A stretch of 64,000 bases of DNA from Chelativorans xinjiangensis (GTDB lineage Bacteria > Pseudomonadota > Alphaproteobacteria > Rhizobiales > Rhizobiaceae), in assembly GCF_009812055.1 (NCBI RefSeq), contig NZ_WQNH01000004.1, positions 62,001-126,000 on the forward strand, written 5' to 3'. The notes under the pieces are model-generated. The model had not been told where the DNA came from and did no database searches. It saw nothing but the letters and a program-made list of their open reading frames with translations. A program made the position numbers and the translations under genes. Of the stretch, positions 1-64,000 are shown in pieces (position 1 is the first letter of the stretch; every line of letters begins with the position of its first letter).

Positions 1-468
1 CAAGAGCTTTCCGACAAGGGCTTTCTCGTCACCTCGTCGGAGGCGCTGATCACCTGGGCGCGCACCGGCTCGCTCATGTGGATGACCTTCGGGCTTGCCT
101 GCTGCGCGGTGGAGATGATGCACGTCTCCATGCCGCGCTACGACGCGGAGCGATTCGGGATCGCGCCTCGCGCCTCGCCGCGCCAGTCCGACGTGATGAT
201 CGTCGCCGGCACCTTGACCAACAAGATGGCGCCGGCGCTCAGGAAGGTCTACGACCAGATGCCGGAGCCGCGCTACGTCATCTCCATGGGCTCCTGCGCA
301 AACGGCGGCGGCTATTATCACTATTCCTATTCGGTGGTGCGCGGCTGCGACCGCATCGTGCCGGTCGACATCTATGTGCCGGGCTGCCCGCCGACCGCCG
401 AGGCGCTGCTCTACGGCATTCTTCTGTTGCAGAAGAAGATCCGCCGCACCGGCACCATCGAGCGGTAG
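1..468 (+). CDS. nuoB: NADH-quinone oxidoreductase subunit B (5' end outside window)
   Basis: NuoB carries cluster N2, the last iron-sulfur centre before quinone in complex I, on the cytoplasmic arm of the membrane-bound enzyme. The reading frame is open from base 1, so the N-terminus lies upstream. The visible part holds the family signatures: the double Cys in [10 protein letters not shown], the Cys in [11 protein letters not shown] and the Cys in [11 protein letters not shown], which together make the four cluster ligands. About 156 residues are visible; rhizobial NuoB is usually about 190, so roughly 35 are missing. It opens the nuo operon seen here and is followed by nuoC after 9 bases. 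Confidence 0.97.
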
Positions 469-477
469 GAGGGCCAA

Positions 478-1080
478 ATGAGCGAAGCCCTGAAGGACCT
501 TGCGGCCTACATCACCGAGAAGCTCGACGCGCAGATCCAGGACGCCATGGTCGCCTATGGCGAACTCACCCTGTTCGTGGAGGCGGGCGACATCATCGAT
601 GTCCTGAATTTCCTGAAGACGGACGTCCAGTGCCAGTTCTTCGCCTTCATCGACATCTCCGGCGTCGACTACCCGGCGCGCGAGAAGCGCTTCGAGATCG
701 TCTATCACTTGCTTTCGCCGCGCCAGAACCAGCGCATCCGTGTGAAGGTGTCGACGGACGAGGACACGCCGGTGCCCTCGGTGGTCGAGGTGTTTCCGGC
801 CGCCGACTGGTACGAGCGCGAGATCTACGACCTTTACGGCGTTCTCTTCACCGATCACCCGGACCTGCGCCGCATCCTCACCGACTATGGCTTCGAGGGG
901 CATCCGCTCAGGAAGGACTTCCCGCTGACCGGCTTCGTGCAGGTGCGTTACGACGGCGATGCCAAGCGCGTGATCTACGAGCCCGTCGACCTGCGCCAGG
1001 AGTTCCGCAACTTCGATTTCCTGTCGCCGTGGGAAGGGACGGACTACGTCCTGCCAGGGGACGAGAAGGCGAAACAGTGA
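478..1080 (+). CDS. nuoC: NADH-quinone oxidoreductase subunit C
   Basis: A 200-residue NuoC (30-kDa subunit), part of the hydrophilic connecting module next to NuoD. The C-terminal half shows the family block [21 protein letters not shown] followed by [26 protein letters not shown]-like ribosome site (taggagggcc) sits just before the ATG. Unlike in E. coli it is not fused to NuoD, which is the normal alphaproteobacterial arrangement. It lies 9 bases after nuoB and 24 before nuoD, so cotranslation within the operon is expected. Confidence 0.97.
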
Positions 1081-1104
1081 TCAAGCTGGTTAGGAAGGTG
1101 TCGC

Positions 1105-2295
1105 GTGCCTGAGACCTCGGTCCGCAACTTCAACATCAACTTCGGCCCGCAACATCCGGCTGCGCATGGCGTCTTGCGTCTTGTGCTGGAGCTGGATGGC
1201 GAGGTGGTCGAGCGTGTCGATCCGCATATCGGGCTCTTGCACCGCGGCACCGAGAAGCTGATCGAGCACAAGACCTACCTGCAGGCCGTGCCTTATTTCG
1301 ACCGGCTCGACTATGTGGCGCCGATGAACCAGGAGCACGCCTTCGCGCTTGCCGTGGAGCGGCTTTTGGGCATCGACGTGCCGATCCGCGGGCAGTTGAT
1401 CCGCGTGCTCTACTCCGAGATCGGCCGCATCCTGAACCACCTTCTGAACGTCACCACGCAGGCCATGGACGTCGGCGCGCTCACGCCTCCTCTGTGGGGG
1501 TTCGAGGAGCGCGAGAAGCTGATGGTGTTCTACGAGCGCGCCTCCGGCTCGCGCATGCACGCGGCCTATTTCCGCCCCGGCGGCGTGCACCAGGACTTGC
1601 CGGAAAAGCTGGTGGAAGACATCGGCAAGTGGATCGATCCGTTCCTGAAGACGGTCGCCGACCTCGACGAGCTTCTGACCAACAACCGCATCTTCAAGCA
1701 GCGCAATGTCGATATCGGCGTCGTCAGCCTCGAAGATGCGTGGGCGTGGGGTTTCTCCGGCGTCATGGTGCGCGGTTCGGGCGCTGCCTGGGACCTGCGC
1801 AAGAGCCAGCCCTACGAGTGCTATCCCGAGATGGAGTTCGACATCCCGGTGGGCAAGAACGGCGACAATTACGACCGCTATCTCCTGCGCATGGAGGAGA
1901 TGCGCCAGTCGGCCCGCATCATGCGGCAATGCGTGGAGCGGCTGCTTGGCACAGAGCGCGCCGGGCCGGTGTCGAACGAGGACGGCAAGGTCGTGCCGCC
2001 CAAGCGCGGCGCCATGAAGCGCTCCATGGAAGCCCTCATCCACCACTTCAAGCTCTACACGGAAGGCTATCACGTGCCGGCCGGCGAGGTGTATGCGGCG
2101 GTGGAGGCTCCCAAGGGCGAGTTCGGCGTCTATCTGGTCTCCGACGGCACCAACATGCCCTATCGCTGCAAGCTCAGGGCGCCCGGTTTCGCCCACCTCC
2201 AGGCGATGGACTTCATGTGTCGCGGCCACCTTCTTGCCGATATCGCCGCCGTGCTCGGCTCCCTCGACATCGTGTTTGGTGAGGTAGACAGATAA
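1105..2295 (+). CDS. nuoD: NADH-quinone oxidoreductase subunit D
   Basis: A 396-residue NuoD (49-kDa subunit), which forms the quinone-binding pocket with NuoB and NuoH. The start is a GTG preceded by an aggaaggtg ribosome site; the next residues match the conserved NuoD N-terminus, including [14 protein letters not shown]. Other family blocks are [12 protein letters not shown] and the C-terminal segment ending DIVFGEVDR. The stop codon overlaps the nuoE start (TAATG), which suggests translational coupling. Confidence 0.97.
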
Positions 2296-3563
2296 TGTCA
2301 GTGCGCCGTCTCGCAGACGAAGCCGTCCAACCGCAGGGCTTCGCCTTTACCAGGGCGAACGAGGCCTGGGCGAAGCAGACGATCAAGAAGTATCCGAAGG
2401 GGCGTGAGCACTCGGCGGTGATCCCGCTGCTGATGCGCGCCCAGGAGCAGGACGGCTGGGTTACGCGGGCGGCGGTCGAATATGTCGCCCGGATGCTCGA
2501 CATGCCCTTGATCCGTGTCCTGGAGGTGGCGACCTTCTATACCCAGTTCCAGCTGGCGCCGGTCGGCACGCGGGCGCATGTGCAGGTGTGCGGTACCACG
2601 CCCTGCATGCTGAGGGGTGCGGGCGAGCTGATCGAGACCTGCAAGAAGAAGATCCACCCCGAGCCCTTGCACACGAATGAGGCAGGCACGCTTTCCTGGG
2701 AAGAGGTGGAGTGCCAGGGCGCCTGCGTGAACGCGCCCATGATCATGATCTTCAAGGACACCTACGAGGACCTGACGCCGGAGCGGCTGGAGGAGATCAT
2801 CGACGCCTTCGAGGCGGGCAAAGGGGATACCGTCACGCCGGGACCGCAGGTCGACCGCTTCACCTCGGCGCCGGCCTCCGGCTTCACCAGCCTCACCGAC
2901 GAGAGCGCGATCATCAAGTTCCCGCAGCGGGGCCGGCGGGGGACGAAGCGGCAGAACCCCGGCCCGGAGACGGCGCATCTGCCGCCGTCGCGCGCCGCCA
3001 AGCCGCAGACCGAGGCCTGGGAGACTTCGGCCGCCGTCGAATCGCCGTCGCCCGTGAAGGTGCGGGGCAAAGACGAGAAGGCGACGAGCGTTAAGGCGCC
3101 AAAGCCCGATGCGGTTCAAGCCAACCATGTGGCCGAGGAGGTGGAGCTTTCCTCGCGCACCCGCCGCCACAGCGAGCAACGGAAGACCGAGGCGCCGGCG
3201 CTGCGCTCGCCGGCGCTGAGGAAGGCGAAGGCCGCGGGCGGGACCGAGCCCGGGCCCGAATCGCCGCCGAAGCGCGCTGCCGACGAAAAGAACAGGCCGC
3301 AAGGCATCCGCCGCCCCGCCAAGCCCGACGACCTGAAGATGATCTCCGGCGTGGGGCCGAAGATCGAAGGAATTCTCAACGATCTCGGCATCTACACCTA
3401 CGAACAGGTCGCCGCGTGGAAGAAGGCCGAGCGCGCGTGGGTGGACGGTTATCTGCGCTTCAAGGGCCGCATCGAGCGCGAGGACTGGGTGAAGCAGGCC
3501 AAGGCGCTGGCCAAGGGCGGTGTCGCCGAATATGAGCGCGTCTTCGGCAAGAAGCCGCGGTGA
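2295..3563 (+). CDS. nuoE: NADH-quinone oxidoreductase subunit E with long C-terminal extension
   Basis: NuoE carries the [2Fe-2S] cluster N1a in the NADH dehydrogenase module. Residues 1-170 are the thioredoxin-fold family domain, with ligands Cys99, Cys104, Cys140 and Cys144. The protein is 422 residues against about 160-220 for a plain NuoE. The extra part is a charged, Pro/Ala/Lys/Glu-rich linker (about 195-345) and then a helix-hairpin-helix-like domain (about 346-420) around [19 protein letters not shown]. This tail is, to my knowledge, common in Rhizobiales NuoE. Its role is unknown. Confidence 0.95.
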
Positions 3564-3573
3564 GGAGAGTGTG

Positions 3574-4878
<1,305 letters not shown>

Positions 4879-4923
4879 GAAAAGATTTTGCTTGAAAGAG
4901 CAAACAGTTAGCGGACGGCGATA

Positions 4924-7005
4924 ATGGCGAAGTTGAAAGTCGACGGCACGGAGATCGAGGTTCCCGATTACTACACGCTGCTGCAGGCCGCCGAGGAGGC
5001 GGGCGCCGAGATCCCGCGCTTCTGCTTCCATGAGCGGCTGTCGGTCGCCGGCAACTGCCGCATGTGCCTGATCGAGGTGAAGGGCGGGCCGCCCAAGCCG
5101 GCCGCCTCCTGCGCGATGGGCGTGCGCGACCTACGCCCCGGCCCCAACGGGGAGGCGCCGGAGATCTTCACCAACACGCCGATGGTGAAGAAGGCACGCG
5201 AGGGCGTGATGGAGTTCCTGCTCATCAACCACCCGCTCGACTGCCCGATCTGCGACCAGGGCGGCGAGTGCGACCTGCAGGACCAGGCAATGGCCTTCGG
5301 TGTCGATTCCTCGCGCTACCACGAGAACAAGCGTGCGGTGGAAGACAAGTATATCGGCCCGCTGGTCAAGACGATCATGACGCGCTGCATCCACTGCACG
5401 CGCTGCGTCCGCTTCACCACGGAGGTCGCCGGCATCTCCGAGCTCGGCGCCACGGGCCGCGGCGAGGACATGGAGATCACCACCTATCTCGAACAGGCGA
5501 TGACGTCGGAGCTTCAGGGCAATGTCATCGACCTGTGCCCGGTGGGCGCGCTGACCTCGAAGCCCTATGCCTTCCAGGCGCGGCCCTGGGAGCTTTCCAA
5601 GACCCAGTCCATCGACGTGATGGACGCCGTCGGCTCGGCCATCCGCGTCGATGCGCGCGGCCGCGAGGTCATGCGCATCCTGCCGCTTAACAATGACGCG
5701 GTGAACGAGGAGTGGATCTCCGACAAGACCCGCTTCGTCTGGGACGGTCTGCGCACGCAGCGCCTCGACCGGCCCTATGTGCGCAAGGGCAAGCGCCTCG
5801 AGCCCGCCACCTGGAGCGAGGCCTTCGAGGCCGTTGCCAGGGCGGTCGGCAAGGCCGCGCCGGAGAAGATCGGCGCCATCGCCGGCGATCTGGCGGGCGT
5901 CGAGGAGATGTACGCGCTGAAGAAGCTCGTGCAGTCGCTGGGCTCGTCCAACCACGACTGCCGCCAGGACGGCGCAGCGCTCGATCCGGCGCTCGGCCGC
6001 GCCGGCTACATCTTCAACCCGACCATCGAGGGCATCGAGGAGGCCGATGCGCTCCTGATCGTCGGCGCCAACCCGCGCTTCGAGGCGGCGGTCCTGAACG
6101 CCCGTATCCGCAAGCGCTGGCGCATGGGCGCCTTCCCGATCGGCGTGATCGGCGAAGGCGGCGACCTGCGCTACGACTATGAGCACCTTGGCGCCGGACC
6201 CGAGACGCTGGCCGAGCTTGCCGGCGGCAAGGGCAAATTCCTGTCGGTTCTGAAGAAAGCCAAGCGCCCGATGATCATCGTCGGCCAGGGCGCGCTCGCC
6301 CGCTCGGATGGTCGCGCCGTGCTCGGCCAGGCGGCGAAGCTCGCCGAGGCCGTGGGCGCGGTCAAGGCCGACTGGAACGGCTTTGCCGTGCTGCACACGG
6401 CGGCTGCCCGCGTCGGCGGGCTCGATGTCGGCTTCGTGCCGGGCGAGGGCGGCAAGGACGTCGCCGGCATGATGGGCGCCATGGACGTGCTTTTCCTCCT
6501 GGGCGCCGACGAGATCGATATGGGACAAATCGGCGACGCCTTCACCGTTTATATCGGCACCCACGGCGACGCCGGCGCGCACCGCGCCGACGTCATCCTG
6601 CCGGGCGCCACCTATGCGGAGAAGTCGGCCACCTACGTGAACACGGAAGGCCGCGTGCAAATGACCAACCGCGCCGGCTTCGCGCCGGGCGATGCGAAGG
6701 AGGATTGGGCCATTCTGCGGGCGCTGTCGGACGTGCTCGGCCACAAGCTGCCCTTCGATTCGCTGGCCGCGCTGCGCGCCAGGCTCTATGAGGAGCATCC
6801 GCATATGGCGGCAATCGACGGTATCGAGGCCGGCAGGCCGGCCGAGGTCGCCGCCCTTGCCAAGCTGGGTGGCCGGCTTACGAAGGCACCGTTCGCCTCT
6901 GCGGTGAAGGACTTCTACCTGACCAACCCCATCGCGCGCTCTTCGGCCGTCATGGCCGAGTGCTCCGCGCTTGCGCGCGGCGAACTGAAACAGGCGGCCG
7001 AGTAG
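4924..7005 (+). CDS. nuoG: NADH-quinone oxidoreductase subunit G
   Basis: A 693-residue NuoG (75-kDa subunit), which passes electrons along several iron-sulfur clusters. In order: a plant-type [2Fe-2S] domain with Cys34, Cys45, Cys48 and Cys63; a His/Cys [4Fe-4S] block ending in [17 protein letters not shown] (about 100-120); a further block [18 protein letters not shown] (about 155-172); then a molybdopterin-oxidoreductase-like domain that has lost its cofactor role in this family. It lies 45 bases after nuoF and 10 before nuoH. Confidence 0.97.
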
Positions 7006-7015
7006 AGACGAGACC

Positions 7016-8059
7016 ATGGAAACCTTCTTCACAATCTATGTGCTTCCGGGTCTCGTGATCCTCCTGCAGTCGGTCGTCCTGATCGTCGCGCTGCTGATCT
7101 TCGTGGCCTACATTCTCTACGCGGACCGCAAGATATGGGCCGCAGTGCAGCTTCGCCGCGGCCCGAACGTGGTCGGCCCCTGGGGCCTCTTCCAGGCCTT
7201 CGCGGATCTGTTCAAATTCGTCTTCAAGGAGCCGGTCATCCCGTCCGGCGCCAACAAGGGCGTCTTCCTCCTGGCGCCGGTGGTGGCTGCCGTGTTGGCG
7301 ATTGCCGCATGGGCGGTGATCCCGATCAACGAGGGCTGGGCGATCGCCGACATCAATGTCGGTATCCTCTTCGTCTTCGCCATCGCCTCGCTGGAGGTCT
7401 ACGGCGTCATCATGGGCGGCTGGGCCTCGAACTCGAAATACCCGTTCCTGGGCGCCCTGCGCTCGGCCGCGCAGATGGTTTCCTACGAGGTCTCCATCGG
7501 CTTCGTCATCGTCACCGTGCTTTTGGCCGTCGGCTCGCTCAACCTCACGGACATCGTCCTGTCTCAGCGTGACGGGATCGGCACCATGGTGGGCCTGCCG
7601 AACACCTTCCTGGACTGGCACTGGCTGGCGCTGTTCCCGATGTTCATCGTCTTCTTCATCTCGGCGCTGGCCGAGACGAACCGCCCGCCTTTCGACCTTG
7701 TGGAGGCCGAATCCGAGCTCGTCGCCGGCCACATGATCGAGTACTCCTCGACACCGTTCCTGCTGTTCTTCCTCGGCGAATATGTCGCCATCGTCCTGAT
7801 GTGCGCGCTCACCACCATCCTCTTCCTCGGCGGATGGCTGCCGCCCTTCGACTTCGCACCGTTCACCTGGGTGCCGGGCGTCTTCTGGTTCGTGCTCAAG
7901 GTGGCGATGGTTTTCTTCATGTTCGCCCTCGTAAAATCCTTCGTGCCGCGTTACCGCTACGACCAGCTCATGCGGCTCGGCTGGAAGGTGTTCCTGCCGA
8001 TCTCGCTCTTCATGGTGGCGGCGACGGCGGCGTTCCTCAAATTCACGGGCCTGGCATGA
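7016..8059 (+). CDS. nuoH: NADH-quinone oxidoreductase subunit H
   Basis: A 347-residue integral membrane subunit (ND1 family), with about eight predicted hydrophobic helices, that links the quinone site to the proton-pumping arm. Family signatures are [23 protein letters not shown] near residue 40 and [26 protein letters not shown] near 220. The start ATG follows agagacgagacc. It is followed by nuoI after about 40 bases, within the same operon. Confidence 0.97.
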
Positions 8060-8102
8060 GACGCTTCATGACGGTCCAGTCCACCCTTGCCGGAGAATGA
8101 CG

Positions 8103-8594
8103 ATGTCACTTCTCACTCAAGCCGCAAAAAGCCTCCTGTTGAAGGAATTCGTCGGCGCCGTCATCCTGTCGATGCGCCAGTTCTTCGCGCCGAAATACAC
8201 GATCAATTATCCGCACGAGAAGGGGCCGATCTCCCCGCGCTTCCGCGGCGAGCACGCGTTGCGCCGCTACCCCAACGGCGAGGAGCGCTGCATTGCCTGC
8301 AAGCTGTGCGAGGCCATCTGCCCGGCGCAGGCGATCACCATCGAGGCGGGCCCGCGCCGCAACGACGGCACGCGGCGCGCCGTGCGCTACGACATCGACA
8401 TGGTGAAGTGCATCTACTGCGGCTTCTGCCAGGAGGCATGCCCTGTCGACGCCATCGTCGAGGGGCCGAATTTCGAGTTCGCGACGGAGACGCGCGAGGA
8501 ACTCTACTACGACAAGGAGAAGCTCCTGGCCAACGGCGACCGGTGGGAGCGCGAACTGGCGCGCAACATCGCGTTGGACGCGCCGTACCGGTGA
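8103..8594 (+). CDS. nuoI: NADH-quinone oxidoreductase subunit I
   Basis: A 163-residue ferredoxin-like subunit (TYKY family) with two [4Fe-4S] clusters. The ligands sit in [16 protein letters not shown] and [16 protein letters not shown]. Two nearby ATGs exist at 8097 and 8103. The GGAG at 8092-8095 is only one base from the first but seven from the second, and 163 residues is the usual length in rhizobia, so I chose 8103. A 221-base gap with a palindromic repeat separates it from nuoJ, the only sizeable gap in the nuo operon. Confidence 0.95.
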
Positions 8595-8629
8595 GGGGTC
8601 GAAGAGTGGACGAGGGCGGGGCGCTCGTC

Positions 8630-8735
8630 TAGAGCAATTCCAGGAAAAGTGGGAACCGGTTTTCCGTCCGGAATTGCAACAAACAACGAGTTAGACCAGT
8701 TCATCGATTCCATGAAACGATGAACTCGTCTAAGA
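8630..8735. repeat. Rhizobiales-type intergenic palindromic repeat, copy 1 (nuoI-nuoJ)
   Basis: A roughly 105-base imperfect palindromic element. It begins tagagcaattccagg, contains the pair gcaattcc / ggaattgc, and ends with a long stem made of TTAGACCAGTTCATCG and CGATGAACTCGTCTAA. A second copy in the same orientation is at 21794-21899. The two differ in ways that keep the stem paired. It lies inside the nuo operon without an evident promoter of its own. Confidence 0.85.
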
Positions 8736-8815
8736 GCAAACGGCTTGTCGGCAACCCGGCGGGCGAAAACCAGCCGGGGCGGCAGTCTCGGCCAAGGCAA
8801 ATATCGAGGGAATCG

Positions 8816-9436
8816 ATGCTGACAGGACTCGGGGCGATATTCTTCTACCTGTTCGCCTTCATCGCGGTCGCGGCGGCCTTCATGGTCATTTCCGCGCGCA
8901 ACCCCGTTCACTCGGTTCTCTACCTGATCGTCACCTTCTTCAACGCGGCGGCGCTCTTCCTGCTGACGGGCGCCGAGTTCCTGGCGATGATCATGCTCAT
9001 CGTCTATGTCGGCGCGGTCGCCGTGCTCTTCCTGTTCGTCGTCATGATGCTCGACGTCGATTTCGCGGAATTGAAGCAGGGCGCCCTGCAATACGCGCCT
9101 ATCGGCGCCACGGTGGGCATCATCCTCGCCGTCGAACTGGTGGTGGTGCTCGGCGGCTACGTCTTCACGCCGGAGATCGCGGCCGAGATCGCCAAGCCGG
9201 CCCCGGCAATCGCCGAGCGGCAGAACACGGCGGCCTTGGGCGACATTCTCTACACGGACTACATCTTCTTCTTCCAGATCGCCGGCCTCGTGCTTCTGGT
9301 CGCCATGATCGGCGCCATCGTCTTGACGCTGCGTCACAAGGAGAATGTGAAGCGCCAGAGCATTCCCGCCCAGGTCGCGCGGGATCCGGCGACGGCCATC
9401 GAAATCCGCAACGTGGAAACGGGCGAAGGGATCTGA
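8816..9436 (+). CDS. nuoJ: NADH-quinone oxidoreductase subunit J
   Basis: A 206-residue ND6-family membrane subunit with five hydrophobic segments, beginning [20 protein letters not shown]. The family block [20 protein letters not shown]-like segment is present near residue 45. The open frame extends upstream to 8720, but those 32 residues are polar and overlap the intergenic repeat, so the ATG at 8816 behind a tcgaggg site is preferred. It abuts nuoK (2 bases). Confidence 0.95.
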
Positions 9437-9438
9437 CG

Positions 9439-9747
9439 ATGGAAGTCGGCATCGCGCACTATCTGACGGTTTCGGCCATCCTGTTCACGCTCGGCGTGTT
9501 CGGCATCTTCCTGAACCGCAAGAACGTCATCATCATCCTGATGTCCGTCGAGCTCATCCTGCTTGCCGTCAACCTCAACTTCATCGCCTTCTCGGCGGTG
9601 CTGGGGGATCTGGTCGGCCAGGTCTTCGCGCTCTTCGTTCTCACAGTCGCCGCGGCCGAGGCCGCGATCGGCCTTGCCATCTTGGTGGTCTTCTTCCGTA
9701 ACCGCGGCTCCATCGCGGTGGAAGATATCAACATGATGAAGGGCTGA
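9439..9747 (+). CDS. nuoK: NADH-quinone oxidoreductase subunit K
   Basis: A 102-residue ND4L-family subunit with three transmembrane helices. The family motif [14 protein letters not shown], with its conserved membrane Glu, is present, as is the second conserved Glu in [14 protein letters not shown]. Length is exactly typical. It lies two bases after nuoJ and 13 before nuoL. Confidence 0.96.
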
Positions 9748-9760
9748 AGAGGGGACCTTC

Positions 9761-11743
9761 ATGTATCAAGCGATCGTTTTCCTTCCGCTTGCGGGCTTCC
9801 TGATTGCTGGGCTCTTCGGCCGCTCGATCGGCGCCAAGGGGGCGGAATATATCACTTCCGGCCTCTTGGTGATCTCCGCGCTCCTTTCCTGGATCGCCTT
9901 CTTCACCTTCGCCCTTGGCGATGGCGAGGCTTTCACCGTTCCCATGCTGCGCTTCATCTCCTCGGGCGCGCTCGACGTCGACTGGGCGCTGAGGATCGAT
10001 ACGCTGACGGTGGTGATGCTGGTCGTCGTCAACACGGTCTCCTCGCTGGTGCACATCTATTCCATCGGCTACATGCACCACGACCCGCACCGGCCGCGTT
10101 TCTTCGCCTATCTGTCGCTTTTCACCTTCGCCATGCTGGCGCTGGTGACGGCGGACAATTTGGTGCAGATGTTCTTCGGCTGGGAGGGCGTCGGTCTCGC
10201 CTCCTATCTCCTGATCGGCTTCTGGTACAAGAAGCCCTCGGCCAACGCCGCGGCAATAAAGGCCTTCATCGTCAACCGTGTCGGCGACTTCGGCTTCGCG
10301 CTCGGCATCTTCGGCGTCTTCGTGCTGTTCGGCTCGATCAATCTCGACACCATCTTCGCCAACGCCGCCACCTTCCTGCCCGCCGAGGGCGAGGCCGGCG
10401 AGCCGGTGCTCAATTTCCTCGGCTACGCACTCACCAACCAGGCCGCGTTGACCGTCGTCTGCCTGCTTCTGTTCCTTGGCGCCATGGGCAAGTCCGCGCA
10501 GGTGCCGCTGCACACCTGGCTGCCCGACGCCATGGAGGGTCCGACGCCCGTCTCCGCCCTCATCCATGCCGCAACCATGGTGACGGCCGGCGTCTTCATG
10601 GTGGCCAGGCTTTCGCCGCTTTTCGAATTGTCCTCGACGGCGCTCGCGGTGGTGACGGCGGTTGGCGCCTTCACCGCCTTCTTCGCCGCCACCGTCGGCC
10701 TGGTGCAGAACGACATCAAGCGCGTCATCGCCTATTCCACCTGCTCGCAGCTCGGCTACATGTTCGTGGCGCTCGGCACCGGCTTCTATAGCGCCGCCAT
10801 CTTCCACCTGTTCACCCACGCCTTCTTCAAGGCGCTTCTGTTCCTGGGCGCCGGCTCCGTCATTCACGCCGTTTCCGACGAGCAGGACATGCGCAAGATG
10901 GGTGGGCTGCGCAGGCTGATCCCGCAGACCTACTGGATGATGATCGCCGGCACGCTGGCGCTGACGGGCGTCGGCATCCCCGGCACCATCATCGGTACTG
11001 CCGGCTTCTTCTCCAAGGACGCCATCATCGAGGGCTCCTTCGTTGCGCACAACGCGGTGGCGCCCATCGCTTTCGGGCTTCTGGTCGTCGCCGCGATCTT
11101 CACCAGCTTCTATTCCTGGCGTCTCATTTTCATGACCTTCCACGGCAAGCCGCGCGCTTCCGCCGACGTCATGCACCACGTGCATGAATCGCCCCTGGTC
11201 ATGCTGGTGCCGCTGTTCCTGCTGGCCGCCGGCGCGGTCTTCGCCGGCGTCGTCTTCGAAGGCTTCTTCGTCGGCGACGAATACGACCACTTCTGGAAAG
11301 GCGCGCTCTTCACGCTGCCCGGGAATGAGATCCTGGAGGAGTTCCACCACGTGCCGCTGTGGGTGAAGCTGTCGCCGTTCGCCGCCATGCTGCTCGGCCT
11401 CTTCGTCGCCTGGCAGTTCTACATCCGCTCGCCGGGAAGCCCCAAGGAGCTCGCCAAGCGGCAGCGCGTGCTCTACGCCTTCCTGCTCAACAAGTGGTAC
11501 TTCGACGAGATCTACGACTTCCTCTTCGTGAACCCGGCGAAGCGCCTCGGCACCTTCCTGTGGAAGAGGGGCGACGGCTGGCTGATCGACGGCTTCGGCC
11601 CCGACGGCATCTCCGCCCGCGTCATCGACGTCACCAACCGCGTGGTCAAGATGCAGACCGGGTACCTATACCACTATGCCTTTGCGATGCTGATCGGCGT
11701 CGCCGCCCTCGTGACCTGGATGATGCTCGGGAGTTCCTTCTAA
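9761..11743 (+). CDS. nuoL: NADH-quinone oxidoreductase subunit L
   Basis: A 660-residue ND5-family antiporter-like proton-pumping subunit, with many membrane helices and the long C-terminal lateral helix region expected of NuoL. Family blocks include [49 protein letters not shown] and [10 protein letters not shown]. The stop codon directly abuts the nuoM start. Confidence 0.97.
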
Positions 11744-13252
11744 ATGACCGACTGGCCTATTCTTTCCACGGTCACCTTCCTGCCGCTCGTCGGCGCCTTC
11801 CTCATCCTGATGATCCGGGATGACGGGGCGGGCGCGCGCCGCAACATCCGCAACGTTGCGCTGCTGACGACCGTCTTCACCTTCATCCTGTCGCTGTTCG
11901 TGTGGATCGGCTTCGATCCCTCGGTGCCGGGCTTCCAGATGGTGGAGAAGCGGGAGTGGCTGGATGCCGGCATCTCCTACCACATGGGCGTCGACGGCAT
12001 CTCGGTGCTCTTCGTCATTCTGACGACCTTCCTGATGCCGTTCTGCATCCTGGCGAGCTGGGAATCGATCGATACCCGCGTCAAGGAATACATGATCGCG
12101 TTTCTGATCCTGGAAACGCTGATGATCGGCGTTTTCTGCGCCCTCGACATCGTCTTGTTCTACGTCTTCTTCGAGGGCGGCCTCATCCCGATGTTCATCA
12201 TCATCGGCGTGTGGGGCGGCAAGCGCCGCGTCTATGCGAGCTTCAAGTTCTTCCTCTACACGCTTCTGGGCTCGGTGCTCATGCTGCTCGCCATCATGGC
12301 CATGTTCTGGCAGTCGGGCACGAGCGACATCCCGACGCTGCTCACCCACGTCTTCCCGGCCAATATGCAGTATTGGCTATGGGTCGCCTTCTTCGCCTCC
12401 TTTGCGGTGAAGATGCCCATGTGGCCGGTGCACACGTGGCTGCCGGACGCCCATGTGGAAGCGCCGACGGCGGGCTCGGTCATCCTGGCCGGCATTCTCC
12501 TGAAGATGGGCGGCTATGGCTTCCTGCGCTTCTCGGTGCCCATGTTTCCCGTCGCCTCCATGGACCTTGCGCCCTTCATCTTCGCGCTCTCCATCATCGC
12601 CATCATCTACACCTCGCTGGTGGCGATGATGCAGGCCGACATGAAGAAGCTGATCGCCTATTCCTCCGTTGCCCATATGGGCTTCGTCACCATGGGCATC
12701 TTCGCGCTCAATCAGCAGGGCGTGCAGGGTGCCATCTTCCAGATGATCAGCCATGGCCTGGTCTCCGGGGCGCTGTTCCTGTGCGTCGGCGTCATCTACG
12801 ACCGCATGCACACGCGCGAGATCGCCGCCTATGGCGGGCTCGTCAACAACATGCCGAAATACGCGGTCGCCTTCATGGTCTTCACCATGGCCAATGTGGG
12901 GCTGCCGGGCACCAGCGGCTTTGTCGGCGAGTTCCTCACCCTGCTTGCGGCTTTCCAGGTCAACACCTGGGTCGCCTTCTTCGCCACCACCGGCGTCGTC
13001 CTGTCGGCGGCCTATGCGCTGTGGCTCTATCGCCGCGTCATCTTCGGCGCGCTGACCAAGGAGAGTCTGAAGGGCCTTGCCGACCTGTCGCTGCGTGAAA
13101 AGACGATCCTTTATCCTCTCGTTGCCCTCGTCATCTTCTTCGGCGTCTATCCGGCGCCGCTGCTCGATGCCACGGCGACATCGGTGGAAGCGCTGCTCAA
13201 CCAGGTGAGCGTGTCCTTCGACATGGCCCAGTCCGGCGCTGCATCCAATTGA
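11744..13252 (+). CDS. nuoM: NADH-quinone oxidoreductase subunit M
   Basis: A 502-residue ND4-family antiporter-like subunit with about 14 membrane helices. Diagnostic stretches are [38 protein letters not shown] and the later segment [11 protein letters not shown]. It starts immediately after the nuoL stop and is followed by nuoN after 15 bases. Confidence 0.97.
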
Positions 13253-13267
13253 ACGGGAACACCTCGC

Positions 13268-14704
13268 ATGACGTTTGATCTGACCTCGAGCCTGATCCTT
13301 TCCGTTCCCGAACTGGCGCTGGCGCTGGGCGCCATGGCGCTCCTGATGGTCGGCGTCTTCTCCGGCGAGCGGGCAAATACCACCGTCACCGGCCTTTCCG
13401 TCGCGCTGCTGCTGGCGGCGATCGCCTGGATCATCGTCTTCCCGGCCTATGGCGAGGCCTTCGAGGGCGCCTTCGTCAACGATCCCTTCGCCCGCTTCAT
13501 GAAGCTCCTGACGCTGGTGGGAGCGGCGGTGACGCTCATCATGTCCGTGGGCTTCGCCAAAGCCGAGAAGTTCGACAAGTTCGAATACCCGGTCCTCATC
13601 ATGCTCTCCACGCTGGGCATGATGCTGATGATCTCGGCCAACGATATGCTCTCGCTCTATCTCGGGCTGGAACTGCAGTCGCTGGCTCTCTACGTCGTCG
13701 CTGCCATCAACCGCGACAGCGTGCGGGCGACGGAGGCGGGGCTGAAATATTTCGTCCTTGGCGCGCTCTCCTCCGGCATGCTGCTCTACGGCATCACGCT
13801 GATCTACGGCTTCACGGGCAACACCGGCTTCGAGGCGATCGCTGCGGCCCTTTCGGGCGGCGAGCGCCAGCTCGGGCTGGTCTTCGGCCTCGTCTTCGTG
13901 CTGGCGGGTCTTGCCTTCAAGATCTCGGCGGTGCCCTTCCACATGTGGACGCCGGACGTCTATGAGGGCGCCCCCACGCCCGTCACCGCCTTCTTCGCCG
14001 CCGCCCCCAAGATGGCGGCCATGGCGCTTCTCGTGCGCGTGGTGATGGGCGCCTTCGAGCCGATCGCCTTCGACTGGCAGCAGATCATCGTCTTCATCTC
14101 CATCGCCTCGATGCTGCTTGGCGCCTTCGCCGCCATCGGCCAGCGCAACATCAAGCGGCTGATGGCCTATTCCTCGATCGGCCATATGGGCTACGCGCTG
14201 GTGGGCCTTTCGGCGAACTCGCCGGAGGGCGTGCGCGGCGTCGTCATCTACATGCTGATCTATCTGGCGATGACGCTCGGCACCTTCGCCTTCATCCTGG
14301 CCATGCGGCGCAACGAGACCAATGTCGAGCAGATCGACGATCTGGCGGGTCTTTCGGCCACCAACCCGATGATGGCCACCATCATGACCATCCTCATGTT
14401 CTCGCTGGCCGGCATCCCGCCGCTCGCCGGTTTCTGGGCCAAGTGGTACGTGTTCCTGGCCGCCATCAATGCCGAGCTCTACTGGCTCGCCGTCATCGGC
14501 GTGCTGGCTTCGGTGGTGGGCGCCTACTATTACCTGCGCATCATCAAGGTGATGTGGTTCGACGAGCCCGTCGGCGCCTTCCAGCCGATGGCGGGCGAAC
14601 TGCGCTTCGTGCTCGGGCTCTCCGGCGCCTTCGTGCTGTTCTACGTGTTTTTCGGCGGCCCCGTCGGGCGTCTGGCGGAAGCCGCGGCGTTGACGTTCTT
14701 CTGA
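13268..14704 (+). CDS. nuoN: NADH-quinone oxidoreductase subunit N
   Basis: A 478-residue ND2-family antiporter-like subunit, the last structural complex I gene in the operon. Family blocks include [44 protein letters not shown] and [16 protein letters not shown]. Three bases separate it from birA, so birA and probably rnj are read from the same transcript. Confidence 0.97.
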
Positions 14705-14707
14705 TCG

Positions 14708-15526
14708 ATGTTCGCGCTCGCGCCTTCGGCCCTTGCTGCCGGCTATCGGCTGGAAGCGCATGAAAGCGTCGGTTCCACCAATGCGCTGGCGCTCGAACGG
14801 GCGCGCGAGGGCGAGCAGAACAAGCTCTGGGTCGTAGCGACACAGCAGACGGGCGGCCGCGGCAGGCGAGGGCGCCCGTGGGCGACGCCGCCGGGAAACC
14901 TCGCCGCCACCCTCATGATCACCGAAGCGCGGGACGCGGCAACCGCCGCCACCCTCGGCTTCGTTGCCGGGCTGGCGCTGGGCGATGCGCTTGCCGCCGT
15001 GGTGCCCACCGCGAAGGTGAACCTCGGTGTGGACGGTGGACACGCCGGCCGCGACCGCTTCGAGCTGAAATGGCCGAACGACGTTCTGGCGGACGGGGCG
15101 AAGCTGGCGGGGATTCTCCTGGAGTCCTCGATGATCGAAGGCGATCGCCTGGCGCTGGCCATCGGCATCGGCGTCAACGTGGTCTCATACCCCGAGGACG
15201 TTCCCTATCCCGCGACATCGCTTTTGAGGCTCGGTGCCAGGGCGGATGCGGGAGAATTATTCCTGGCGCTTTCCGATGCCTGGGTCGACAATATGCGCCT
15301 GTGGAACGGCGGGCGTGGCCTGGCGGCTATCCGCGAGCGGTGGCTGAAGCGCGCTGCGGGCCTCGGCGGCGCGGTCTCCGTGCGCGTCGACGGGCGGGTC
15401 GTGCGGGGTATCTTCGAAACAATCGACGAAGCATGCCGGTTCGTTATCCGCGAGGACGACGGTTCGCGCCTGCGGATCGCCGCCGGCGATGTCCATTTCG
15501 GCGCGGTGGCGTCAGCGCGCGCGTAA
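14708..15526 (+). CDS. birA: biotin--[acetyl-CoA-carboxylase] ligase
   Basis: A 272-residue biotin protein ligase that activates biotin with ATP and attaches it to the carboxyl carrier protein of acetyl-CoA carboxylase. The catalytic loop GGRGRRGRPWATPPGN (about residues 45-60) and the block LKWPNDVLADGAKLAGILLE are clear. No N-terminal helix-turn-helix is seen, so it is the monofunctional form without repressor activity. It is tightly linked to nuoN and followed by RNase J, a gene order typical of Rhizobiales. Confidence 0.93.
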   Translation: MFALAPSALAAGYRLEAHESVGSTNALALERAREGEQNKLWVVATQQTGGRGRRGRPWATPPGNLAATLMITEARDAATAATLGFVAGLALGDALAAVVPTAKVNLGVDGGHAGRDRFELKWPNDVLADGAKLAGILLESSMIEGDRLALAIGIGVNVVSYPEDVPYPATSLLRLGARADAGELFLALSDAWVDNMRLWNGGRGLAAIRERWLKRAAGLGGAVSVRVDGRVVRGIFETIDEACRFVIREDDGSRLRIAAGDVHFGAVASARA

Positions 15527-15547
15527 CGAAAGAACAAGGAAGTAGAC

Positions 15548-17215
15548 GTGGCATCGGAAAAAGCAGAACTGGTGTTTTGCCCGCTCGGCGGGGTTGGCGA
15601 AATCGGCATGAATTTCGCGCTCTACGGCTATGGCCCGCGCCAGAAGCGCACGTGGATCATCGTCGATTGCGGCGTCACCTTTCCGGGGCCGGATCTGCCG
15701 GGCGTCGACCTCGTTTTACCCGATATCCGCTTCATCGAAGGTGAGGTGGAGAACCTTGCCGGTATCGTCATCACCCATGCCCACGAGGACCACTACGGTG
15801 CGCTTCTCGATCTCTGGCCGCGCCTCAAGGTCGATGTGTATATGACGCCGTTCACCGCCGGCCTGCTGGAGGCCAAGCGCGCCGGTGAGCAGAACGCGCC
15901 GGACATCCCCGTGACGATCTTCAAGGCCGGCGAGACCTTTACCGTCGGCCCCTTTTCCATCGAGGCGGTCGAGGTCACCCATTCCATTCCCGAGCCCGTG
16001 TCGCTCGCCATCACCAGCCCCGCGGGCACCGTCATTCACACCGGCGACTGGAAGCTCGACCCCGCGCCCGCGCTCGGGCCCAAGACGGACGAAGCCCGCT
16101 TCCGCGCGCTCGGCAAGGCCGGCGTCCTGGCGCTCATCTGCGATTCCACCAACGCCATGCGCGAGGGTGAATCCCCGTCCGAGGAGGCGGTGGGCGAGGG
16201 GATCAGGGAGGTGATCGAGAAGGCGAGCGGCCGTGTCGCCGTCACCACCTTCTCCTCCAATGTCGGGCGCATCCGCTCCGTCGCCGAGGCCGCGCGGGAC
16301 ACCGGACGGCAGGTGCTCGTGCTCGGCCGCTCGCTGCAGCGCGTTATCGAGGTGGCGGACGAGCTCGGCTACCTCGAAGGCCTGCCGCCGTTCCTTCCTG
16401 AAGAGGATTTCGGCTATATCCCGCGCGAGAACGCCGTTATCCTGTGCACAGGAAGCCAGGGCGAGCCGCGCGCCGCGCTTGCCAAGCTGGCGCGTGACGA
16501 GATGCGCAACGTGGCGCTGTCGCCGGGCGACACGGTGGTCTTTTCCTCGCGCACCATCCCCGGCAACGAGAAGGCGATCCTGGCGATCAAGAACCAGCTC
16601 ATCGAGCAGGGGGTCAAGGTGATCGAGGACAAGGATGCGCTCGTCCACGTCTCCGGGCATCCGCGCCGCAGCGAGCTCAAGCAAATGTACGATTGGGTGA
16701 AGCCGCGGATCCTCGTGCCGGTCCACGGCGAGGCGGCGCATCTCGTCGCCCACGGCGCGTTGGGCGCCATGTCCGGTATCCCCGAGGTGGCGCAGGTGAG
16801 GAACGGCGACATGCTGCGGCTGGCGCCGGGTGCCGCGGAGATAATCGACCAGGTGCCCTTCGGCCGCATCTTCAAGGAAGGCAAGATTATCGGCACCGAT
16901 GAGGAGGTGGGCGTCCGCGAAAGGCGCAAGCTCTCCTTCGCCGGCCATGTCGCCGTCAACGTCGTGCTCGACGATCGTTACGATCTCGCGGGCGATCCGG
17001 ATCTGGTCGCCCTCGGCGTGGCGGAAGTGGATGCGCGCGGCGAGCCGCTGGAGGAGATCATGCTGGAGGCTACCGTCGGCGCCGTCTCCAGCATCCCGCG
17101 CCAGCGCCGCAAGGACCTCGACCTGGTGGCCGAATCTGTGCGCCGGGCCGTCCGCGCCGCCGCCAACGACGCCTGGGGCAAGAAGCCGATCGTGACCGTC
17201 TTCGTGACCCAGTAG
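15548..17215 (+). CDS. rnj: ribonuclease J
   Basis: A 555-residue metallo-beta-lactamase/beta-CASP ribonuclease with 5'-to-3' exonuclease and endonuclease activity on RNA. The metal-binding motif HAHEDH lies near residue 77, and later family segments include THSIPEPVSLAI, CDSTNAM, TFSSNVGRI and the beta-CASP region LCTGSQGEPRAALAKLA and PVHGEAAHLVAH. The start is a GTG after aaggaagtagac. It is convincingly RNase J by length and motif set. Confidence 0.94.
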   Translation: MASEKAELVFCPLGGVGEIGMNFALYGYGPRQKRTWIIVDCGVTFPGPDLPGVDLVLPDIRFIEGEVENLAGIVITHAHEDHYGALLDLWPRLKVDVYMTPFTAGLLEAKRAGEQNAPDIPVTIFKAGETFTVGPFSIEAVEVTHSIPEPVSLAITSPAGTVIHTGDWKLDPAPALGPKTDEARFRALGKAGVLALICDSTNAMREGESPSEEAVGEGIREVIEKASGRVAVTTFSSNVGRIRSVAEAARDTGRQVLVLGRSLQRVIEVADELGYLEGLPPFLPEEDFGYIPRENAVILCTGSQGEPRAALAKLARDEMRNVALSPGDTVVFSSRTIPGNEKAILAIKNQLIEQGVKVIEDKDALVHVSGHPRRSELKQMYDWVKPRILVPVHGEAAHLVAHGALGAMSGIPEVAQVRNGDMLRLAPGAAEIIDQVPFGRIFKEGKIIGTDEEVGVRERRKLSFAGHVAVNVVLDDRYDLAGDPDLVALGVAEVDARGEPLEEIMLEATVGAVSSIPRQRRKDLDLVAESVRRAVRAAANDAWGKKPIVTVFVTQ

Positions 17216-17227
17216 AGGAGGAGGCGG

Positions 17228-17632
17228 GTGCTCGGCAGGCTCAACCACGTGGCGATCGCAGTGCCCGACCTGACCGCCGCCGCGGCGGTCTACCGGGATA
17301 CGCTGGGCGCGCGGGTCTCCGCGCCGCAACCCTTGCCCGAGCATGGCGTGACGGTGGTCTTCATCGATCTCGGCAACACCAAGGTGGAGCTTTTGGAGCC
17401 GCTCGGCGAGAATTCTCCCATTGCCGGCTTCCTGGAAAGGAACCCGGCCGGCGGCATGCACCACATCTGCTACGAGGTGGACGACATCCTCGCCGCCCGC
17501 GACCGCCTGTTGGCGGAGGGCGCGCGCGTCCTGGGCGACGGCGAGCCGAAGATCGGCGCCCACGGCAAGCCGGTGCTGTTCCTCCACCCGAAGGATTTTT
17601 TCGGCACGCTGGTCGAACTCGAAGAGGTGTGA
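17228..17632 (+). CDS. mce: methylmalonyl-CoA epimerase
   Basis: A 134-residue glyoxalase-fold (VOC) enzyme that interconverts the two epimers of methylmalonyl-CoA in propionate catabolism. Metal ligand positions are visible in LNHVAIAVPDL (His), MHHICYEVDD (His) and GTLVELEEV (Glu). The start is a GTG behind gaggaggcgg. It follows rnj after 12 bases, probably in the same transcript. Confidence 0.93.
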   Translation: MLGRLNHVAIAVPDLTAAAAVYRDTLGARVSAPQPLPEHGVTVVFIDLGNTKVELLEPLGENSPIAGFLERNPAGGMHHICYEVDDILAARDRLLAEGARVLGDGEPKIGAHGKPVLFLHPKDFFGTLVELEEV

Positions 17633-17750
17633 CGGCACGCCGCGCCGCCGGCATTTTAAAATCGCCGCCCGAACGGCTATTTTCGGTCTGCTGGCAGGCC
17701 GGGCTGGAAGCGCCCGGCATCCGCGCCGTGCCCGCAACGGAGACACCCGA

Positions 17751-18017
17751 ATGACCTGGATATCGCTCGCCGCCGTTTTCTTCATCGTCTGGTGGGTGAT
17801 GCTGTTCGTCTCGCTGCCGGTCGGCCTGCGCACCCAGGACGACGAGAACAATGTCGTTCTCGGCACGACCTCGAGTGCCCCGCGCGGCCCCCATATGCTG
17901 CGGGCGGTCGTCCGCGCGACCCTTTTGACGGCAGCCGTCGTCGCAGTCTTCTACGTCGTCACGCGCGTGCTGGGCTATTCCTTCGACGATATCCCGCGCA
18001 TCGTGCCGGACTTCTAA
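17751..18017 (+). CDS. DUF1467 family small membrane protein
   Basis: An 88-residue protein of unknown function with two predicted membrane helices (about 4-24 and 52-74) separated by the conserved loop SLPVGLRTQDDENNVVLGT. This segment is typical of the DUF1467 family, which in alphaproteobacteria usually sits just upstream of proS, as here. The ATG at 17751 follows cggagacaccc. Its last codons are part of an 18-base tandem repeat that continues past the stop. Confidence 0.88.
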   Translation: MTWISLAAVFFIVWWVMLFVSLPVGLRTQDDENNVVLGTTSSAPRGPHMLRAVVRATLLTAAVVAVFYVVTRVLGYSFDDIPRIVPDF

Positions 18018-18079
18018 GGAGCATCGGACTTCTGGGGAGGCCAGGATTTCTGGGGAGGCCAGGACTTCTGGGGAGGGAA
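18008..18079. repeat. 18-bp tandem repeat spanning the DUF1467 stop codon
   Basis: Four consecutive 18-base units: a diverged one at 18008-18025 that contains the TAA stop of the preceding gene, then ggacttctggggaggcca-type copies at 18026-18043, 18044-18061 and 18062-18079. The last three are nearly identical. Eighteen bases is six codons, so the array stays in one frame beyond the stop. Confidence 0.9.
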
Positions 18080-18095
18080 GCGGGCGTATGCCCCC

Positions 18096-18124
18096 AAAAA
18101 AAATGCAAGGCACCAGGCCTTGCA
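18096..18124 (-). terminator. Rho-independent terminator, minus strand
   Basis: Perfect 8-bp stem TGCAAGGC / GCCTTGCA (18104-18111 with 18117-18124) and a 5-base loop, followed on the minus strand by eight T (18096-18103). There is no T tract on the plus-strand side, so it should act only on minus-strand transcripts. Confidence 0.8.
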
Positions 18125-18256
18125 ACTAAACGCGTCCGATCCGTTTCCGTTTCGTTAAACGGCGGCTGCGATTGCCCGCGCCAGGACCGTATCCTCCCAA
18201 GACTTTTGACCGCGTAATGAGATGCGGATTAAGCTTCCGCTCTCTTATTTTGTGAT
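18096..18256 (-). ncRNA. predicted small RNA, about 160 nt, minus strand
   Basis: A minus-strand transcription unit with no plausible protein. A promoter (18263-18290) predicts a start near 18256 and a strong intrinsic terminator ends at 18096. The predicted RNA has internal hairpins GCGGA-n7-TCCGC and CCGTTT-AACG-AAACGG, and a single-stranded-looking cttgggaggat stretch. I do not recognise it as 6S, SRP, tmRNA or RNase P RNA. Both ends are inferred from sequence alone. Confidence 0.5.
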
Positions 18257-18262
18257 GGGTAC

Positions 18263-18290
18263 ATTAGACTAAGTTTCGACGCAATGTCAC
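18263..18290 (-). promoter_or_regulatory. sigma-70 promoter for predicted small RNA
   Basis: Read on the minus strand: GTGACA (18290-18285), 16-base spacer, TCTAAT (18268-18263). Each hexamer matches the consensus at five of six bases. An A/T tract (aaaattttt) lies directly upstream of the -35 like an UP element. No minus-strand gene lies downstream before the terminator. Confidence 0.6.
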
Positions 18291-18472
18291 GAAAAATTTT
18301 GCGTTACCACAGCCCAGTTACCACTTTAGCCTTCTCGTTCGCCGGCTGGTCACGCAGAGGGCGGGGGAGGTGGGGTAAGCGCCGGGTTTTCAACCCGTCA
18401 TGAAATAGCTAAGAAGCCTGACGATATCTCTGGCGGGGATGATTCCGCCCCCTCATGCTCACGGACCGGTTC

Positions 18473-19801
18473 ATGCGACTGTCGCGCTACTTCCTGCCCA
18501 TCCTGAAGGAGAATCCCCGCGAGGCGGAAATCGTCTCGCACCGGCTGATGCTGCGCGCCGGCATGATCCGCCAGCAGGCCGCCGGCAGCTTCTCCTGGCT
18601 GCCCTTGGGCAAGCGCGTCCTCGACAAGGTGTGCCGGGTCGTCCGCGAGGAGCAGGACCGTGCCGGCGCGCACGAAATCCTGATGCCCACCATCCAGTCG
18701 GCGGACCTTTGGATGGAGAGCGGCCGCTACGACGACTACGGCAAGGAGATGCTGCGCATCACCGACCGGCACGAGCGCAAGATGCTCTACGGCCCCACCA
18801 ACGAAGAGATGGTGACGGACATCTTCCGCGCCTACGTGAAGTCCTACAAGGACCTGCCGCTGAACCTCTACCACATCCAGTGGAAGTTCCGAGACGAGGT
18901 GCGCCCGCGCTTCGGCGTCATGCGCTCGCGCGAGTTCCTGATGAAGGACGCCTACACCTTCGACCTGGATTTTGAAGGCGCCAAGGCGGCTTACAACCGC
19001 ATGTTCGTCGCCTACCTGAGAACGTTCGCGCGCCTCGGGCTGCAGGCCATTCCCATGCGCGCGGAGACGGGCCCCATCGGCGGCGACTTGAGCCACGAAT
19101 TCATCATCCTCGCCACAACGGGTGAGAGCGAGGTGTTCTGCCACAAGGACTTCCTCGGCCTTTCCGTGCCGGGGGAGAATGTGGATTTCGCCGACGACGC
19201 CGAGATCGCCGGCATCGTCTCCGAATGGACCGCGCCCTATGCGGCGACGGACGACATGCACGACGAGGCGGCCTGGGCCGACGTGCCGGAGGACAAGCGG
19301 CTTTCCGCGCGCGGCATCGAGGTGGGCCATATCTTCCACTTCGGCACCAAATATTCCAAACCCATGAAGGCCAGCGTTACGGGGCCGGACGGGCAGGAGC
19401 ATTTCGTCTCCATGGGCTCCTACGGCATCGGGCCGAGCCGGCTCGCGGCCGCCATCATCGAGGCGAGCCACGACGACAACGGCATCATCTGGCCGGAAAG
19501 TGTCGCGCCCTTCGACATGGCGCTCGTCAACATGAAGGTGGGCGATACGGCGTGCGACCGCGTTTGCGAGGAACTCTATGCCGGGCTGACGGCGGCTGGC
19601 CGGGATGTGCTCTACGACGACACCGACCAGCGCGCCGGCGCCAAATTCGCCACCGCCGATCTGATCGGCCTGCCCTGGCAGATCGTCGTCGGCCCGCGCG
19701 GCGTGGCTGGCGGCGAGGTGGAAGTGAAAAACCGCGCCACCGGTGAACGCGAGGCGATGCCGGTTGCATCGGTGGCTGACAGGTTCGGCGCCAGCGCATG
19801 A
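18473..19801 (+). CDS. proS: proline--tRNA ligase, short alphaproteobacterial form
   Basis: A 442-residue class II aminoacyl-tRNA synthetase that charges tRNA-Pro. It begins [20 protein letters not shown], shows the class II blocks around [34 protein letters not shown] and SYGIGPSRL, and ends with an anticodon-binding domain. It lacks the editing insertion domain of the E. coli enzyme, which fits the roughly 440-residue form of alphaproteobacteria. An in-frame ATG at 18455 would add six residues; 18473 gives the family length. Upstream, 18018-18472 holds no gene other than the predicted small RNA. Confidence 0.95.
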
Positions 19802-21093
19802 GCGCGACCGCGGAAGCCAGCGTCAACGCCAACGCAGAGGCCGGGCCCTTCTCGCGGTTCGAACGTCTCGTCGCCTGGCGCTATCTGCGTTCGCGGCGCA
19901 AGGAGGCGGTGGTTTCCGTCATCGCCTCCATCTCCTTCATCGGCATCATGCTGGGCGTGGCCACCCTGATTGTCGTCATGGCGGTGATGAACGGTTTCCG
20001 CGCCGAGCTGCTCACCCGCATCCTCGGCGTCAACGGCCACCTGATCGTGCAGCCGGTCGATTTGCCGCTCGACGATTACGAAGCCGTTGCCGGGCGCATT
20101 GCTGAAGTGCCGGGCGTCAAGCTCGCCGTCCCGTTGGTGGAGGGGCAGGTGTTGGCGAGCGGGCGCAGCGGCCAGGGCACCGGCGCCCTCATCCGCGGCG
20201 TGCGCGCCGAGGACCTCACCGAGATGGACCTCGTGTCAGAGCACATCCGCCACGGCTCGCTGATCGATTTCGCCGCCGGGGAGGGGGTGGCGGTCGGCTC
20301 GCGCCTCGCCCAGACGCTGGGCATTGCGCTTGGCGATCCCATTACGCTGGTCTCGCCGGAAGGCGACGTCACGCCCTTCGGCACGACGCCGCGCGTCAAG
20401 TCCTATCCGGTGACGGCGATCTTCGAGATCGGCATGTCGGAATACGATGCCTCCCTCGTTTATATGCCCATCGAGGAAGCACAGCTCTACCTGAACGTGG
20501 AGGGCCTGGCGCGGATCATCGAAGTCTTCGTCGACGACCCCGACAACGTGGACGCGCTGCGGCCGCTGGTCGAGGAAGCGGCCCAGCGCCCGGTCTCCAT
20601 CAGCGATTGGCGCCAGCGCAACCAAACCTTCTTCTCCGCGCTCGAGGTGGAGCGCAACGTCATGTTCATGATCCTGACGATGATCGTGCTGGTGGCGGCC
20701 TTGAACATCATTTCCGGCATGATCATGCTGGTGAAGGACAAGGGGCACGACATCGCCATCCTGCGCACCATGGGGGCGACCAGCGGTGCCATCATGCGCA
20801 TCTTCCTGATGGCGGGGGCGGCGATCGGTGTCGCCGGCACGATCGCCGGCTTCATCCTCGGCACGTTGCTTTGCCTCAACGTGGAATCGATCCGCCTGTT
20901 CTTCTCCTGGCTGTCCGGCACGACGATTTTCGATCCGGAAGTCTATTTCCTCAGCCAACTGCCGGCCGACATGGAGACGGGCGAGACGTTTTCCGTGGTG
21001 CTGATGGCGCTATTGCTGTCCTTCCTCGCCACGCTCTTTCCCGCCTGGCGCGCCTCGCGCCTCGATCCCGTCGAAGCCCTGAGATACGAATAG
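19798..21093 (+). CDS. lolC: lipoprotein-releasing ABC transporter permease LolC/LolE
   Basis: A 431-residue inner-membrane permease of the LolCDE machine that releases lipoproteins for transfer to the outer membrane. It shows a first membrane helix near residues 38-60 (family start [19 protein letters not shown]), a large periplasmic domain (about 65-285) and an FtsX-like block of three helices at the C-terminus, with [19 protein letters not shown]-like sequence. The start overlaps the proS stop (ATGA). As in many alphaproteobacteria, one LolC/E-type permease is paired with lolD. Confidence 0.9.
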
Positions 21094-21109
21094 TTCGAGA
21101 TAGGAATAG

Positions 21110-21796
21110 ATGGCCGACAGCGTGCTGGAACTCAAAGCAGTCGAACACCGATATGTGCAGGGGCCGAAGGAACTGACCATCCTCAGCGGCGCCGATTTCA
21201 CGCTGACGCCCGGCGAGATGGTGGCGCTGGTGGCGCCGTCCGGCACGGGGAAGTCGACGCTCCTGCATATCGCCGGCCTCTTGGAGCATCCCGACGGCGG
21301 CGACGTCGTCGTCAACGGCCAGTCCTGCGCCGGCCTTTCGGACGACAGGCGCACGGCGATCCGCCGCAGCGAGATCGGCTTCGTCTACCAGTTCCACCAC
21401 CTCCTGCCGGAATTTTCCGCTCGGGAAAACGTGATGATGCCGCAGCTCATCGCCGGCCTCCAACCGGCCGAAGCGATGGAACGGGCGGACCAGCTTCTCG
21501 CCTATATGAAGATCGGCGATCGCGCCACCCACCGGCCGGCCGAGCTTTCCGGCGGTGAGCAGCAGCGCGTGGCCATCGCCCGCGCCGTCGCCAACGCGCC
21601 GCTCGTTCTTCTGGCCGACGAACCGACGGGGAACCTCGATCCGACGACGGCGGGCTACGTGTTCGAGGCGCTGGAGGCGCTGGTGCGCCAGTCCGGCCTC
21701 GCCGCCCTGATCGCCACGCACAACGAAGGCCTCGCCGCCCGCATGGACCGCCGCGTGACGCTTTCGGAAGGCAAGGTGGTGGACATGCCGGCATAG
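21110..21796 (+). CDS. lolD: lipoprotein-releasing ABC transporter ATP-binding protein
   Basis: A 228-residue ATPase that powers the Lol system with LolC. The Walker A motif APSGTGKST is at residues 42-50, the signature [14 protein letters not shown] lies near 145, and Walker B is [11 protein letters not shown] near 165. It sits 16 bases after lolC. Its TAG stop overlaps the first bases of a palindromic intergenic repeat. Confidence 0.93.
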
Positions 21797-21899
21797 AGCA
21801 ATTCCAGGAAAAGTGGAAACCGGGTTTCCGTTCGGAATTGCGTAAAATCAAAAGGTTAGATCATTTCATCGTTTCCGTGAAACGGTGAAATGATCTAGG
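21794..21899. repeat. Rhizobiales-type intergenic palindromic repeat, copy 2 (after lolD)
   Basis: Same family and orientation as 8630-8735, beginning tagagcaattccagg. The terminal stem here is TTAGATCATTTCATCG paired with CGGTGAAATGATCTAG. Compared with copy 1, changes on one side are matched on the other. The element begins within the lolD stop codon. Confidence 0.85.
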
Positions 21900-21911
21900 C
21901 GCCGGTGTCCG

Positions 21912-21985
21912 CTAGCGCATAGGCCCGAAAACCGGAATCGGCTTTCGGAAGGCACGATGCGCAGCTTCAACAATCCACAGCGTCC
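21912..21985. repeat. Second intergenic repeat family, copy 1
   Basis: A roughly 75-base element containing gcgcataggcccgaaaaccg and the inverted half cggctttcggaaggcacgat, ending in cttcaacaatccacagcgtc. A reverse-complement relative is at 47098-47180. It lies directly after the preceding repeat and before the convergent VOC gene. Confidence 0.7.
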
Positions 21986-21989
21986 CGCC

Positions 21990-22340
21990 TCAGGCATGGA
22001 TGAGGATGTTGACGAGCCTGCCGAACGGGTCGCGCACGAAAAACCGCCGCACGCCCCAGGGCTCGTCCGCCGGCCCGTATTCCACCGCAAATCCCGCCTT
22101 CCTCACGCGCTCCAGCGCCGCCTCCAGATCGTCCACCTCGATGGAAAGGTCGGGCACGGGCGTTCCCGAGCCGCCCTCGACGGCGAAGCTGACCTGGGTA
22201 CGCGCCTCTTCGCGCGTACCGTAGGTGACGATCCAGCCATGATCCATGAGCACGTCGAGGCCCAGCACGTCTCCATAGAAGCGCTGCGCTGCCGCGACGT
22301 CCTCGGTGCCGATGTTGGCGACAATCCGTTTGACCTTCAC
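21990..22340 (-). CDS. VOC (glyoxalase/bleomycin-resistance) family protein
   Basis: A 116-residue single-domain VOC protein. It shows the usual opening KRIVANIGTEDVAAAQRFYG, a middle segment FAVEGGSGTPVPDLSIEVDD, and the end GVRRFFVRDPFGRLVNILIH with the conserved DPFGRLVNI block. The start is GTG, preceded by a clear GGAGGT seven bases away. The substrate cannot be told from sequence; the family covers metal-dependent isomerases, dioxygenases and binding proteins. It points toward lolD, with two repeats between. Confidence 0.8.
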   Translation of the reverse strand: MKVKRIVANIGTEDVAAAQRFYGDVLGLDVLMDHGWIVTYGTREEARTQVSFAVEGGSGTPVPDLSIEVDDLEAALERVRKAGFAVEYGPADEPWGVRRFFVRDPFGRLVNILIHA

Positions 22341-22515
22341 CCGTTCGACCTCCGCGCCCGCGTCTTTGCCGCTCCGTGCCTGTCTTCGGGCGCCCGGTTC
22401 ATCCCGAGCGTCCCGCTCCCTTATACTCCAGACCCTCCGTCCCCGGCCACGGGACGCCCTTTTTACCCGCCGTTAACGCTCCCGGCCGGCTCCGCCGCAG
22501 ATATCGGCAACCTCG

Positions 22516-22544
22516 TTGACATGAACATAACTAGAACATATAAG
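22516..22544 (+). promoter_or_regulatory. sigma-70 promoter with embedded LexA (SOS) box
   Basis: TTGACA (22516-22521), 17-base spacer, TATAAG (22539-22544). Inside the spacer lies GAACATAACTAGAAC (22523-22537), an exact GAAC-N7-GAAC, which is the reverse complement of the alphaproteobacterial LexA site GTTC-N7-GTTC. LexA bound here would block RNA polymerase, so the downstream peptide should be induced by DNA damage. Confidence 0.8.
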
Positions 22545-22587
22545 GATCATATCAAGATCATTTGGCGCTTATCCACAGGAGAGTCCC

Positions 22588-22674
22588 ATGGCCGATCTCA
22601 TTCAGGATGTTGCTTCGCTGGTTGCCGTCAGCTCCTTCATCGTCGTCGTCGCCACCTGGATCGGTGCGCTGTAG
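22588..22674 (+). CDS. 28-aa single-helix membrane peptide under SOS control
   Basis: A 28-residue peptide starting MADLIQDVASLV and ending VVVATWIGAL. Residues 9-28 are almost wholly hydrophobic, so a single membrane helix is likely. The ATG follows a good ribosome site (aggagag) and the gene is framed by a LexA-box promoter and a strong terminator, forming its own transcription unit. The layout resembles Caulobacter SidA, a 29-residue SOS-induced membrane peptide that blocks cell division, but I cannot show homology. A division-inhibitor role is inference. Confidence 0.75.
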   Translation: MADLIQDVASLVAVSSFIVVVATWIGAL

Positions 22675-22684
22675 ATGCAGAAAG

Positions 22685-22710
22685 GAAAGGGCCGCGGAGG
22701 CGGCCCTTTC
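22685..22710. terminator. Strong hairpin terminator after the small peptide
   Basis: Perfect 11-bp stem GAAAGGGCCGC / GCGGCCCTTTC with a GGAG tetraloop. The T run is short (three), but the stem is very GC-rich. It sits between the small peptide gene and the convergent ggt gene, so it may serve both directions. Confidence 0.75.
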
Positions 22711-22735
22711 GGAGTGCTAAGGACCGGCCCTGGCC

Positions 22736-24499
22736 TCAGTCGCCTATAGCCACGCCTTCGCGCCGTGGGTCGGCGCCGCCTTCCAGTCCTTCGGGCGTGA
22801 ATGCGACGCCGTGGAGGCCGGAGGTGAGGTCCGTGATGTCGACCTCGAAGCCGAGCGCTTCAAGCTCGTCGGCGAAGGTTTCGGCAGGCGTGCCGGCTTC
22901 CACGGCGTAGGTGCCGAAGCGGTTGGTCAGGTGCGGCAGGGAGATCGCCTGCTGCATGTCCATGTCCCAGTCGATGAGCGCGATGATCGCGTTGGCGACA
23001 TAAGGAATGATGTTCGAGCCTCCGGGCGATCCGAGCGCAAAGGCGGGTTCTCCGTCTTCGAGGATGATCGTCGGTGCCATGGAGGAGCGTGGGCGCTTGC
23101 CCGGTTCCACCCGGTTGGCCACCGCCTCGCCGTCGCTGTCGGGCGCGAAGGAGAAGTCGGTGAGTTCGTTGTTGAGCAGGAATCCCGCCGCCATCTGCCG
23201 CGAGCCGAAGCCGTTCTCGATGGTGGTGGTGATGGAGGCGATGTTGCCGTCTTCGTCGACGATGACGAAATGCGAGGTGGACGGGCGCTCGGGCTCGAGG
23301 CCGGGAAGCCTGAGTTCGGCCTTGTCCCAGGGCGGCGAGCCGGCCTCGACCTCGTCTTCGGCAAGCGCCGTCGGCCGGCGCAGAAGTGCGGCGCGGCTCT
23401 CCAGATAGTCCTGGTTCAAAAGCCCCTTCGGCATGGAGACGAAGTCGCTGTCGGCCATGTAGAGCCCGCGGTCGGCAAAGGCGAGGCGCGTGGCATCGCC
23501 GATGATGCGCCAGCTTTCCGGGTCGTCCGGCCCGAGCGCCGCAAGGTCGAAATGCGAGACCATGCCGAGGATCTGCCCCACGGTCAGAGCGCCGGAGGAG
23601 GGCGGTCCCATGCCGCAGACCTCGTAGCCGCGATAGGGCGCGCAGACGGCCGGCCGCTCCTTCACCTCGTAGGCCGCCAGGTCTTCGAGGCTGAGGAGAC
23701 CCGGATTGGTCGGGTGGTCCTGCACTGCGGCGACGATCTTCTCGGCGATCTCGCCGGTATAGAAGGCCTCGGAGCCGCCCTCCGCGATCGCCCGCAGCGT
23801 CTCCGCATATTCCGGGTTCTTGAGCTGCGTGCCCTCGGCGAGCGGTTCGCCGTCCGCGTCATAGAAATAAGCCCGCGCCGCTTCCTCCTGGTCGAGCTTG
23901 CCCCGGTCGTTGGCGATCAGCGTGTGAAGCCGCGACGAAACGGCGAAGCCCTCCTCGGCCACTTCGATGGCCGGCGTCAGGAGGTTCGCCCAGTCGAGCT
24001 TCCCATAGCGCTCGTGCACTGTCTCCATCAGCCGCACCGTACCCGGCGTTCCCACCGAGCGGCCGCCGATGACGGCGTCGAAGAAGGCGAGCGGCTCGCC
24101 CTCCTCGTCGAGGAAAAGGTCGGGCGAGGCGGCCATGGGTGCGGTCTCGCGGCCGTCGAAGGTGGTGATCTCGCCGCTTTCCCCATCGTACCAGACGAGG
24201 AACGCACCGCCGCCGAGGCCGGAGGATTGCGGCTCGACGAGGCCGAGCACGGTCTGCACGGCCACCAGCGCGTCCGCCGCGCTTCCGCCCTGCCGCAGCA
24301 CCTCGAGCCCGGCCTCCGCGGCAAGCGGGTTGGCCGCCGCCACCATCTGCCGGCGCGCCGGGACGACCGTCCTTTCCTCGCTGCCGCTGGCGATCTCCGG
24401 CGCCAGCGTATCGGCTGCCTGCTGGGCCGCGGCGGGCAGGCCGAGCGCCAGCCCCACACCCAGCGCCAGCGCGCCGACGGTCAATCCCTTCTCCTGCAT
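22736..24499 (-). CDS. ggt: gamma-glutamyltransferase
   Basis: A 587-residue secreted gamma-glutamyltranspeptidase that cleaves or transfers the gamma-glutamyl group of glutathione in the periplasm. A signal peptide is clear (GLTVGALALGVGLALGLPAAAQ). The conserved region RQMVAAANPLAAEAGLEVLRQGGSA-type sequence follows. The autoprocessing nucleophile is Thr408 in STSHFVIVDEDGN, and the oxyanion region includes GSPGGSNI. The ATG at 24499 has AAGGAG eight bases upstream; an in-frame GTG at 24508 is too close to it. It starts right after lipB on the same strand. Confidence 0.93.
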   Translation of the reverse strand: MQEKGLTVGALALGVGLALGLPAAAQQAADTLAPEIASGSEERTVVPARRQMVAAANPLAAEAGLEVLRQGGSAADALVAVQTVLGLVEPQSSGLGGGAFLVWYDGESGEITTFDGRETAPMAASPDLFLDEEGEPLAFFDAVIGGRSVGTPGTVRLMETVHERYGKLDWANLLTPAIEVAEEGFAVSSRLHTLIANDRGKLDQEEAARAYFYDADGEPLAEGTQLKNPEYAETLRAIAEGGSEAFYTGEIAEKIVAAVQDHPTNPGLLSLEDLAAYEVKERPAVCAPYRGYEVCGMGPPSSGALTVGQILGMVSHFDLAALGPDDPESWRIIGDATRLAFADRGLYMADSDFVSMPKGLLNQDYLESRAALLRRPTALAEDEVEAGSPPWDKAELRLPGLEPERPSTSHFVIVDEDGNIASITTTIENGFGSRQMAAGFLLNNELTDFSFAPDSDGEAVANRVEPGKRPRSSMAPTIILEDGEPAFALGSPGGSNIIPYVANAIIALIDWDMDMQQAISLPHLTNRFGTYAVEAGTPAETFADELEALGFEVDITDLTSGLHGVAFTPEGLEGGADPRREGVAIGD

Positions 24500-24500
24500 G

Positions 24501-25247
24501 TCACGCACTCCTTGCCAATGCCCCGTCCCGCCCGGCTTCTGCCGGCCCGAAGACCTCCTCGAAGGCCTGTTTCAGCGCCACGTCGAAATCGGCCAGCGCC
24601 ACCGGCAACCCGAGATCGACCAGGCTGGTGATGCCGAAGCCGGGAATCCCGCAGGGCACGATGCCCGAGTAGTGCGAAAGGTCCGGCTCGATATTGACGG
24701 CGATACCGTGAAAGCTCACCCAGCGGCGCAGGCGGATGCCGATGGCGGCGATCTTGTCCTCCATCGGCGTGCCGTCCGGCAGCGGCGGCTTGTCCGGCCG
24801 CACGACCCACACGCCGACGCGGCCCGCCCGTCGCTCGCCCTTGACGTTGAAGCGGGCAAGGCTGGCGATGATCCATTCTTCGAGCGCGGTGACGAAGGCG
24901 CGCACGTCCTCGCGCCGCTGCTTCAGATCGAGCATCACATAGGCCACGCGCTGACCCGGCCCGTGATAGGTGTATTCGCCCCCGCGCCCCGCCTTATGCA
25001 CCGGAAAGCGCCCCGCATCGAGCAGGTCCCCGGGTGCCGCGCTCGTGCCCGCCGTATAAAGGGGAGGGTGCTCGACCAGCCACACCATCTCGCCCGCCTG
25101 GCCGGCGCGGATGGCGTCGGCGCGCGCCTCCATGAAGGCAAGCGCCGTCTCATAAGGGGTCAGCCCGGGTTCGACGCGCCACTCCACCGGCGGGGCCGCC
25201 GCGCGCGGGTGAAAGGCCTGAGCGGGTGGTGCGGCCGTCTCATTCAT
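24501..25247 (-). CDS. lipB: lipoyl(octanoyl) transferase
   Basis: A 248-residue enzyme that moves octanoyl from acyl carrier protein to the E2 and GcvH proteins, the first step of lipoate attachment. Family motifs are [20 protein letters not shown] and, with the catalytic Cys, [16 protein letters not shown]; the preceding [15 protein letters not shown] is also conserved. I chose the ATG at 25247 rather than the upstream one at 25325. One base separates its stop from ggt, which is not an obvious functional partner. Confidence 0.93.
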
Positions 25248-25389
25248 CGTCTTTTCTCCATGCCGACATATGACCTCGAAAGAGCAAAAAGGTCCAGCAA
25301 CGACCGGCGATGCGGCAGCGGTCATGGCAACTCACCCGTTAAGCACGAGGCTCTCAACGGGCGGCGCTATATGAGGCAGGGAGAAAAAT

Positions 25390-25474
25390 TGGTGCGGTCG
25401 AGAAGACTCGAACTTCCACGGGTTGCCCCACAGCGACCTCAACGCTGCGCGTCTACCAATTCCGCCACGACCGC
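25390..25474 (-). tRNA. tRNA-Leu (anticodon GAG)
   Basis: An 85-nt class II tRNA with the CCA end encoded. Acceptor arms are GCGGTCG and CGACCGC. The anticodon stem CAGCG/CGCTG holds the loop TTGAGGT, giving anticodon GAG (Leu, CUC/CUU). A variable arm TGGGGCAACCCG and a T arm with GTTCGAGTC are present. It reads away from mgtE. The 320 bases between it and mgtE (25475-25794) show a ggccgg / ccggcc hairpin at 25487-25504 but no convincing gene. Confidence 0.96.
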
Positions 25475-25794
25475 ACGCAACGAAAGGCCGGTTGCCACCG
25501 GCCACGGCGCATGTAGCAAATCGCCTCCCGCGAAACAAGCCTGAGATATGCCAAATCGGCGTAAAAAGACCGTCGTCCGGTACCACCCGATTGCAAGCGG
25601 CGGCACCGCCGTTTCCGCCTCATGCGATTGTCTGTGGACGGCGTTGGGCATGCTGCTCCTTTCCCCTGGGACGCTCTTTGCGAATCTTATTGCGGCATTG
25701 CCTGCGACAGGCTTTGTATTCGCGCCGGACGCGCGCTACAGGTGCCGCATCGTGAACCGGACCGGCTTCAGGGTCAAAACCGAGGAGAGCGCCG

Positions 25795-27213
25795 TTGAGC
25801 GAGCCGGAAACGCAAGGGATTGATGGCACCCCGGCCGACGCGCCGGAGCGCGGCATCTATGGCGAGGACGGGGTCATCGCCGCTCCCTTCCTTGCGCATA
25901 TCGGCGCCGCTATCGCCGACCGCGACACGCTGACGCTGAAGAAGGATGTCGGCACCCTGCACCAATCCGAGGTCGGCGACCTGCTCGAGGCCCTGATGCC
26001 GGAGCAGCGCCGGGCGCTGGTCCAGCTCATGGGCGAGGAGTTCGACTTCACCGCCCTGACGGAGGTCGATGAGGCGATCCGCCTCGACATCGTCGGCAGC
26101 CTGCCCAACGTCCAGATCGCCAAGGCTCTCCAGCACCTCGATTCCGACGATGCCGTCTACATCCTCGAGGACATCGAGCAGGAAGACCAGGACGAGATCC
26201 TGGCGCAGCTCCCCTTCACCGAGCGCGTGCGCCTGCGCCGCTCGCTCGGCTATCCCGAGGAGACGGCCGGCCGGCGCATGCAGACGGAGTTCGTCGCCGT
26301 CCCCCCTTTCTGGACGGTCGGTCAGACCATCGACTACATGCGCGACGAGCAGAACCTGCCGGATTCCTTCTCGCAGATATTCGTCATCGACCCGACCTTC
26401 CGCCTCGTCGGCGCCGTCGATCTCGACCGCATCCTGCGCACCCGGCGCTCGGTCAAGATCGAGGACGTGATGCGCGAGACGCGCCATGCCATCCCGGCCA
26501 CCATGGACCAGGAGGAGGCGGCGAAGATCTTCGAGCAGTACGATCTCCTATCGGCCGCCGTCGTCGACGAGAACGAGCGGCTGGTCGGCGTCTTGACCAT
26601 CGACGACGTGGTCGACGTCATCACGCAAGAAGCCGAGGAGGACCTGATGCGCATGGGCGGCGTCGGCGACGAGGAATTGTCGGATACCGTGCTCGCCATC
26701 TCGCGCTCGCGCGTGCCGTGGCTCATGGTCAACCTGGTCACGGCCTTGATGTCCGCCTCCGTGATCGGCCTTTTCGATGCCTCGATCGAGCAGATGGTGG
26801 CGCTCGCCGTGCTGATGCCGATCGTGGCGTCCTCGGGCGGCAATGCCGGCACGCAGACCATGACGGTGACCGTGCGCGCGCTCGCCACCCGCGACCTCGA
26901 CATCTACAATTCAGGCCGCATCATCCGGCGCGAGATCCTGGTCGGCCTGTTGAACGGGGTAACCCTGGCTCTCATCGTCGGCACGGTGGCGGCCATCTGG
27001 TTTCACAACGTCCAGCTCGGCGGCATCATCGGCGCGGCGATGATCTTCAACATGCTCGCCGCTGCGGTCGCGGGCAATCTCATCCCGCTGCTTCTCAACA
27101 AGGCAGGCGCCGACCCCGCCATCTCTTCGTCCGTCTTCGTCACAATGGTGACCGACGTCTTCGGCTTCTTCGCCTTCCTCGGCCTGGCCACCTGGTGGTT
27201 CGGGCTTGTTTGA
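25795..27213 (+). CDS. mgtE: magnesium transporter MgtE
   Basis: A 472-residue Mg2+ channel. Order: an N-terminal helical-repeat domain (about 30-150) ending YPEETAGRRMQTEFV; two CBS domains (about 155-280) that sense cytoplasmic Mg2+; a connecting helix; and five membrane helices from about 305, with the conserved block MPIVASSGGNAGTQT that lines the pore. The start is a TTG behind gaggagag; no closer ATG keeps the family N-terminus. It stands alone between the tRNA and a convergent MFS gene. Confidence 0.92.
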   Translation: MSEPETQGIDGTPADAPERGIYGEDGVIAAPFLAHIGAAIADRDTLTLKKDVGTLHQSEVGDLLEALMPEQRRALVQLMGEEFDFTALTEVDEAIRLDIVGSLPNVQIAKALQHLDSDDAVYILEDIEQEDQDEILAQLPFTERVRLRRSLGYPEETAGRRMQTEFVAVPPFWTVGQTIDYMRDEQNLPDSFSQIFVIDPTFRLVGAVDLDRILRTRRSVKIEDVMRETRHAIPATMDQEEAAKIFEQYDLLSAAVVDENERLVGVLTIDDVVDVITQEAEEDLMRMGGVGDEELSDTVLAISRSRVPWLMVNLVTALMSASVIGLFDASIEQMVALAVLMPIVASSGGNAGTQTMTVTVRALATRDLDIYNSGRIIRREILVGLLNGVTLALIVGTVAAIWFHNVQLGGIIGAAMIFNMLAAAVAGNLIPLLLNKAGADPAISSSVFVTMVTDVFGFFAFLGLATWWFGLV

Positions 27214-27248
27214 TCCCGAAAAGCGGATACCGGCGGTAAATCGTAAAA

Positions 27249-28490
27249 CTAAGCCGCCGCCGGCGCCGTGCTTGGCCGGCGCAGGAGGATCAAAAGGATC
27301 ACCGCGATGTTGAGAAGGTTCCAGGCGATGCCGTTGAGGAAGGCGGCCTGGTAGGAGCCGGTGAGGTCGTAGATGAAACCCGACATCCATCCGCCCAGCG
27401 CCATGCCGGCGATCGTCGCCATGATGACGATGCCGACCCGCTGCCCCGCCTCGCGCGCCGGCAGGTACTCGCGCACGATGATGGCGTAGGAAGGCACGAT
27501 GCCGCCCTGCGACAGCCCGAAGACCAGCGACACGATGTAAAGCGAGGCCAGCCCGTCCCAGGGGATATAGAGGATCAGTGCCAGGCACTGCAGCACCGAG
27601 CCGATGAGCACGGTGCGCGCGCCGCCGATATAGTCGGCGATGAAGCCGGAGGCGAGCCGGCTGACAATGCCGCCGGCCAGCATCAGCGATAGCATCTCCG
27701 CGCCGCGCGCCACGCCATAGCCGAGGTCGACGCAATAGGCGACGATGTGCACCTGCGGCATCGACATCGCCACGCAGCAGGCCACGCCGGCGACGATCAG
27801 AAGCCCCTGCAGGACGGGCGGCGAGAATGGGCTGGGCCCGGCCCGCCGGCGCAGGCCCGTGGGCATCCCGTCGCTGCCGAGCGGCGAGGCGGCGGGCGGG
27901 CGCGGGCGCAGGAGCAGCGCCAGCGGCACGATCGTCACGATGCAGAAGATGCCGATGTATAGAAACGTCACGCGCCAGCCCGTGCCGGCGAGCATGAGCT
28001 TGATGACCGTCGGCCAGACGACGCCCGCCAGATAGTTTCCGCTGGCCGCAGCCGCCACCGCTATGCCGCGCCGGCGCTCGAACCAGTGCGAGATGTCGGC
28101 GATCAGCGGGCCGAAGGTGGACGAGGCGCCGAAACCCACCAGAGCCTGCAGGAGGGCGAACTGCCAGACCGACTGCGCGAAGCACGACAGGATGAAGCCG
28201 CTCCCCAGTGCCACGCCCGCCAGTGCCACAGGCAGTGCCACGCCCATGCGGTCGACATAGCGCCCGATCAGCACGTTGCCGGCGGCAAAGCCGATCATGG
28301 CGGCGGTATAGGGCAGGGAGGCGTCGGCCCGTTCCACGGCAAAGTCCGCCTGCACGCCGGGCAGCACCACTACCACCGCCCACATGCCCACGCTGCCGAT
28401 CGTGCCGAGCAGCAGGCACAGGGTCAGCCGCAGCCAGGAATGGATGTCGTCTGGCCGGCGCTCCTCGGCGGCCGGCAAGGGCTGAAGCAT
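27249..28490 (-). CDS. MFS transporter
   Basis: A 413-residue major facilitator with 12 predicted membrane helices, beginning MLQPLPAAEERRPDDIHSW. The signature loop between helices 2 and 3 is NVLIGRYVDRMG. I chose the ATG at 28490, which has GGAG seven bases upstream; the open frame before it is rich in Arg/His/Thr and unlikely to be translated. The substrate is unknown; the general pattern resembles anion or monocarboxylate transporters. A 110-bp repeat lies upstream, between this gene and the divergent merR. Confidence 0.85.
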   Translation of the reverse strand: MLQPLPAAEERRPDDIHSWLRLTLCLLLGTIGSVGMWAVVVVLPGVQADFAVERADASLPYTAAMIGFAAGNVLIGRYVDRMGVALPVALAGVALGSGFILSCFAQSVWQFALLQALVGFGASSTFGPLIADISHWFERRRGIAVAAAASGNYLAGVVWPTVIKLMLAGTGWRVTFLYIGIFCIVTIVPLALLLRPRPPAASPLGSDGMPTGLRRRAGPSPFSPPVLQGLLIVAGVACCVAMSMPQVHIVAYCVDLGYGVARGAEMLSLMLAGGIVSRLASGFIADYIGGARTVLIGSVLQCLALILYIPWDGLASLYIVSLVFGLSQGGIVPSYAIIVREYLPAREAGQRVGIVIMATIAGMALGGWMSGFIYDLTGSYQAAFLNGIAWNLLNIAVILLILLRRPSTAPAAA

Positions 28491-28580
28491 GGCAGGTCTC
28501 CGGGCGTTCGCGGGTGAGCCGTAGCCTTGCTGGCGGTGGGGCCGGTAGGGCCAGGGGGCGGTATCGGTTGTCCTGGTGGT

Positions 28581-28690
28581 GCGATCCTGACAGATGGCAC
28601 CCATCTGTCAGGACAAATCGCCCCACCGGATTAATAGCTTGTGGGCTGACTTTTCCAAACAGATGGGTACCATCTGTTTGGGTCAGACCA
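28581..28690. repeat. 110-bp double-palindrome repeat, copy 1
   Basis: Two near-perfect palindromes in a 110-base unit: cctgacagatgg-CAC-ccatctgtcagg at 28585-28612 and caaacagatgg-GTA-ccatctgtttg at about 28656-28680, separated by about 45 bases. The second copy at 31623-31732 is the same length and orientation. The copies differ by paired substitutions that keep the arms complementary. This copy lies between divergent genes. Confidence 0.9.
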
Positions 28691-28721
28691 ATAGCGGGAA
28701 AGTGCGCGGTATGAATTGACT

Positions 28722-28731
28722 TTTACGTAAA
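28722..28731. promoter_or_regulatory. candidate operator TTTACGTAAA upstream of merR
   Basis: The 10-base palindrome TTTACGTAAA directly follows ttgact in attgacttttacgtaaatc, 48 bases before the merR start. TTTACGTAAA-type palindromes are known for MerR-family regulators of branched-chain amino acid catabolism (LiuR). I infer autoregulation by the adjacent MerR protein. Confidence 0.45.
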
Positions 28732-28778
28732 TCAGATGGCAGTGTCGCCCCTCTTGGGAAAGCGAGTCTGGCGAGCGC

Positions 28779-29165
28779 ATGCGGGAATACTACACGATCA
28801 CGGAACTCACCCGCGAATTCGGCATCTCGACACGCACGCTGCGCTTTTACGAGGACGAAGGGCTCATCCACCCCGTTCGCCGCGGGCGCACGCGCCTCTA
28901 CCGCCCTTCCGACCGGCACCTGGTGCGCCAGATCCTGCGCGGCCGCCGGCTGGGGTTCTCCATCAACGAGATCCGCGAGATCATCCAGGTCTACAGAACG
29001 CCGCCCGGCGAGGTGGCGCAGCTGCACCTGATGATCCAGAAGATCGAGGAGAAGCGGCAGAACCTGCGCCAGAAGCGCCGCGATCTGGAAGACACGCTGC
29101 AGGAGCTGGACCAGGCGGAGGAAGCCTGCGTGGAGCGGTTGGCCGAGCTTGGTGTAAAGACCTGA
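28779..29165 (+). CDS. MerR family transcriptional regulator
   Basis: A 128-residue regulator with the MerR winged helix at the N-terminus (YTITELTREFGISTRTLRFYEDEGLIHP), then the recognition wing and a long coiled-coil dimerisation helix (about 75-115). Only one Cys is present in the C-terminal region (EEACVERL), so it does not look like a metal or redox sensor. It resembles the LiuR-like group, consistent with the TTTACGTAAA site upstream. No branched-chain catabolic genes are nearby, so the target is not shown. Confidence 0.85.
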   Translation: MREYYTITELTREFGISTRTLRFYEDEGLIHPVRRGRTRLYRPSDRHLVRQILRGRRLGFSINEIREIIQVYRTPPGEVAQLHLMIQKIEEKRQNLRQKRRDLEDTLQELDQAEEACVERLAELGVKT

Positions 29166-29172
29166 GCTTGCT

Positions 29173-29652
29173 TCAGAACCAGCGCCGCACCTTCTTCTGA
29201 TAATCGCGGTAGCGCTTGCCGAAGCGCAGCGCCAGATGCCGCTCCTCCGGTTCGATGGCGAGCTTCTGCGTGAGGTAGGCTGCGAGGATGCCGAAGACGA
29301 AGAACCAGAGCGCACCGGCTATCATGCCGATGGCGAACATCAGCGCCGTATTGCCCAAATAAAGGGGATTACGGCTGAAGGCATAGGGGCCACCCGTCAC
29401 CAGATGGTCGGCGACCTTGGTTGGATTGATGGTCGTGTTGGCGCGCCGTAGCGCCCGTATGGCGGCGATGTCCATGAGGATGGTCGCCACGACCAGAAGC
29501 CAACCAACGGCGAAAAGCAGGTCGGAAAGGGGCGGGCCGAGCCAGGGTAGGGGCACGGCATAGCTTAGTGCCGCGCTGACCGCGACGGCGATGAGATAGA
29601 GGATCGGCGGCCAGGGAATGCGGCTTGGAGCCTCTTCGGCCGAATCGCTCAT
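29173..29652 (-). CDS. isoprenylcysteine carboxyl methyltransferase-family membrane protein
   Basis: A 159-residue integral membrane protein with about four hydrophobic helices. The C-terminal half carries the family block HLVTGGPYAFSRNPLYLGNTALM followed by IEPEERHLALRFGKRYRDYQKKVRRW, as in bacterial ICMT/NnrU-like methyltransferases that use S-adenosylmethionine. The real substrate of these bacterial members is generally unknown. It is convergent with merR (7 bases between stops) and follows the DUF1624 gene on its own strand. Confidence 0.85.
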   Translation of the reverse strand: MSDSAEEAPSRIPWPPILYLIAVAVSAALSYAVPLPWLGPPLSDLLFAVGWLLVVATILMDIAAIRALRRANTTINPTKVADHLVTGGPYAFSRNPLYLGNTALMFAIGMIAGALWFFVFGILAAYLTQKLAIEPEERHLALRFGKRYRDYQKKVRRWF

Positions 29653-29703
29653 GACTTTGTCTCCTCCCGTCCTGCGTCACCGCTCCGCGGATTTCCGCAA
29701 GCC

Positions 29704-30660
29704 TTATCCATTGTTCTCCACGCTGCAGCGAAAGGCAACATCCTCCAGCCAGGATTGGATCGCCTCGCTGCGCCGTGGGTTGTAGAGTTCGCCAAGCCGG
29801 TTCTCGGTCGTCGCTGCCTCCATCACGCAGGCGCAATAGGCGCGGCAGAAGTTTTCCTTGCGCTCGACCGCACATTGGCTGCTGCACGCTTCAAGGAAGA
29901 ACTGCCCCCGGTCGGGCGCGGCCGGCGGCATGAGCTGGGCGAAAAGCCAGACGCTGGAGAACAGCACCGGCTGGTGCAGCAGGTAGAAGGCGAGGCTGTG
30001 GCGCCCGGCCGCGCCCAGAAGCGGCACACGGCTTGCCGGCGCAAACCCCGCCATGCGGGCGAAGAGGCCCGCGCGCGCCGCCGCTTTGGCGGCTGCGATG
30101 CCCAGGAGCACGGCGCCGAACCAGGGAAAGATGGGGATATAGTCGTTGGAGCCGGGGACGTTGCGCGACAGCCCCGTCCACCAGAAGACCGGCTGGTCGA
30201 GAAAGGGCGCATGCACGAAATGCGGCGCGGCGATGACCGCTGCCGCGAGCGCCAGGAGCGCGGCAACCGGCAGCCTCAGGAGAAGGAGGCCGAGCACGCT
30301 CGAGAGCGTGATGTTGTGCAGGATGCCGAAGAAGATGAAGGCATCCGGCGTGGCGAAATAGGTGACCGCCGTGATCGCCGCCGCCGCAATTGCGATCATC
30401 GCCAACCTCCTGGCGAAGGAGCGCAAGCGGATAGCCCGCCCATGCGCCAGGTAAAGGCCGACGCCCACCAGGAACAGAAAGGAACTGGCGATGGAACGGG
30501 CAAAAATCTTCCATCCGCCGGTCACCGACGTGCCGGGCTCGATATAGCCGAAAAAGTCGAGGTCCCATGTAAAATGGTATATGGCCATGGCGACCAGGGC
30601 GGTGCCGCGGGCGATGTCGATGAGTTCGATTCGTCGATGATCCGTCGGCGTCAGTTGCAC
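29704..30660 (-). CDS. DUF1624 (heparan-alpha-glucosaminide N-acetyltransferase-like) membrane protein with Cys-rich tail
   Basis: About 318 residues with eight or so predicted helices. The family opening RRIELIDIARGTALVAMAIYH and the segments FLVGVGLYLAHGRAIR, FFGILHNITL, FPWFGAVLLG and LAFYLLHQP mark DUF1624, related to the catalytic domain of heparan-alpha-glucosaminide acetyltransferase. The start is uncertain: I use the GTG at 30660 with GGGGA upstream, since earlier sequence is not family-like and nears the divergent gene. The last 65 residues are an extra soluble tail with six Cys (CSSQC, CRAYCAC and one later). Substrate unknown. Confidence 0.75.
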   Translation of the reverse strand: MQLTPTDHRRIELIDIARGTALVAMAIYHFTWDLDFFGYIEPGTSVTGGWKIFARSIASSFLFLVGVGLYLAHGRAIRLRSFARRLAMIAIAAAAITAVTYFATPDAFIFFGILHNITLSSVLGLLLLRLPVAALLALAAAVIAAPHFVHAPFLDQPVFWWTGLSRNVPGSNDYIPIFPWFGAVLLGIAAAKAAARAGLFARMAGFAPASRVPLLGAAGRHSLAFYLLHQPVLFSSVWLFAQLMPPAAPDRGQFFLEACSSQCAVERKENFCRAYCACVMEAATTENRLGELYNPRRSEAIQSWLEDVAFRCSVENNG

Positions 30661-30787
30661 CTTCAGCGTCCCCGGCAGCGTCGTGAATGCCGGCGCAGGA
30701 ACGCATATTCTTGGCCGTCGTTCAATGCACACGGGCGTGAAAGCGCCTTTTCCGCAGGCGGATAACAGCGCAAGGAGAAGAGAAGCC

Positions 30788-31618
30788 GTGAAGAAGCTAT
30801 CTGTGAACGGCGCCGAAATACCGGCGATCGGGCTGGGGACCTGGACCCTCGATGGCGGCACCTGCACCGATCTCGTCAGCCATGCGCTCGGCATCGGCTA
30901 CCGCCATGTCGATACGGCGGCGATCTACGGCAACGAGCGCGCGGTGGGCGAGGGCATCCGGCGCTCCGGCGTTCCCCGCAGCGACATCTTCCTCACCACC
31001 AAGGTGTGGTGGACGGATCTGGCGGCCGCCGACCTGAAGCGCTCGGCGGCGACAAGCCTGGAGCGCCTTAGCCTCGACCATGTCGACCTCTTGCTCGTTC
31101 ATTGGCCGAACCCGGCCATTCCGCTGGCCGAGACCATGGACGCGCTCAACCGCGTGCGCGAAGAGGGCCTTGCGCGCCACATCGGCGTCTCCAACTTCCC
31201 ATCGCGGCTTCTAGCGGAGGCGGTGCGCCTGTCCGAGGCGCCCCTGGTGGCCAATCAGGTCGAGTACCATCCCTATCTCAACCAGGACAAGGTGCACGCC
31301 GCCTGCCGCAAGAACGGCATGGCCATGGTCTCCTACTGCCCCATCTATCGCGGCGGCGCGCTTCTCGATGAGCCGGCGGTGGCCGAGGCGGCGGCGCGCC
31401 ACGGCAGGACGCCGGCGCAAATCGTGCTTCGCTGGCACCTCGAGCAGGAGGATGTCGCCGTCATCCCGCGCACCAGCCGCAAGGAGCGCCTGGCCGAGAA
31501 TGCCGACATCTTCGGCTTCTCGCTCGACGCCGGCGAGATGGCGGCGATCAGCCGCCTGAGAAGCGCCGGGCGGCGCCTCTGCGACTACGGCTTTTCGCCG
31601 GAGTGGGACCGTCCGTAG
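30788..31618 (+). CDS. aldo/keto reductase
   Basis: A 276-residue NADPH-dependent aldo/keto reductase of the 2,5-diketo-gluconate reductase type. The catalytic tetrad is Asp42, Tyr47, Lys72 and His105, in VDTAAIYGNE, TKVWW and LLVHWP. The cofactor-binding end VIPRTSRKERLAENADIF is present. The GTG at 30788 follows aaggagaag; upstream in-frame ATGs would add a tail unlike the family. Physiological substrate unknown. A 110-bp repeat copy follows the stop. Confidence 0.88.
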   Translation: MKKLSVNGAEIPAIGLGTWTLDGGTCTDLVSHALGIGYRHVDTAAIYGNERAVGEGIRRSGVPRSDIFLTTKVWWTDLAAADLKRSAATSLERLSLDHVDLLLVHWPNPAIPLAETMDALNRVREEGLARHIGVSNFPSRLLAEAVRLSEAPLVANQVEYHPYLNQDKVHAACRKNGMAMVSYCPIYRGGALLDEPAVAEAAARHGRTPAQIVLRWHLEQEDVAVIPRTSRKERLAENADIFGFSLDAGEMAAISRLRSAGRRLCDYGFSPEWDRP

Positions 31619-31622
31619 TGCT

Positions 31623-31732
31623 GCGATCCTGACAGATGGTACCCATCTGTCAGGGCAAATCGCCCCACCAGACCAACAACTTGTGGGCTGGCTTTTTCAA
31701 ACGGATGGGTACCATCCGTTTGGGTCAGACCA
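31623..31732. repeat. 110-bp double-palindrome repeat, copy 2
   Basis: Same unit and orientation as 28581-28690. The first palindrome is cctgacagatggTACccatctgtcagg. In the second, CAAACGGATGG pairs with CCATCCGTTTG, where copy 1 has CAAACAGATGG with CCATCTGTTTG: a paired substitution. This copy lies between two gene 3' ends, so it cannot be a shared promoter operator. Confidence 0.9.
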
Positions 31733-31762
31733 CGAGGACCGTCGGCGTTCAGCGGCCGGTTC

Positions 31763-32578
31763 TCACGCGATCGCCTCGCGCTTCAGCGCCTCCGGCAGTC
31801 CCTCCGGCACGTCGATGCCGAAGATGTCCCACAGCACCGCCTCGATCTCTTCCGCTTCCGTCAGTTCGCGCCGCGAGCCGTTGCCGCCATGGACGTTCAG
31901 GCGGTTGTTGAGGAGCGCATAGCGGCCCTCGGGCGTGGGGCGCGCGGCGATCAGGGAATGCCGAAAGTGGGAGGCCGGGCTGGTCGACAGGAAATAGTTG
32001 GTCACTTCGTAGTCGACCGGGAACTGCTCTTCCAGGCTGAAGCGGTAGAGGCAGCGCCATTCGCCGCCGATATCGGCGCGCATGCGCCAGGTGTCGCCGT
32101 TGCGGTCGAGGCGGAAGCGCTCATGCGGGGTTTCCTGCTCACGCCCCGCCTCAAGGCGCAGCGGCGCGGTCAGCGTCAACCCGCCGAAGCCGACGTCGGC
32201 GAGATAGGTGCCCTCGGGAAGTTCGACGCGCAAGAGCATGTGGCCGCGCGGCGTGACGGCATCCTCCTGGCGGCCCCATAGAACGCGCGCGGCCAGTCCC
32301 GAGACCTGGAAGCCGAGGGTCGAAAGCACATGCATGAAAAGCAGGTTGTGCTCGAAGCAATAGCCGCCGCGGCCACCGAAGATGAGCTTCTCCTGAAGCG
32401 AAGCCAGGTCGAGATTTACCGGGCGCTGCAGAAGCGGGTCGAGATTCTCGAAGGCGATGGCCAGGGGATGGTGAAAGTGGAGGGCGGCAAGCGTCTCCAG
32501 CGTCGGCTCCAGCGGGCCCTCGTATTTTACACGGCGCAGGTAGGCCGCGAGGTTGATCGTCTGCGTGGCGACGTTCAT
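31763..32578 (-). CDS. nat: arylamine N-acetyltransferase
   Basis: A 271-residue enzyme that moves acetyl from acetyl-CoA to arylamines and hydrazines. The catalytic triad is Cys74 ([11 protein letters not shown]), His113 (TPRGHMLL) and Asp128 (LADVGFGG). The N-terminal segment [15 protein letters not shown] is also typical. Length matches the family. The ATG at 32578 is preferred over longer frames. It is divergent from the adenine deaminase gene across a 168-base intergenic region. Confidence 0.93.
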
Positions 32579-32659
32579 CCGTGTCCCTCCGGATTTAGCT
32601 TTAGAAGCGGTTGATGTGGGGCTGCATCGGCCGTGATGCAAGCACGATGCTGACAACCC

Positions 32660-32702
32660 CCTGAATTATGCGGCCCTGATGCGGCCTCCTGAATTATGTG
32701 GC
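32660..32702. promoter_or_regulatory. direct repeat upstream of adenine deaminase gene
   Basis: CCTGAATTATGCGGC at 32660-32674 and CCTGAATTATGTGGC at 32688-32702, 28 bases start to start, between the divergent nat and ade genes. It could be a paired operator or a short duplication. No regulator in the window is an obvious match. Confidence 0.35.
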
Positions 32703-32746
32703 ATCGCGCCGGGAGGTTTGCGAAAGTGCGGCCGAAGGAGACCACC

Positions 32747-34567
32747 ATGCCAGCTTCCGCCGCGGACCTGTCCAAGAAACCGAAACCCTGGAGTGCCGTC
32801 GCGCGCCTGCTCGTCGACGTGGCCATGGGGCGCAAGCCCGCCGATCTGGTGGTGCGCAACGGGCGCTGGGTCAACGTTCACTCGGGGGAGGTTATCCCCG
32901 GCACCGACCTTGCCATCGCCGCCGGCCGCTTCGCCTATTGCGGGCCGGATGCCAGCCATGCCATCGGCGACAGGACCAAGGTGGTGGATGCCAGGGGCCG
33001 CTATCTGGTGCCGGGCTTATGCGACGCGCACATGCATGTGGAAAGCGGCATGGTGACGGTGACGGAGTTCTGCCGCGCCGTCATCCCGCACGGCACCACG
33101 TCGATGTTCATCGACCCGCACGAGATCGCCAATGTCCTGGGGCTTCAAGGCGTGCGGCTGATGCACGACGAGGCGGCGGCGCAGGCGATCAACGTCTATG
33201 TGCAGATGCCCTCCTGCGTGCCGTCCGCCCCGGGGCTGGAGAATGCGGGCGCTCAACTCGGCGCCGAGGACGTCGCCGAGGCGATGGGCTGGGACAACAT
33301 CATCGGCCTCGGCGAGGTGATGAATTTCCCGGGCGTGGCTGCCAACGACCCGGTGATGGCGGGCGAGATCGCCGCCACGGTCGAGGCCGGCAAGACAGTC
33401 GGCGGGCACTTCGCCTCGCCGGAGCTCGGCCGCGCCTTCCACGGTTACGTCGCCGGCGGGCCGGAGGACGACCACGAAGGCACGCGCATGGAGGATGCCA
33501 TCGCCCGTGTGCGCCAGGGCATGAAGGCGATGCTGAGGCTCGGCTCGGCCTGGTACGACGTGGCAAGCCAGATCAAGGCGGTGACGGAGCAGGGGCTCGA
33601 CCCGCGCAATTTCATCCTGTGCACCGACGACAGCCACTCCGGCACTCTTGTGCAGGAAGGGCATATGGACCGCGTCGTGCGCCACGCCATCGCGCAAGGG
33701 CTGAAGCCGGTGACGGCGATCCAGATGGCGACCGTCAACACGGCCGAGCACTTCAAGCTGGAGCGCGAGCTGGGCTCGATCACACCGGGCAGGCGCGCCG
33801 ATCTCCTCGTCGTCTCGGATCTGGCCGCGCTCGTCATCGACGAGGTTTACGCGCGCGGCGTACGCCTTGCCCGCGACGGCAAGCTGGAGGCGGAAATCCC
33901 CGCCTACGCCTATCCGGCGACGGCCAAGAAGACGGTGCGGCTCGGCAAGCGCCTTGTAGCCGACGATTTCGACATCCCGGCGCCGAAAGGCGCGCGCAGC
34001 GTCAAGGCGCGCGTCATCGGCGTCATCGAAAACCAGGCGCCGACGCGTGCGCTTTCCGCGGAGCTTCCCGTCGCCGGCGGCGTTGTGGCGATGGACCGGC
34101 GCAACGACGTCTGCCAGATCGCGCTGGTGGAGCGCCATCGCGGCACCGGTGCGGTCACCAACGGCTTCGTCTCCGGCTTCGGCTACACGCAGGACTGCGC
34201 CATGGCCTCCACGGTAGCGCACGATTCGCACCACATGATCGTCGTTGGCACCAACAAGGAGGATATGGCGAGGGCGGCGAACCGGCTTGGCCAGGTGGGC
34301 GGCGGCGTGGTGATGATCTCCAGGGGCAAGGAGCTGGCGCTGGTGGAGATGCCGATCGCCGGCCTGATGTCGGACGAGCGGGCCGAGGTGGTGGCCGGGA
34401 AGGCGGCGAAGCTCGCCGCCGCCATGCGCGACATGGGCTGCACGCTCAACAACGCCTATATGCAGCACTCGCTGCTCGCCCTCGTCGTCATCCCCGAATT
34501 ACGCATTTCCGACATCGGCATCATCGACGTCACGGCCTTCCGCAAGGTCGATCTGTTTTTGCCGTAA
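32747..34567 (+). CDS. ade: adenine deaminase
   Basis: A 606-residue amidohydrolase-fold enzyme that deaminates adenine to hypoxanthine for purine salvage. The metal-binding HxH is in CDAHMHVESGMVTVTEF near residue 94. Other family stretches are IDPHEIANVLG, GLGEVMNFPGV, GGHFASPELG, FILCTDDSHSGTLVQEGHMD and QMATVNTAEHF. The C-terminal domain with DSHHMIVVG is typical of Ade. The ATG at 32747 has AAGGAG six bases upstream; an in-frame ATG at 32696 is less likely. Confidence 0.9.
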   Translation: MPASAADLSKKPKPWSAVARLLVDVAMGRKPADLVVRNGRWVNVHSGEVIPGTDLAIAAGRFAYCGPDASHAIGDRTKVVDARGRYLVPGLCDAHMHVESGMVTVTEFCRAVIPHGTTSMFIDPHEIANVLGLQGVRLMHDEAAAQAINVYVQMPSCVPSAPGLENAGAQLGAEDVAEAMGWDNIIGLGEVMNFPGVAANDPVMAGEIAATVEAGKTVGGHFASPELGRAFHGYVAGGPEDDHEGTRMEDAIARVRQGMKAMLRLGSAWYDVASQIKAVTEQGLDPRNFILCTDDSHSGTLVQEGHMDRVVRHAIAQGLKPVTAIQMATVNTAEHFKLERELGSITPGRRADLLVVSDLAALVIDEVYARGVRLARDGKLEAEIPAYAYPATAKKTVRLGKRLVADDFDIPAPKGARSVKARVIGVIENQAPTRALSAELPVAGGVVAMDRRNDVCQIALVERHRGTGAVTNGFVSGFGYTQDCAMASTVAHDSHHMIVVGTNKEDMARAANRLGQVGGGVVMISRGKELALVEMPIAGLMSDERAEVVAGKAAKLAAAMRDMGCTLNNAYMQHSLLALVVIPELRISDIGIIDVTAFRKVDLFLP

Positions 34568-34604
34568 GAAGACGCGCGCAAGAAAATCAGGCAAGGGAGA
34601 CGAG

Positions 34605-35861
34605 ATGAGCGCATTTGTCGAGCGGGTGGGGCAGGCGGCCGGTGCCTTGCGGGAGCTTTTCCCCGAAACGCCGCTGCAGGAGAACGATTATCTGTCGAAG
34701 AAGACCGGCGCGCGCGTGTTCCTGAAGCGGGAAGACCTGACGCCGGTGCGCTCCTACAAGATCCGTGGCGCCTTCAACTTCATGCGCAAGGCCATCGCCG
34801 CCGGCGTCGGACCGGACGGTTTCGTCTGCGCGTCCGCCGGCAATCACGCCCAGGGCTTTGCCTTCGTGTGCCGTCATTTCGGCCGCAGGGGTGTGGTCTT
34901 CATGCCGGTGACGACGCCGCAGCAGAAGATCGACAAGACGAAGCTGTTCGGCGGCGAGTTCATCGAGGTGCGCCTCGTCGGCGATTATTTCGACGAGTGC
35001 TACCAGGCGGCCGCCGGCTTCGCCGCCGCAAGTGCCGCCCTCATGGTGCCGCCCTTCGACCACCCCGACATCATCGAGGGGCAGGCATCGGTGGCGCACG
35101 AGCTTGCCGGCCAGCTTGGCGGCGGGCTCGACGGTGCGCTCGTGCTTCTGCCGGTTGGCGGGGGCGGGCTCGCGGCGGGCGTGACCGGCTTTCTTCATGA
35201 TACGGGCGCTAATGCCGGTTTCGTCTTCGCCGAGCCGAAAGGCGCGCCGAGCCTTGAGAGGAGCCTGGCGGCGGGCAAGCGCGTGAAGCTCGCCCAGGTG
35301 GACAATTTCGTCGACGGGGCGGCGGTGGCCGAGATCGGCCGCGAGCCCTTCAAGCGATTGAAGAGCTTCCCGGCGCAAACCGTTCGATTGATTCCCGAAA
35401 ATCGCCTCTGCGCCACCATGATCGAGATGCTGAACATCGAGGGCGTGGTGCTGGAGCCGGCCGGCGCGCTCGCCATCGACGCGCTGAAGGACTTTTCGCG
35501 CAAGGAACTGAAGGGGCGCACGGTCGTCGCCGTCGTCTCCGGCGGCAATTTCGATTTCGAGCGCCTGCCGGACGTCAAGGAGCGGGCACTGCGCTTCGAG
35601 GGCTTGAAAAAGTACTTCATCTTCCGCTTTCCCCAGCGGCCGGGCGCGCTGCGCGACTTTCTCGACCTCCTGGGGCCGGACGACGACATCACACGGTTCG
35701 AATACCTGAAGAAGTCGGCGCGCAATTTCGGCTCCGTGCTGATCGGCCTGGAGACCAAGGAGCGGCGCAATTTCGCCGTCCTGACCAAGCGCTTCGACGA
35801 GGCCGGCTGGGCCTACCAGGACATCACCGACAACGACACGATCGCCAGCCTTTTGATATGA
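34605..35861 (+). CDS. ilvA: threonine ammonia-lyase
   Basis: A 418-residue PLP enzyme that converts threonine to 2-oxobutanoate, the first step of isoleucine synthesis. The PLP lysine is Lys52 in SYKIRGAFNF. SAGNHAQGFA and LPVGGGGLAAG are the other PLP-fold motifs. The C-terminal part from about residue 325 (KYFIFRFPQRPGALRDFLD) is the single ACT-like regulatory domain, so isoleucine feedback control is plausible. Contrast eutB at 43861, a same-fold paralogue without that domain. It starts 37 bases after ade. Confidence 0.93.
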   Translation: MSAFVERVGQAAGALRELFPETPLQENDYLSKKTGARVFLKREDLTPVRSYKIRGAFNFMRKAIAAGVGPDGFVCASAGNHAQGFAFVCRHFGRRGVVFMPVTTPQQKIDKTKLFGGEFIEVRLVGDYFDECYQAAAGFAAASAALMVPPFDHPDIIEGQASVAHELAGQLGGGLDGALVLLPVGGGGLAAGVTGFLHDTGANAGFVFAEPKGAPSLERSLAAGKRVKLAQVDNFVDGAAVAEIGREPFKRLKSFPAQTVRLIPENRLCATMIEMLNIEGVVLEPAGALAIDALKDFSRKELKGRTVVAVVSGGNFDFERLPDVKERALRFEGLKKYFIFRFPQRPGALRDFLDLLGPDDDITRFEYLKKSARNFGSVLIGLETKERRNFAVLTKRFDEAGWAYQDITDNDTIASLLI

Positions 35862-35871
35862 CCCCAACGAT

Positions 35872-36411
35872 ATGAGCAAGCAAACTGCCTATATAGTCCT
35901 GTTCCGCGGCGTCGGCGGTGCGACGCAGCTCCCGGTGAAGACACTCCGCGCCGTGCTGTCGGAGGCGGGGTTCGCCAATGTGGCGACCTACATCAACAGC
36001 GGCAATGCCGTACTGTCCTCACCGATGACGGGAGAGGAAGTGGCCGCGAAGGTCGCCGCACTCGTGCGCGAGAAGATGGATTTCCACAAGAGCGTCCTGG
36101 TGGCCGGCCTTAAAGAGTGGGAGGAAATCATCGCCCAGAACCCTTACCCGCAGGCCGTCGAGGAACCGACGAAACTGCACGCCTTCCTGATGGAGCGTGT
36201 GCCGGAGGCCGAAAGGGTGGCGGCACTTCAGGAGAAGGCGACGGGCACGGAGACCTTCGCCATCCGGGGCAGGGCGCTTTACCTGCACACGCCGGACGGC
36301 ATGGGCAGATCCCTCTTCGCGCCGAAGATCGAGCCGACACTGAAGGTGGCGATGTCGGCGCGCAACTGGCGCTCGGTGCTGGCGCTGCGGGATATGGCGG
36401 CGGCGATTTGA
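35872..36411 (+). CDS. DUF1697 family protein
   Basis: A 179-residue protein of unknown function. It begins with the family motif YIVLFRGVGG, then shows LPVKTLRAVLSEAGFANVATYINSGNAVL and a C-terminal end SARNWRSVLALRDMAAA. DUF1697 proteins are soluble and widely spread, but their role is not established. It starts 10 bases after ilvA, so it is probably cotranscribed; nothing links it to isoleucine synthesis beyond that. Confidence 0.88.
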   Translation: MSKQTAYIVLFRGVGGATQLPVKTLRAVLSEAGFANVATYINSGNAVLSSPMTGEEVAAKVAALVREKMDFHKSVLVAGLKEWEEIIAQNPYPQAVEEPTKLHAFLMERVPEAERVAALQEKATGTETFAIRGRALYLHTPDGMGRSLFAPKIEPTLKVAMSARNWRSVLALRDMAAAI

Positions 36412-36419
36412 GGGTTGGC

Positions 36420-36655
36420 TGGGGAGGTGGGCACCCTGTCGCGCCCCCCTCTGTCCTGAGCTTTGTCGAAGGGCCGGACATCTCCCCCGCGAGGGGGGAG
36501 ATTGGTCGGCCGCTCGCTCCGACACTTCTTCTGCAACGCTGGCGATTGGCGAAAGCCGTCGTGAAGGCTGATCTCCCCCCGTGTGGGGGAGATGTCCGGC
36601 CCTTCGACAAAGCTCAGGACAGAGGGGGCGCGACAGGGCGCCAGCCTCTCCGACC
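36420..36655. repeat. Large inverted repeat (about 75-bp arms), family A
   Basis: Left arm (36429-36503, with ccctgtcgcgccccc...gggccggacatctccccc) and right arm (36570-36645) are nearly perfect reverse complements. A spacer of about 66 bases contains gcgattggcgaaagccgtcg. The spacer and arm ends match the element inserted in the nitrate reductase gene near 63560-63690 in the opposite orientation. It fills the space between the DUF1697 gene and rirA. Confidence 0.85.
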
Positions 36656-36668
36656 TACAACTCTGCGC

Positions 36669-37130
36669 CTAACCCGCCGCCGCCTGCGCTGGCCGTTCCT
36701 CGATGCCGAGCAGGCCGCGCATGTTGGGCCGGGCCTCGACCAGGTCGCGGATGGTGTAGGAGGAAAGCACTTCGAAGAAGGCGCCGAGAGCCTTGCGCAG
36801 CGCCTCGTTGAGGCCGCAGCCGTCGACCAGCGGGCAGTCCGTGCCGTCGTTCTCGAAGCACTCGGCCATGGTGAAGTTCTCCTCCGTCACGCGCACCACG
36901 TCGAACAGCGTGATCTCCTCGGCCGGCTTGGCAAGCCGCACGCCGCCGTTGCGCCCGCGCACGGTCTGCACCAGCCCGTTCTCCACCAGCGGCTGCAGGA
37001 TCTTGAACAGGAAGAGATCGGAGAGCGTATAGGCCTGCGCGATGTCCGGAATCCGGCTCAAACGCCCCTCGTTGGCGGCGCAATACATCAGAATGCGGAT
37101 CGCGTAGTTGGTTTGCCGGGTCAGGCGCAT
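36669..37130 (-). CDS. rirA: iron-responsive Rrf2-family regulator RirA
   Basis: A 153-residue Rrf2 regulator that represses iron-uptake genes when its iron-sulfur cluster is intact. It opens MRLTRQTNYAIRILMYCAAN with a winged-helix domain. The cluster Cys are at 91, 99 and 105 (ECFENDGTDCPLVDGC), the spacing known for RirA. The block VRGRNGGVRLAKPAEEITLFDVV is diagnostic. An Irr-type box upstream (37173-37189) suggests iron and heme control of rirA itself. RirA is characteristic of Rhizobiales. Confidence 0.93.
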   Translation of the reverse strand: MRLTRQTNYAIRILMYCAANEGRLSRIPDIAQAYTLSDLFLFKILQPLVENGLVQTVRGRNGGVRLAKPAEEITLFDVVRVTEENFTMAECFENDGTDCPLVDGCGLNEALRKALGAFFEVLSSYTIRDLVEARPNMRGLLGIEERPAQAAAG

Positions 37131-37172
37131 GGAATCCCTTTCGTCACGTGCGAACCCTAATATGGCTCATAG

Positions 37173-37189
37173 TTTAGAATAATTCCAGA
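37173..37189. promoter_or_regulatory. ICE-like (Irr) box upstream of rirA
   Basis: TTTAGAA-TAA-TTCCAGA, close to the iron control element TTTAGAA-N3-TTCTAAA bound by Irr in rhizobia. It lies 42 bases before the rirA start, between rirA and the divergent GNAT gene. Irr control of rirA has been proposed from comparative genomics in this order. Confidence 0.6.
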
Positions 37190-37364
37190 GATGAATGACA
37201 AAAAACATGAGTTTTTTTATCAGGAAAAAGCTCGAAATGCGAGCCATGCGGATCGCGCAATGCGGCAATGCGCGCGGTGCGGGGCCCTTGCGCATCCTTG
37301 TTGCACTGCACATATTCGCGCCGAGTCGAACGGCTCGGGGAGGAACCCGCGAGGAGTGCGACTT

Positions 37365-37928
37365 ATGGCACGTATGGCAAGACAGGAATCAGGACCGCTC
37401 GGCGTGGTGCGCCGCCTGAGGCCGTCCGAGCTCACCCTTTTCCGCGATCATCTGATGCGGCTTGACGGCGACAGCCGCCGCGACCGTTTCAATGGCGTCG
37501 CCAGCGACGCCTTTCTCGAAGACTATGCCGCGCGCAGCTTCAGCCAGGGCGCGACAGTGGTCGGCTATGTCGAGGACGGGCGCGTCCTGGGGGCGGCGGA
37601 GCTGCACGAGCGGCCGGAAAGCGATCCGCCCACGGCCGAGATCGCCTTCAGCGTCGAGAAGGCGCTGCAGCATCGCGGCCTCGGCAGCAAGCTTTTCCAG
37701 CGCCTCATCGCCCATGCGCGCGCCCTCGGCTACACCCAGCTACGTGTCACCACCCATCCGCACAACGATGCGATGCGGGCCTTGGCGCGCAAGTTCAACG
37801 CCCGGATAAGCTTCGAGGAGGGCGAGACGGTGGGGCACATCGGCCTCGAACCGGCCGCGCTCAGCGATGCCGAATTGTCTGCAGCCTACCTGCCGGCGCT
37901 TGCCGCCGGCGCGCTTCCGGTACGGTAG
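37365..37928 (+). CDS. GNAT family N-acetyltransferase
   Basis: A 187-residue acetyl-CoA-dependent acetyltransferase. The acetyl-CoA loop is QHRGLGSKLFQRLIAHARALGYTQL. The opening LRPSELTLFRDHLMRLDGDSRRDRFNG resembles a GNAT group common in alphaproteobacteria. The ATG at 37365 follows GAGGAG; longer in-frame starts run into the rirA promoter region. Substrate unknown. Confidence 0.82.
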   Translation: MARMARQESGPLGVVRRLRPSELTLFRDHLMRLDGDSRRDRFNGVASDAFLEDYAARSFSQGATVVGYVEDGRVLGAAELHERPESDPPTAEIAFSVEKALQHRGLGSKLFQRLIAHARALGYTQLRVTTHPHNDAMRALARKFNARISFEEGETVGHIGLEPAALSDAELSAAYLPALAAGALPVR

Positions 37929-37932
37929 CGCT

Positions 37933-38122
37933 TTTCTCCCCCCTTGCGGGGGAGGTGCCGAGCGAAGCGAGGCGGAGGGGGGTGGCCGCGCCGCGCGCCA
38001 ACTTCTGAAATTCGGCTTATCACTACCTCGATATTGAAACTCTGGCACGCGGCCGCGCGACCCCCACCCGACCCCGCCGGCAAGCCGGCGGGCCCACCCT
38101 CCCCGCAAGGGGGAGGGAAGGG
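37933..38122. repeat. Palindromic intergenic repeat between GNAT and ectoine locus
   Basis: A roughly 190-base imperfect inverted repeat. Its left end tctcccccttgcgggggagg pairs with ccctccccgcaagggggagg at the right, and the inner parts gggggtggccgcgc and gcgcgacccccac also pair. A ccggcaagccggcggg hairpin lies near the right end. Of the same general type as the other CCCCCT-rich palindromes in the window. Confidence 0.7.
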
Positions 38123-38125
38123 GCG

Positions 38126-39496
38126 CTAAAGCACCGCCTTCACCGCCTTCGCCGTCGCATCCACCACCTTGTCCGCCTCGGCCCGTGTCAGGCATAGCGG
38201 CGGGGCGAAGCCGAGGATGTCGCCCTGCGGCATGGCGCGGCCGATAACGCCTTCGCTGAGGAGGGCGGCGGCGACCTGCGGGCCGATCTTTCGCGCCGGA
38301 TCGAAGAAGCGGCGGCTGTCCCGGTCTTCCACGAATTCGACGGCGCACAGCATGCCTTCGCCGCGCACGTCGCCGACATGGGGGTGGGCGCCGAGCGCGT
38401 CCTTCATGGTCTCGACGAGATAGGCACCCGTCTCGCCGGCATTCTTCACCAGGCCAAGGCTGTCGACCAGATTCAGGTTGGCGATGCCGGCGGCCGCCCC
38501 GATGGGATGGGCGGAATAGGTCCAGCCATGGCCGATCGGCCCATTCTCGTCCGTGCCCCTCTCCAGCACTGCCCACATCTTCTTGCCGACGATGGAGCCC
38601 GACAGCGGCGCGTAGGCCGAGGTCAGCCCCTTGGCGATGGTGATCAGATCCGGCTCGATGCCGTAATGGTGCGAGCCGAACATGGAGCCGAGCCGCCCGA
38701 AGCCGGTGACGACCTCGTCGGCGATCAGGAGGATGTCGTGCTTCCTCAGGACCTTCTGGACCGCTTGCCAGTAGCCCGCCGGCGGCGGCACGATGCCGCC
38801 GGTGCCCAGCACCGGCTCGCCGATGAAGGCGGCGATGGTGTCCGCACCCTCGCGCTCGATGAGGGCCTCGAGTTGGGCCACGCAGTGCGCCGTGAAGTCT
38901 TCCTCGCTCATGGCGAGGTCGGGGCGGCGGTAATAGTAGGGCGCTTCCGTGTGGAGGACCTGCGCAAGCGGTAGGTCGAACTTCTTGTGGAAGAGTTCCA
39001 GCCCCGTCAGCGAGCCCGTCATCAGGCCCGAGCCGTGATAGCCGCGCCAGCGCGAGACGATCTTCTTCTTCTCCGGCCGGCCGAGGATGTTGTTGTAATA
39101 CCAGACGAGCTTGACGTTGGTCTCGTTGGCATCCGACCCGCCGAGGCCGAAATAGACCTTGGACATGTTCTCGGGCGCCCGGTCGAGGATCATCTTCGCC
39201 AGCGTGATCGAAGCCTCCGTGCCGTGGCCGACATAGGCGTGGTAGTAGGCAAGCTCCTTGGCCTGATGGGCGATGGCCTCGGCGATCTCCGTGCGCCCGT
39301 AGCCCACGTTGACGCAGTAGAGCCCGGCGAAGGCGTCGAGCAGGCGTTTTCCGTCACGGTCCTCGATATAGATGCCGCTGCCGCCGGTGACGATGCGGTT
39401 CGGGCTTTCCCCCCGTGCGTGCTGGGCAAGGTGCGTGGAGGGGTGGAAAAAGGTCTCCCGGTCCCACTGGTCGAGCTGGTCGTTCTTCAAGAGCAT
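38126..39496 (-). CDS. doeD: class III aminotransferase, ectoine locus (DoeD-like)
   Basis: A 456-residue PLP aminotransferase. The PLP lysine lies in DLITIAKGLTSAYAPLSG near residue 285, with the preceding Asp in LLIADEVVTGFGRLG and a GLGGSDANETNVKLVWYYNN cofactor loop. In ectoine loci this position is held by the enzyme that removes the 4-amino group of L-2,4-diaminobutyrate to give aspartate semialdehyde, so I assign that role by context. Sequence alone fits a broad omega-aminotransferase group. It is the last gene of the minus-strand operon. Confidence 0.8.
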   Translation of the reverse strand: MLLKNDQLDQWDRETFFHPSTHLAQHARGESPNRIVTGGSGIYIEDRDGKRLLDAFAGLYCVNVGYGRTEIAEAIAHQAKELAYYHAYVGHGTEASITLAKMILDRAPENMSKVYFGLGGSDANETNVKLVWYYNNILGRPEKKKIVSRWRGYHGSGLMTGSLTGLELFHKKFDLPLAQVLHTEAPYYYRRPDLAMSEEDFTAHCVAQLEALIEREGADTIAAFIGEPVLGTGGIVPPPAGYWQAVQKVLRKHDILLIADEVVTGFGRLGSMFGSHHYGIEPDLITIAKGLTSAYAPLSGSIVGKKMWAVLERGTDENGPIGHGWTYSAHPIGAAAGIANLNLVDSLGLVKNAGETGAYLVETMKDALGAHPHVGDVRGEGMLCAVEFVEDRDSRRFFDPARKIGPQVAAALLSEGVIGRAMPQGDILGFAPPLCLTRAEADKVVDATAKAVKAVL

Positions 39497-39505
39497 GGTC
39501 GTCTC

Positions 39506-40723
39506 CTATCTGATGGTGGGCCCAAGAGGCGTCTTGGTAAGCACTTCCGTCCCGTCCGGCCCGAGCAGCACGGCGTTGGAGACGAAGAAATCGCCCTTGC
39601 CCGTGCCCATAAGCCAGGAGAGGATGTGGAAGGTCATGCCCTCGCGGATTTCGAGGTCCGAATCGTGCCGCAGGCCGGTGACGCGGTTGCCGCCGGTCCA
39701 TGACGGCGGGAAGCCGATGCCGACGCAATAGCCGCAATGGTGGCGGCGGTAGTGGGAAAGCCCGGCCTCGTCGACGACGGCCTGCCAGGCCGCATAGACG
39801 TCGCGCGCAAGCACGCCGGGGCGCAGCGCGCTGAGCACTGCTTCGAAAGCCCCGCGCGACACCTCCGCCATGCTGGCGTCCTCGTCGCGGATGGAGCCGA
39901 CATGGACGAGCCGGCCGAGCGGCGAATGATAGCGGCTGACGCAGCCCGACAGTTCGATGAACACCGGCTCGCCGGCCTGGTAGACACCGTCGCCCCAGGT
40001 CGTGTGCTCCTCGCCCAGTCTTTTTCCCGGGCGGATGAAGGGGCCGAAGCCGGGCACCTCGCCGCCTGCCCGGATCATCGTGGCATGGCACTCGGCCACA
40101 ACGTCGCGCTCGCTCGCCCCGTCGCGGATGGCGGCGATGGCCGCCTCGGCCGCGATGTCCGATATGGCGGCGGCCCGGCGCATCAGGTCCTGCTCCAGGG
40201 GCGATTTGACGAGCCGCAGGTTGTCGACCAGGCCGGTGACGTCGACCCAGTGGACGTCCGGCAGGCTCTCGCGCAGCGCATGGCCGAAGCCGTAGGAATG
40301 GCCCGACGACCAGGTCTCGACGCCTATGCGCATGGCGCCGTCGTCCGCCTGCCCCTCGATCTCCTCCACAACCGCCTTCAGCACCGCGCGCGAGCGCTCC
40401 TTCGCCGCGAAGGAATCCTTCAGGAAGCGCACGGCAAGGTCGGCGGCCGTCTCGTTGTCGGCGTGGCCATGGAAGAGGGCGTTGCGCACCTGCTTCTCGA
40501 TGGAGACGCGTTCCATCTGCCGCGTGACGAGCACCATCTCGCCCTCGGGCGGCACGATGAGAAGGTGCGGCGCGAAATAGCCCCAGTGGTCGAGGCCGGT
40601 GAGATAAAAGATATTTTCGGGCGTCGAGAGCAGCACCAGGTCGAGGCCGCGCGTCTCCATGGCGCCGCGCACGGCCTCCAGCCTTTGGCCCAGTTCTTCG
40701 TCGGTGAAGGGATTTGCGAACAT
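39506..40723 (-). CDS. M24 (Xaa-Pro peptidase-like) metallohydrolase
   Basis: A 405-residue pita-bread-fold protein with an N-terminal creatinase-like domain (NIFYLTGLDHWGYFAPHLL) and a C-terminal M24 domain (EFIELSGCVSRYHSPLGRLVH-type block, HHCGYCVGIGFPPSW). It is related to but distinct from DoeA at 48388, the other M24 protein of the locus. It may be a second ectoine or hydroxyectoine hydrolase, or a peptidase-like enzyme of unknown substrate. It lies between the dehydrogenase and the aminotransferase with gaps of 9-12 bases. Confidence 0.8.
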   Translation of the reverse strand: MFANPFTDEELGQRLEAVRGAMETRGLDLVLLSTPENIFYLTGLDHWGYFAPHLLIVPPEGEMVLVTRQMERVSIEKQVRNALFHGHADNETAADLAVRFLKDSFAAKERSRAVLKAVVEEIEGQADDGAMRIGVETWSSGHSYGFGHALRESLPDVHWVDVTGLVDNLRLVKSPLEQDLMRRAAAISDIAAEAAIAAIRDGASERDVVAECHATMIRAGGEVPGFGPFIRPGKRLGEEHTTWGDGVYQAGEPVFIELSGCVSRYHSPLGRLVHVGSIRDEDASMAEVSRGAFEAVLSALRPGVLARDVYAAWQAVVDEAGLSHYRRHHCGYCVGIGFPPSWTGGNRVTGLRHDSDLEIREGMTFHILSWLMGTGKGDFFVSNAVLLGPDGTEVLTKTPLGPTIR

Positions 40724-40735
40724 CGCCGCCGCTCC

Positions 40736-42220
40736 TCAGTGGGTATCGCCGCAGACATATTTGACGTTGGTGAATTCCTCCATCCCCATGCGCGATCCCT
40801 CCCGGCCGAGCCCGGCCTGCTTGATGCCGCCGAAGGGGATGGGCGCGCCGGTGATCTTGGTGCGGTTGACCGCCACCATGCCGAATTCGAGCGCGCGCGA
40901 AAGCCGGGCGATGCGGCCGGGATCCTTCGTGTGCAGATAGGCGACGAGCCCGGTCTCCGTGTCGTTGGCGCGGAAAAGCACCTCGTCCTCACGGTCGAAG
41001 GGCGCGAAGGCGGCGAGGGGGCCGAAGGTTTCCTCGCGGAAGACAAGCGCGTTCTCCGGCACGTCCGCGAGCACCGTCGGGAGAAAGAAATTCTCGCCGG
41101 CATCGGCCCTTCTGCCGCCGGCGACAAGCCTTGCGCCCTTCTTGATCGCGTCGGCCACGTGTTCCTCCTGCTTCTTCACGGCGCGCCCGTTGATGAGCGG
41201 GCCGATGTCCGGGTCGTCGAGGCCCGCCCCGACCGTCAGCGCCCGCGCCTTTTCCGCAAAGGCCTCGACGAACGCCTCGTAGATGGGGCGCTCGATATAG
41301 AAGCGGTTGGCGGCCAGGCAGTCCTGGCCTGAGGTGGCGAATTTCGCGGTGATCGCGCTTTCCACCGCGCGTTCGAGGTCGCAGTCCGCGAAGGCGAGGA
41401 AGGGTGCATGGCCGCCCAGCTCCATCACCAGCTTCTTGATGGTGGGTGCCGACTGGCCATAGAGCAGACGGCCGATCTCCGTCGAGCCGGTGAAGGAGAC
41501 GACGCGGACCTGCCGCGAGGCCGTCATCGCGCCGACCACATCCGCCGCCTTGCCGGTGACGATGTTGAAGACGCCCGCCGGAAAGCCGGCGCGCTCGGCA
41601 AGCTCGGCGAGCGCCAGGGCGGAGAAGGGGGTTTCGGAGGAGGGGTGGGCGACCACCGTGCAGCCGGCGGCAAGTGCCGCCGCGGCCTTGCGCGTCAGCA
41701 TGGCGGAGGGAAAATTCCACGGCGTGACGAGCCCCGCAACGCCGGCTGGCTCCCGCGACACCCGCATCTCCGCATCCGGCAGATGCGGGGTGATGCTTTC
41801 CACGTTCAGGCGCTTGGCCTCCTCGGCGTAGAACTCGACGAAGGAGGCGGCATAGTCGATCTCGCCGCGCGCCTCGGAGAGGGGCTTGCCCTGCTCCAGC
41901 ACCATGAGATGGGCAAGGTCCTCGCGCGCCTCGAGGATCAGCGCATGCCAGCGCTGCAGAAGGCTGGCGCGCTCCTGCGGCAGGCGCGCGGCCCAGCCGG
42001 CGAAGGCGCGATGCGCGGCGTCAATCGCCTCATCCGCCTGCGCCGCGGTGAGCGCCGGCACGCAGCCGACGCGGGCGCCGTCCGCCGGGTTCAGGACGTC
42101 GATCGCCGCATCGCCGGGAGCGGCGATCCAGCGGCCGTTGGCATAGGCGTATTCGCGGAAAAGGCGCGGGTCGCGCAGGTCCGAAAGGGCGGTCTTTTCA
42201 AGGGCGGCAAGGGCAGACAT
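40736..42220 (-). CDS. doeC: NAD-dependent aldehyde dehydrogenase, ectoine locus (DoeC/Ssd-like)
   Basis: A 494-residue aldehyde dehydrogenase of the succinate-semialdehyde type. The catalytic Cys lies in SGQDCLAANRFYIERPIYE and the general-base Glu in KKLVMELGGHAPFLAF; VTPWNFPSAMLTRKAAAALAAGC and FTGSTEIGRLL bind the cofactor. In ectoine breakdown this step oxidises aspartate semialdehyde to aspartate, which fits the neighbouring aminotransferase. The exact substrate is inferred from context. The 118 bases before the next upstream gene (42221-42338) show no feature. Confidence 0.82.
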   Translation of the reverse strand: MSALAALEKTALSDLRDPRLFREYAYANGRWIAAPGDAAIDVLNPADGARVGCVPALTAAQADEAIDAAHRAFAGWAARLPQERASLLQRWHALILEAREDLAHLMVLEQGKPLSEARGEIDYAASFVEFYAEEAKRLNVESITPHLPDAEMRVSREPAGVAGLVTPWNFPSAMLTRKAAAALAAGCTVVAHPSSETPFSALALAELAERAGFPAGVFNIVTGKAADVVGAMTASRQVRVVSFTGSTEIGRLLYGQSAPTIKKLVMELGGHAPFLAFADCDLERAVESAITAKFATSGQDCLAANRFYIERPIYEAFVEAFAEKARALTVGAGLDDPDIGPLINGRAVKKQEEHVADAIKKGARLVAGGRRADAGENFFLPTVLADVPENALVFREETFGPLAAFAPFDREDEVLFRANDTETGLVAYLHTKDPGRIARLSRALEFGMVAVNRTKITGAPIPFGGIKQAGLGREGSRMGMEEFTNVKYVCGDTH

Positions 42221-42338
42221 CGGCTCACTCCCTGGCGGATTCTATTCTTCCCTTGAGATGGGGTTTCCGGCGGCAAATTTTCCATGGGAAACGCCGCCCG
42301 CCGCCGATGATTCTTCTGAATTTACGGGCGCTTGCCGA

Positions 42339-42839
42339 TCAATCCTTCTGGCGCCCGGATGCAGGGGCAAGAAGTGAGGAAAGGGGCATGGCCTTCGGCT
42401 GTTTCACCGGCTTCGTGACGATATAGGTGAAGTAGCGCACGAGCCCCACGCGCGCCTCCAAGAGCCCATCCACAAGGCGCTGATAGGCATCGATGTCCCG
42501 GGCGACGACCTGCAGGATATAGTCGAAGCCGCCGCCGACGGCCCAGCAGCCGACGATCTCGTCGACCTTCTGCACCCAGCGTTCGAAAAGCTGGAAATTC
42601 TCCGCCCGGTGCCCCTCCAACTCGGCGGCCATGAAGACGACGACATGCGGGGCGAGGCGGGCGAGCGCCACGTCCGCATGGTAGCCGGTGATGACCCCCG
42701 CCTTCTCCAGCCGCTTCAGCCGCTCCCAGCAGGGCGCCGGTGTGAGGTTGACACGCTCGGCGAGCGCCGCCTTCGAGATGCGGCCTTCCTTTTGCAGGAT
42801 GGAGAGGATTTTCAGGTCGCGGTCGTCGAGTTTGAGCAT
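42339..42839 (-). CDS. Lrp/AsnC family regulator of the ectoine locus
   Basis: A 166-residue Lrp/AsnC protein. The winged helix-turn-helix is at the N-terminus (LDDRDLKILSILQKEGRISKAALAERVNLTPAPCWERLKRLEKAGVI) and the RAM ligand-binding domain follows (VVVFMAAELEGHRAENF to the C-terminus). Ectoine loci usually carry such a gene (asnC/doeX), thought to sense a pathway intermediate such as diaminobutyrate. It sits between eutC and the dehydrogenase on the same strand. Confidence 0.88.
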   Translation of the reverse strand: MLKLDDRDLKILSILQKEGRISKAALAERVNLTPAPCWERLKRLEKAGVITGYHADVALARLAPHVVVFMAAELEGHRAENFQLFERWVQKVDEIVGCWAVGGGFDYILQVVARDIDAYQRLVDGLLEARVGLVRYFTYIVTKPVKQPKAMPLSSLLAPASGRQKD

Positions 42840-42881
42840 CTTGGCGTGGTCCTGCGGTCGGGCGGAGGGTGCCCTTCATTC

Positions 42882-43871
42882 TCAACTCTCAATAACGCTC
42901 CCAGCTCCTACCTCTTTCGCTTCCCCCAGCGCAAACGTCGCAATCGCCGTATCCTGCGCGCCGGTGCCGGTGAGGTCGCAGATCGTCACCTGGTCCTCGC
43001 CCGTGCGTCCCTGCTCACCTTGAACGATCCCGCCCAACTCCACCGGCTTTCCGCCCGTCCACAGCCCCGCGGCGATGGCCGAGCGCAACTCGCCCAGCTT
43101 CTCGCACTGGCTGGCGCGGTCGGCAACGTAGAGGTCTGCCGCAACCAGCGCCCTCGGGTCGATCTCGTTCTTGCCCTCCTGGTCCGATCCCATGGCGGTG
43201 ATATGGAGCCGCGGGTGCAGCCATTCGGCCTTGAGCACCGGCTCCTCCGCCGGCGTCGTCGTCACGACGAGCTGGCTTTCGGCCACCAGGCGGGCGGGGT
43301 CTTCTTCCACACGGGCTTCGATGTCGAGCCTGTCGGCGATGTCCTTCGCGCAGGCCGCCGCCTTTTCCGCGTTCCGGCCCCAGACGAGCACGCTCTTTAA
43401 GGGCCGCACCAGATGCGCCGCCTCGATCTGCAGCCGCGCCTGCACGCCCGTGCCCATGACGCCGGCCGTCTCCACCGCCTGCGGCGCCAGATGGCGCGCG
43501 GCGACGGCGCCGGCGGCCGCCGTGCGCACGTCGGTGAGATAGCCGTTGTCGAGCAGCAAGGCCTCCACCAGCCCCGTCTTGGCCGAAAACAGGATCATCA
43601 GCCCGTTGAGGCTCGGCAGGCCGAGCTTCGGATTGTCGAAGAACCCAGGGCTGACCTTGATGGCGAAGCCGGTAAAACCGGGGATATAGGCCGTCTTCAC
43701 GTCCACCTCGCCATTGGCCTCGGGAATGGCCATGGACAGGATCGGCGGCATGATCACCTTGCCGGTGCCGAGCGCGGCGAAGGCTTCCTCCACCACATCG
43801 ACGGCCTTCACGTCGAGGCGGACGGCCTTGCGCAGTTCGCTTTCCGTGAGGATGAAGATATCACGCGGCAT
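42882..43871 (-). CDS. eutC: ectoine utilization protein EutC (ornithine cyclodeaminase family)
   Basis: A 329-residue protein of the ornithine cyclodeaminase/mu-crystallin family. Typical blocks are LTESELRKAVRLDVKAVDVVEEAFA, FAIKVSPGFFDNPKLGLPSLNGLMILFSAKTG, LTDVRTAAAGAVAARHLAP and the NAD motif GVMGTGVQARLQIEA. EutC is found in hydroxyectoine-degrading loci beside EutB, with which it is proposed to convert hydroxyectoine to ectoine. Its start overlaps the end of eutB by 11 bases. Confidence 0.88.
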   Translation of the reverse strand: MPRDIFILTESELRKAVRLDVKAVDVVEEAFAALGTGKVIMPPILSMAIPEANGEVDVKTAYIPGFTGFAIKVSPGFFDNPKLGLPSLNGLMILFSAKTGLVEALLLDNGYLTDVRTAAAGAVAARHLAPQAVETAGVMGTGVQARLQIEAAHLVRPLKSVLVWGRNAEKAAACAKDIADRLDIEARVEEDPARLVAESQLVVTTTPAEEPVLKAEWLHPRLHITAMGSDQEGKNEIDPRALVAADLYVADRASQCEKLGELRSAIAAGLWTGGKPVELGGIVQGEQGRTGEDQVTICDLTGTGAQDTAIATFALGEAKEVGAGSVIES

Positions 43872-44877
43872 AAGAGGAGCCCTTGAGAAGATAGTCGCCG
43901 AGCTTCACATCGCGGCCGTTCACGATGTCGGTGAAGACCGCCATGTCGACATTGCGGCCCGTGACGATGGCGGCGACCGGGCCTTTCACCGTGCCGAGCT
44001 TGCCCGCCATAAGCGCCGCCGCGCCCACCGCGCTCGCCCCCTCGCAGACGATGCGATCCTCGAAATAATGCGCCTGCATGGCGCGGTAGATCTCTTCCTC
44101 GCTCACGAGCACCACGTCGTCGAGGCAATCGCGGCAAAGCGCCAAGGTGTGGCGGTTGCCATGCCCGATGCCGCCGCCGAGCGAATCGGCCAGGCTCTCC
44201 ACCTCCGTCACCTCCACCGGCCGGCCCGCCTGAAGCGCCGCATGCATGGCCGCGCCCCGCTCCATGGTGATGCCGACGACGCGGATCGACGGCTTCATGC
44301 GCTTCAGCGCAAAGCCGATGCCGCCGGCAAGCCCGCCGCCCGACAGCGGTATGAGGACCGTTTCAAGGTCCGGCCGCTGCTCCATCAGTTCCAGCCCGAT
44401 GGTGCCCTGGCCGGCGATAACGGGGAGCGCATCGAAGGGCGCGATCTCCGTCAGGCCTTCCTCGCGCACCAGCCTGTCGCTTTCCGCCTGCGCCTCGTCC
44501 TGGCTCTTGCCGGCGATGCGCACCTCGGCACCGAGCGCGCGGATGCCGTCGACCTTGGACCGCGGCACCAGGCTGGACATGCAGATGACGGCGCGCAGAC
44601 CCCGCCTTGCCGCCGCATACGCCACGCCGCGCCCGTGATTGCCGGTGGAACAGCACGTCACGCCCGCCGTCTCCGGCGGCAGCAGCGCAACGGCATTCGC
44701 CGCCCCGCGCAGCTTGAAAGCGCCGGTCGCCTGCGCGATCTCCAGCTTCAAGAGCACGTCGCTGCCGGCAATCCTGCTCAGGAAGGGGGAGGGGACGAGC
44801 GGCGTATTAAGGGTGGCGACACCCTCCATCCTCCGGCGCGCGGCCAGAACGTCTGCCAGCGACAGCGCATCCTGCAT
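43861..44877 (-). CDS. eutB: hydroxyectoine utilization dehydratase EutB
   Basis: A 338-residue PLP enzyme of the serine/threonine dehydratase fold without a regulatory ACT domain. The PLP lysine is Lys55 in TGAFKLRGAAN; STGNHGRGVAYAA and IPLSGGGLAGGIGFAL are the other fold motifs. In hydroxyectoine loci this protein acts early in removing the hydroxyl group. Its ATG shares one base with the ehuA stop (TGATG), so the transporter and catabolic genes are translationally coupled. Confidence 0.9.
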   Translation of the reverse strand: MQDALSLADVLAARRRMEGVATLNTPLVPSPFLSRIAGSDVLLKLEIAQATGAFKLRGAANAVALLPPETAGVTCCSTGNHGRGVAYAAARRGLRAVICMSSLVPRSKVDGIRALGAEVRIAGKSQDEAQAESDRLVREEGLTEIAPFDALPVIAGQGTIGLELMEQRPDLETVLIPLSGGGLAGGIGFALKRMKPSIRVVGITMERGAAMHAALQAGRPVEVTEVESLADSLGGGIGHGNRHTLALCRDCLDDVVLVSEEEIYRAMQAHYFEDRIVCEGASAVGAAALMAGKLGTVKGPVAAIVTGRNVDMAVFTDIVNGRDVKLGDYLLKGSSYAA

Positions 44878-45653
44878 CAGCCGGCCTCCAGGACCGCGCT
44901 CAGGAACTGCCGCGTACGCTCCTCTTCCGGGTTGCTGAAAATCTTGTCCGGTGCACCCTGCTCGGCGATCTTGCCGCCGTAGAAGAAGCACACGCGGTCG
45001 GCGAACTCGCGCGCGAAGCCCATCTGGTGCGTGACCATGAGCATGGTCAGGTTATGCTCCGTGCCGAGCTTGCGGATGACGTTCAGCACCTCGCCGACGA
45101 GCTCGGGGTCGAGCGCCGAGGTCACCTCGTCGAACAGCATCACCTTGGGCCGCATGGCCAGCGCCCGGGCGATCGCCACGCGTTGCTGCTGCCCGCCGGA
45201 AAGCTGGCTCGGATACTGGTCCTTCTTCTCGCCGAGGCCCACCATGTCGAGCAGTTCCGCCGCCCGGTCGGCGGCCTCCTTCTTCGCCAGGCCGAGCACG
45301 TGGATCGGCGCTTCCATGCAGTTCTTCATCGCCGACATGTGCGGAAACAGGTTGAAGTGCTGGAACACCATGCCGATGTTGCCGCGCACCCGGCGCAGAT
45401 AGCGCTCGTCGGCGGGCACCAGCGTGCCGTTCTTCTGCATGTGCGTCAGCGGTTCGCCGTCGACATAGATGACGCCGTCGTTGATGCGCTCCAGTGTCAT
45501 CAGCATGCGAAGAACTGTGGTCTTGCCGGAGCCGGACGGGCCGATGATGGCGACCTTCTCGTTGGGCGCGATCTCCAGATCGAGCGAATCGAGCACCGTC
45601 AGCGCGCCGTAGCTCTTGGTCACATTGTCGAACTTGACCATGGGTGTCGTCAT
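44877..45653 (-). CDS. ehuA: ectoine/hydroxyectoine ABC transporter ATP-binding protein
   Basis: A 258-residue ABC ATPase of the polar amino acid type. Walker A is GPSGSGKTT, the signature is [20 protein letters not shown], Walker B is VMLFDEVTSALD, and the switch His is in MVTHQMGF. With EhuB, EhuC and EhuD it forms the ectoine importer described in Sinorhizobium. The longer open frame upstream overlaps ehuD in another frame and is not used. The start overlaps the ehuD stop. Confidence 0.92.
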   Translation of the reverse strand: MTTPMVKFDNVTKSYGALTVLDSLDLEIAPNEKVAIIGPSGSGKTTVLRMLMTLERINDGVIYVDGEPLTHMQKNGTLVPADERYLRRVRGNIGMVFQHFNLFPHMSAMKNCMEAPIHVLGLAKKEAADRAAELLDMVGLGEKKDQYPSQLSGGQQQRVAIARALAMRPKVMLFDEVTSALDPELVGEVLNVIRKLGTEHNLTMLMVTHQMGFAREFADRVCFFYGGKIAEQGAPDKIFSNPEEERTRQFLSAVLEAG

Positions 45654-46327
45654 CGTGCGCCTCCGGGGTTGCGCAGGGTACGGTTGAGATAGGCTTCCAA
45701 CTGGCGGATGAAGGCGGCCGCCACCAGGCTCATGACCAGGAAGAAGCCGCCGACCAGCGTGATGGGCTCGACATAGCGGAAGCTCTGGGATCCCAGGATC
45801 TTCGCCGTCTGCATGAGTTCGAGGACGGCGATGGCGGAAAGAAGCGGCGTTTCCTTGAACAGCGCCACCAGATAGTTGCCGAGTGCGGGCACCACCGGCG
45901 GGATCGCCTGCGGGATGATGATGTCGCGGAAGGTGATGTAGGGGCTCAGGTTGAGCGCCGTGGAGGCCTCCCACTGGCCCTTCGGCACGTTCTCCAGCCC
46001 GGCGCGGTAGACTTCCGAGCAATAGGAGCCGTAGTGCAGGCCGAGCGCGATGACGCCGGCGGCCATGGCCGGCAGCACGATGCCGAATTCAGGGAAAACG
46101 AAGAAGATGAAGAATATCTGGATGAGAACCGGCGTCGAGCGGATGAACTCGACGAAGCCGGCGGCCGTCACGGAGATCCACCCTGTCTTCGACATGCGCA
46201 GGATGGCGAGCACCAGCCCCAGCACAGCCGCCAGCACGAAGCCCAAGAGGGTGGCCTGGATGGTGACGACCGAAGCTCTCAAAAGCGTCGGCGTGATCTC
46301 CCAGACATAGTTCCAGTCCCAGAACAT
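45650..46327 (-). CDS. ehuD: ectoine/hydroxyectoine ABC transporter permease EhuD
   Basis: A 225-residue inner-membrane permease with about five helices. The ATPase-contact (EAA) loop is GQWEASTALNLSPYITFRDIIIPQAIPPVVP, typical of His/Glu/Gln-type permeases, and FVEFIRSTPVLIQIFFIFF is the other family block. It lies three bases from ehuC and overlaps ehuA by four. EhuC and EhuD are homologous and would form the heterodimeric channel. Confidence 0.9.
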   Translation of the reverse strand: MFWDWNYVWEITPTLLRASVVTIQATLLGFVLAAVLGLVLAILRMSKTGWISVTAAGFVEFIRSTPVLIQIFFIFFVFPEFGIVLPAMAAGVIALGLHYGSYCSEVYRAGLENVPKGQWEASTALNLSPYITFRDIIIPQAIPPVVPALGNYLVALFKETPLLSAIAVLELMQTAKILGSQSFRYVEPITLVGGFFLVMSLVAAAFIRQLEAYLNRTLRNPGGAR

Positions 46328-46330
46328 GGT

Positions 46331-47053
46331 CTACCTCCCCCGTGCGATGCCGCGTGCGGCGAAGGTTTCGAGCGTGCGCATGCCGACGGTGATCAGCACC
46401 GAAAGGGCCAGATACACGACGAGCACGATGGTGAATATCTCGATCGTGCGGAAGGTGGTCTGGTTCATCTGTTGCGCCTTGAAGGTCAGATCAGAGATCG
46501 TGATCAGCGAGACCAGCGCTGTCGCTTTCAAGAGTTCGATGAACAGATTGCCCCACGGCGGGATCATGGCGACGAAGGCTTGCGGCAGGATGATGCGCCT
46601 GAGCGCCAGGGCCCGCGGCATGTTGAGTGCAACGGAAGCTTCCCACTGGCCGCGCGCCACCGCGTTCACCGCCCCGCGCACCACCTCTGCGCCGTAAGCG
46701 CCGACATTGAGGCCCAGCGCCGTGATGGCGACGGTCATCGGGTCAAGGTTGACGCCGAAATGCGGCAGCACGAAAAACAGCCAGAAAAGCTGCACCAGCG
46801 CCGAGGTTCCGCGGAACACCTCGATATAGGCGACCGCCAGCCAGCGCAGCGGCAGCGGCCCGTACATCTTGGCCATGGCGGCGATCAGCGCCATGACGAC
46901 GGCGAGAAGGCAGCCGCCGATCGTGATCTGAATGGTGATCGCGGCGCCTTGCAGAAGGCCTGGAATGAATTCGCGGAAACCGGCGAAGCTCGAGACCGCC
47001 AACCCTGCGGTGAAGAAGACGATCGCGCAAACCGCGAGCGGACGAAGCTGCAT
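46331..47053 (-). CDS. ehuC: ectoine/hydroxyectoine ABC transporter permease EhuC
   Basis: A 240-residue permease paired with EhuD. Family blocks are YIEVFRGTSALVQLFWLFFVLPHFGV and the EAA loop GQWEASVALNMPRALALRRIILPQAFVAMIPPWGN. About five membrane helices are predicted. A 251-base gap with a repeat separates it from ehuB, so the solute-binding protein may be expressed at a different level from the rest of the transporter. Confidence 0.9.
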   Translation of the reverse strand: MQLRPLAVCAIVFFTAGLAVSSFAGFREFIPGLLQGAAITIQITIGGCLLAVVMALIAAMAKMYGPLPLRWLAVAYIEVFRGTSALVQLFWLFFVLPHFGVNLDPMTVAITALGLNVGAYGAEVVRGAVNAVARGQWEASVALNMPRALALRRIILPQAFVAMIPPWGNLFIELLKATALVSLITISDLTFKAQQMNQTTFRTIEIFTIVLVVYLALSVLITVGMRTLETFAARGIARGR

Positions 47054-47097
47054 CGCGAGAACCCCTCAACCCCCACTACAGCGCCGTGCGTCCCTTA

Positions 47098-47180
47098 GGA
47101 CGCACAAAGGACGCTGTAAGTTATTGAATCTGTGCATCGTGCTTTCCGAAAACCGATACGGTTTTCGGGCCGATGCACTG
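47098..47180. repeat. Second intergenic repeat family, copy 2 (between ehuB and ehuC)
   Basis: Contains gtgcatcgtgctttccgaaa and the inverted half cggttttcgggccgatgcac, the reverse complement of the family at 21912-21985. The palindrome at 47136-47178 could form a strong hairpin in the ehuB-ehuC transcript. The rest of the 251-base gap (47054-47304) shows no gene. Confidence 0.75.
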
Positions 47181-47304
47181 GCGGAAGCGTATATAGCCCC
47201 CGCCGTCCGGCCCCGTATTTCACCCTCCGCAGGAGCCTTATGCGGATCTGCCTGCCGACGCGCCGCCCCTGGGGAGGCGCGCCGGTCCCTGGGCTGGAGG
47301 CGCG

Positions 47305-48162
47305 TCATTCGCCGGCGCAGAGTTCCTCGGTGGTCTTGTTCGGCAGATAGCCTTCGCCGAAGCCGAACTGGGAGACGAGCTCGATATGCTCCTCGGTGCC
47401 GATGAACTCCTTCAAGTGTTTGTTGAACTCCTCGTAGAGGGCCGTGTCCTCGGGCCGGAAGGCGAAGCCGCCATGGCCCTTCACCGATTCCCCGGCCACC
47501 TCGCCGAAGGGCTCGGTCGATTCCACACCCTCGTTGTTGTCGGCCATGCGGGCGATCGAGTTGGCGGTAAGCGCTGCCGCGTCGGCGCGCCCGGCCCGGA
47601 CGGCGCTGACGAGGCTCGACTGGTCCGGCAGGATGACGAGCTGATCCTGCGGGACACCCGCCTTTTCCGCATAATCGGCTTCGACGGCGCCGGCCATCAC
47701 GGCGAGCGTCAGGTCGCCGCTTTCGGCGATGGTGCCATAGTCGACGATGTTCTTCGGGTTGCCATCGGCTACCAGGAAGGCCTGGCCGATGCCGTAGGAA
47801 GGTTCGGAGAACTGCACCTGCTCACAGCGCTCGGGCGTGATGAACATGCCGGCGGCGATCATGTCGAAGCGCCCCGCCTTGAGGCCGGGGATGAGCGAGC
47901 CGAATTCGGTCAGCACGCCGTCCACCTCGTTGATGCCCATCTTGGCCAGAATGGCCTTGGCCACTTCCGGCGCCTCGCCGGTCAGCTTGCCGTCCGGCGT
48001 GGCAAATCCATAGGGGGCTTCATTGGCGAATCCGACGCGGATATAGCCGGACTCCTGCGCCTGCTCCAGCGCGTCCTGCGCGACTGCCGTGGTGGCGGCA
48101 GTGCCGAGTACGGCGGCGACGGCCCCCAGCGCCACCATTCCTTTCAGAACCGAGCGTCTCAT
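47305..48162 (-). CDS. ehuB: ectoine/hydroxyectoine ABC transporter substrate-binding protein
   Basis: A 285-residue periplasmic binding protein. A twin-positive signal peptide (MRRSVLKGMVALGAVAAVLG through VAQD) is followed by the solute-binding fold: GYIRVGFANEAPYGF, GEAPEVAKAILAKMG, GSLIPGLKAGRFDMIAAGMFITPERC and VRAGRADAAALTANSIARM. These match EhuB, the high-affinity ectoine binder. The ATG at 48162 has AGGGGA upstream. It heads the minus-strand transcript. Confidence 0.92.
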   Translation of the reverse strand: MRRSVLKGMVALGAVAAVLGTAATTAVAQDALEQAQESGYIRVGFANEAPYGFATPDGKLTGEAPEVAKAILAKMGINEVDGVLTEFGSLIPGLKAGRFDMIAAGMFITPERCEQVQFSEPSYGIGQAFLVADGNPKNIVDYGTIAESGDLTLAVMAGAVEADYAEKAGVPQDQLVILPDQSSLVSAVRAGRADAAALTANSIARMADNNEGVESTEPFGEVAGESVKGHGGFAFRPEDTALYEEFNKHLKEFIGTEEHIELVSQFGFGEGYLPNKTTEELCAGE

Positions 48163-48213
48163 GATCTTTCCCCTTGTTTTTCGTGAAAAATGAAATTGCT
48201 GGCCGGATGTGCC

Positions 48214-48227
48214 TGATGTATACATCA
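48214..48227. promoter_or_regulatory. candidate GntR operator in the ehuB/doeA divergent promoter region
   Basis: TGATGTATACATCA is a perfect 14-base palindrome with the TGTATACA core seen in many FadR-type GntR operators. It lies 52 bases before ehuB and 161 before doeA. The GntR regulator at 50915 is the likely binder. No other clear operator is seen in 48163-48387. Confidence 0.55.
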
Positions 48228-48387
48228 TCATGCGGATCGAGGGGTTGTCAACGGCCTTAGGTCAGGCTTCAGGTCTCACGAGAGTTCCCGAACATTTCAG
48301 ACAGTAACATTTGTGCACAACTCGGCCGCGGTCGCGGGTGTGGCGCTTCCAGGAGCGCCGCGAGAATGGCACGGTTCCGGAGGTAGC

Positions 48388-49572
48388 ATGCCCGCATCCC
48401 ATTTGCCCTTCAGCATCCAGGAATACGCGAACCGGCTGGACAAGACCCGCCGGGCGATGGAAGCGAAAGGGATCGATATCCTGTTCGTCGAGGACCCCTC
48501 CAACATGGCGTGGCTCACCGGCTACGACGGCTGGTCCTTCTATGTCCATCAGGGTGTTCTGGTCTTCAAGGATGACGACCCCATCTGGTGGGGCCGCTCC
48601 ATGGACGGCAACGGCGCCGTACGCACCTGCTACATGTCCGACGAGCGGGTGCTGCGCTACCCCGACCACTACGTGCAGGCCAACACGCTGCACCCCATGC
48701 AGCATCTGGCCGAGGTCATCCGCGCCCATGGCTACGCCAATAAGCGCATCGGCGTGGAATTGGAGAACTACTATTTCTCGGCCAAGGCCTACCTGGTGCT
48801 GCACGAGGAGTTGCCGGACGCCAAGTTCGTGGATGCCACCGGGCTGGTCAACTGGCAGCGCGCGGTGAAGTCGGACGAGGAGCTGGTCTTCATGCGGCGC
48901 GCCGCCCGCATCTCGGAAAAGATGATCGACGGCATCGTCGAGCGCATCGAGCCGGGCATGAAGAAGAACGACCTGGTGGCCGAGATCTACGGCGACGCCA
49001 TCCGCGGCGTCGACGACGACTGGGGCGAGTACCCGGCCATCGTGCCGCTCCTGCCCACTGGCTCCGACGCCGCCGCCCCGCATCTGACATGGGACGGACG
49101 GCGTTTCGAGCAGGGCCACGCGACCTTCTTCGAGATCGCCGGCTGCTACCGCCGCTATCACACGCCCTTCTGCCGCACGGTCTTCCTCGGCACGCCACCG
49201 CAATACATGCTCGACGCGGAAAAGGCGCTGGCCGCCGGCATCGAAGCAGGCCTCGACGTGGCGCGGGCCGGAAACCGGGCAGGGCAGGTGGCCGAGGCCC
49301 TCTACGGCGAACTGGAAAAAGCCGGCATCGGACGCGACGGGCGCTGCGGCTATTCCATCGGCATCTCCTACCCGCCGGACTGGGGCGAGCGCACCATCTC
49401 CTTCCGCCGCGAGGACGAGACAATCCTCGAGGCGGGCATGACCTTCCACTTCATGCCCGGCCTGTGGATGGCCGACTGGGGGCTTGAGATCACCGAGAGC
49501 ATCCTGATCAAGGAAGAGGGGCCGGCCGAGGCGTTGTGCAAGCGGCCGCGGGAACTGATTGTGAAGGATTGA
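48388..49572 (+). CDS. doeA: ectoine hydrolase DoeA
   Basis: A 394-residue M24-family enzyme that opens the ectoine ring to N-acetyl-diaminobutyrate. It opens FSIQEYANRLDKTRRAMEAKGIDILF and has DoeA-typical segments NMAWLTGYDGWSFYVHQGV and ENYYFSAKAYLVLHEELP. The metal ligand positions of true peptidases are partly replaced in this family. It is distinct from the M24 paralogue at 39506. The ATG at 48388 follows GGAGGT. It is divergent from ehuB. Confidence 0.92.
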   Translation: MPASHLPFSIQEYANRLDKTRRAMEAKGIDILFVEDPSNMAWLTGYDGWSFYVHQGVLVFKDDDPIWWGRSMDGNGAVRTCYMSDERVLRYPDHYVQANTLHPMQHLAEVIRAHGYANKRIGVELENYYFSAKAYLVLHEELPDAKFVDATGLVNWQRAVKSDEELVFMRRAARISEKMIDGIVERIEPGMKKNDLVAEIYGDAIRGVDDDWGEYPAIVPLLPTGSDAAAPHLTWDGRRFEQGHATFFEIAGCYRRYHTPFCRTVFLGTPPQYMLDAEKALAAGIEAGLDVARAGNRAGQVAEALYGELEKAGIGRDGRCGYSIGISYPPDWGERTISFRREDETILEAGMTFHFMPGLWMADWGLEITESILIKEEGPAEALCKRPRELIVKD

Positions 49573-49611
49573 GGTATCCTTTGGTTGGACGCGCCGGCCC
49601 CCTCTATGCAG

Positions 49612-49712
49612 CGCACCTATCTCCCCCTTGGTGGGGGAGAAAGCGATTTCAACATCTTAGCTGGAGCAGCGGAAGCTAAGTGTTAGAAATCGCAAGAGAG
49701 GGGGCTTCTCGC
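49612..49712. repeat. Palindromic intergenic repeat between doeA and the deacetylase
   Basis: A tctcccccttggtgggggaga hairpin followed by AGCGATTTCAACATCTTAGCT and its inverted partner AGCTAAGTGTTAGAAATCGC. The two arms of about 21 bases are separated by 10. The 177-base gap between the genes contains nothing else of note. Confidence 0.75.
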
Positions 49713-49749
49713 GCCGACCGGCCGGACATCGCGAACATCAAGACAGCCC

Positions 49750-50907
49750 ATGCCCGACATCGCACACACCAAGCAAATCCTCGCCGACCTCGTGGCCTTC
49801 CCGACGGTCTCCGCCGACAGCAACCTCGCGCTCATCGCCTACGCGGCGGAAATCCTGAGCGATGCCGGCGCCCGCATTTCCATGCACCATGACGAGACGG
49901 GCGCCAAGGCCAACCTCTTCGCCACGCTCGGGCCCGAAGGCGACGGCGGCATCGTGCTGTCTGGCCATACCGATGTCGTCCCCGTCGACGGGCAGGAATG
50001 GACCGGCGACCCGTTTACCCTGCGCGAGGTGGACGGCCGGCTCTACGGTCGCGGCACCTGCGACATGAAGGGATTCATCGCCTGCTGCCTCGCCATGGTG
50101 CCGGTCTTCGCCCAAAAGCCCCTGAAGCGGCCGTTGCACTTCGCCTTCACCTATGACGAGGAGGTGGGTTGCTTCGGCGCCCGCGCCCTGATGGAGGAAC
50201 TAAAGCGCGCCGCAATCCGCCCCGCCGCGGCCATCATCGGCGAGCCGACCTCGATGCGCATCATCGAGGGGCACAAGGGCTGCTACGAATACACGACCGA
50301 GTTCCGCGGGCTCGAGGGGCATGGTTCCGATCCGGACCGCGGCGTCAACGCCGTCGAGTATGCGGTGCGCTATGTCTCGCGCCTGATGGCGCTCGCCGAG
50401 GAGCTGAAGGCGCGGGCGCCGGCGGAAAGCCGCTTTCACCCGCCCTGGACGACGCTGCAGGTGGGTCTTATGCAGGGCGGCGCGGCGCGCAACGTGATTC
50501 CCGGCCATTGCAAGGTGGAGTGGGAGATGCGGCCGGTGCAGGAGGGGGACGCGGGGTTCGTGAAGGACGATATAAAGGCCTATATCGACCAGGTTCTGCG
50601 CCCGGCGATGAAGATCGTCTCCGAGGAGGCCGACATCGTCACCCATGTGGTGGGCGAGGTGGAGGGGCTGGAGCCGGTCGCCCAATCGGAGGCACGGCGC
50701 ATCGTCTCCGAACTGACGGGACTGACGGAGGCGGAAGTGGTGGCTTTCGGCACCGAGGCCGGCCTGTTCCAGAGCGCCGGCATTTCCGCCGTCATCTGCG
50801 GCCCAGGCTCGATCGAAGAGGCGCACAAGCCGGACGAGTTCGTGTCCGTCGAGCAGCTTGCCGCCTGCCTCGGCATGCTGGAACGGCTGAGGCCCAGGCT
50901 GACGTGA
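49750..50907 (+). CDS. M20 (ArgE/DapE) family deacetylase, ectoine locus
   Basis: A 385-residue zinc hydrolase of the acetylornithine deacetylase type. Metal ligands are His and Asp in SGHTDVVPVDG, the catalytic Glu pair in TYDEEVGCFGA, IIGEPTSMR and the final His in EEAHKPDEF. In this locus it probably removes acetyl from N-acetyl-2,4-diaminobutyrate made by DoeA. The classical DoeB/EutE of other species belongs to the succinylglutamate-desuccinylase family instead, so this looks like the alternative enzyme type. A role as ordinary ArgE cannot be excluded. Confidence 0.85.
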   Translation: MPDIAHTKQILADLVAFPTVSADSNLALIAYAAEILSDAGARISMHHDETGAKANLFATLGPEGDGGIVLSGHTDVVPVDGQEWTGDPFTLREVDGRLYGRGTCDMKGFIACCLAMVPVFAQKPLKRPLHFAFTYDEEVGCFGARALMEELKRAAIRPAAAIIGEPTSMRIIEGHKGCYEYTTEFRGLEGHGSDPDRGVNAVEYAVRYVSRLMALAEELKARAPAESRFHPPWTTLQVGLMQGGAARNVIPGHCKVEWEMRPVQEGDAGFVKDDIKAYIDQVLRPAMKIVSEEADIVTHVVGEVEGLEPVAQSEARRIVSELTGLTEAEVVAFGTEAGLFQSAGISAVICGPGSIEEAHKPDEFVSVEQLAACLGMLERLRPRLT

Positions 50908-50914
50908 GGGAGCG

Positions 50915-51613
50915 ATGAGCAGAGGCGGCGAGGCGCGTGCCCGTTTCGAGCGCATCTACCGGACGCTGCGCCAGCGTATCTGCCTGCTCGATTATCCCCC
51001 TGACCGCCGCCTGCGCGAGGAGGATCTGGCGGAGGAGTTCAAGACCAGCCGCACGCCTATCCGCCGCGTCCTGGCACGGCTGGAGGACGAGGGGCTCCTG
51101 CGCTCCGTCCATGGCGTCGGCACCATCGTCACCGACATCCATATCGATGACCTGCAGCAGGTCTACCAGCTCCGCGTGGAACTCGCCGAACTCGTCGGCA
51201 AGCTGTCGCCGGTGCCGCCGGACCGGCGGAAGCTGGAGGAGTTCCGCCAGCTCATGGCGCGAGGCGAGGCACTGGTCGCCCGGCCCGACGCGCGCGAGTT
51301 CGCCCGCCTCAACATGGAGTTCTTCCACCTCCTGATGGATCTCACCGCCAACGAGCCGCTGCGCGAGATTTCCGAGCGGCTCTACTATCAGACGACGCGC
51401 AACTGGCTGAAGACCGCCTCGCGGCTTGCCCAGTACCGGGAAATGCTGATGAACGAGATCTTCTTCTTCCAGCGCGAGATGACCGACACGGTGGCGGCCA
51501 TCGAGATCGGCGATCTGCGCGTCGTCGGCCACATCAGGCGCTCCCATGTGGCGATGAGCTTCGCCCGGCTCTACGCGGAAGCCCATCCTGCCCTCCAGGA
51601 GGGGGAACGCTAG
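50915..51613 (+). CDS. GntR family regulator (FadR/FCD type)
   Basis: A 232-residue regulator. The N-terminal winged helix is RIYRTLRQRICLLDYPPDRRLREEDLAEEFKTSRTPIRRVLARLEDEGLL; the FCD ligand domain (about 80-220) follows with YQLRVELAELVGKL. It starts 7 bases after the deacetylase, so it is in the ectoine plus-strand unit and is its probable regulator. Most ectoine loci use a MocR-type EnuR with a fused aminotransferase domain, which is not present here. Confidence 0.87.
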   Translation: MSRGGEARARFERIYRTLRQRICLLDYPPDRRLREEDLAEEFKTSRTPIRRVLARLEDEGLLRSVHGVGTIVTDIHIDDLQQVYQLRVELAELVGKLSPVPPDRRKLEEFRQLMARGEALVARPDAREFARLNMEFFHLLMDLTANEPLREISERLYYQTTRNWLKTASRLAQYREMLMNEIFFFQREMTDTVAAIEIGDLRVVGHIRRSHVAMSFARLYAEAHPALQEGER

Positions 51614-51651
51614 GCCTGGCGGACCGTTTTGCCGCCGAGGTCGTTTCAGGC

Positions 51652-51682
51652 TTGACCTTCCAGTAACTGGAAGCCCTATCTG
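51652..51682 (+). promoter_or_regulatory. MerR-type (CueR-like) metal promoter
   Basis: TTGACC (51652-51657), a 19-base spacer and TATCTG (51677-51682). The long spacer holds the perfect dyad TTCCAGT-A-ACTGGAA (51658-51672). Overlong spacers with such ACCTTCC...GGAAG dyads are the mark of copper-sensing MerR regulators such as CueR. It drives the P-type ATPase starting at 51712. Confidence 0.7.
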
Positions 51683-51711
51683 AGCGGCGCGATGCGATTC
51701 CGGAGAGCCCA

Positions 51712-54213
51712 ATGGAACAAAAAACACACGACACCGCACTTGCCGACCAGACGGGACACGACCACACGGGGTCCAACCAGGCGGAGGTCGTCCGCGACCC
51801 GGTTTGCGGCATGACGGTCGATCCGTCGAAGGGCAAGCCCAGCCTGGAGCATGCCGGACATATCTACCATTTCTGCAGCGAATCCTGCCGCAACCGCTTT
51901 GCCGCCGATCCCGAGGCCTACCTGACGGCCAAGGATCCGGTGTGCGGCATGGATGTGGAGCGCGCGACGGCGCGCCATTTCCACCGCCACGAGGGCGAGG
52001 GCTATTACTTCTGTTCCTCCGGCTGTGCGGAGAAATTCACCGCCGAGCCAAAGCGCTATCTGGGCGACAGGCCGGCGCCGGAGCCGATGCCCAAGGGCAC
52101 GAAATACACCTGCCCGATGCACCCGGAAATCGTCACCGACCAGCCGGGAAGCTGCCCCCTCTGCGGCATGGCGCTGGAGCCCATGGGCGTGCCCACCGGC
52201 GAGGAGGGCCCCAATCCGGAACTGATCGACTTCACCCGCCGGCTTTGGGTCAGCGCCATCCTGACCATGCCGCTGGTGGTCATCGCCATGGGGCCGATGC
52301 TGGGCTTGCCCGCGCGGCAATGGATCGGCGAGCCGGTGGCCGGCTGGCTCGAGCTCCTGCTGGCGACGCCGGTGGTGTTGTGGGCGGCCGCGCCCTTCTT
52401 CCACCGCGGCTGGCAGTCGATCGTCAACCGCAGTCCCAACATGTGGACGCTGATCTCCATCGGCGTCGGCGCCGCCTATGGCTACAGCGTCGTTGCAACG
52501 CTTTTCCCGGAAGTCTTCCCGCATTCCTTCCGCACGCATGAAGGCACCGTGCCCGTCTATTTCGAGGCCGCGGCGGTGATCGTCACGCTCATCTTCGTCG
52601 GCCAGGTGCTGGAGCTGAAGGCCCGCGAACGCACAGGCTCGGCCATCCGCGCGCTCCTCGACCTGTCGCCCAAGACCGCGCGGCTGATCGGCGCCGACGG
52701 CAAGGAGGCGGACGTGCCGCTCGATGAGGTGCAGGTGGGCGACCTCCTGCGCGTGCGGCCGGGCGATTCCGTGCCGGTCGACGGCGTGGTGGAGGAGGGC
52801 CGCTCATCCCTCGACGAATCCATGATCTCCGGCGAGCCCCTTCCGGTGGAGAAAGAAGCCGGCGACCCGCTCACCGGCGGCACGCTCAACAAGAACGGCA
52901 CGCTGGTCATGCGCGCCGAGCGGGTGGGCAGCGAGACCATGCTTTCCAAGATCGTCGACATGGTGGCCGCCGCCCAGCGTTCGCGCGCGCCGATCCAGGG
53001 GCTGGCCGACCGGGTGGCGGCCTGGTTCGTGCCCACGGTGGTGCTGGTCGCCATCGTCGCCTTCATCGTCTGGGCGATCTTCGGGCCGCACCCGAGCATG
53101 ATCTTCGCCATCGTCTCGGCGGTCTCCGTGCTCATCATCGCCTGCCCCTGTGCGCTGGGGCTGGCCACGCCCATGTCGATCATGACGGCCACCGGCCGCG
53201 GCGCCCAGGGCGGCGTGCTGATCCGCGACGCGGAGGCGCTGGAGCGTTTTGCGCGCGTCGACACGCTGGTCGTCGACAAGACCGGCACGCTGACCGAGGG
53301 CCGGCCGAAGCTGACCGACGTGGTGACGGCCGAGGGCATCGGGCGCGCCGAGCTTCTGTCGCTGGCCGCCAGCCTTGAGCGCGGTTCGGAGCATCCGCTT
53401 GCCGAAGCCATCGTCGAGGGGGCGGAAGCCGAGGGCGCCACGCTTGCAAACGCCGTCGACTTCGAGGCCGTCACCGGCAAGGGCGTCTCGGGCGTGGTGT
53501 CCGGCAAGCGCGTGGCGCTCGGCAACGCGGCCATGATGAAGGAACTCGGCCTCGATCTCGGGCCGCTCGCGGGCCGTGCCGAGAGCCTGCAGGCCGAGGG
53601 CAAGACGGCCATGTTCGTCGCCCTCGACGGCAAGGCGGCCGGCATCGTCGCCGTCGCCGACCCCATCAAGGAGACGACGGCCGGGGCCATCCGCGCCCTG
53701 CACGATCTGGGCCTCACCATCATCATGGCGACGGGCGACAACGAGCGCACCGCCCGCGCCGTGGCCGAAAAGCTCGGCATCGACGATGTGCGCGCCGACG
53801 TCCTGCCGGAAGACAAGAAGGCCCTCGTCGACGAGTTCCACGCGCGCGGCGCCAAGGTTGCCATGGCCGGCGACGGCGTCAACGACGCGCCGGCGCTCGC
53901 CGCTGCGGAAGTCGGCATCGCCATGGGCACCGGCGCAGACGTCGCCATGGAAAGCGCCGGCATCACGCTGGTGAAGGGAGATCTGACGGGCATCGTCAGG
54001 GCGCGCAAGCTCGCCCGCGCGACGATCCGCAACATCAAGCAGAACCTCTTCTTCGCCTTTGTCTACAACGCCGCCGGCGTGCCCATCGCCGCCGGCATCC
54101 TCTACCCGGTCTTCGGCACGCTCTTGTCGCCGATGATCGCGGCGGCAGCCATGAGCCTGTCGTCGGTCTCCGTCATCGGCAACGCGCTGAGGCTGAGACG
54201 CCTGCGCCTTTAA
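51712..54213 (+). CDS. copper/heavy-metal P1B-type ATPase with two YHS domains
   Basis: An 833-residue membrane pump that exports Cu+ or Ag+ using ATP. Order: YHS domain 1 (about 24-72, [13 protein letters not shown]), YHS domain 2 (about 76-120, [13 protein letters not shown]), a heavy-metal-binding segment ([21 protein letters not shown], about 125-160), then the P-type core with the metal-site CPC in [12 protein letters not shown] near 480, the phosphorylated Asp in DKTGTLTEG near 521, a nucleotide domain with SEHPLAEAI, and the hinge [12 protein letters not shown]. It lacks the usual HMA/CxxC domain. Regulated by the MerR-type promoter upstream; no cueR gene is nearby. Confidence 0.9.
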
Positions 54214-54223
54214 GCCCCGACCC

Positions 54224-54336
54224 GCGTCATCCCGGAAGTCGGAGCGAAGCGGAGACTGTCCGGGACCCATTCCGGAATGTGGAAGACTCACGGAATGGAT
54301 CCCGGACAAGCCTTCGGCTTTCCGGGATGACGGCGG
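54224..54336. repeat. CGTCATCCCGG palindromic repeat, copy 1
   Basis: Starts gcgtcatcccgga and ends tccgggatgacggcgg, so the outer arms are inverted. Inner halves tccgggacccattccg and cggaatggatcccgga also pair. A similar copy is at 56334-56448. It follows the copper ATPase gene and precedes the nasT promoter. Confidence 0.85.
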
Positions 54337-54385
54337 ATATTGGTGGGGCTGACCGCCGGAAATGCATGCGCCTAATTTTCGGCAT

Positions 54386-54402
54386 TGCACAATCATTGTG
54401 CA
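54386..54402. promoter_or_regulatory. NtrC-like box just upstream of nasT
   Basis: TGCACAATCATTGTGCA is a perfect TGCAC-N7-GTGCA dyad, the form of an NtrC binding site. It lies only 17 bases before the nasT start, too close for classical enhancer action on nasT. It may act as a roadblock or be an RNA hairpin. Nitrogen control of the locus would make sense. Confidence 0.4.
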
Positions 54403-54418
54403 TGCGCAAAATAGAGGC

Positions 54419-55009
54419 ATGCCGCCCCGTTCGCTCTCCGTCCTGGTCATCGACGAAAACACCCTGCGCGCCGCCATCATCGAGGCTGGGCTGCGCGAGG
54501 CCGGGCATGAGCACGTCACCATCGTGCACGACGTCAACGGCATCGCCCAGCGCATCGCCGAGATTGAGCCCGACGTCATCGTCATCGACCTGGAAAACCC
54601 CAACCGCGACATGCTGGAGAACATGTTCAACCTGTCGCGCGCCGTCAGGCGGCCGATCGCCATGTTCGTCGACCAGTCCGATCAGAGCGCCATCGAGGCG
54701 GCGGTGGATGCCGGTGTCTCGGCCTATGTGGTGGACGGGCTGAGGCAGGAGCGGGTGAAGCCTATCGTCGACATGGCCATCAGCCGCTTCAACGCCTATT
54801 CGAAGCTTGCGCGCGAATTGGAGGAGGCCAAGAGCGCGCTCGAAAACCGCAAGCTGGTCGACCGTGCCAAGGGCATTCTCATGCGCTCCAAGGGGATTTC
54901 CGAGGAGGAGGCCTACACGCTGCTCCGCCGCGCGGCGATGAACCAGAACCGCAAGATATCGGAAATCGCCCAGAGCCTGATCCTGGCCTCCGGGCTGCTC
55001 GACGAGTGA
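54419..55009 (+). CDS. nasT: nitrate antiterminator NasT (receiver-ANTAR)
   Basis: A 196-residue response-regulator-like protein. The receiver-like domain (about 5-120, LSVLVIDENTLRAAIIEAGL) is followed by a coiled helix and an RNA-binding ANTAR domain (about 130-196, RKLVDRAKGILMRSKGISEEEAYTLLRRAAM). NasT binds paired hairpins in nitrate assimilation leaders and prevents termination; NasS holds it inactive without nitrate. The start is uncertain: an in-frame ATG at 54362 would run through the NtrC-like box, and the one used has a poor ribosome site. It overlaps no gene and is followed by nasS after 8 bases. Confidence 0.9.
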   Translation: MPPRSLSVLVIDENTLRAAIIEAGLREAGHEHVTIVHDVNGIAQRIAEIEPDVIVIDLENPNRDMLENMFNLSRAVRRPIAMFVDQSDQSAIEAAVDAGVSAYVVDGLRQERVKPIVDMAISRFNAYSKLARELEEAKSALENRKLVDRAKGILMRSKGISEEEAYTLLRRAAMNQNRKISEIAQSLILASGLLDE

Positions 55010-55017
55010 GGCGCGTA

Positions 55018-56256
55018 ATGAGCGAACACCACATCACCGCCGGGTTCCTGCCGCTCCTCGACAGCGCCATCCTGGTGGCGGCGCGCGAGAAGGGTTTTGC
55101 AGCAAGCGAGGGCGTCGACCTGACGCTGGTGCGCGAGACCTCCTGGGCCAGCATCCGCGACCGCATCGCCGTCGGCCATTTCGAGGTGGCGCACATGCTG
55201 GCGCCCATGCCGATCGCCGCCAATCTCGGCCTGACGCCGATGCGTCTCGACCTCATTGCCCCGCTGGCGCTCGGCCTTGGCGGCAACGCCGTCACCGTCA
55301 GCAACGCCCTGTGGCGAGCGATGGAGGAAGCCGGTGCTGCCGGCCCGGACGACCCGGCGGCGGTTGGGGCCGCGCTCAGGAAGGTGATCGAAGACCGGCG
55401 AGGGCAGGGGAGCGACAGGCTGCGCTTCGGCGTCGTCCACCCCCATTCGGGGCACAATTTCGAGCTGCGCTACTGGCTCGCCGCCTGTGGCATCGATCCC
55501 GAGCGCGACGTCGACATCACCGTCGTGCCGCCGCCGCTGACGGCAGACGCCATGGCCGCCGGCCGCATCGACGGCTTCTGCGTCGGCGAGCCGTGGAACA
55601 GCGTCGCCGTGGCGGCCGGCCATGCCCGCATCGCCACGGTCAAGGCGGCCATCTGGAGGTCGAGCCCGGAAAAGGTGCTTGGCGTGCGGGCCGACTGGGC
55701 CGTCGCGCACAGCGATACGCTCGCCCGCCTCTTGCGCGCGCTCTACCGCGCCGCCGCCTGGTGCGGTGAGGCGGAGAACCACGAGGAACTGGCGGCGATC
55801 CTTTCCGGCGAAGCCTATCTCGGCCAGCCGGCGAAGCTCCTCCTCGGCGCCCTCGACGGGCGGCTGGAGACGGGTGGCGGCATCCACCGCTTTGCCGATT
55901 TTTTCCTGCCGATGGAGAAGGCGGCGACCTTTCCCTGGCAGAGCCATGCGCTGTGGTTCTATTCGCAGATGGTCCGCTGGGGTCAGGTCCCTCACGGCGA
56001 GACGAACGCGGAGAAGGCGCGGGCCTCCTTCCGCCCCGACATCTACCGCGCCGCCCTCGGCCCCCTCGGCGCGGCACTGCCCGCCGCCAGCATGAAGGTG
56101 GAGGGCGCGTTGACGGCCCCGACACCCGTCGGCGCAACCTCCGGCCGGCTGATCCTCGGCCCCGACGGCTTCTTCGACGGGGCGGTGTTCGACCCGGCAG
56201 AACTGGACGGCTATATCTCCGGGCAGAGGTCTGCTGGCGCCCGCCAACGGCCTTGA
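55018..56256 (+). CDS. nasS: nitrate sensor NasS (NrtA/CmpA-like, cytoplasmic)
   Basis: A 412-residue protein of the NrtA/CmpA nitrate-binding family. It opens HITAGFLPLLDSAILVAAREKGF and has HMLAPMPIAANLGL, HPHSGHNFELRYWLAACGI and DGFCVGEPWNSVAV. There is no signal peptide or lipoprotein motif, so it is cytoplasmic, as expected for NasS, which senses nitrate and nitrite and releases NasT. The ATG at 55018 is used; a GTG at 55006 overlaps the nasT end. Confidence 0.9.
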   Translation: MSEHHITAGFLPLLDSAILVAAREKGFAASEGVDLTLVRETSWASIRDRIAVGHFEVAHMLAPMPIAANLGLTPMRLDLIAPLALGLGGNAVTVSNALWRAMEEAGAAGPDDPAAVGAALRKVIEDRRGQGSDRLRFGVVHPHSGHNFELRYWLAACGIDPERDVDITVVPPPLTADAMAAGRIDGFCVGEPWNSVAVAAGHARIATVKAAIWRSSPEKVLGVRADWAVAHSDTLARLLRALYRAAAWCGEAENHEELAAILSGEAYLGQPAKLLLGALDGRLETGGGIHRFADFFLPMEKAATFPWQSHALWFYSQMVRWGQVPHGETNAEKARASFRPDIYRAALGPLGAALPAASMKVEGALTAPTPVGATSGRLILGPDGFFDGAVFDPAELDGYISGQRSAGARQRP

Positions 56257-56284
56257 TTTTTGACCATGGTGGTGGCGTGTCGAC

Positions 56285-56519
56285 GCTCAGGCATGTGTCC
56301 TCGGCTCAAGCCCCATAGGCGCAAACATAAGCCTCGTCATCCCGGCCGAACGAAGTGAGAGCCGGGATCCATTCCGTGACGTCGACGTTCCGGAATGGAT
56401 CCCGGACAGCCTGCGCCCTGCGGGCTTCGGCTTCCGGGATGACGGCGTAGGGAAATTACGCGCCCCAAAGCCTTGATTTAGCGCCTATGGGGCTTGAACC
56501 GAGGATCCATGCCTGAACG
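56285..56519. repeat. Inverted repeat with another palindrome nested inside
   Basis: Left arm 56285-56325 (gctcaggcat...ccccataggcgc) and right arm 56480-56519 (gcgcctatgggg...atgcctgaac) are about 38-base inverted copies with few mismatches. Between them lies the CGTCATCCCGG palindrome (56334-56448). The likely history is insertion of the second element into the loop of the first. A further cataggcat / atgcct hairpin follows at about 56567-56590. Confidence 0.8.
56334..56448. repeat. CGTCATCCCGG palindromic repeat, copy 2
   Basis: Starts tcgtcatcccgg and ends ccgggatgacggcg; inner parts ccgggatccattccg and cggaatggatcccgg pair. Same family as 54224-54336. The two copies bracket nasT-nasS. 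Confidence 0.85.
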
Positions 56520-56708
56520 GCCGCAGCTACAAAAATGGTTGAGCAAAAAGGCCTTCGCCTAATTCATAGGCATCCAGCACCCATGCCTAAAATTTGATCG
56601 CTGCGCTGCAGCATTATTCACCACTGCCTGCGGCTCCAGCAAAACGCCGTACACGGTTCCACAAAGCAGCCCATTGAAAATAAACGATTCTTATTTCCGC
56701 TTCCGAGT

Positions 56709-56724
56709 TGGCACGCCTCGTGCA
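56709..56724 (+). promoter_or_regulatory. sigma-54 promoter of the nitrate assimilation operon
   Basis: TGGCACG-CCTC-GTGCA: the -24 GG (56710-56711) and -12 GC (56722-56723) have the required ten bases between them. One base differs from the TTGCA consensus. Transcription should begin near 56735, just ahead of the leader hairpins. Sigma-54 dependence implies NtrC-type nitrogen control; no certain NtrC site is visible in the 200 bases upstream. Confidence 0.8.
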
Positions 56725-56735
56725 TAGCTAAAGGC

Positions 56736-56855
56736 GGGTCCAGAGGGGACACCAAAAACAAGCGTCCAATGAAGGGCGCTGAGGCAAAGCTGCCGATCAG
56801 AGATCGCCGCCGTGACCGCGGGCAGGCGATTGCTGGCCGGCAGCTTTTCTTTTTT
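56736..56855 (+). promoter_or_regulatory. NasT-responsive leader: ANTAR hairpins and terminator
   Basis: P2 hairpin at 56761-56780: AGCGTCC / GGGCGCT stem with hexaloop AATGAA, having the A1 and G4 required by ANTAR proteins. P1 candidate at 56736-56753: GTCC / GGAC stem with an AGAGG loop, A1 and G4 present but one base short. Terminator: AAAGCTGCCG (56786-56795) pairs with CGGCAGCTTT (56838-56847), with an inner ATCGCC / GGCGAT stem, followed by TTTTCTTTTTT. It lies between the sigma-54 promoter and the transporter gene. Confidence 0.8.
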
Positions 56856-56906
56856 GCAGCAACGAAAACCTCAGCAGAGGCACGAGCAGTTGGATTGGAA
56901 CAGCCG

Positions 56907-58181
56907 ATGACCGCATCAACGCCAGCCGCACCAATTGACACCACGCCGGGCCGCGCCCTTACCATGTCCACCGTCGCCTTCACGGTCTGTTTCGCCGTGT
57001 GGACGATCTTTTCCATCATCGGCGTGCGCATCAAGGACGATCTGGGGCTCTCCGAGACCCAGTTCGGCCTGCTCGTCGGCACGCCGATCCTCACCGGCTC
57101 GCTCGTGCGCATGATGCTCGGCATCTGGACCGACCGCTACGGCGGCCGCCTCGTCTACACCGCCACCATGCTGGCCTCGGCCCTTGCCACCTTCCTGCTC
57201 TCCTTCGCCCACACCTACACGATGATGCTCGTCGCGGCCCTCGGGGTCGGCATCGCCGGCGGTTCCTTCGCCGTCGGCGTCGCCTATGTCTCGCGCTTCT
57301 ATCCGGCACAGAAGCAGGGCACCGCGCTCGGCATCTTCGGTGTCGGCAACGTGGGCGCTGCGGTGACCAAGTTCCTCGCCCCCTTCGTGCTCATCGCCTG
57401 GGGCTGGGCGGCCGTCGCGCAGGTCTGGGCTCTGGTGCTGCTCGTGATGGCCGTGGTCTTCTGGTTCACCACCGGCGACGATCCGGTGATCCGCGCCCAG
57501 CGCGCCGGCCAGCTTCGTCCCCGCAGCTTCGCCTCGGAGTTCGAGCCGCTCAGAAACCTTCAGGTCTGGCGCTTCGCGCTCTACTACTTCTTCGTCTTCG
57601 GCGCCTTCGTAGCGCTTGCCCTGTGGCTGCCGCGCTACCTGATCGGCGCCTACGGCTTCGACATCAAGACCGCCGGCATGATCGGCGCCGCCTATTCCAT
57701 CCCCGCCTCGGTCTTCCGCGCCTATGGCGGCGCCCTGTCCGACAAGGCAGGCGCGCGCACGGTCATGTACTGGACCTTCGCCGTCTCGGCCGTCTGCACG
57801 GCTCTCCTGTCGATCCCGGCGGCCGACTACATGGTGCAGGGCATCGACGGCCCCAAGACCTTCCATTTCGAGATCGGCCCCTGGGGCTTCGTTGTCCTCA
57901 TCTTCGTGCTCGGCTTCTTCATGAGCCTCGGCAAGGCCGCCGTCTACAAGCACATCCCCGTCTACTATCCGCAAAATGTCGGCGCGGTGGGCGGTCTCGT
58001 CGGCATGATCGGCGGGCTCGGCGGTTTCGTCCTGCCGCTTCTGTTCGGCTACCTCAACGACCTCACCGGCCTGTGGACGAGCTGCTTCATGGCGCTGTTT
58101 GTCATCATTGCCGTGTCGCTCGCCTGGATGCACCTCGCCATCCGCCGGATGGAGCGGGCTACCCAGATGCAGCCGGCCTGA
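56907..58181 (+). CDS. nitrate/nitrite MFS transporter (NarK/NasA type)
   Basis: A 424-residue transporter with about 12 membrane helices. Features of the nitrate/nitrite porter family are RIKDDLGLSETQFGLLVGTPILTGSLVRM, the loop GIWTDRYGGR and two glycine-rich helices, GIAGGSFAVGVAYVSRF and GAVGGLVGMIGGLGGFVLPLLFG, which are the nitrate signature. The open frame extends upstream to 56769, but that part is the leader terminator, so I use the ATG at 56907. It is the first gene of the operon. Confidence 0.9.
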   Translation: MTASTPAAPIDTTPGRALTMSTVAFTVCFAVWTIFSIIGVRIKDDLGLSETQFGLLVGTPILTGSLVRMMLGIWTDRYGGRLVYTATMLASALATFLLSFAHTYTMMLVAALGVGIAGGSFAVGVAYVSRFYPAQKQGTALGIFGVGNVGAAVTKFLAPFVLIAWGWAAVAQVWALVLLVMAVVFWFTTGDDPVIRAQRAGQLRPRSFASEFEPLRNLQVWRFALYYFFVFGAFVALALWLPRYLIGAYGFDIKTAGMIGAAYSIPASVFRAYGGALSDKAGARTVMYWTFAVSAVCTALLSIPAADYMVQGIDGPKTFHFEIGPWGFVVLIFVLGFFMSLGKAAVYKHIPVYYPQNVGAVGGLVGMIGGLGGFVLPLLFGYLNDLTGLWTSCFMALFVIIAVSLAWMHLAIRRMERATQMQPA

Positions 58182-58209
58182 AACCGCCCGCGAAAGGGAA
58201 AGGATATCC

Positions 58210-60657
58210 ATGACTGAGAAACTCGTCGTCGTCGGCGCCGGAATGGCCTCCGGGCGCATGCTCGAGCACCTGTTCGAGGCCGATCCGGGCGCCTTCGACG
58301 TAACCCTCTTCGGTGCCGAGCCGCGCGGCAACTACAACCGCATCATGCTCTCCCCGGTGCTGGCGGGCGAGAAGACCTATGAGGAGATCGTCACCCACGA
58401 TGCGGGCTGGTATGCGGCGAACAACGTCGACTGCCGCTTCGGCGGGACCGTCACCAGGATCGACCGCAAGGCCAAGCTCATCGTCTCCGGCGATCGCGAG
58501 ACGCCGTACGACAAGCTGGTGGTCGCCACCGGCTCCGCCCCCTTCATCATCCCCGTCGCCGGCAGGGATCTGCCGGGCGTCATGGCCTTTCGCGACCTCG
58601 ACGACGTCAACGCCATGGTTGCGGCGGCCGGGAAGCCGAATGCCAGGGCAGTCGTCATCGGCGGCGGCCTCCTGGGCCTTGAGGCGGCCGCCGCCCTGCG
58701 CTCGCGCGGCATGGAGGTGGTGGTGCTGCATCTGATGGGCCATCTCATGGAGCGCCAGCTCGACCCCGCCGCCGGCTATCTCCTGCAGAAGGAACTGGAG
58801 GGCAGGGGGATAAAGATCCACTGCAAGGCGCAGACCAAGGCCGTCCTCGGCGACAGCCATGCCGAAGCCGTGCTCCTTGAAGACGGCACGATCTACCCCG
58901 CCGACATTGTTGTCATGGCCGTCGGCATCCGGCCGGAGACCCGCATCGCCGTCGATGCCGGGCTCTATGTGGAGCGCGGCATCGTCGTCAACGACCAGAT
59001 GGTCTCCTCCGACCCCGACATCCTGGCCATCGGCGAATGCGTGGAGCACGAGAACATCTGCTACGGCCTCGTCGCCCCGCTCTACGATATGGCCAAGGTG
59101 GCGGCCAGGACGCTTGTCAAGCAGGACGCCGCCTTCCGCCCCGTGGAGACGGCGACGCAGCTCAAGGTCACCGGTGTCAGCCTTTATTCCGCCGGCGACT
59201 TCGCCGATGGCGACGACCGCGAGGAGATCGTGCTGCGCGACGCCAGTGCGGGCATCTACAAGCGCCTGGTCTTGAAGGAGAACCGCATCCTCGGCGCCGT
59301 CCTCTACGGCGAGACGGCCGACGGCTCCTGGTTCTTCGACATGCTCAAGAAGGGCACCGACGTCGCCGAGATGCGCGACACCCTCATTTTCGGCCAGGCC
59401 TATCAGGGAGGGGGTCAGCTGGACCCTATGGCGGCCGTTGCAGCCTTGCCGGATGATGCGGAGATCTGCGGCTGCAACGGCGTGTGCAAGGGAAAGATCG
59501 TCGGCACGATCACCGAGAAGGGCCTGACGACGCTCGACGCCGTGCGCGCCCACACCAAGGCCTCCAATTCCTGCGGCACCTGCACCGGGCTCGTCGAGCA
59601 GCTGATGCGGCTCACCCTGGGGGACACCTACAACCCGGCCGCAGTGCAGCCCATGTGCGGCTGCACAGACCTCGGCCATGACGACGTGCGTCGCCTCATC
59701 AAGGCGAAGGGGCTGAAGACCATCCCCGCCGTCATGCAGGAGCTGGAATGGAAGACCTCCTGCGGCTGCGCCAAGTGCCGCCCCGCGCTCAACTACTACC
59801 TTGTGGCCGACTGGCCGGACGAATATGCCGACGACTACCAGTCGCGCTTCGTCAACGAGCGTGTGCACGCCAACATCCAGAAGGACGGTACGTACTCGGT
59901 GGTCCCGCGCATGTGGGGCGGGGTGACGAGTTCGAAGGAGCTGCGTGCCATCGCCGATGTGGTCGACAAGTTCAACATCCCCACCGTCAAGGTCACCGGC
60001 GGCCAGCGCATCGATATGCTGGGCATCCAGAAGGAGGACCTGCCGGCCGTCTGGGCCGATCTCGGCAAGGCCGGCTTCGTCTCGGGCCACGCCTATGCGA
60101 AGGGCCTCAGAACGGTGAAGACCTGCGTCGGCTCCGACTGGTGCCGCTTCGGCACGCAGGATTCGACGGGCTTGGGCATCCGCATCGAAAAATTCATGTG
60201 GGGCTCGTGGACGCCGGCGAAGGTGAAGATGGCCGTCTCCGGCTGTCCGCGAAACTGCGCCGAGGCAACCTGCAAGGACGTCGGCGTCATCTGCGTGGAT
60301 TCGGGCTTCGAGATCCACTTCGCGGGGGCGGCCGGCCTCGACATCAAGGGCACAGAGGTGCTGGGCCTCGTCAGATCGGAAGACGAGGCGCTGGAGCATA
60401 TCGTGGCGCTCGTCCAGATGTACCGCGAGCAGGGACGCTATCTGGAACGCATCTACAAATGGGCCAAGCGCGTCGGCATCGAGGAGATCCGCCGCCAGAT
60501 CATGGAGGACGCTGACAAGCGCAAGGCCTATTTCGACCGCTTCGTCTTCTCCCAGAAATTCGCCCAGGTGGACCCCTGGTCCGAGCGCGTCTCGGGCAAG
60601 GACAAGCACGAGTTCAAGCCCATGGCCGAACTGGGCTTCCCACAGGCAGCGGAGTGA
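58210..60657 (+). CDS. nirB: assimilatory nitrite reductase large subunit
   Basis: An 815-residue NAD(P)H nitrite reductase that reduces nitrite to ammonium in the cytoplasm. Order: FAD/NAD(P) domain (about 1-320, VVVGAGMASGRMLEHL, AVVIGGGLLGLEAA); a BFD-like [2Fe-2S] domain (about 415-540, CGCNGVCKGKIV, SCGTCTGLV); then the ferredoxin-like and siroheme/[4Fe-4S] domains, with ligands Cys639, Cys645, Cys679 and Cys683 (TCVGSDWC, SGCPRNC). The ATG at 58210 follows AAAGGA. Four bases after its stop the nirD start lies. Confidence 0.95.
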   Translation: MTEKLVVVGAGMASGRMLEHLFEADPGAFDVTLFGAEPRGNYNRIMLSPVLAGEKTYEEIVTHDAGWYAANNVDCRFGGTVTRIDRKAKLIVSGDRETPYDKLVVATGSAPFIIPVAGRDLPGVMAFRDLDDVNAMVAAAGKPNARAVVIGGGLLGLEAAAALRSRGMEVVVLHLMGHLMERQLDPAAGYLLQKELEGRGIKIHCKAQTKAVLGDSHAEAVLLEDGTIYPADIVVMAVGIRPETRIAVDAGLYVERGIVVNDQMVSSDPDILAIGECVEHENICYGLVAPLYDMAKVAARTLVKQDAAFRPVETATQLKVTGVSLYSAGDFADGDDREEIVLRDASAGIYKRLVLKENRILGAVLYGETADGSWFFDMLKKGTDVAEMRDTLIFGQAYQGGGQLDPMAAVAALPDDAEICGCNGVCKGKIVGTITEKGLTTLDAVRAHTKASNSCGTCTGLVEQLMRLTLGDTYNPAAVQPMCGCTDLGHDDVRRLIKAKGLKTIPAVMQELEWKTSCGCAKCRPALNYYLVADWPDEYADDYQSRFVNERVHANIQKDGTYSVVPRMWGGVTSSKELRAIADVVDKFNIPTVKVTGGQRIDMLGIQKEDLPAVWADLGKAGFVSGHAYAKGLRTVKTCVGSDWCRFGTQDSTGLGIRIEKFMWGSWTPAKVKMAVSGCPRNCAEATCKDVGVICVDSGFEIHFAGAAGLDIKGTEVLGLVRSEDEALEHIVALVQMYREQGRYLERIYKWAKRVGIEEIRRQIMEDADKRKAYFDRFVFSQKFAQVDPWSERVSGKDKHEFKPMAELGFPQAAE

Positions 60658-60662
60658 GCGGA

Positions 60663-60998
60663 ATGAGCGACTGGATCGAGATCGGCAGGCTCGACGACAT
60701 CCCGCAGCGCGGCGCGCGCTGCGTCAACACACCCATCGGGCGGATCGCCGTCTTCCGCACCGCCACCGACGACGTCTACGCCATCGAGGACCGCTGCCCG
60801 CACAGGGGCGGCCCCTTGAGCCAGGGCATCGTGCACGGTGCGGAAGTCACGTGCCCGCTGCACAACTGGGTGTTTTCGCTGGAAACCGGCCTTGCCCAGG
60901 GCGCCGACGAAGGTGCCGTGCGCACCTTCGCGCTCAAGCGCGACGGGAGCCGCATTTTCATGGACGCAACGATGATGATGGCGATCGCGGCCGAGTAG
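60663..60998 (+). CDS. nirD: assimilatory nitrite reductase small subunit
   Basis: A 111-residue Rieske-fold subunit of the NirBD enzyme. The potential [2Fe-2S] ligands are Cys45, His47, Cys64 and His67, in RCPHRGGPLS and TCPLHNWVF; many NirD proteins lack these, so this one may bind a cluster. The ATG at 60663 has GGAG eight bases upstream; a GTG at 60654 overlaps nirB and is less likely. Confidence 0.93.
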   Translation: MSDWIEIGRLDDIPQRGARCVNTPIGRIAVFRTATDDVYAIEDRCPHRGGPLSQGIVHGAEVTCPLHNWVFSLETGLAQGADEGAVRTFALKRDGSRIFMDATMMMAIAAE

Positions 60999-61061
60999 GC
61001 GCCCGCCCGATTCCCGCCGCGCTGCCGGCATCCCACCCCCAGCCAACCCAGGAGACCGACA

Positions 61062-61913
61062 ATGGCCTATGTCGTACCCACGGAATTCGTCACCAAGATG
61101 ATCGATGCCGGCGAGGCGAAGGTCTTCATGTCGACGCGCGATACCCTGATCCGCGCCTTCATGGCCGGCGCCATCCTGGCGCTCGCCGCCGCCTTCGCCA
61201 TCACCATCTCGGTCCAGACCGGAGAGCCGCTGGCGGGCGCCATCCTCTTCCCGGTGGGCTTCTGCCTGCTCTACCTCCTGGGCTTCGACCTTCTGACGGG
61301 CGTCTTCACCCTCGTGCCCCTCGCGCTGATCGACAAGCGCCCGGGCGTTACTTTGAATGGGGTGCTGCGCAACTGGAGCCTCGTTTTCGTCGGCAACTTC
61401 GCCGGCGCGCTGCTCGTCGCCCTGATGATGGCGATCACCTTCACCTACGGCTTCACGACGGAGCCGAACGTCGTCGGCCAGAAGATCGGCACCATCGGCG
61501 AAGGCCGCACGATCGGCTACGCGGCTTACGGCGCGGCCGGCATGCTCACCCTCTTCATCCGCGGGGTCTTGTGCAACTGGATGGTCTCGACCGGCGTCGT
61601 GGCGGCGATGATGTCGACCTCCGTCTCGGGCAAGGTCATCGGCATGTGGATGCCCATCATGCTGTTCTTCTACATGGGCTTCGAGCATTCCATCGTGAAC
61701 ATGTTCCTGTTCCCCTCGGGCCTCATGCTCGGCGGCAACTTCTCGCTCATGGACTATTTCATCTGGAACGAGATCCCGACGGTGGTCGGCAACCTCGTGG
61801 GCGGCCTGGCGTTCGTCGGCCTGACGCTCTACTCCACCCACGCCCGCACCGGTGCCAAACGCGCCGCACCGGCGGGCGACATGGTCGCTTCCGCCCGCGT
61901 TCCGGCGGAATAG
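61062..61913 (+). CDS. nirC: formate/nitrite transporter family channel
   Basis: A 283-residue FNT-family channel with six predicted helices. Family blocks are FMAGAILALAAAFAITIS, FCLLYLLGFDLLTGVFTLVPL, GNFAGALLVALMM and VLCNWMVSTGV, with the central region GFEHSIVNMFL. Next to nirBD it should move nitrite (NirC) rather than formate. It lies 63 bases after nirD and 9 before the nitrate reductase gene. Confidence 0.92.
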   Translation: MAYVVPTEFVTKMIDAGEAKVFMSTRDTLIRAFMAGAILALAAAFAITISVQTGEPLAGAILFPVGFCLLYLLGFDLLTGVFTLVPLALIDKRPGVTLNGVLRNWSLVFVGNFAGALLVALMMAITFTYGFTTEPNVVGQKIGTIGEGRTIGYAAYGAAGMLTLFIRGVLCNWMVSTGVVAAMMSTSVSGKVIGMWMPIMLFFYMGFEHSIVNMFLFPSGLMLGGNFSLMDYFIWNEIPTVVGNLVGGLAFVGLTLYSTHARTGAKRAAPAGDMVASARVPAE

Positions 61914-61922
61914 GACGGCGCG

Positions 61923-64000
61923 ATGACGCAGACAGCCGGCCTCGCCACGAGAACCACTTGTCCGTATTGCGGGGTCGGCTGCGGCGTCCTGGCGGCTCCC
62001 CAGCCCGACGGCTCGGTGTCGATCAAGGGCGATCCCGATCACCCGGCCAATCTCGGCCGGCTCTGCTCGAAGGGCTCCGCCCTTGCCGAAACCCTCGGCC
62101 ATGAGGAGCGGCTGCTTTACCCGGAGATCGGCGGCCGCCGCGCCGGCTGGAACGCCGCTCTCGATCTGGTGGCGCAGGAGTTCGCGGCGGCGATCGCCGG
62201 GCACGGCCCCGATTCCGTCGCCTTCTATGTCTCTGGCCAGCTTCTCACGGAGGACTATTACGTCGCCAACAAGCTGATGAAGGGTTTTGTCGGCTCGGCC
62301 AACATCGACACAAACTCGCGGCTCTGCATGGCCTCCTCGGTCGCCGGCCATCGCCGCGCCTTCGGTTCCGACACGGTGCCGGGAACCTACGAGGACCTGG
62401 AACTGGCCGACCTCGTCGTGCTCACCGGCTCCAACCTCGCCTGGTGCCATCCCGTGCTCTATCAGCGGCTGGCCGCCGCCAAGGAAAAGCGCCCCGGGAT
62501 GAAGGTGGTGCTCATCGACCCGCGCCGCACCATGACCGCCGACATCGCCGACCAGCATCTGGCAATCGCGCCGGATGGCGACGTGGCGCTCTTCGCCGGC
62601 CTGCTGCGCTACATCGCCGAAAAGGGAGTTGTTCGAGGAGATTACGTCGAAAAGCATACAACCGGCTTCAACCAGGCATTGACTGCTGCCGGGCACCTGA
62701 CGATAGACGAAGTGGCCGCGTCCACCGGCCTCCAGCCGTCCGAGATCGAAGCGTTCTACCGGCTCTTCATCGAACGCGAGCGCACGGTCACCGTCTACAG
62801 CCAGGGCGTCAACCAGTCCGCTTCCGGCACGGACAAGGTGAACGCCATCCTCAACTGCCATCTGGCCACCGGCCGCATCGGCCGTCCGGGCATGGGCCCG
62901 TTCTCCGTCACGGGCCAGCCCAACGCCATGGGCGGGCGCGAGGTCGGCGGGCTCGCCAACATGCTGGCCGCCCATATGGACCTCGAGAACGGCTCTCACC
63001 GCGACCTGGTGCAGCGCTTCTGGCGCGCCCCGCGCATGGCGGAAAAGCCCGGCCTCAAGGCCGTGGAAATGTTCGAGGCCGTGGCCGACGGGCGCATCAA
63101 GGCGCTGTGGATCATGGCCACCAACCCCGCAGATTCGCTGCCCGACGCGGACGCCGTGGAAGCGGCACTGAAGGCCTGCCCCTTCCTCGTTGTCTCCGAT
63201 ATAGCGGCCGAGACCGATACGCTGCGCCACGCCCATGTGAAGCTGCCGTCCACGGGCTGGGGCGAAAAGGACGGCACGGTGACGAACTCCGAGCGCCGCA
63301 TCTCCCGCCAGCGCGCCTTCCTGCCGTCGCCGGGCGAAGCGCGGCCGGATTGGTGGCAGGTTGTCGAAGTGGCGAGGCGCATGGGTTTTGGGCAAGCCTT
63401 CGCCTATGCGGACACGGCCGAGATCTTCCGCGAGCATGCGGCGCTTTCGGCACTGGAAAACGATGGCACGCGCGACTTCGACATCGGCGCCTGTGCGAGG
63501 GTCGATGCGGCGGAATACGAGGACTTGCAGCCGTTTCAATGGCCGGCGCCCGTCGCCACCACCCCCCTCTGCCCTGCCGGACATCTCCCCCACAAGGGGG
63601 GAGATCGGCTGTCACTACGACCTTCGCCAATCACAGACGTCGCAGAAATGGCGGGAAGCGCGAAGCTGCCAGTCTCCCCCGTTGAGGGAGGGCTATCGCA
63701 TATGGATTCTGAGTCCTTGATGGTACCCCCACCCCTCACCCCTCCCCTCAAGGGGGAGGGGGGCGAAGCCGTACTCGACCTGCCTCCCTCCCCCTTGAGG
63801 GGAGGGATTGAGGGTGGGGGTTCCGGCGAAGCCGGCAAAGACGACTCATATGCGATAGCCCCGCCCCTTGAGGGGGAGATGCCCGGCAGGGCAGAGGGGG
63901 TTACCTCGCGCTTCTTCGCCAACGGCAACTTCTACACCCCCGACCGCCGCGCCCGCTTCATCGCCGTCGCGCCGCAGGCACGACGGGTGACCGACGCCGA
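61923..64000 (+). CDS. nasA: assimilatory nitrate reductase catalytic subunit (3' end outside window), with in-frame repeat insertion
   Basis: A molybdopterin enzyme that reduces nitrate to nitrite. It opens TRTTCPYCGVGCGVLAAPQ, with three [4Fe-4S] Cys and the fourth in GRLCSKGSAL, then NIDTNSRLCMASSVAGH, LTGSNLAWCHPVLYQR and NQSASGTDKVNAILNCHLATG. The frame stays open from 61923 to base 64000 (692 codons visible), so at least the C-terminal dinucleotide-binding part is missing. Codons about 544-660 are not family-like: they come from a nested palindromic repeat inserted in frame. Family sequence resumes at RFFANGNFYTPDRRARF. Confidence 0.92.
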   Translation, partial: MTQTAGLATRTTCPYCGVGCGVLAAPQPDGSVSIKGDPDHPANLGRLCSKGSALAETLGHEERLLYPEIGGRRAGWNAALDLVAQEFAAAIAGHGPDSVAFYVSGQLLTEDYYVANKLMKGFVGSANIDTNSRLCMASSVAGHRRAFGSDTVPGTYEDLELADLVVLTGSNLAWCHPVLYQRLAAAKEKRPGMKVVLIDPRRTMTADIADQHLAIAPDGDVALFAGLLRYIAEKGVVRGDYVEKHTTGFNQALTAAGHLTIDEVAASTGLQPSEIEAFYRLFIERERTVTVYSQGVNQSASGTDKVNAILNCHLATGRIGRPGMGPFSVTGQPNAMGGREVGGLANMLAAHMDLENGSHRDLVQRFWRAPRMAEKPGLKAVEMFEAVADGRIKALWIMATNPADSLPDADAVEAALKACPFLVVSDIAAETDTLRHAHVKLPSTGWGEKDGTVTNSERRISRQRAFLPSPGEARPDWWQVVEVARRMGFGQAFAYADTAEIFREHAALSALENDGTRDFDIGACARVDAAEYEDLQPFQWPAPVATTPLCPAGHLPHKGGDRLSLRPSPITDVAEMAGSAKLPVSPVEGGLSHMDSESLMVPPPLTPPLKGEGGEAVLDLPPSPLRGGIEGGGSGEAGKDDSYAIAPPLEGEMPGRAEGVTSRFFANGNFYTPDRRARFIAVAPQARRVTDA
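63553..63902. repeat. Nested palindromic insert inside the nitrate reductase gene
   Basis: Outer arms: ctctgccctgccggacatct (from about 63569) with agatgcccggcagggcagag (to about 63896). Inside, a segment 63600-63660 resembles the spacer of the repeat at 36420-36655. Next, GGCTATCGCATATG (about 63686) pairs with CATATGCGATAGCC (about 63848). Innermost are two facing CCCCTCAAGGGGGAGG-type palindromes at 63720-63765 and 63780-63830. About 350 bases, no stop in the gene's frame. Confidence 0.85.

Follow-up and report, generated by a model that had tools for sequence, protein, structure and literature searches.

Does the short open reading frame (ORF) behind a LexA-type promoter of Chelativorans xinjiangensis encode an SOS-induced inhibitor of cell division, comparable to SidA of Caulobacter? 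The question arises from a 64-kb stretch of contig NZ_WQNH01000004.1 (the window, in the following), in which the original prediction read the region 22516-22710 as a complete gene for an SOS-induced membrane peptide. Our analysis supports this reading: the frame and the operator were observed, and from them we infer induction, membrane insertion, division arrest and a target at FtsW or FtsN. We consider it likely, without regarding it as settled, that the locus is a gene standing by itself and encoding a 28-residue peptide which passes the inner membrane once, is repressed by LexA and belongs to the SidA type of SOS division inhibitors; damage induction, membrane insertion and arrest are the inferred parts of this interpretation.

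The elements of the locus and its neighbors are compiled in Table 1. The promoter that had been described, TTGACA and TATAAG separated by 17 nt with an exact GAAC-N7-GAAC in the spacer, can be read directly from the window, and the ribosome site and the 28-codon frame are present as well. The 11-bp stem of the claimed terminator is present as well; a U-tract is missing, and the terminator scan was silent. A consensus scan of the window listed neither the promoter at 22516-22544 nor, as a terminator, the hairpin. The promoter was missed because the rule requires the second hexamer to end in T, whereas it ends in G here; the hairpin was not scored because CGGAG comes next, without a run of T. 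The leader furthermore contains TTATCCACA, which we take to be the DnaA-box consensus. The motif TTATNCACA (N being C or G) is exact in 10 of the 16 loci of the same genus and has its sole occurrence within the window here. It is possible that the replication initiator DnaA constitutes a second input to the peptide gene in the window's genus, a suggestion made from the motif without binding data.

Table 1. Coordinates of the predicted gene, its neighbors, and the homologs lacking the box.
Feature	Stretch	Position	Strand	Basis or remark
-35 element TTGACA	window	22516-22521	+	sequence; TTGAC in 16/16 same-genus loci
LexA operator GAAC-N7-GAAC, GAACATAACTAGAAC (predicted, no binding data)	window	22523-22537	+	within 17-nt promoter spacer
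-10 element TATAAG	window	22539-22544	+	sequence; absent from consensus-scan list
Two more degenerate LexA half-sites, GATC at 22545 and 22556	window	22545-22559	+	11-bp register with the box
DnaA-box consensus TTATCCACA (presumed), in leader just 5' of Shine-Dalgarno	window	22569-22577	+	sequence match
Shine-Dalgarno AGGAG	window	22577-22581	+	sequence
28-codon ORF, ATG at 22588, TAG at 22672-22674, product MADLIQDVASLVAVSSFIVVVATWIGAL	window	22588-22674	+	sequence, homologs, codon selection
Hairpin 3' of ORF, 11-bp stem 22685-22695/22700-22710, no U-tract	window	22685-22710	+	-27.2 kcal/mol, z -4.92
proS (prolyl-tRNA synthetase), conserved upstream neighbor	window	18455..19801	+	Pfam tRNA-synt_2b, HGTP_anticodon; 71% identity to S. 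meliloti ProS
lolC-type lipoprotein-releasing permease, conserved upstream neighbor	window	19798..21093	+	Pfam MacB_PCD, FtsX; 71% identity to S. meliloti protein
lolD-type ABC ATPase, conserved upstream neighbor	window	21110..21796	+	Pfam ABC_tran; 78% identity to S. meliloti protein
VOC/glyoxalase-family gene between lolD and peptide gene	window	21990..22340	-	Pfam Glyoxalase; only part of window's genus; 10/206 loci
Gamma-glutamyltranspeptidase, convergent downstream neighbor	window	22736..24508	-	Pfam G_glu_transpept, E 1.4e-149
Box-less homolog	L061	3001-3087	+	Pseudochrobactrum plasmid; neighbors ERF family, NinB, integrase
Box-less homolog	L054	1501-1596	+	neighbor DUF3799
Box-less homolog	L309	2012-2095	+	neighbors DUF3799, RecT, IrrE-like
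Box-less homolog	L311	1951-2040	-	neighbor S24 peptidase-like
Box-less homologs	L310 and L313		-	

Homology searches show the peptide gene to be conserved among rhizobia and related bacteria. A protein search of relatives found a homolog in 34 of 101, with 16 of 16 inside the window's genus, and a DNA search gave matches in 27 of 61 genomes, among them short ones at E 1e-4 to 0.01. At a cutoff of E<=1, profile A1 has matches in 337 of the 394 genomes searched within the family, in 168 of 397 at the level of the order and in 107 of 385 at that of the class, where the wider profile A2 reaches 166 of 385; these counts include many weak matches due to chance. Outside the order, A2 matches with E below 0.001 occur in only two genomes (G1098 and G914), and in a phylum-wide draw at E<=0.01 every one of the 13 matching genomes, out of 180, lies inside the order. 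Of 50 genomes of the family, mostly chosen for weak matches, 48 match at E<=3; the 30 loci retrieved from these genomes have the exact box in 28 cases, L250 and L264 being without it. Class-level matches in long frames or lacking the box (such as L094, L097, L107-L109, L113, L114, L144, L145 and L147) were judged to be chance.

Several of the counts below refer to 91 selected loci, chosen by hand from the best loci of each search and hence biased to good matches. They are short-frame matches from the relatives, family, order and class searches plus two records of a plasmid collection. Excluded were near duplicates (L032, L066, L074-L076, L078, L085, L087-L091, L103, L111, L249), contig-edge loci (L070, L072), long-frame matches, the class-level loci L112/L141, L142 and L155, and the box-less copies. 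In G132, a genome with 5% contamination, there are two good profile matches, C38 and C160 (L314), with an exact box at L314.

What kind of peptide does the frame encode? Its best 19-residue Kyte-Doolittle mean of 2.2 agrees with the single hydrophobic helix that had been claimed and that we expect of a SidA-type inhibitor of about 29 residues; membrane location and insertion are inferred. Among 88 distinct peptides F17 is invariant, residue 7 is D in 87 and E in one, and residue 24 is W in 59 and replaced in 29. Conservation along one helical face is not significant in this set (p = 0.15). TisB, a LexA-controlled peptide of about the same size with a single transmembrane (TM) helix, has a charged, amphipathic helix. 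For DinQ, the accessible part of its description reports an SOS-regulated toxic single-TM peptide (PMC3567139). An SOS peptide of this kind would depolarize the inner membrane and slow growth, with no specific inhibition of the divisome, and it would have the size, the single hydrophobic helix and the LexA control in common with the family studied here. We regard it as an unlikely competitor of the division inhibitor: the charged helix that it calls for is not found, as residues 11-24 are uncharged in 87 of the 88 peptides (in the remaining one the numbering is displaced by a longer N-terminus), and a helix core without charges argues against a TisB-type pore. A crude sigma-70-type scan revealed no antisense promoter into the ORF; one promoter-like site on the minus strand (22575-22546) is directed away from it.

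The genomic neighborhood was examined by using the neighbor proteins of S. meliloti as queries on 206 loci, a set that includes duplicates, a few chance loci and two lexA loci. Flanks were mostly 1.5 kb long, up to 3 kb for 80 Mesorhizobium-type loci, and longer in L061, L281 and L282. Within them we found lolD (160 loci) and lolC (150) most often, then proS (67), dnaE (58), ggt (30) and the VOC gene (10). The usual order, as observed, is proS-lolC-lolD-peptide-dnaE, and wherever this was examined dnaE follows directly downstream of the peptide gene on the same strand. The window has proS, lolC and lolD (18455-21796), followed by the VOC gene. Given the place of dnaE at these 58 loci, the small ORF and its LexA promoter could serve dnaE as its regulatory leader or transcription unit, adjusting the DNA polymerase III alpha subunit during the SOS response. 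This we consider improbable: dnaE was not found in the 64-kb window, nor in any of the 80 Mesorhizobium-type loci within flanks of up to 3 kb, so that box and peptide outlast the separation from dnaE. Selection on the amino acids and box-less copies among phage-like genes, both treated below, also stand against it.

The interpretation of the box itself requires some caution. Taken alone, GAAC-N7-GAAC occurs near chance frequency, with 2 instances in the window versus 1.49 expected and 145 genome-wide versus 117 for the reversed pattern, and its frequency was dropped as evidence. The fuller pattern TTGAC-N2-6-GAACA-N6-GAAC is found once in the 5.69-Mb genome, at the window locus, and its reversed control not at all. 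It is conservation among related genomes that puts promoter and box far beyond chance. The exact box is observed in 14 of 16 loci of the window's genus, upstream of the ORF in 80 of 80 Mesorhizobium-type loci, and within 120 bp upstream in 84 of the 91 selected loci, leaving seven without it; random 123-bp stretches drawn from the same loci contain it in 4 of 3948 cases. The distance between box and ATG differs among loci, and the position of the box within the promoter is kept. A fortuitous box ahead of a constitutively expressed small membrane protein, which the near-chance frequency of the bare motif would allow, is very hard to maintain against the counts of 84/91 and 80/80 and against a box retained despite the varying distance to the start.

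Further half-sites continue at an 11-bp step in the same 84 loci: allowing at most one mismatch to GAAC, they are present at +22 in 50 and at +33 in 37 of the 84; a few other half-site offsets score 13 to 20. An exact GAAC occurs at +22 in 17 loci and at +33 in none. The lexA gene of the same genome is preceded by the same GAAC-N7-GAAC box. Twelve further stretches around A/T-rich boxes in this genome were inspected by eye for SOS genes; we read uvrA and ssb with two boxes between them in L288 and a dinB-like gene in L287, and recognized no SOS gene by eye in the other ten. The LexA operator expected of a SidA-type inhibitor is thus present at the level of sequence, and binding of LexA to it is inferred without binding data.

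The ORF itself evolves as a coding sequence. The 80 Mesorhizobium-type loci (those retained from 147 confirmed ones) yield 55 distinct ORFs, for which pS is 0.380 and pN 0.045, a ratio of 0.119, with heterozygosities of 2.18, 0.04 and 7.47 at codon positions 1, 2 and 3; in the other frames pN/pS exceeds 1. Within the window's genus, 15 ORFs give a ratio of 0.306, compared with 1.28 and 2.14 in the other frames. According to these measures the 28-codon ORF is a real gene under selection at the amino-acid level. The two comparisons among relatives that the original prediction had proposed, for synonymous-biased substitution in the 28 codons and for conservation of the box, were hence both passed. 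A non-coding RNA or chance ORF, for which little more than the short length speaks, can practically be dismissed in view of pN/pS, the codon-position pattern and a length of exactly 28 residues in 71 of the 91 selected loci.

Six homologs possess no exact box in at least 130 bp upstream (Table 1). Five of their six peptides start with MRDL, and four of the copies (L061, L054, L309 and L311) sit among phage-like genes. A second copy in the genome of L054 (L312) does have the exact box, and the genes next to it were read as lolD and dnaE. A tblastn search of phage records yielded no match, and two scans of IMG/VR yielded 29 and 27 pattern matches, none of them a confirmed relative; the presence of the peptide gene in free phages is therefore unproven. 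If phages captured the gene repeatedly, this would be consistent with an action of the peptide on growth or division of the host.

Beyond the order, the strong-promoter pattern was sought in 40 chosen genomes of the class: it occurs at 11 places in 10 of them and is absent from the other 30, while the reversed control gives none. Six of these places (L295, L299, L301, L302, L303 and L305) run into short hydrophobic ORFs, five of which directly precede dnaE; four of the five (L299, L301-L303) also directly follow lolD. The remaining five places comprise two glutathione S-transferase-like proteins, two other proteins and one without an obvious gene. The class-level A2 matches L141, L142 and L155 also precede dnaE, with lolD absent from the flank; their box is exact in L141 and L155 and imperfect in L142. 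The dnaE regions of Cereibacter sphaeroides and Methylobacterium bullatum, which may not hold the main dnaE copies, have no exact box within 1.5 kb upstream and, on this comparison, speak against a class-wide rule. Three single loci may be described separately. At L295, from 1501, the ORF behind a strong LexA promoter is hydrophobic and 28 to 30 residues long; it bears no visible likeness to the peptide family, and its flank has neither dnaE nor lolD. At L297 and L298, likewise from 1501 and in two genomes of one genus, such a promoter precedes the glutathione S-transferase-like protein. At L142 (about 1483-1584, minus strand) the peptide ahead of dnaE reads MNPVTEDVLSAGALISFTLMVAMWARLIEVVQLG, behind the imperfect box.

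The original prediction also held that gene callers easily miss a frame of this size; this agrees with the S. meliloti record CP090106.1, whose gene table, self-described as incomplete, lists nothing at the peptide locus (1486770-1486853). That record (L281) is labeled as plasmid pSymB, and with 3.7 Mb and both proS and dnaE it is chromosome-like in size and content. The window peptide matched no family model in Pfam, NCBIfam or PHROGs. In PHROGs, one box-less copy gave one weak match (E 0.026) and the other three queries none. Three matches to Ran-binding protein 10 in a PDB profile search, the best at E 1.3, were judged to be chance. A literature search restricted to titles and the beginnings of abstracts, with few subscription papers covered, found no SOS division inhibitor for rhizobia, and with the same scarcity of subscription papers no description of a 28-residue peptide family in rhizobia. 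Expression or phenotype data for the family were not found. The S. meliloti stress RNA EcpR1, which has an elongation phenotype, was ruled out by its genomic place: the accessible part of its report puts it between divK-pleD and rpmG (PMC4414408), and it is therefore a different locus. What the gene offers is an exactly defined candidate of 28 codons that recurs from genome to genome and that the family models tried do not see.

If the SidA-type interpretation is correct, the following mechanism may be proposed. LexA would cover the promoter spacer and perhaps also the half-sites phased by 11 bp over the -10 element and the start; DNA damage would clear LexA and permit a burst of peptide from the strong promoter. 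By an inferred topology, the segment ahead of the near-invariant D7 would stay on the cytoplasmic face of the inner membrane, and the helix, with the invariant F17 and usually W24, would dock on a membrane partner in the late divisome, most likely FtsW, or else FtsN or FtsI. Such a partner would be held inactive and cells would elongate until the damage is repaired. That FtsW, FtsN or FtsI is the target of the window peptide is inferred by analogy.

Several small inhibitors of known function invite comparison, here on the basis of those portions of the sources that were available. DidA of Caulobacter is likewise a small single-TM division inhibitor acting after DNA damage; unlike the peptide of the window it has 71 residues, is driven by DriD and is independent of the SOS response (PMC4211646). 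YneA, ChiZ and SosA from other phyla are SOS-induced single-TM division inhibitors that have been modeled on FtsW; a LysM domain distinguishes YneA and an extended helix SosA (PMC13396833), whereas the window peptide is nearly all helix. DinQ shares LexA control, a single TM helix and similar size (PMC3567139); from it and TisB, both of E. coli, the family differs by a helix core free of charges, and the crude scan gave no hint of an antisense RNA. SEP6 of S. meliloti has under 30 residues and a predicted TM helix, was found in the membrane/ribosome pellet and is conserved in Hyphomicrobiales (PMC10117765). It may be the same peptide as the window family; neither sequence nor place has been compared.

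The closest comparison is SidA, described in the accessible text as a 29-residue inner-membrane peptide acting on FtsW (PMC4211646) and under LexA control in Caulobacter crescentus (PMC4211646, PMC12700426). Its function was shown for SidA alone, and the likeness to the peptide family is stated without a sequence comparison. The place of its gene can be approached by locus-tag arithmetic from sources that were likewise available in part. The gene sidA is CCNA_02004 (PMC11034885) and CCNA_02005 a nucleoside hydrolase (PMC3667746); dnaE and recN were numbered CC1926 and CC1983 (PMC1839093), and recN is ccna_02062 (PMC12700426). With a tag offset of 79 at recN, and with 02004 and 02005 occupied, dnaE is therefore most simply CCNA_02003, adjoining sidA; a smaller offset would shift it a gene or so away. 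Hence sidA probably neighbors dnaE, as far as this arithmetic can tell without a map, and the place of the peptide family between lolD and dnaE fits the inferred one, a point in favor of the SidA-type reading that the original prediction had not foreseen. SidA and the family are alike in size, in the LexA box (with binding inferred) and probably in the dnaE neighbor, and unlike in that the other neighbor of sidA is the nucleoside hydrolase, not lolD, and that the window gene has no adjoining dnaE. With sequence homology to SidA uncompared and adjacency resting on arithmetic, we regard the peptide as most likely the positional counterpart of SidA in Rhizobiales.

A wider hypothesis, for which we see the balance as even, is that SidA belongs, as a single branch, to an SOS checkpoint gene that the Alphaproteobacteria inherited from their ancestor, set in its place before dnaE, mostly unannotated, with a strong promoter and LexA half-sites every 11 bp, and captured repeatedly, without the LexA box, by temperate phages into their recombination operons, where it would act as a brake on division of the host. 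Should the SidA-type reading be right, SidA would no longer be the case of one genus: much of a bacterial class would have the gene, and its place, operator and consensus (D7 and F17) could all be tested.
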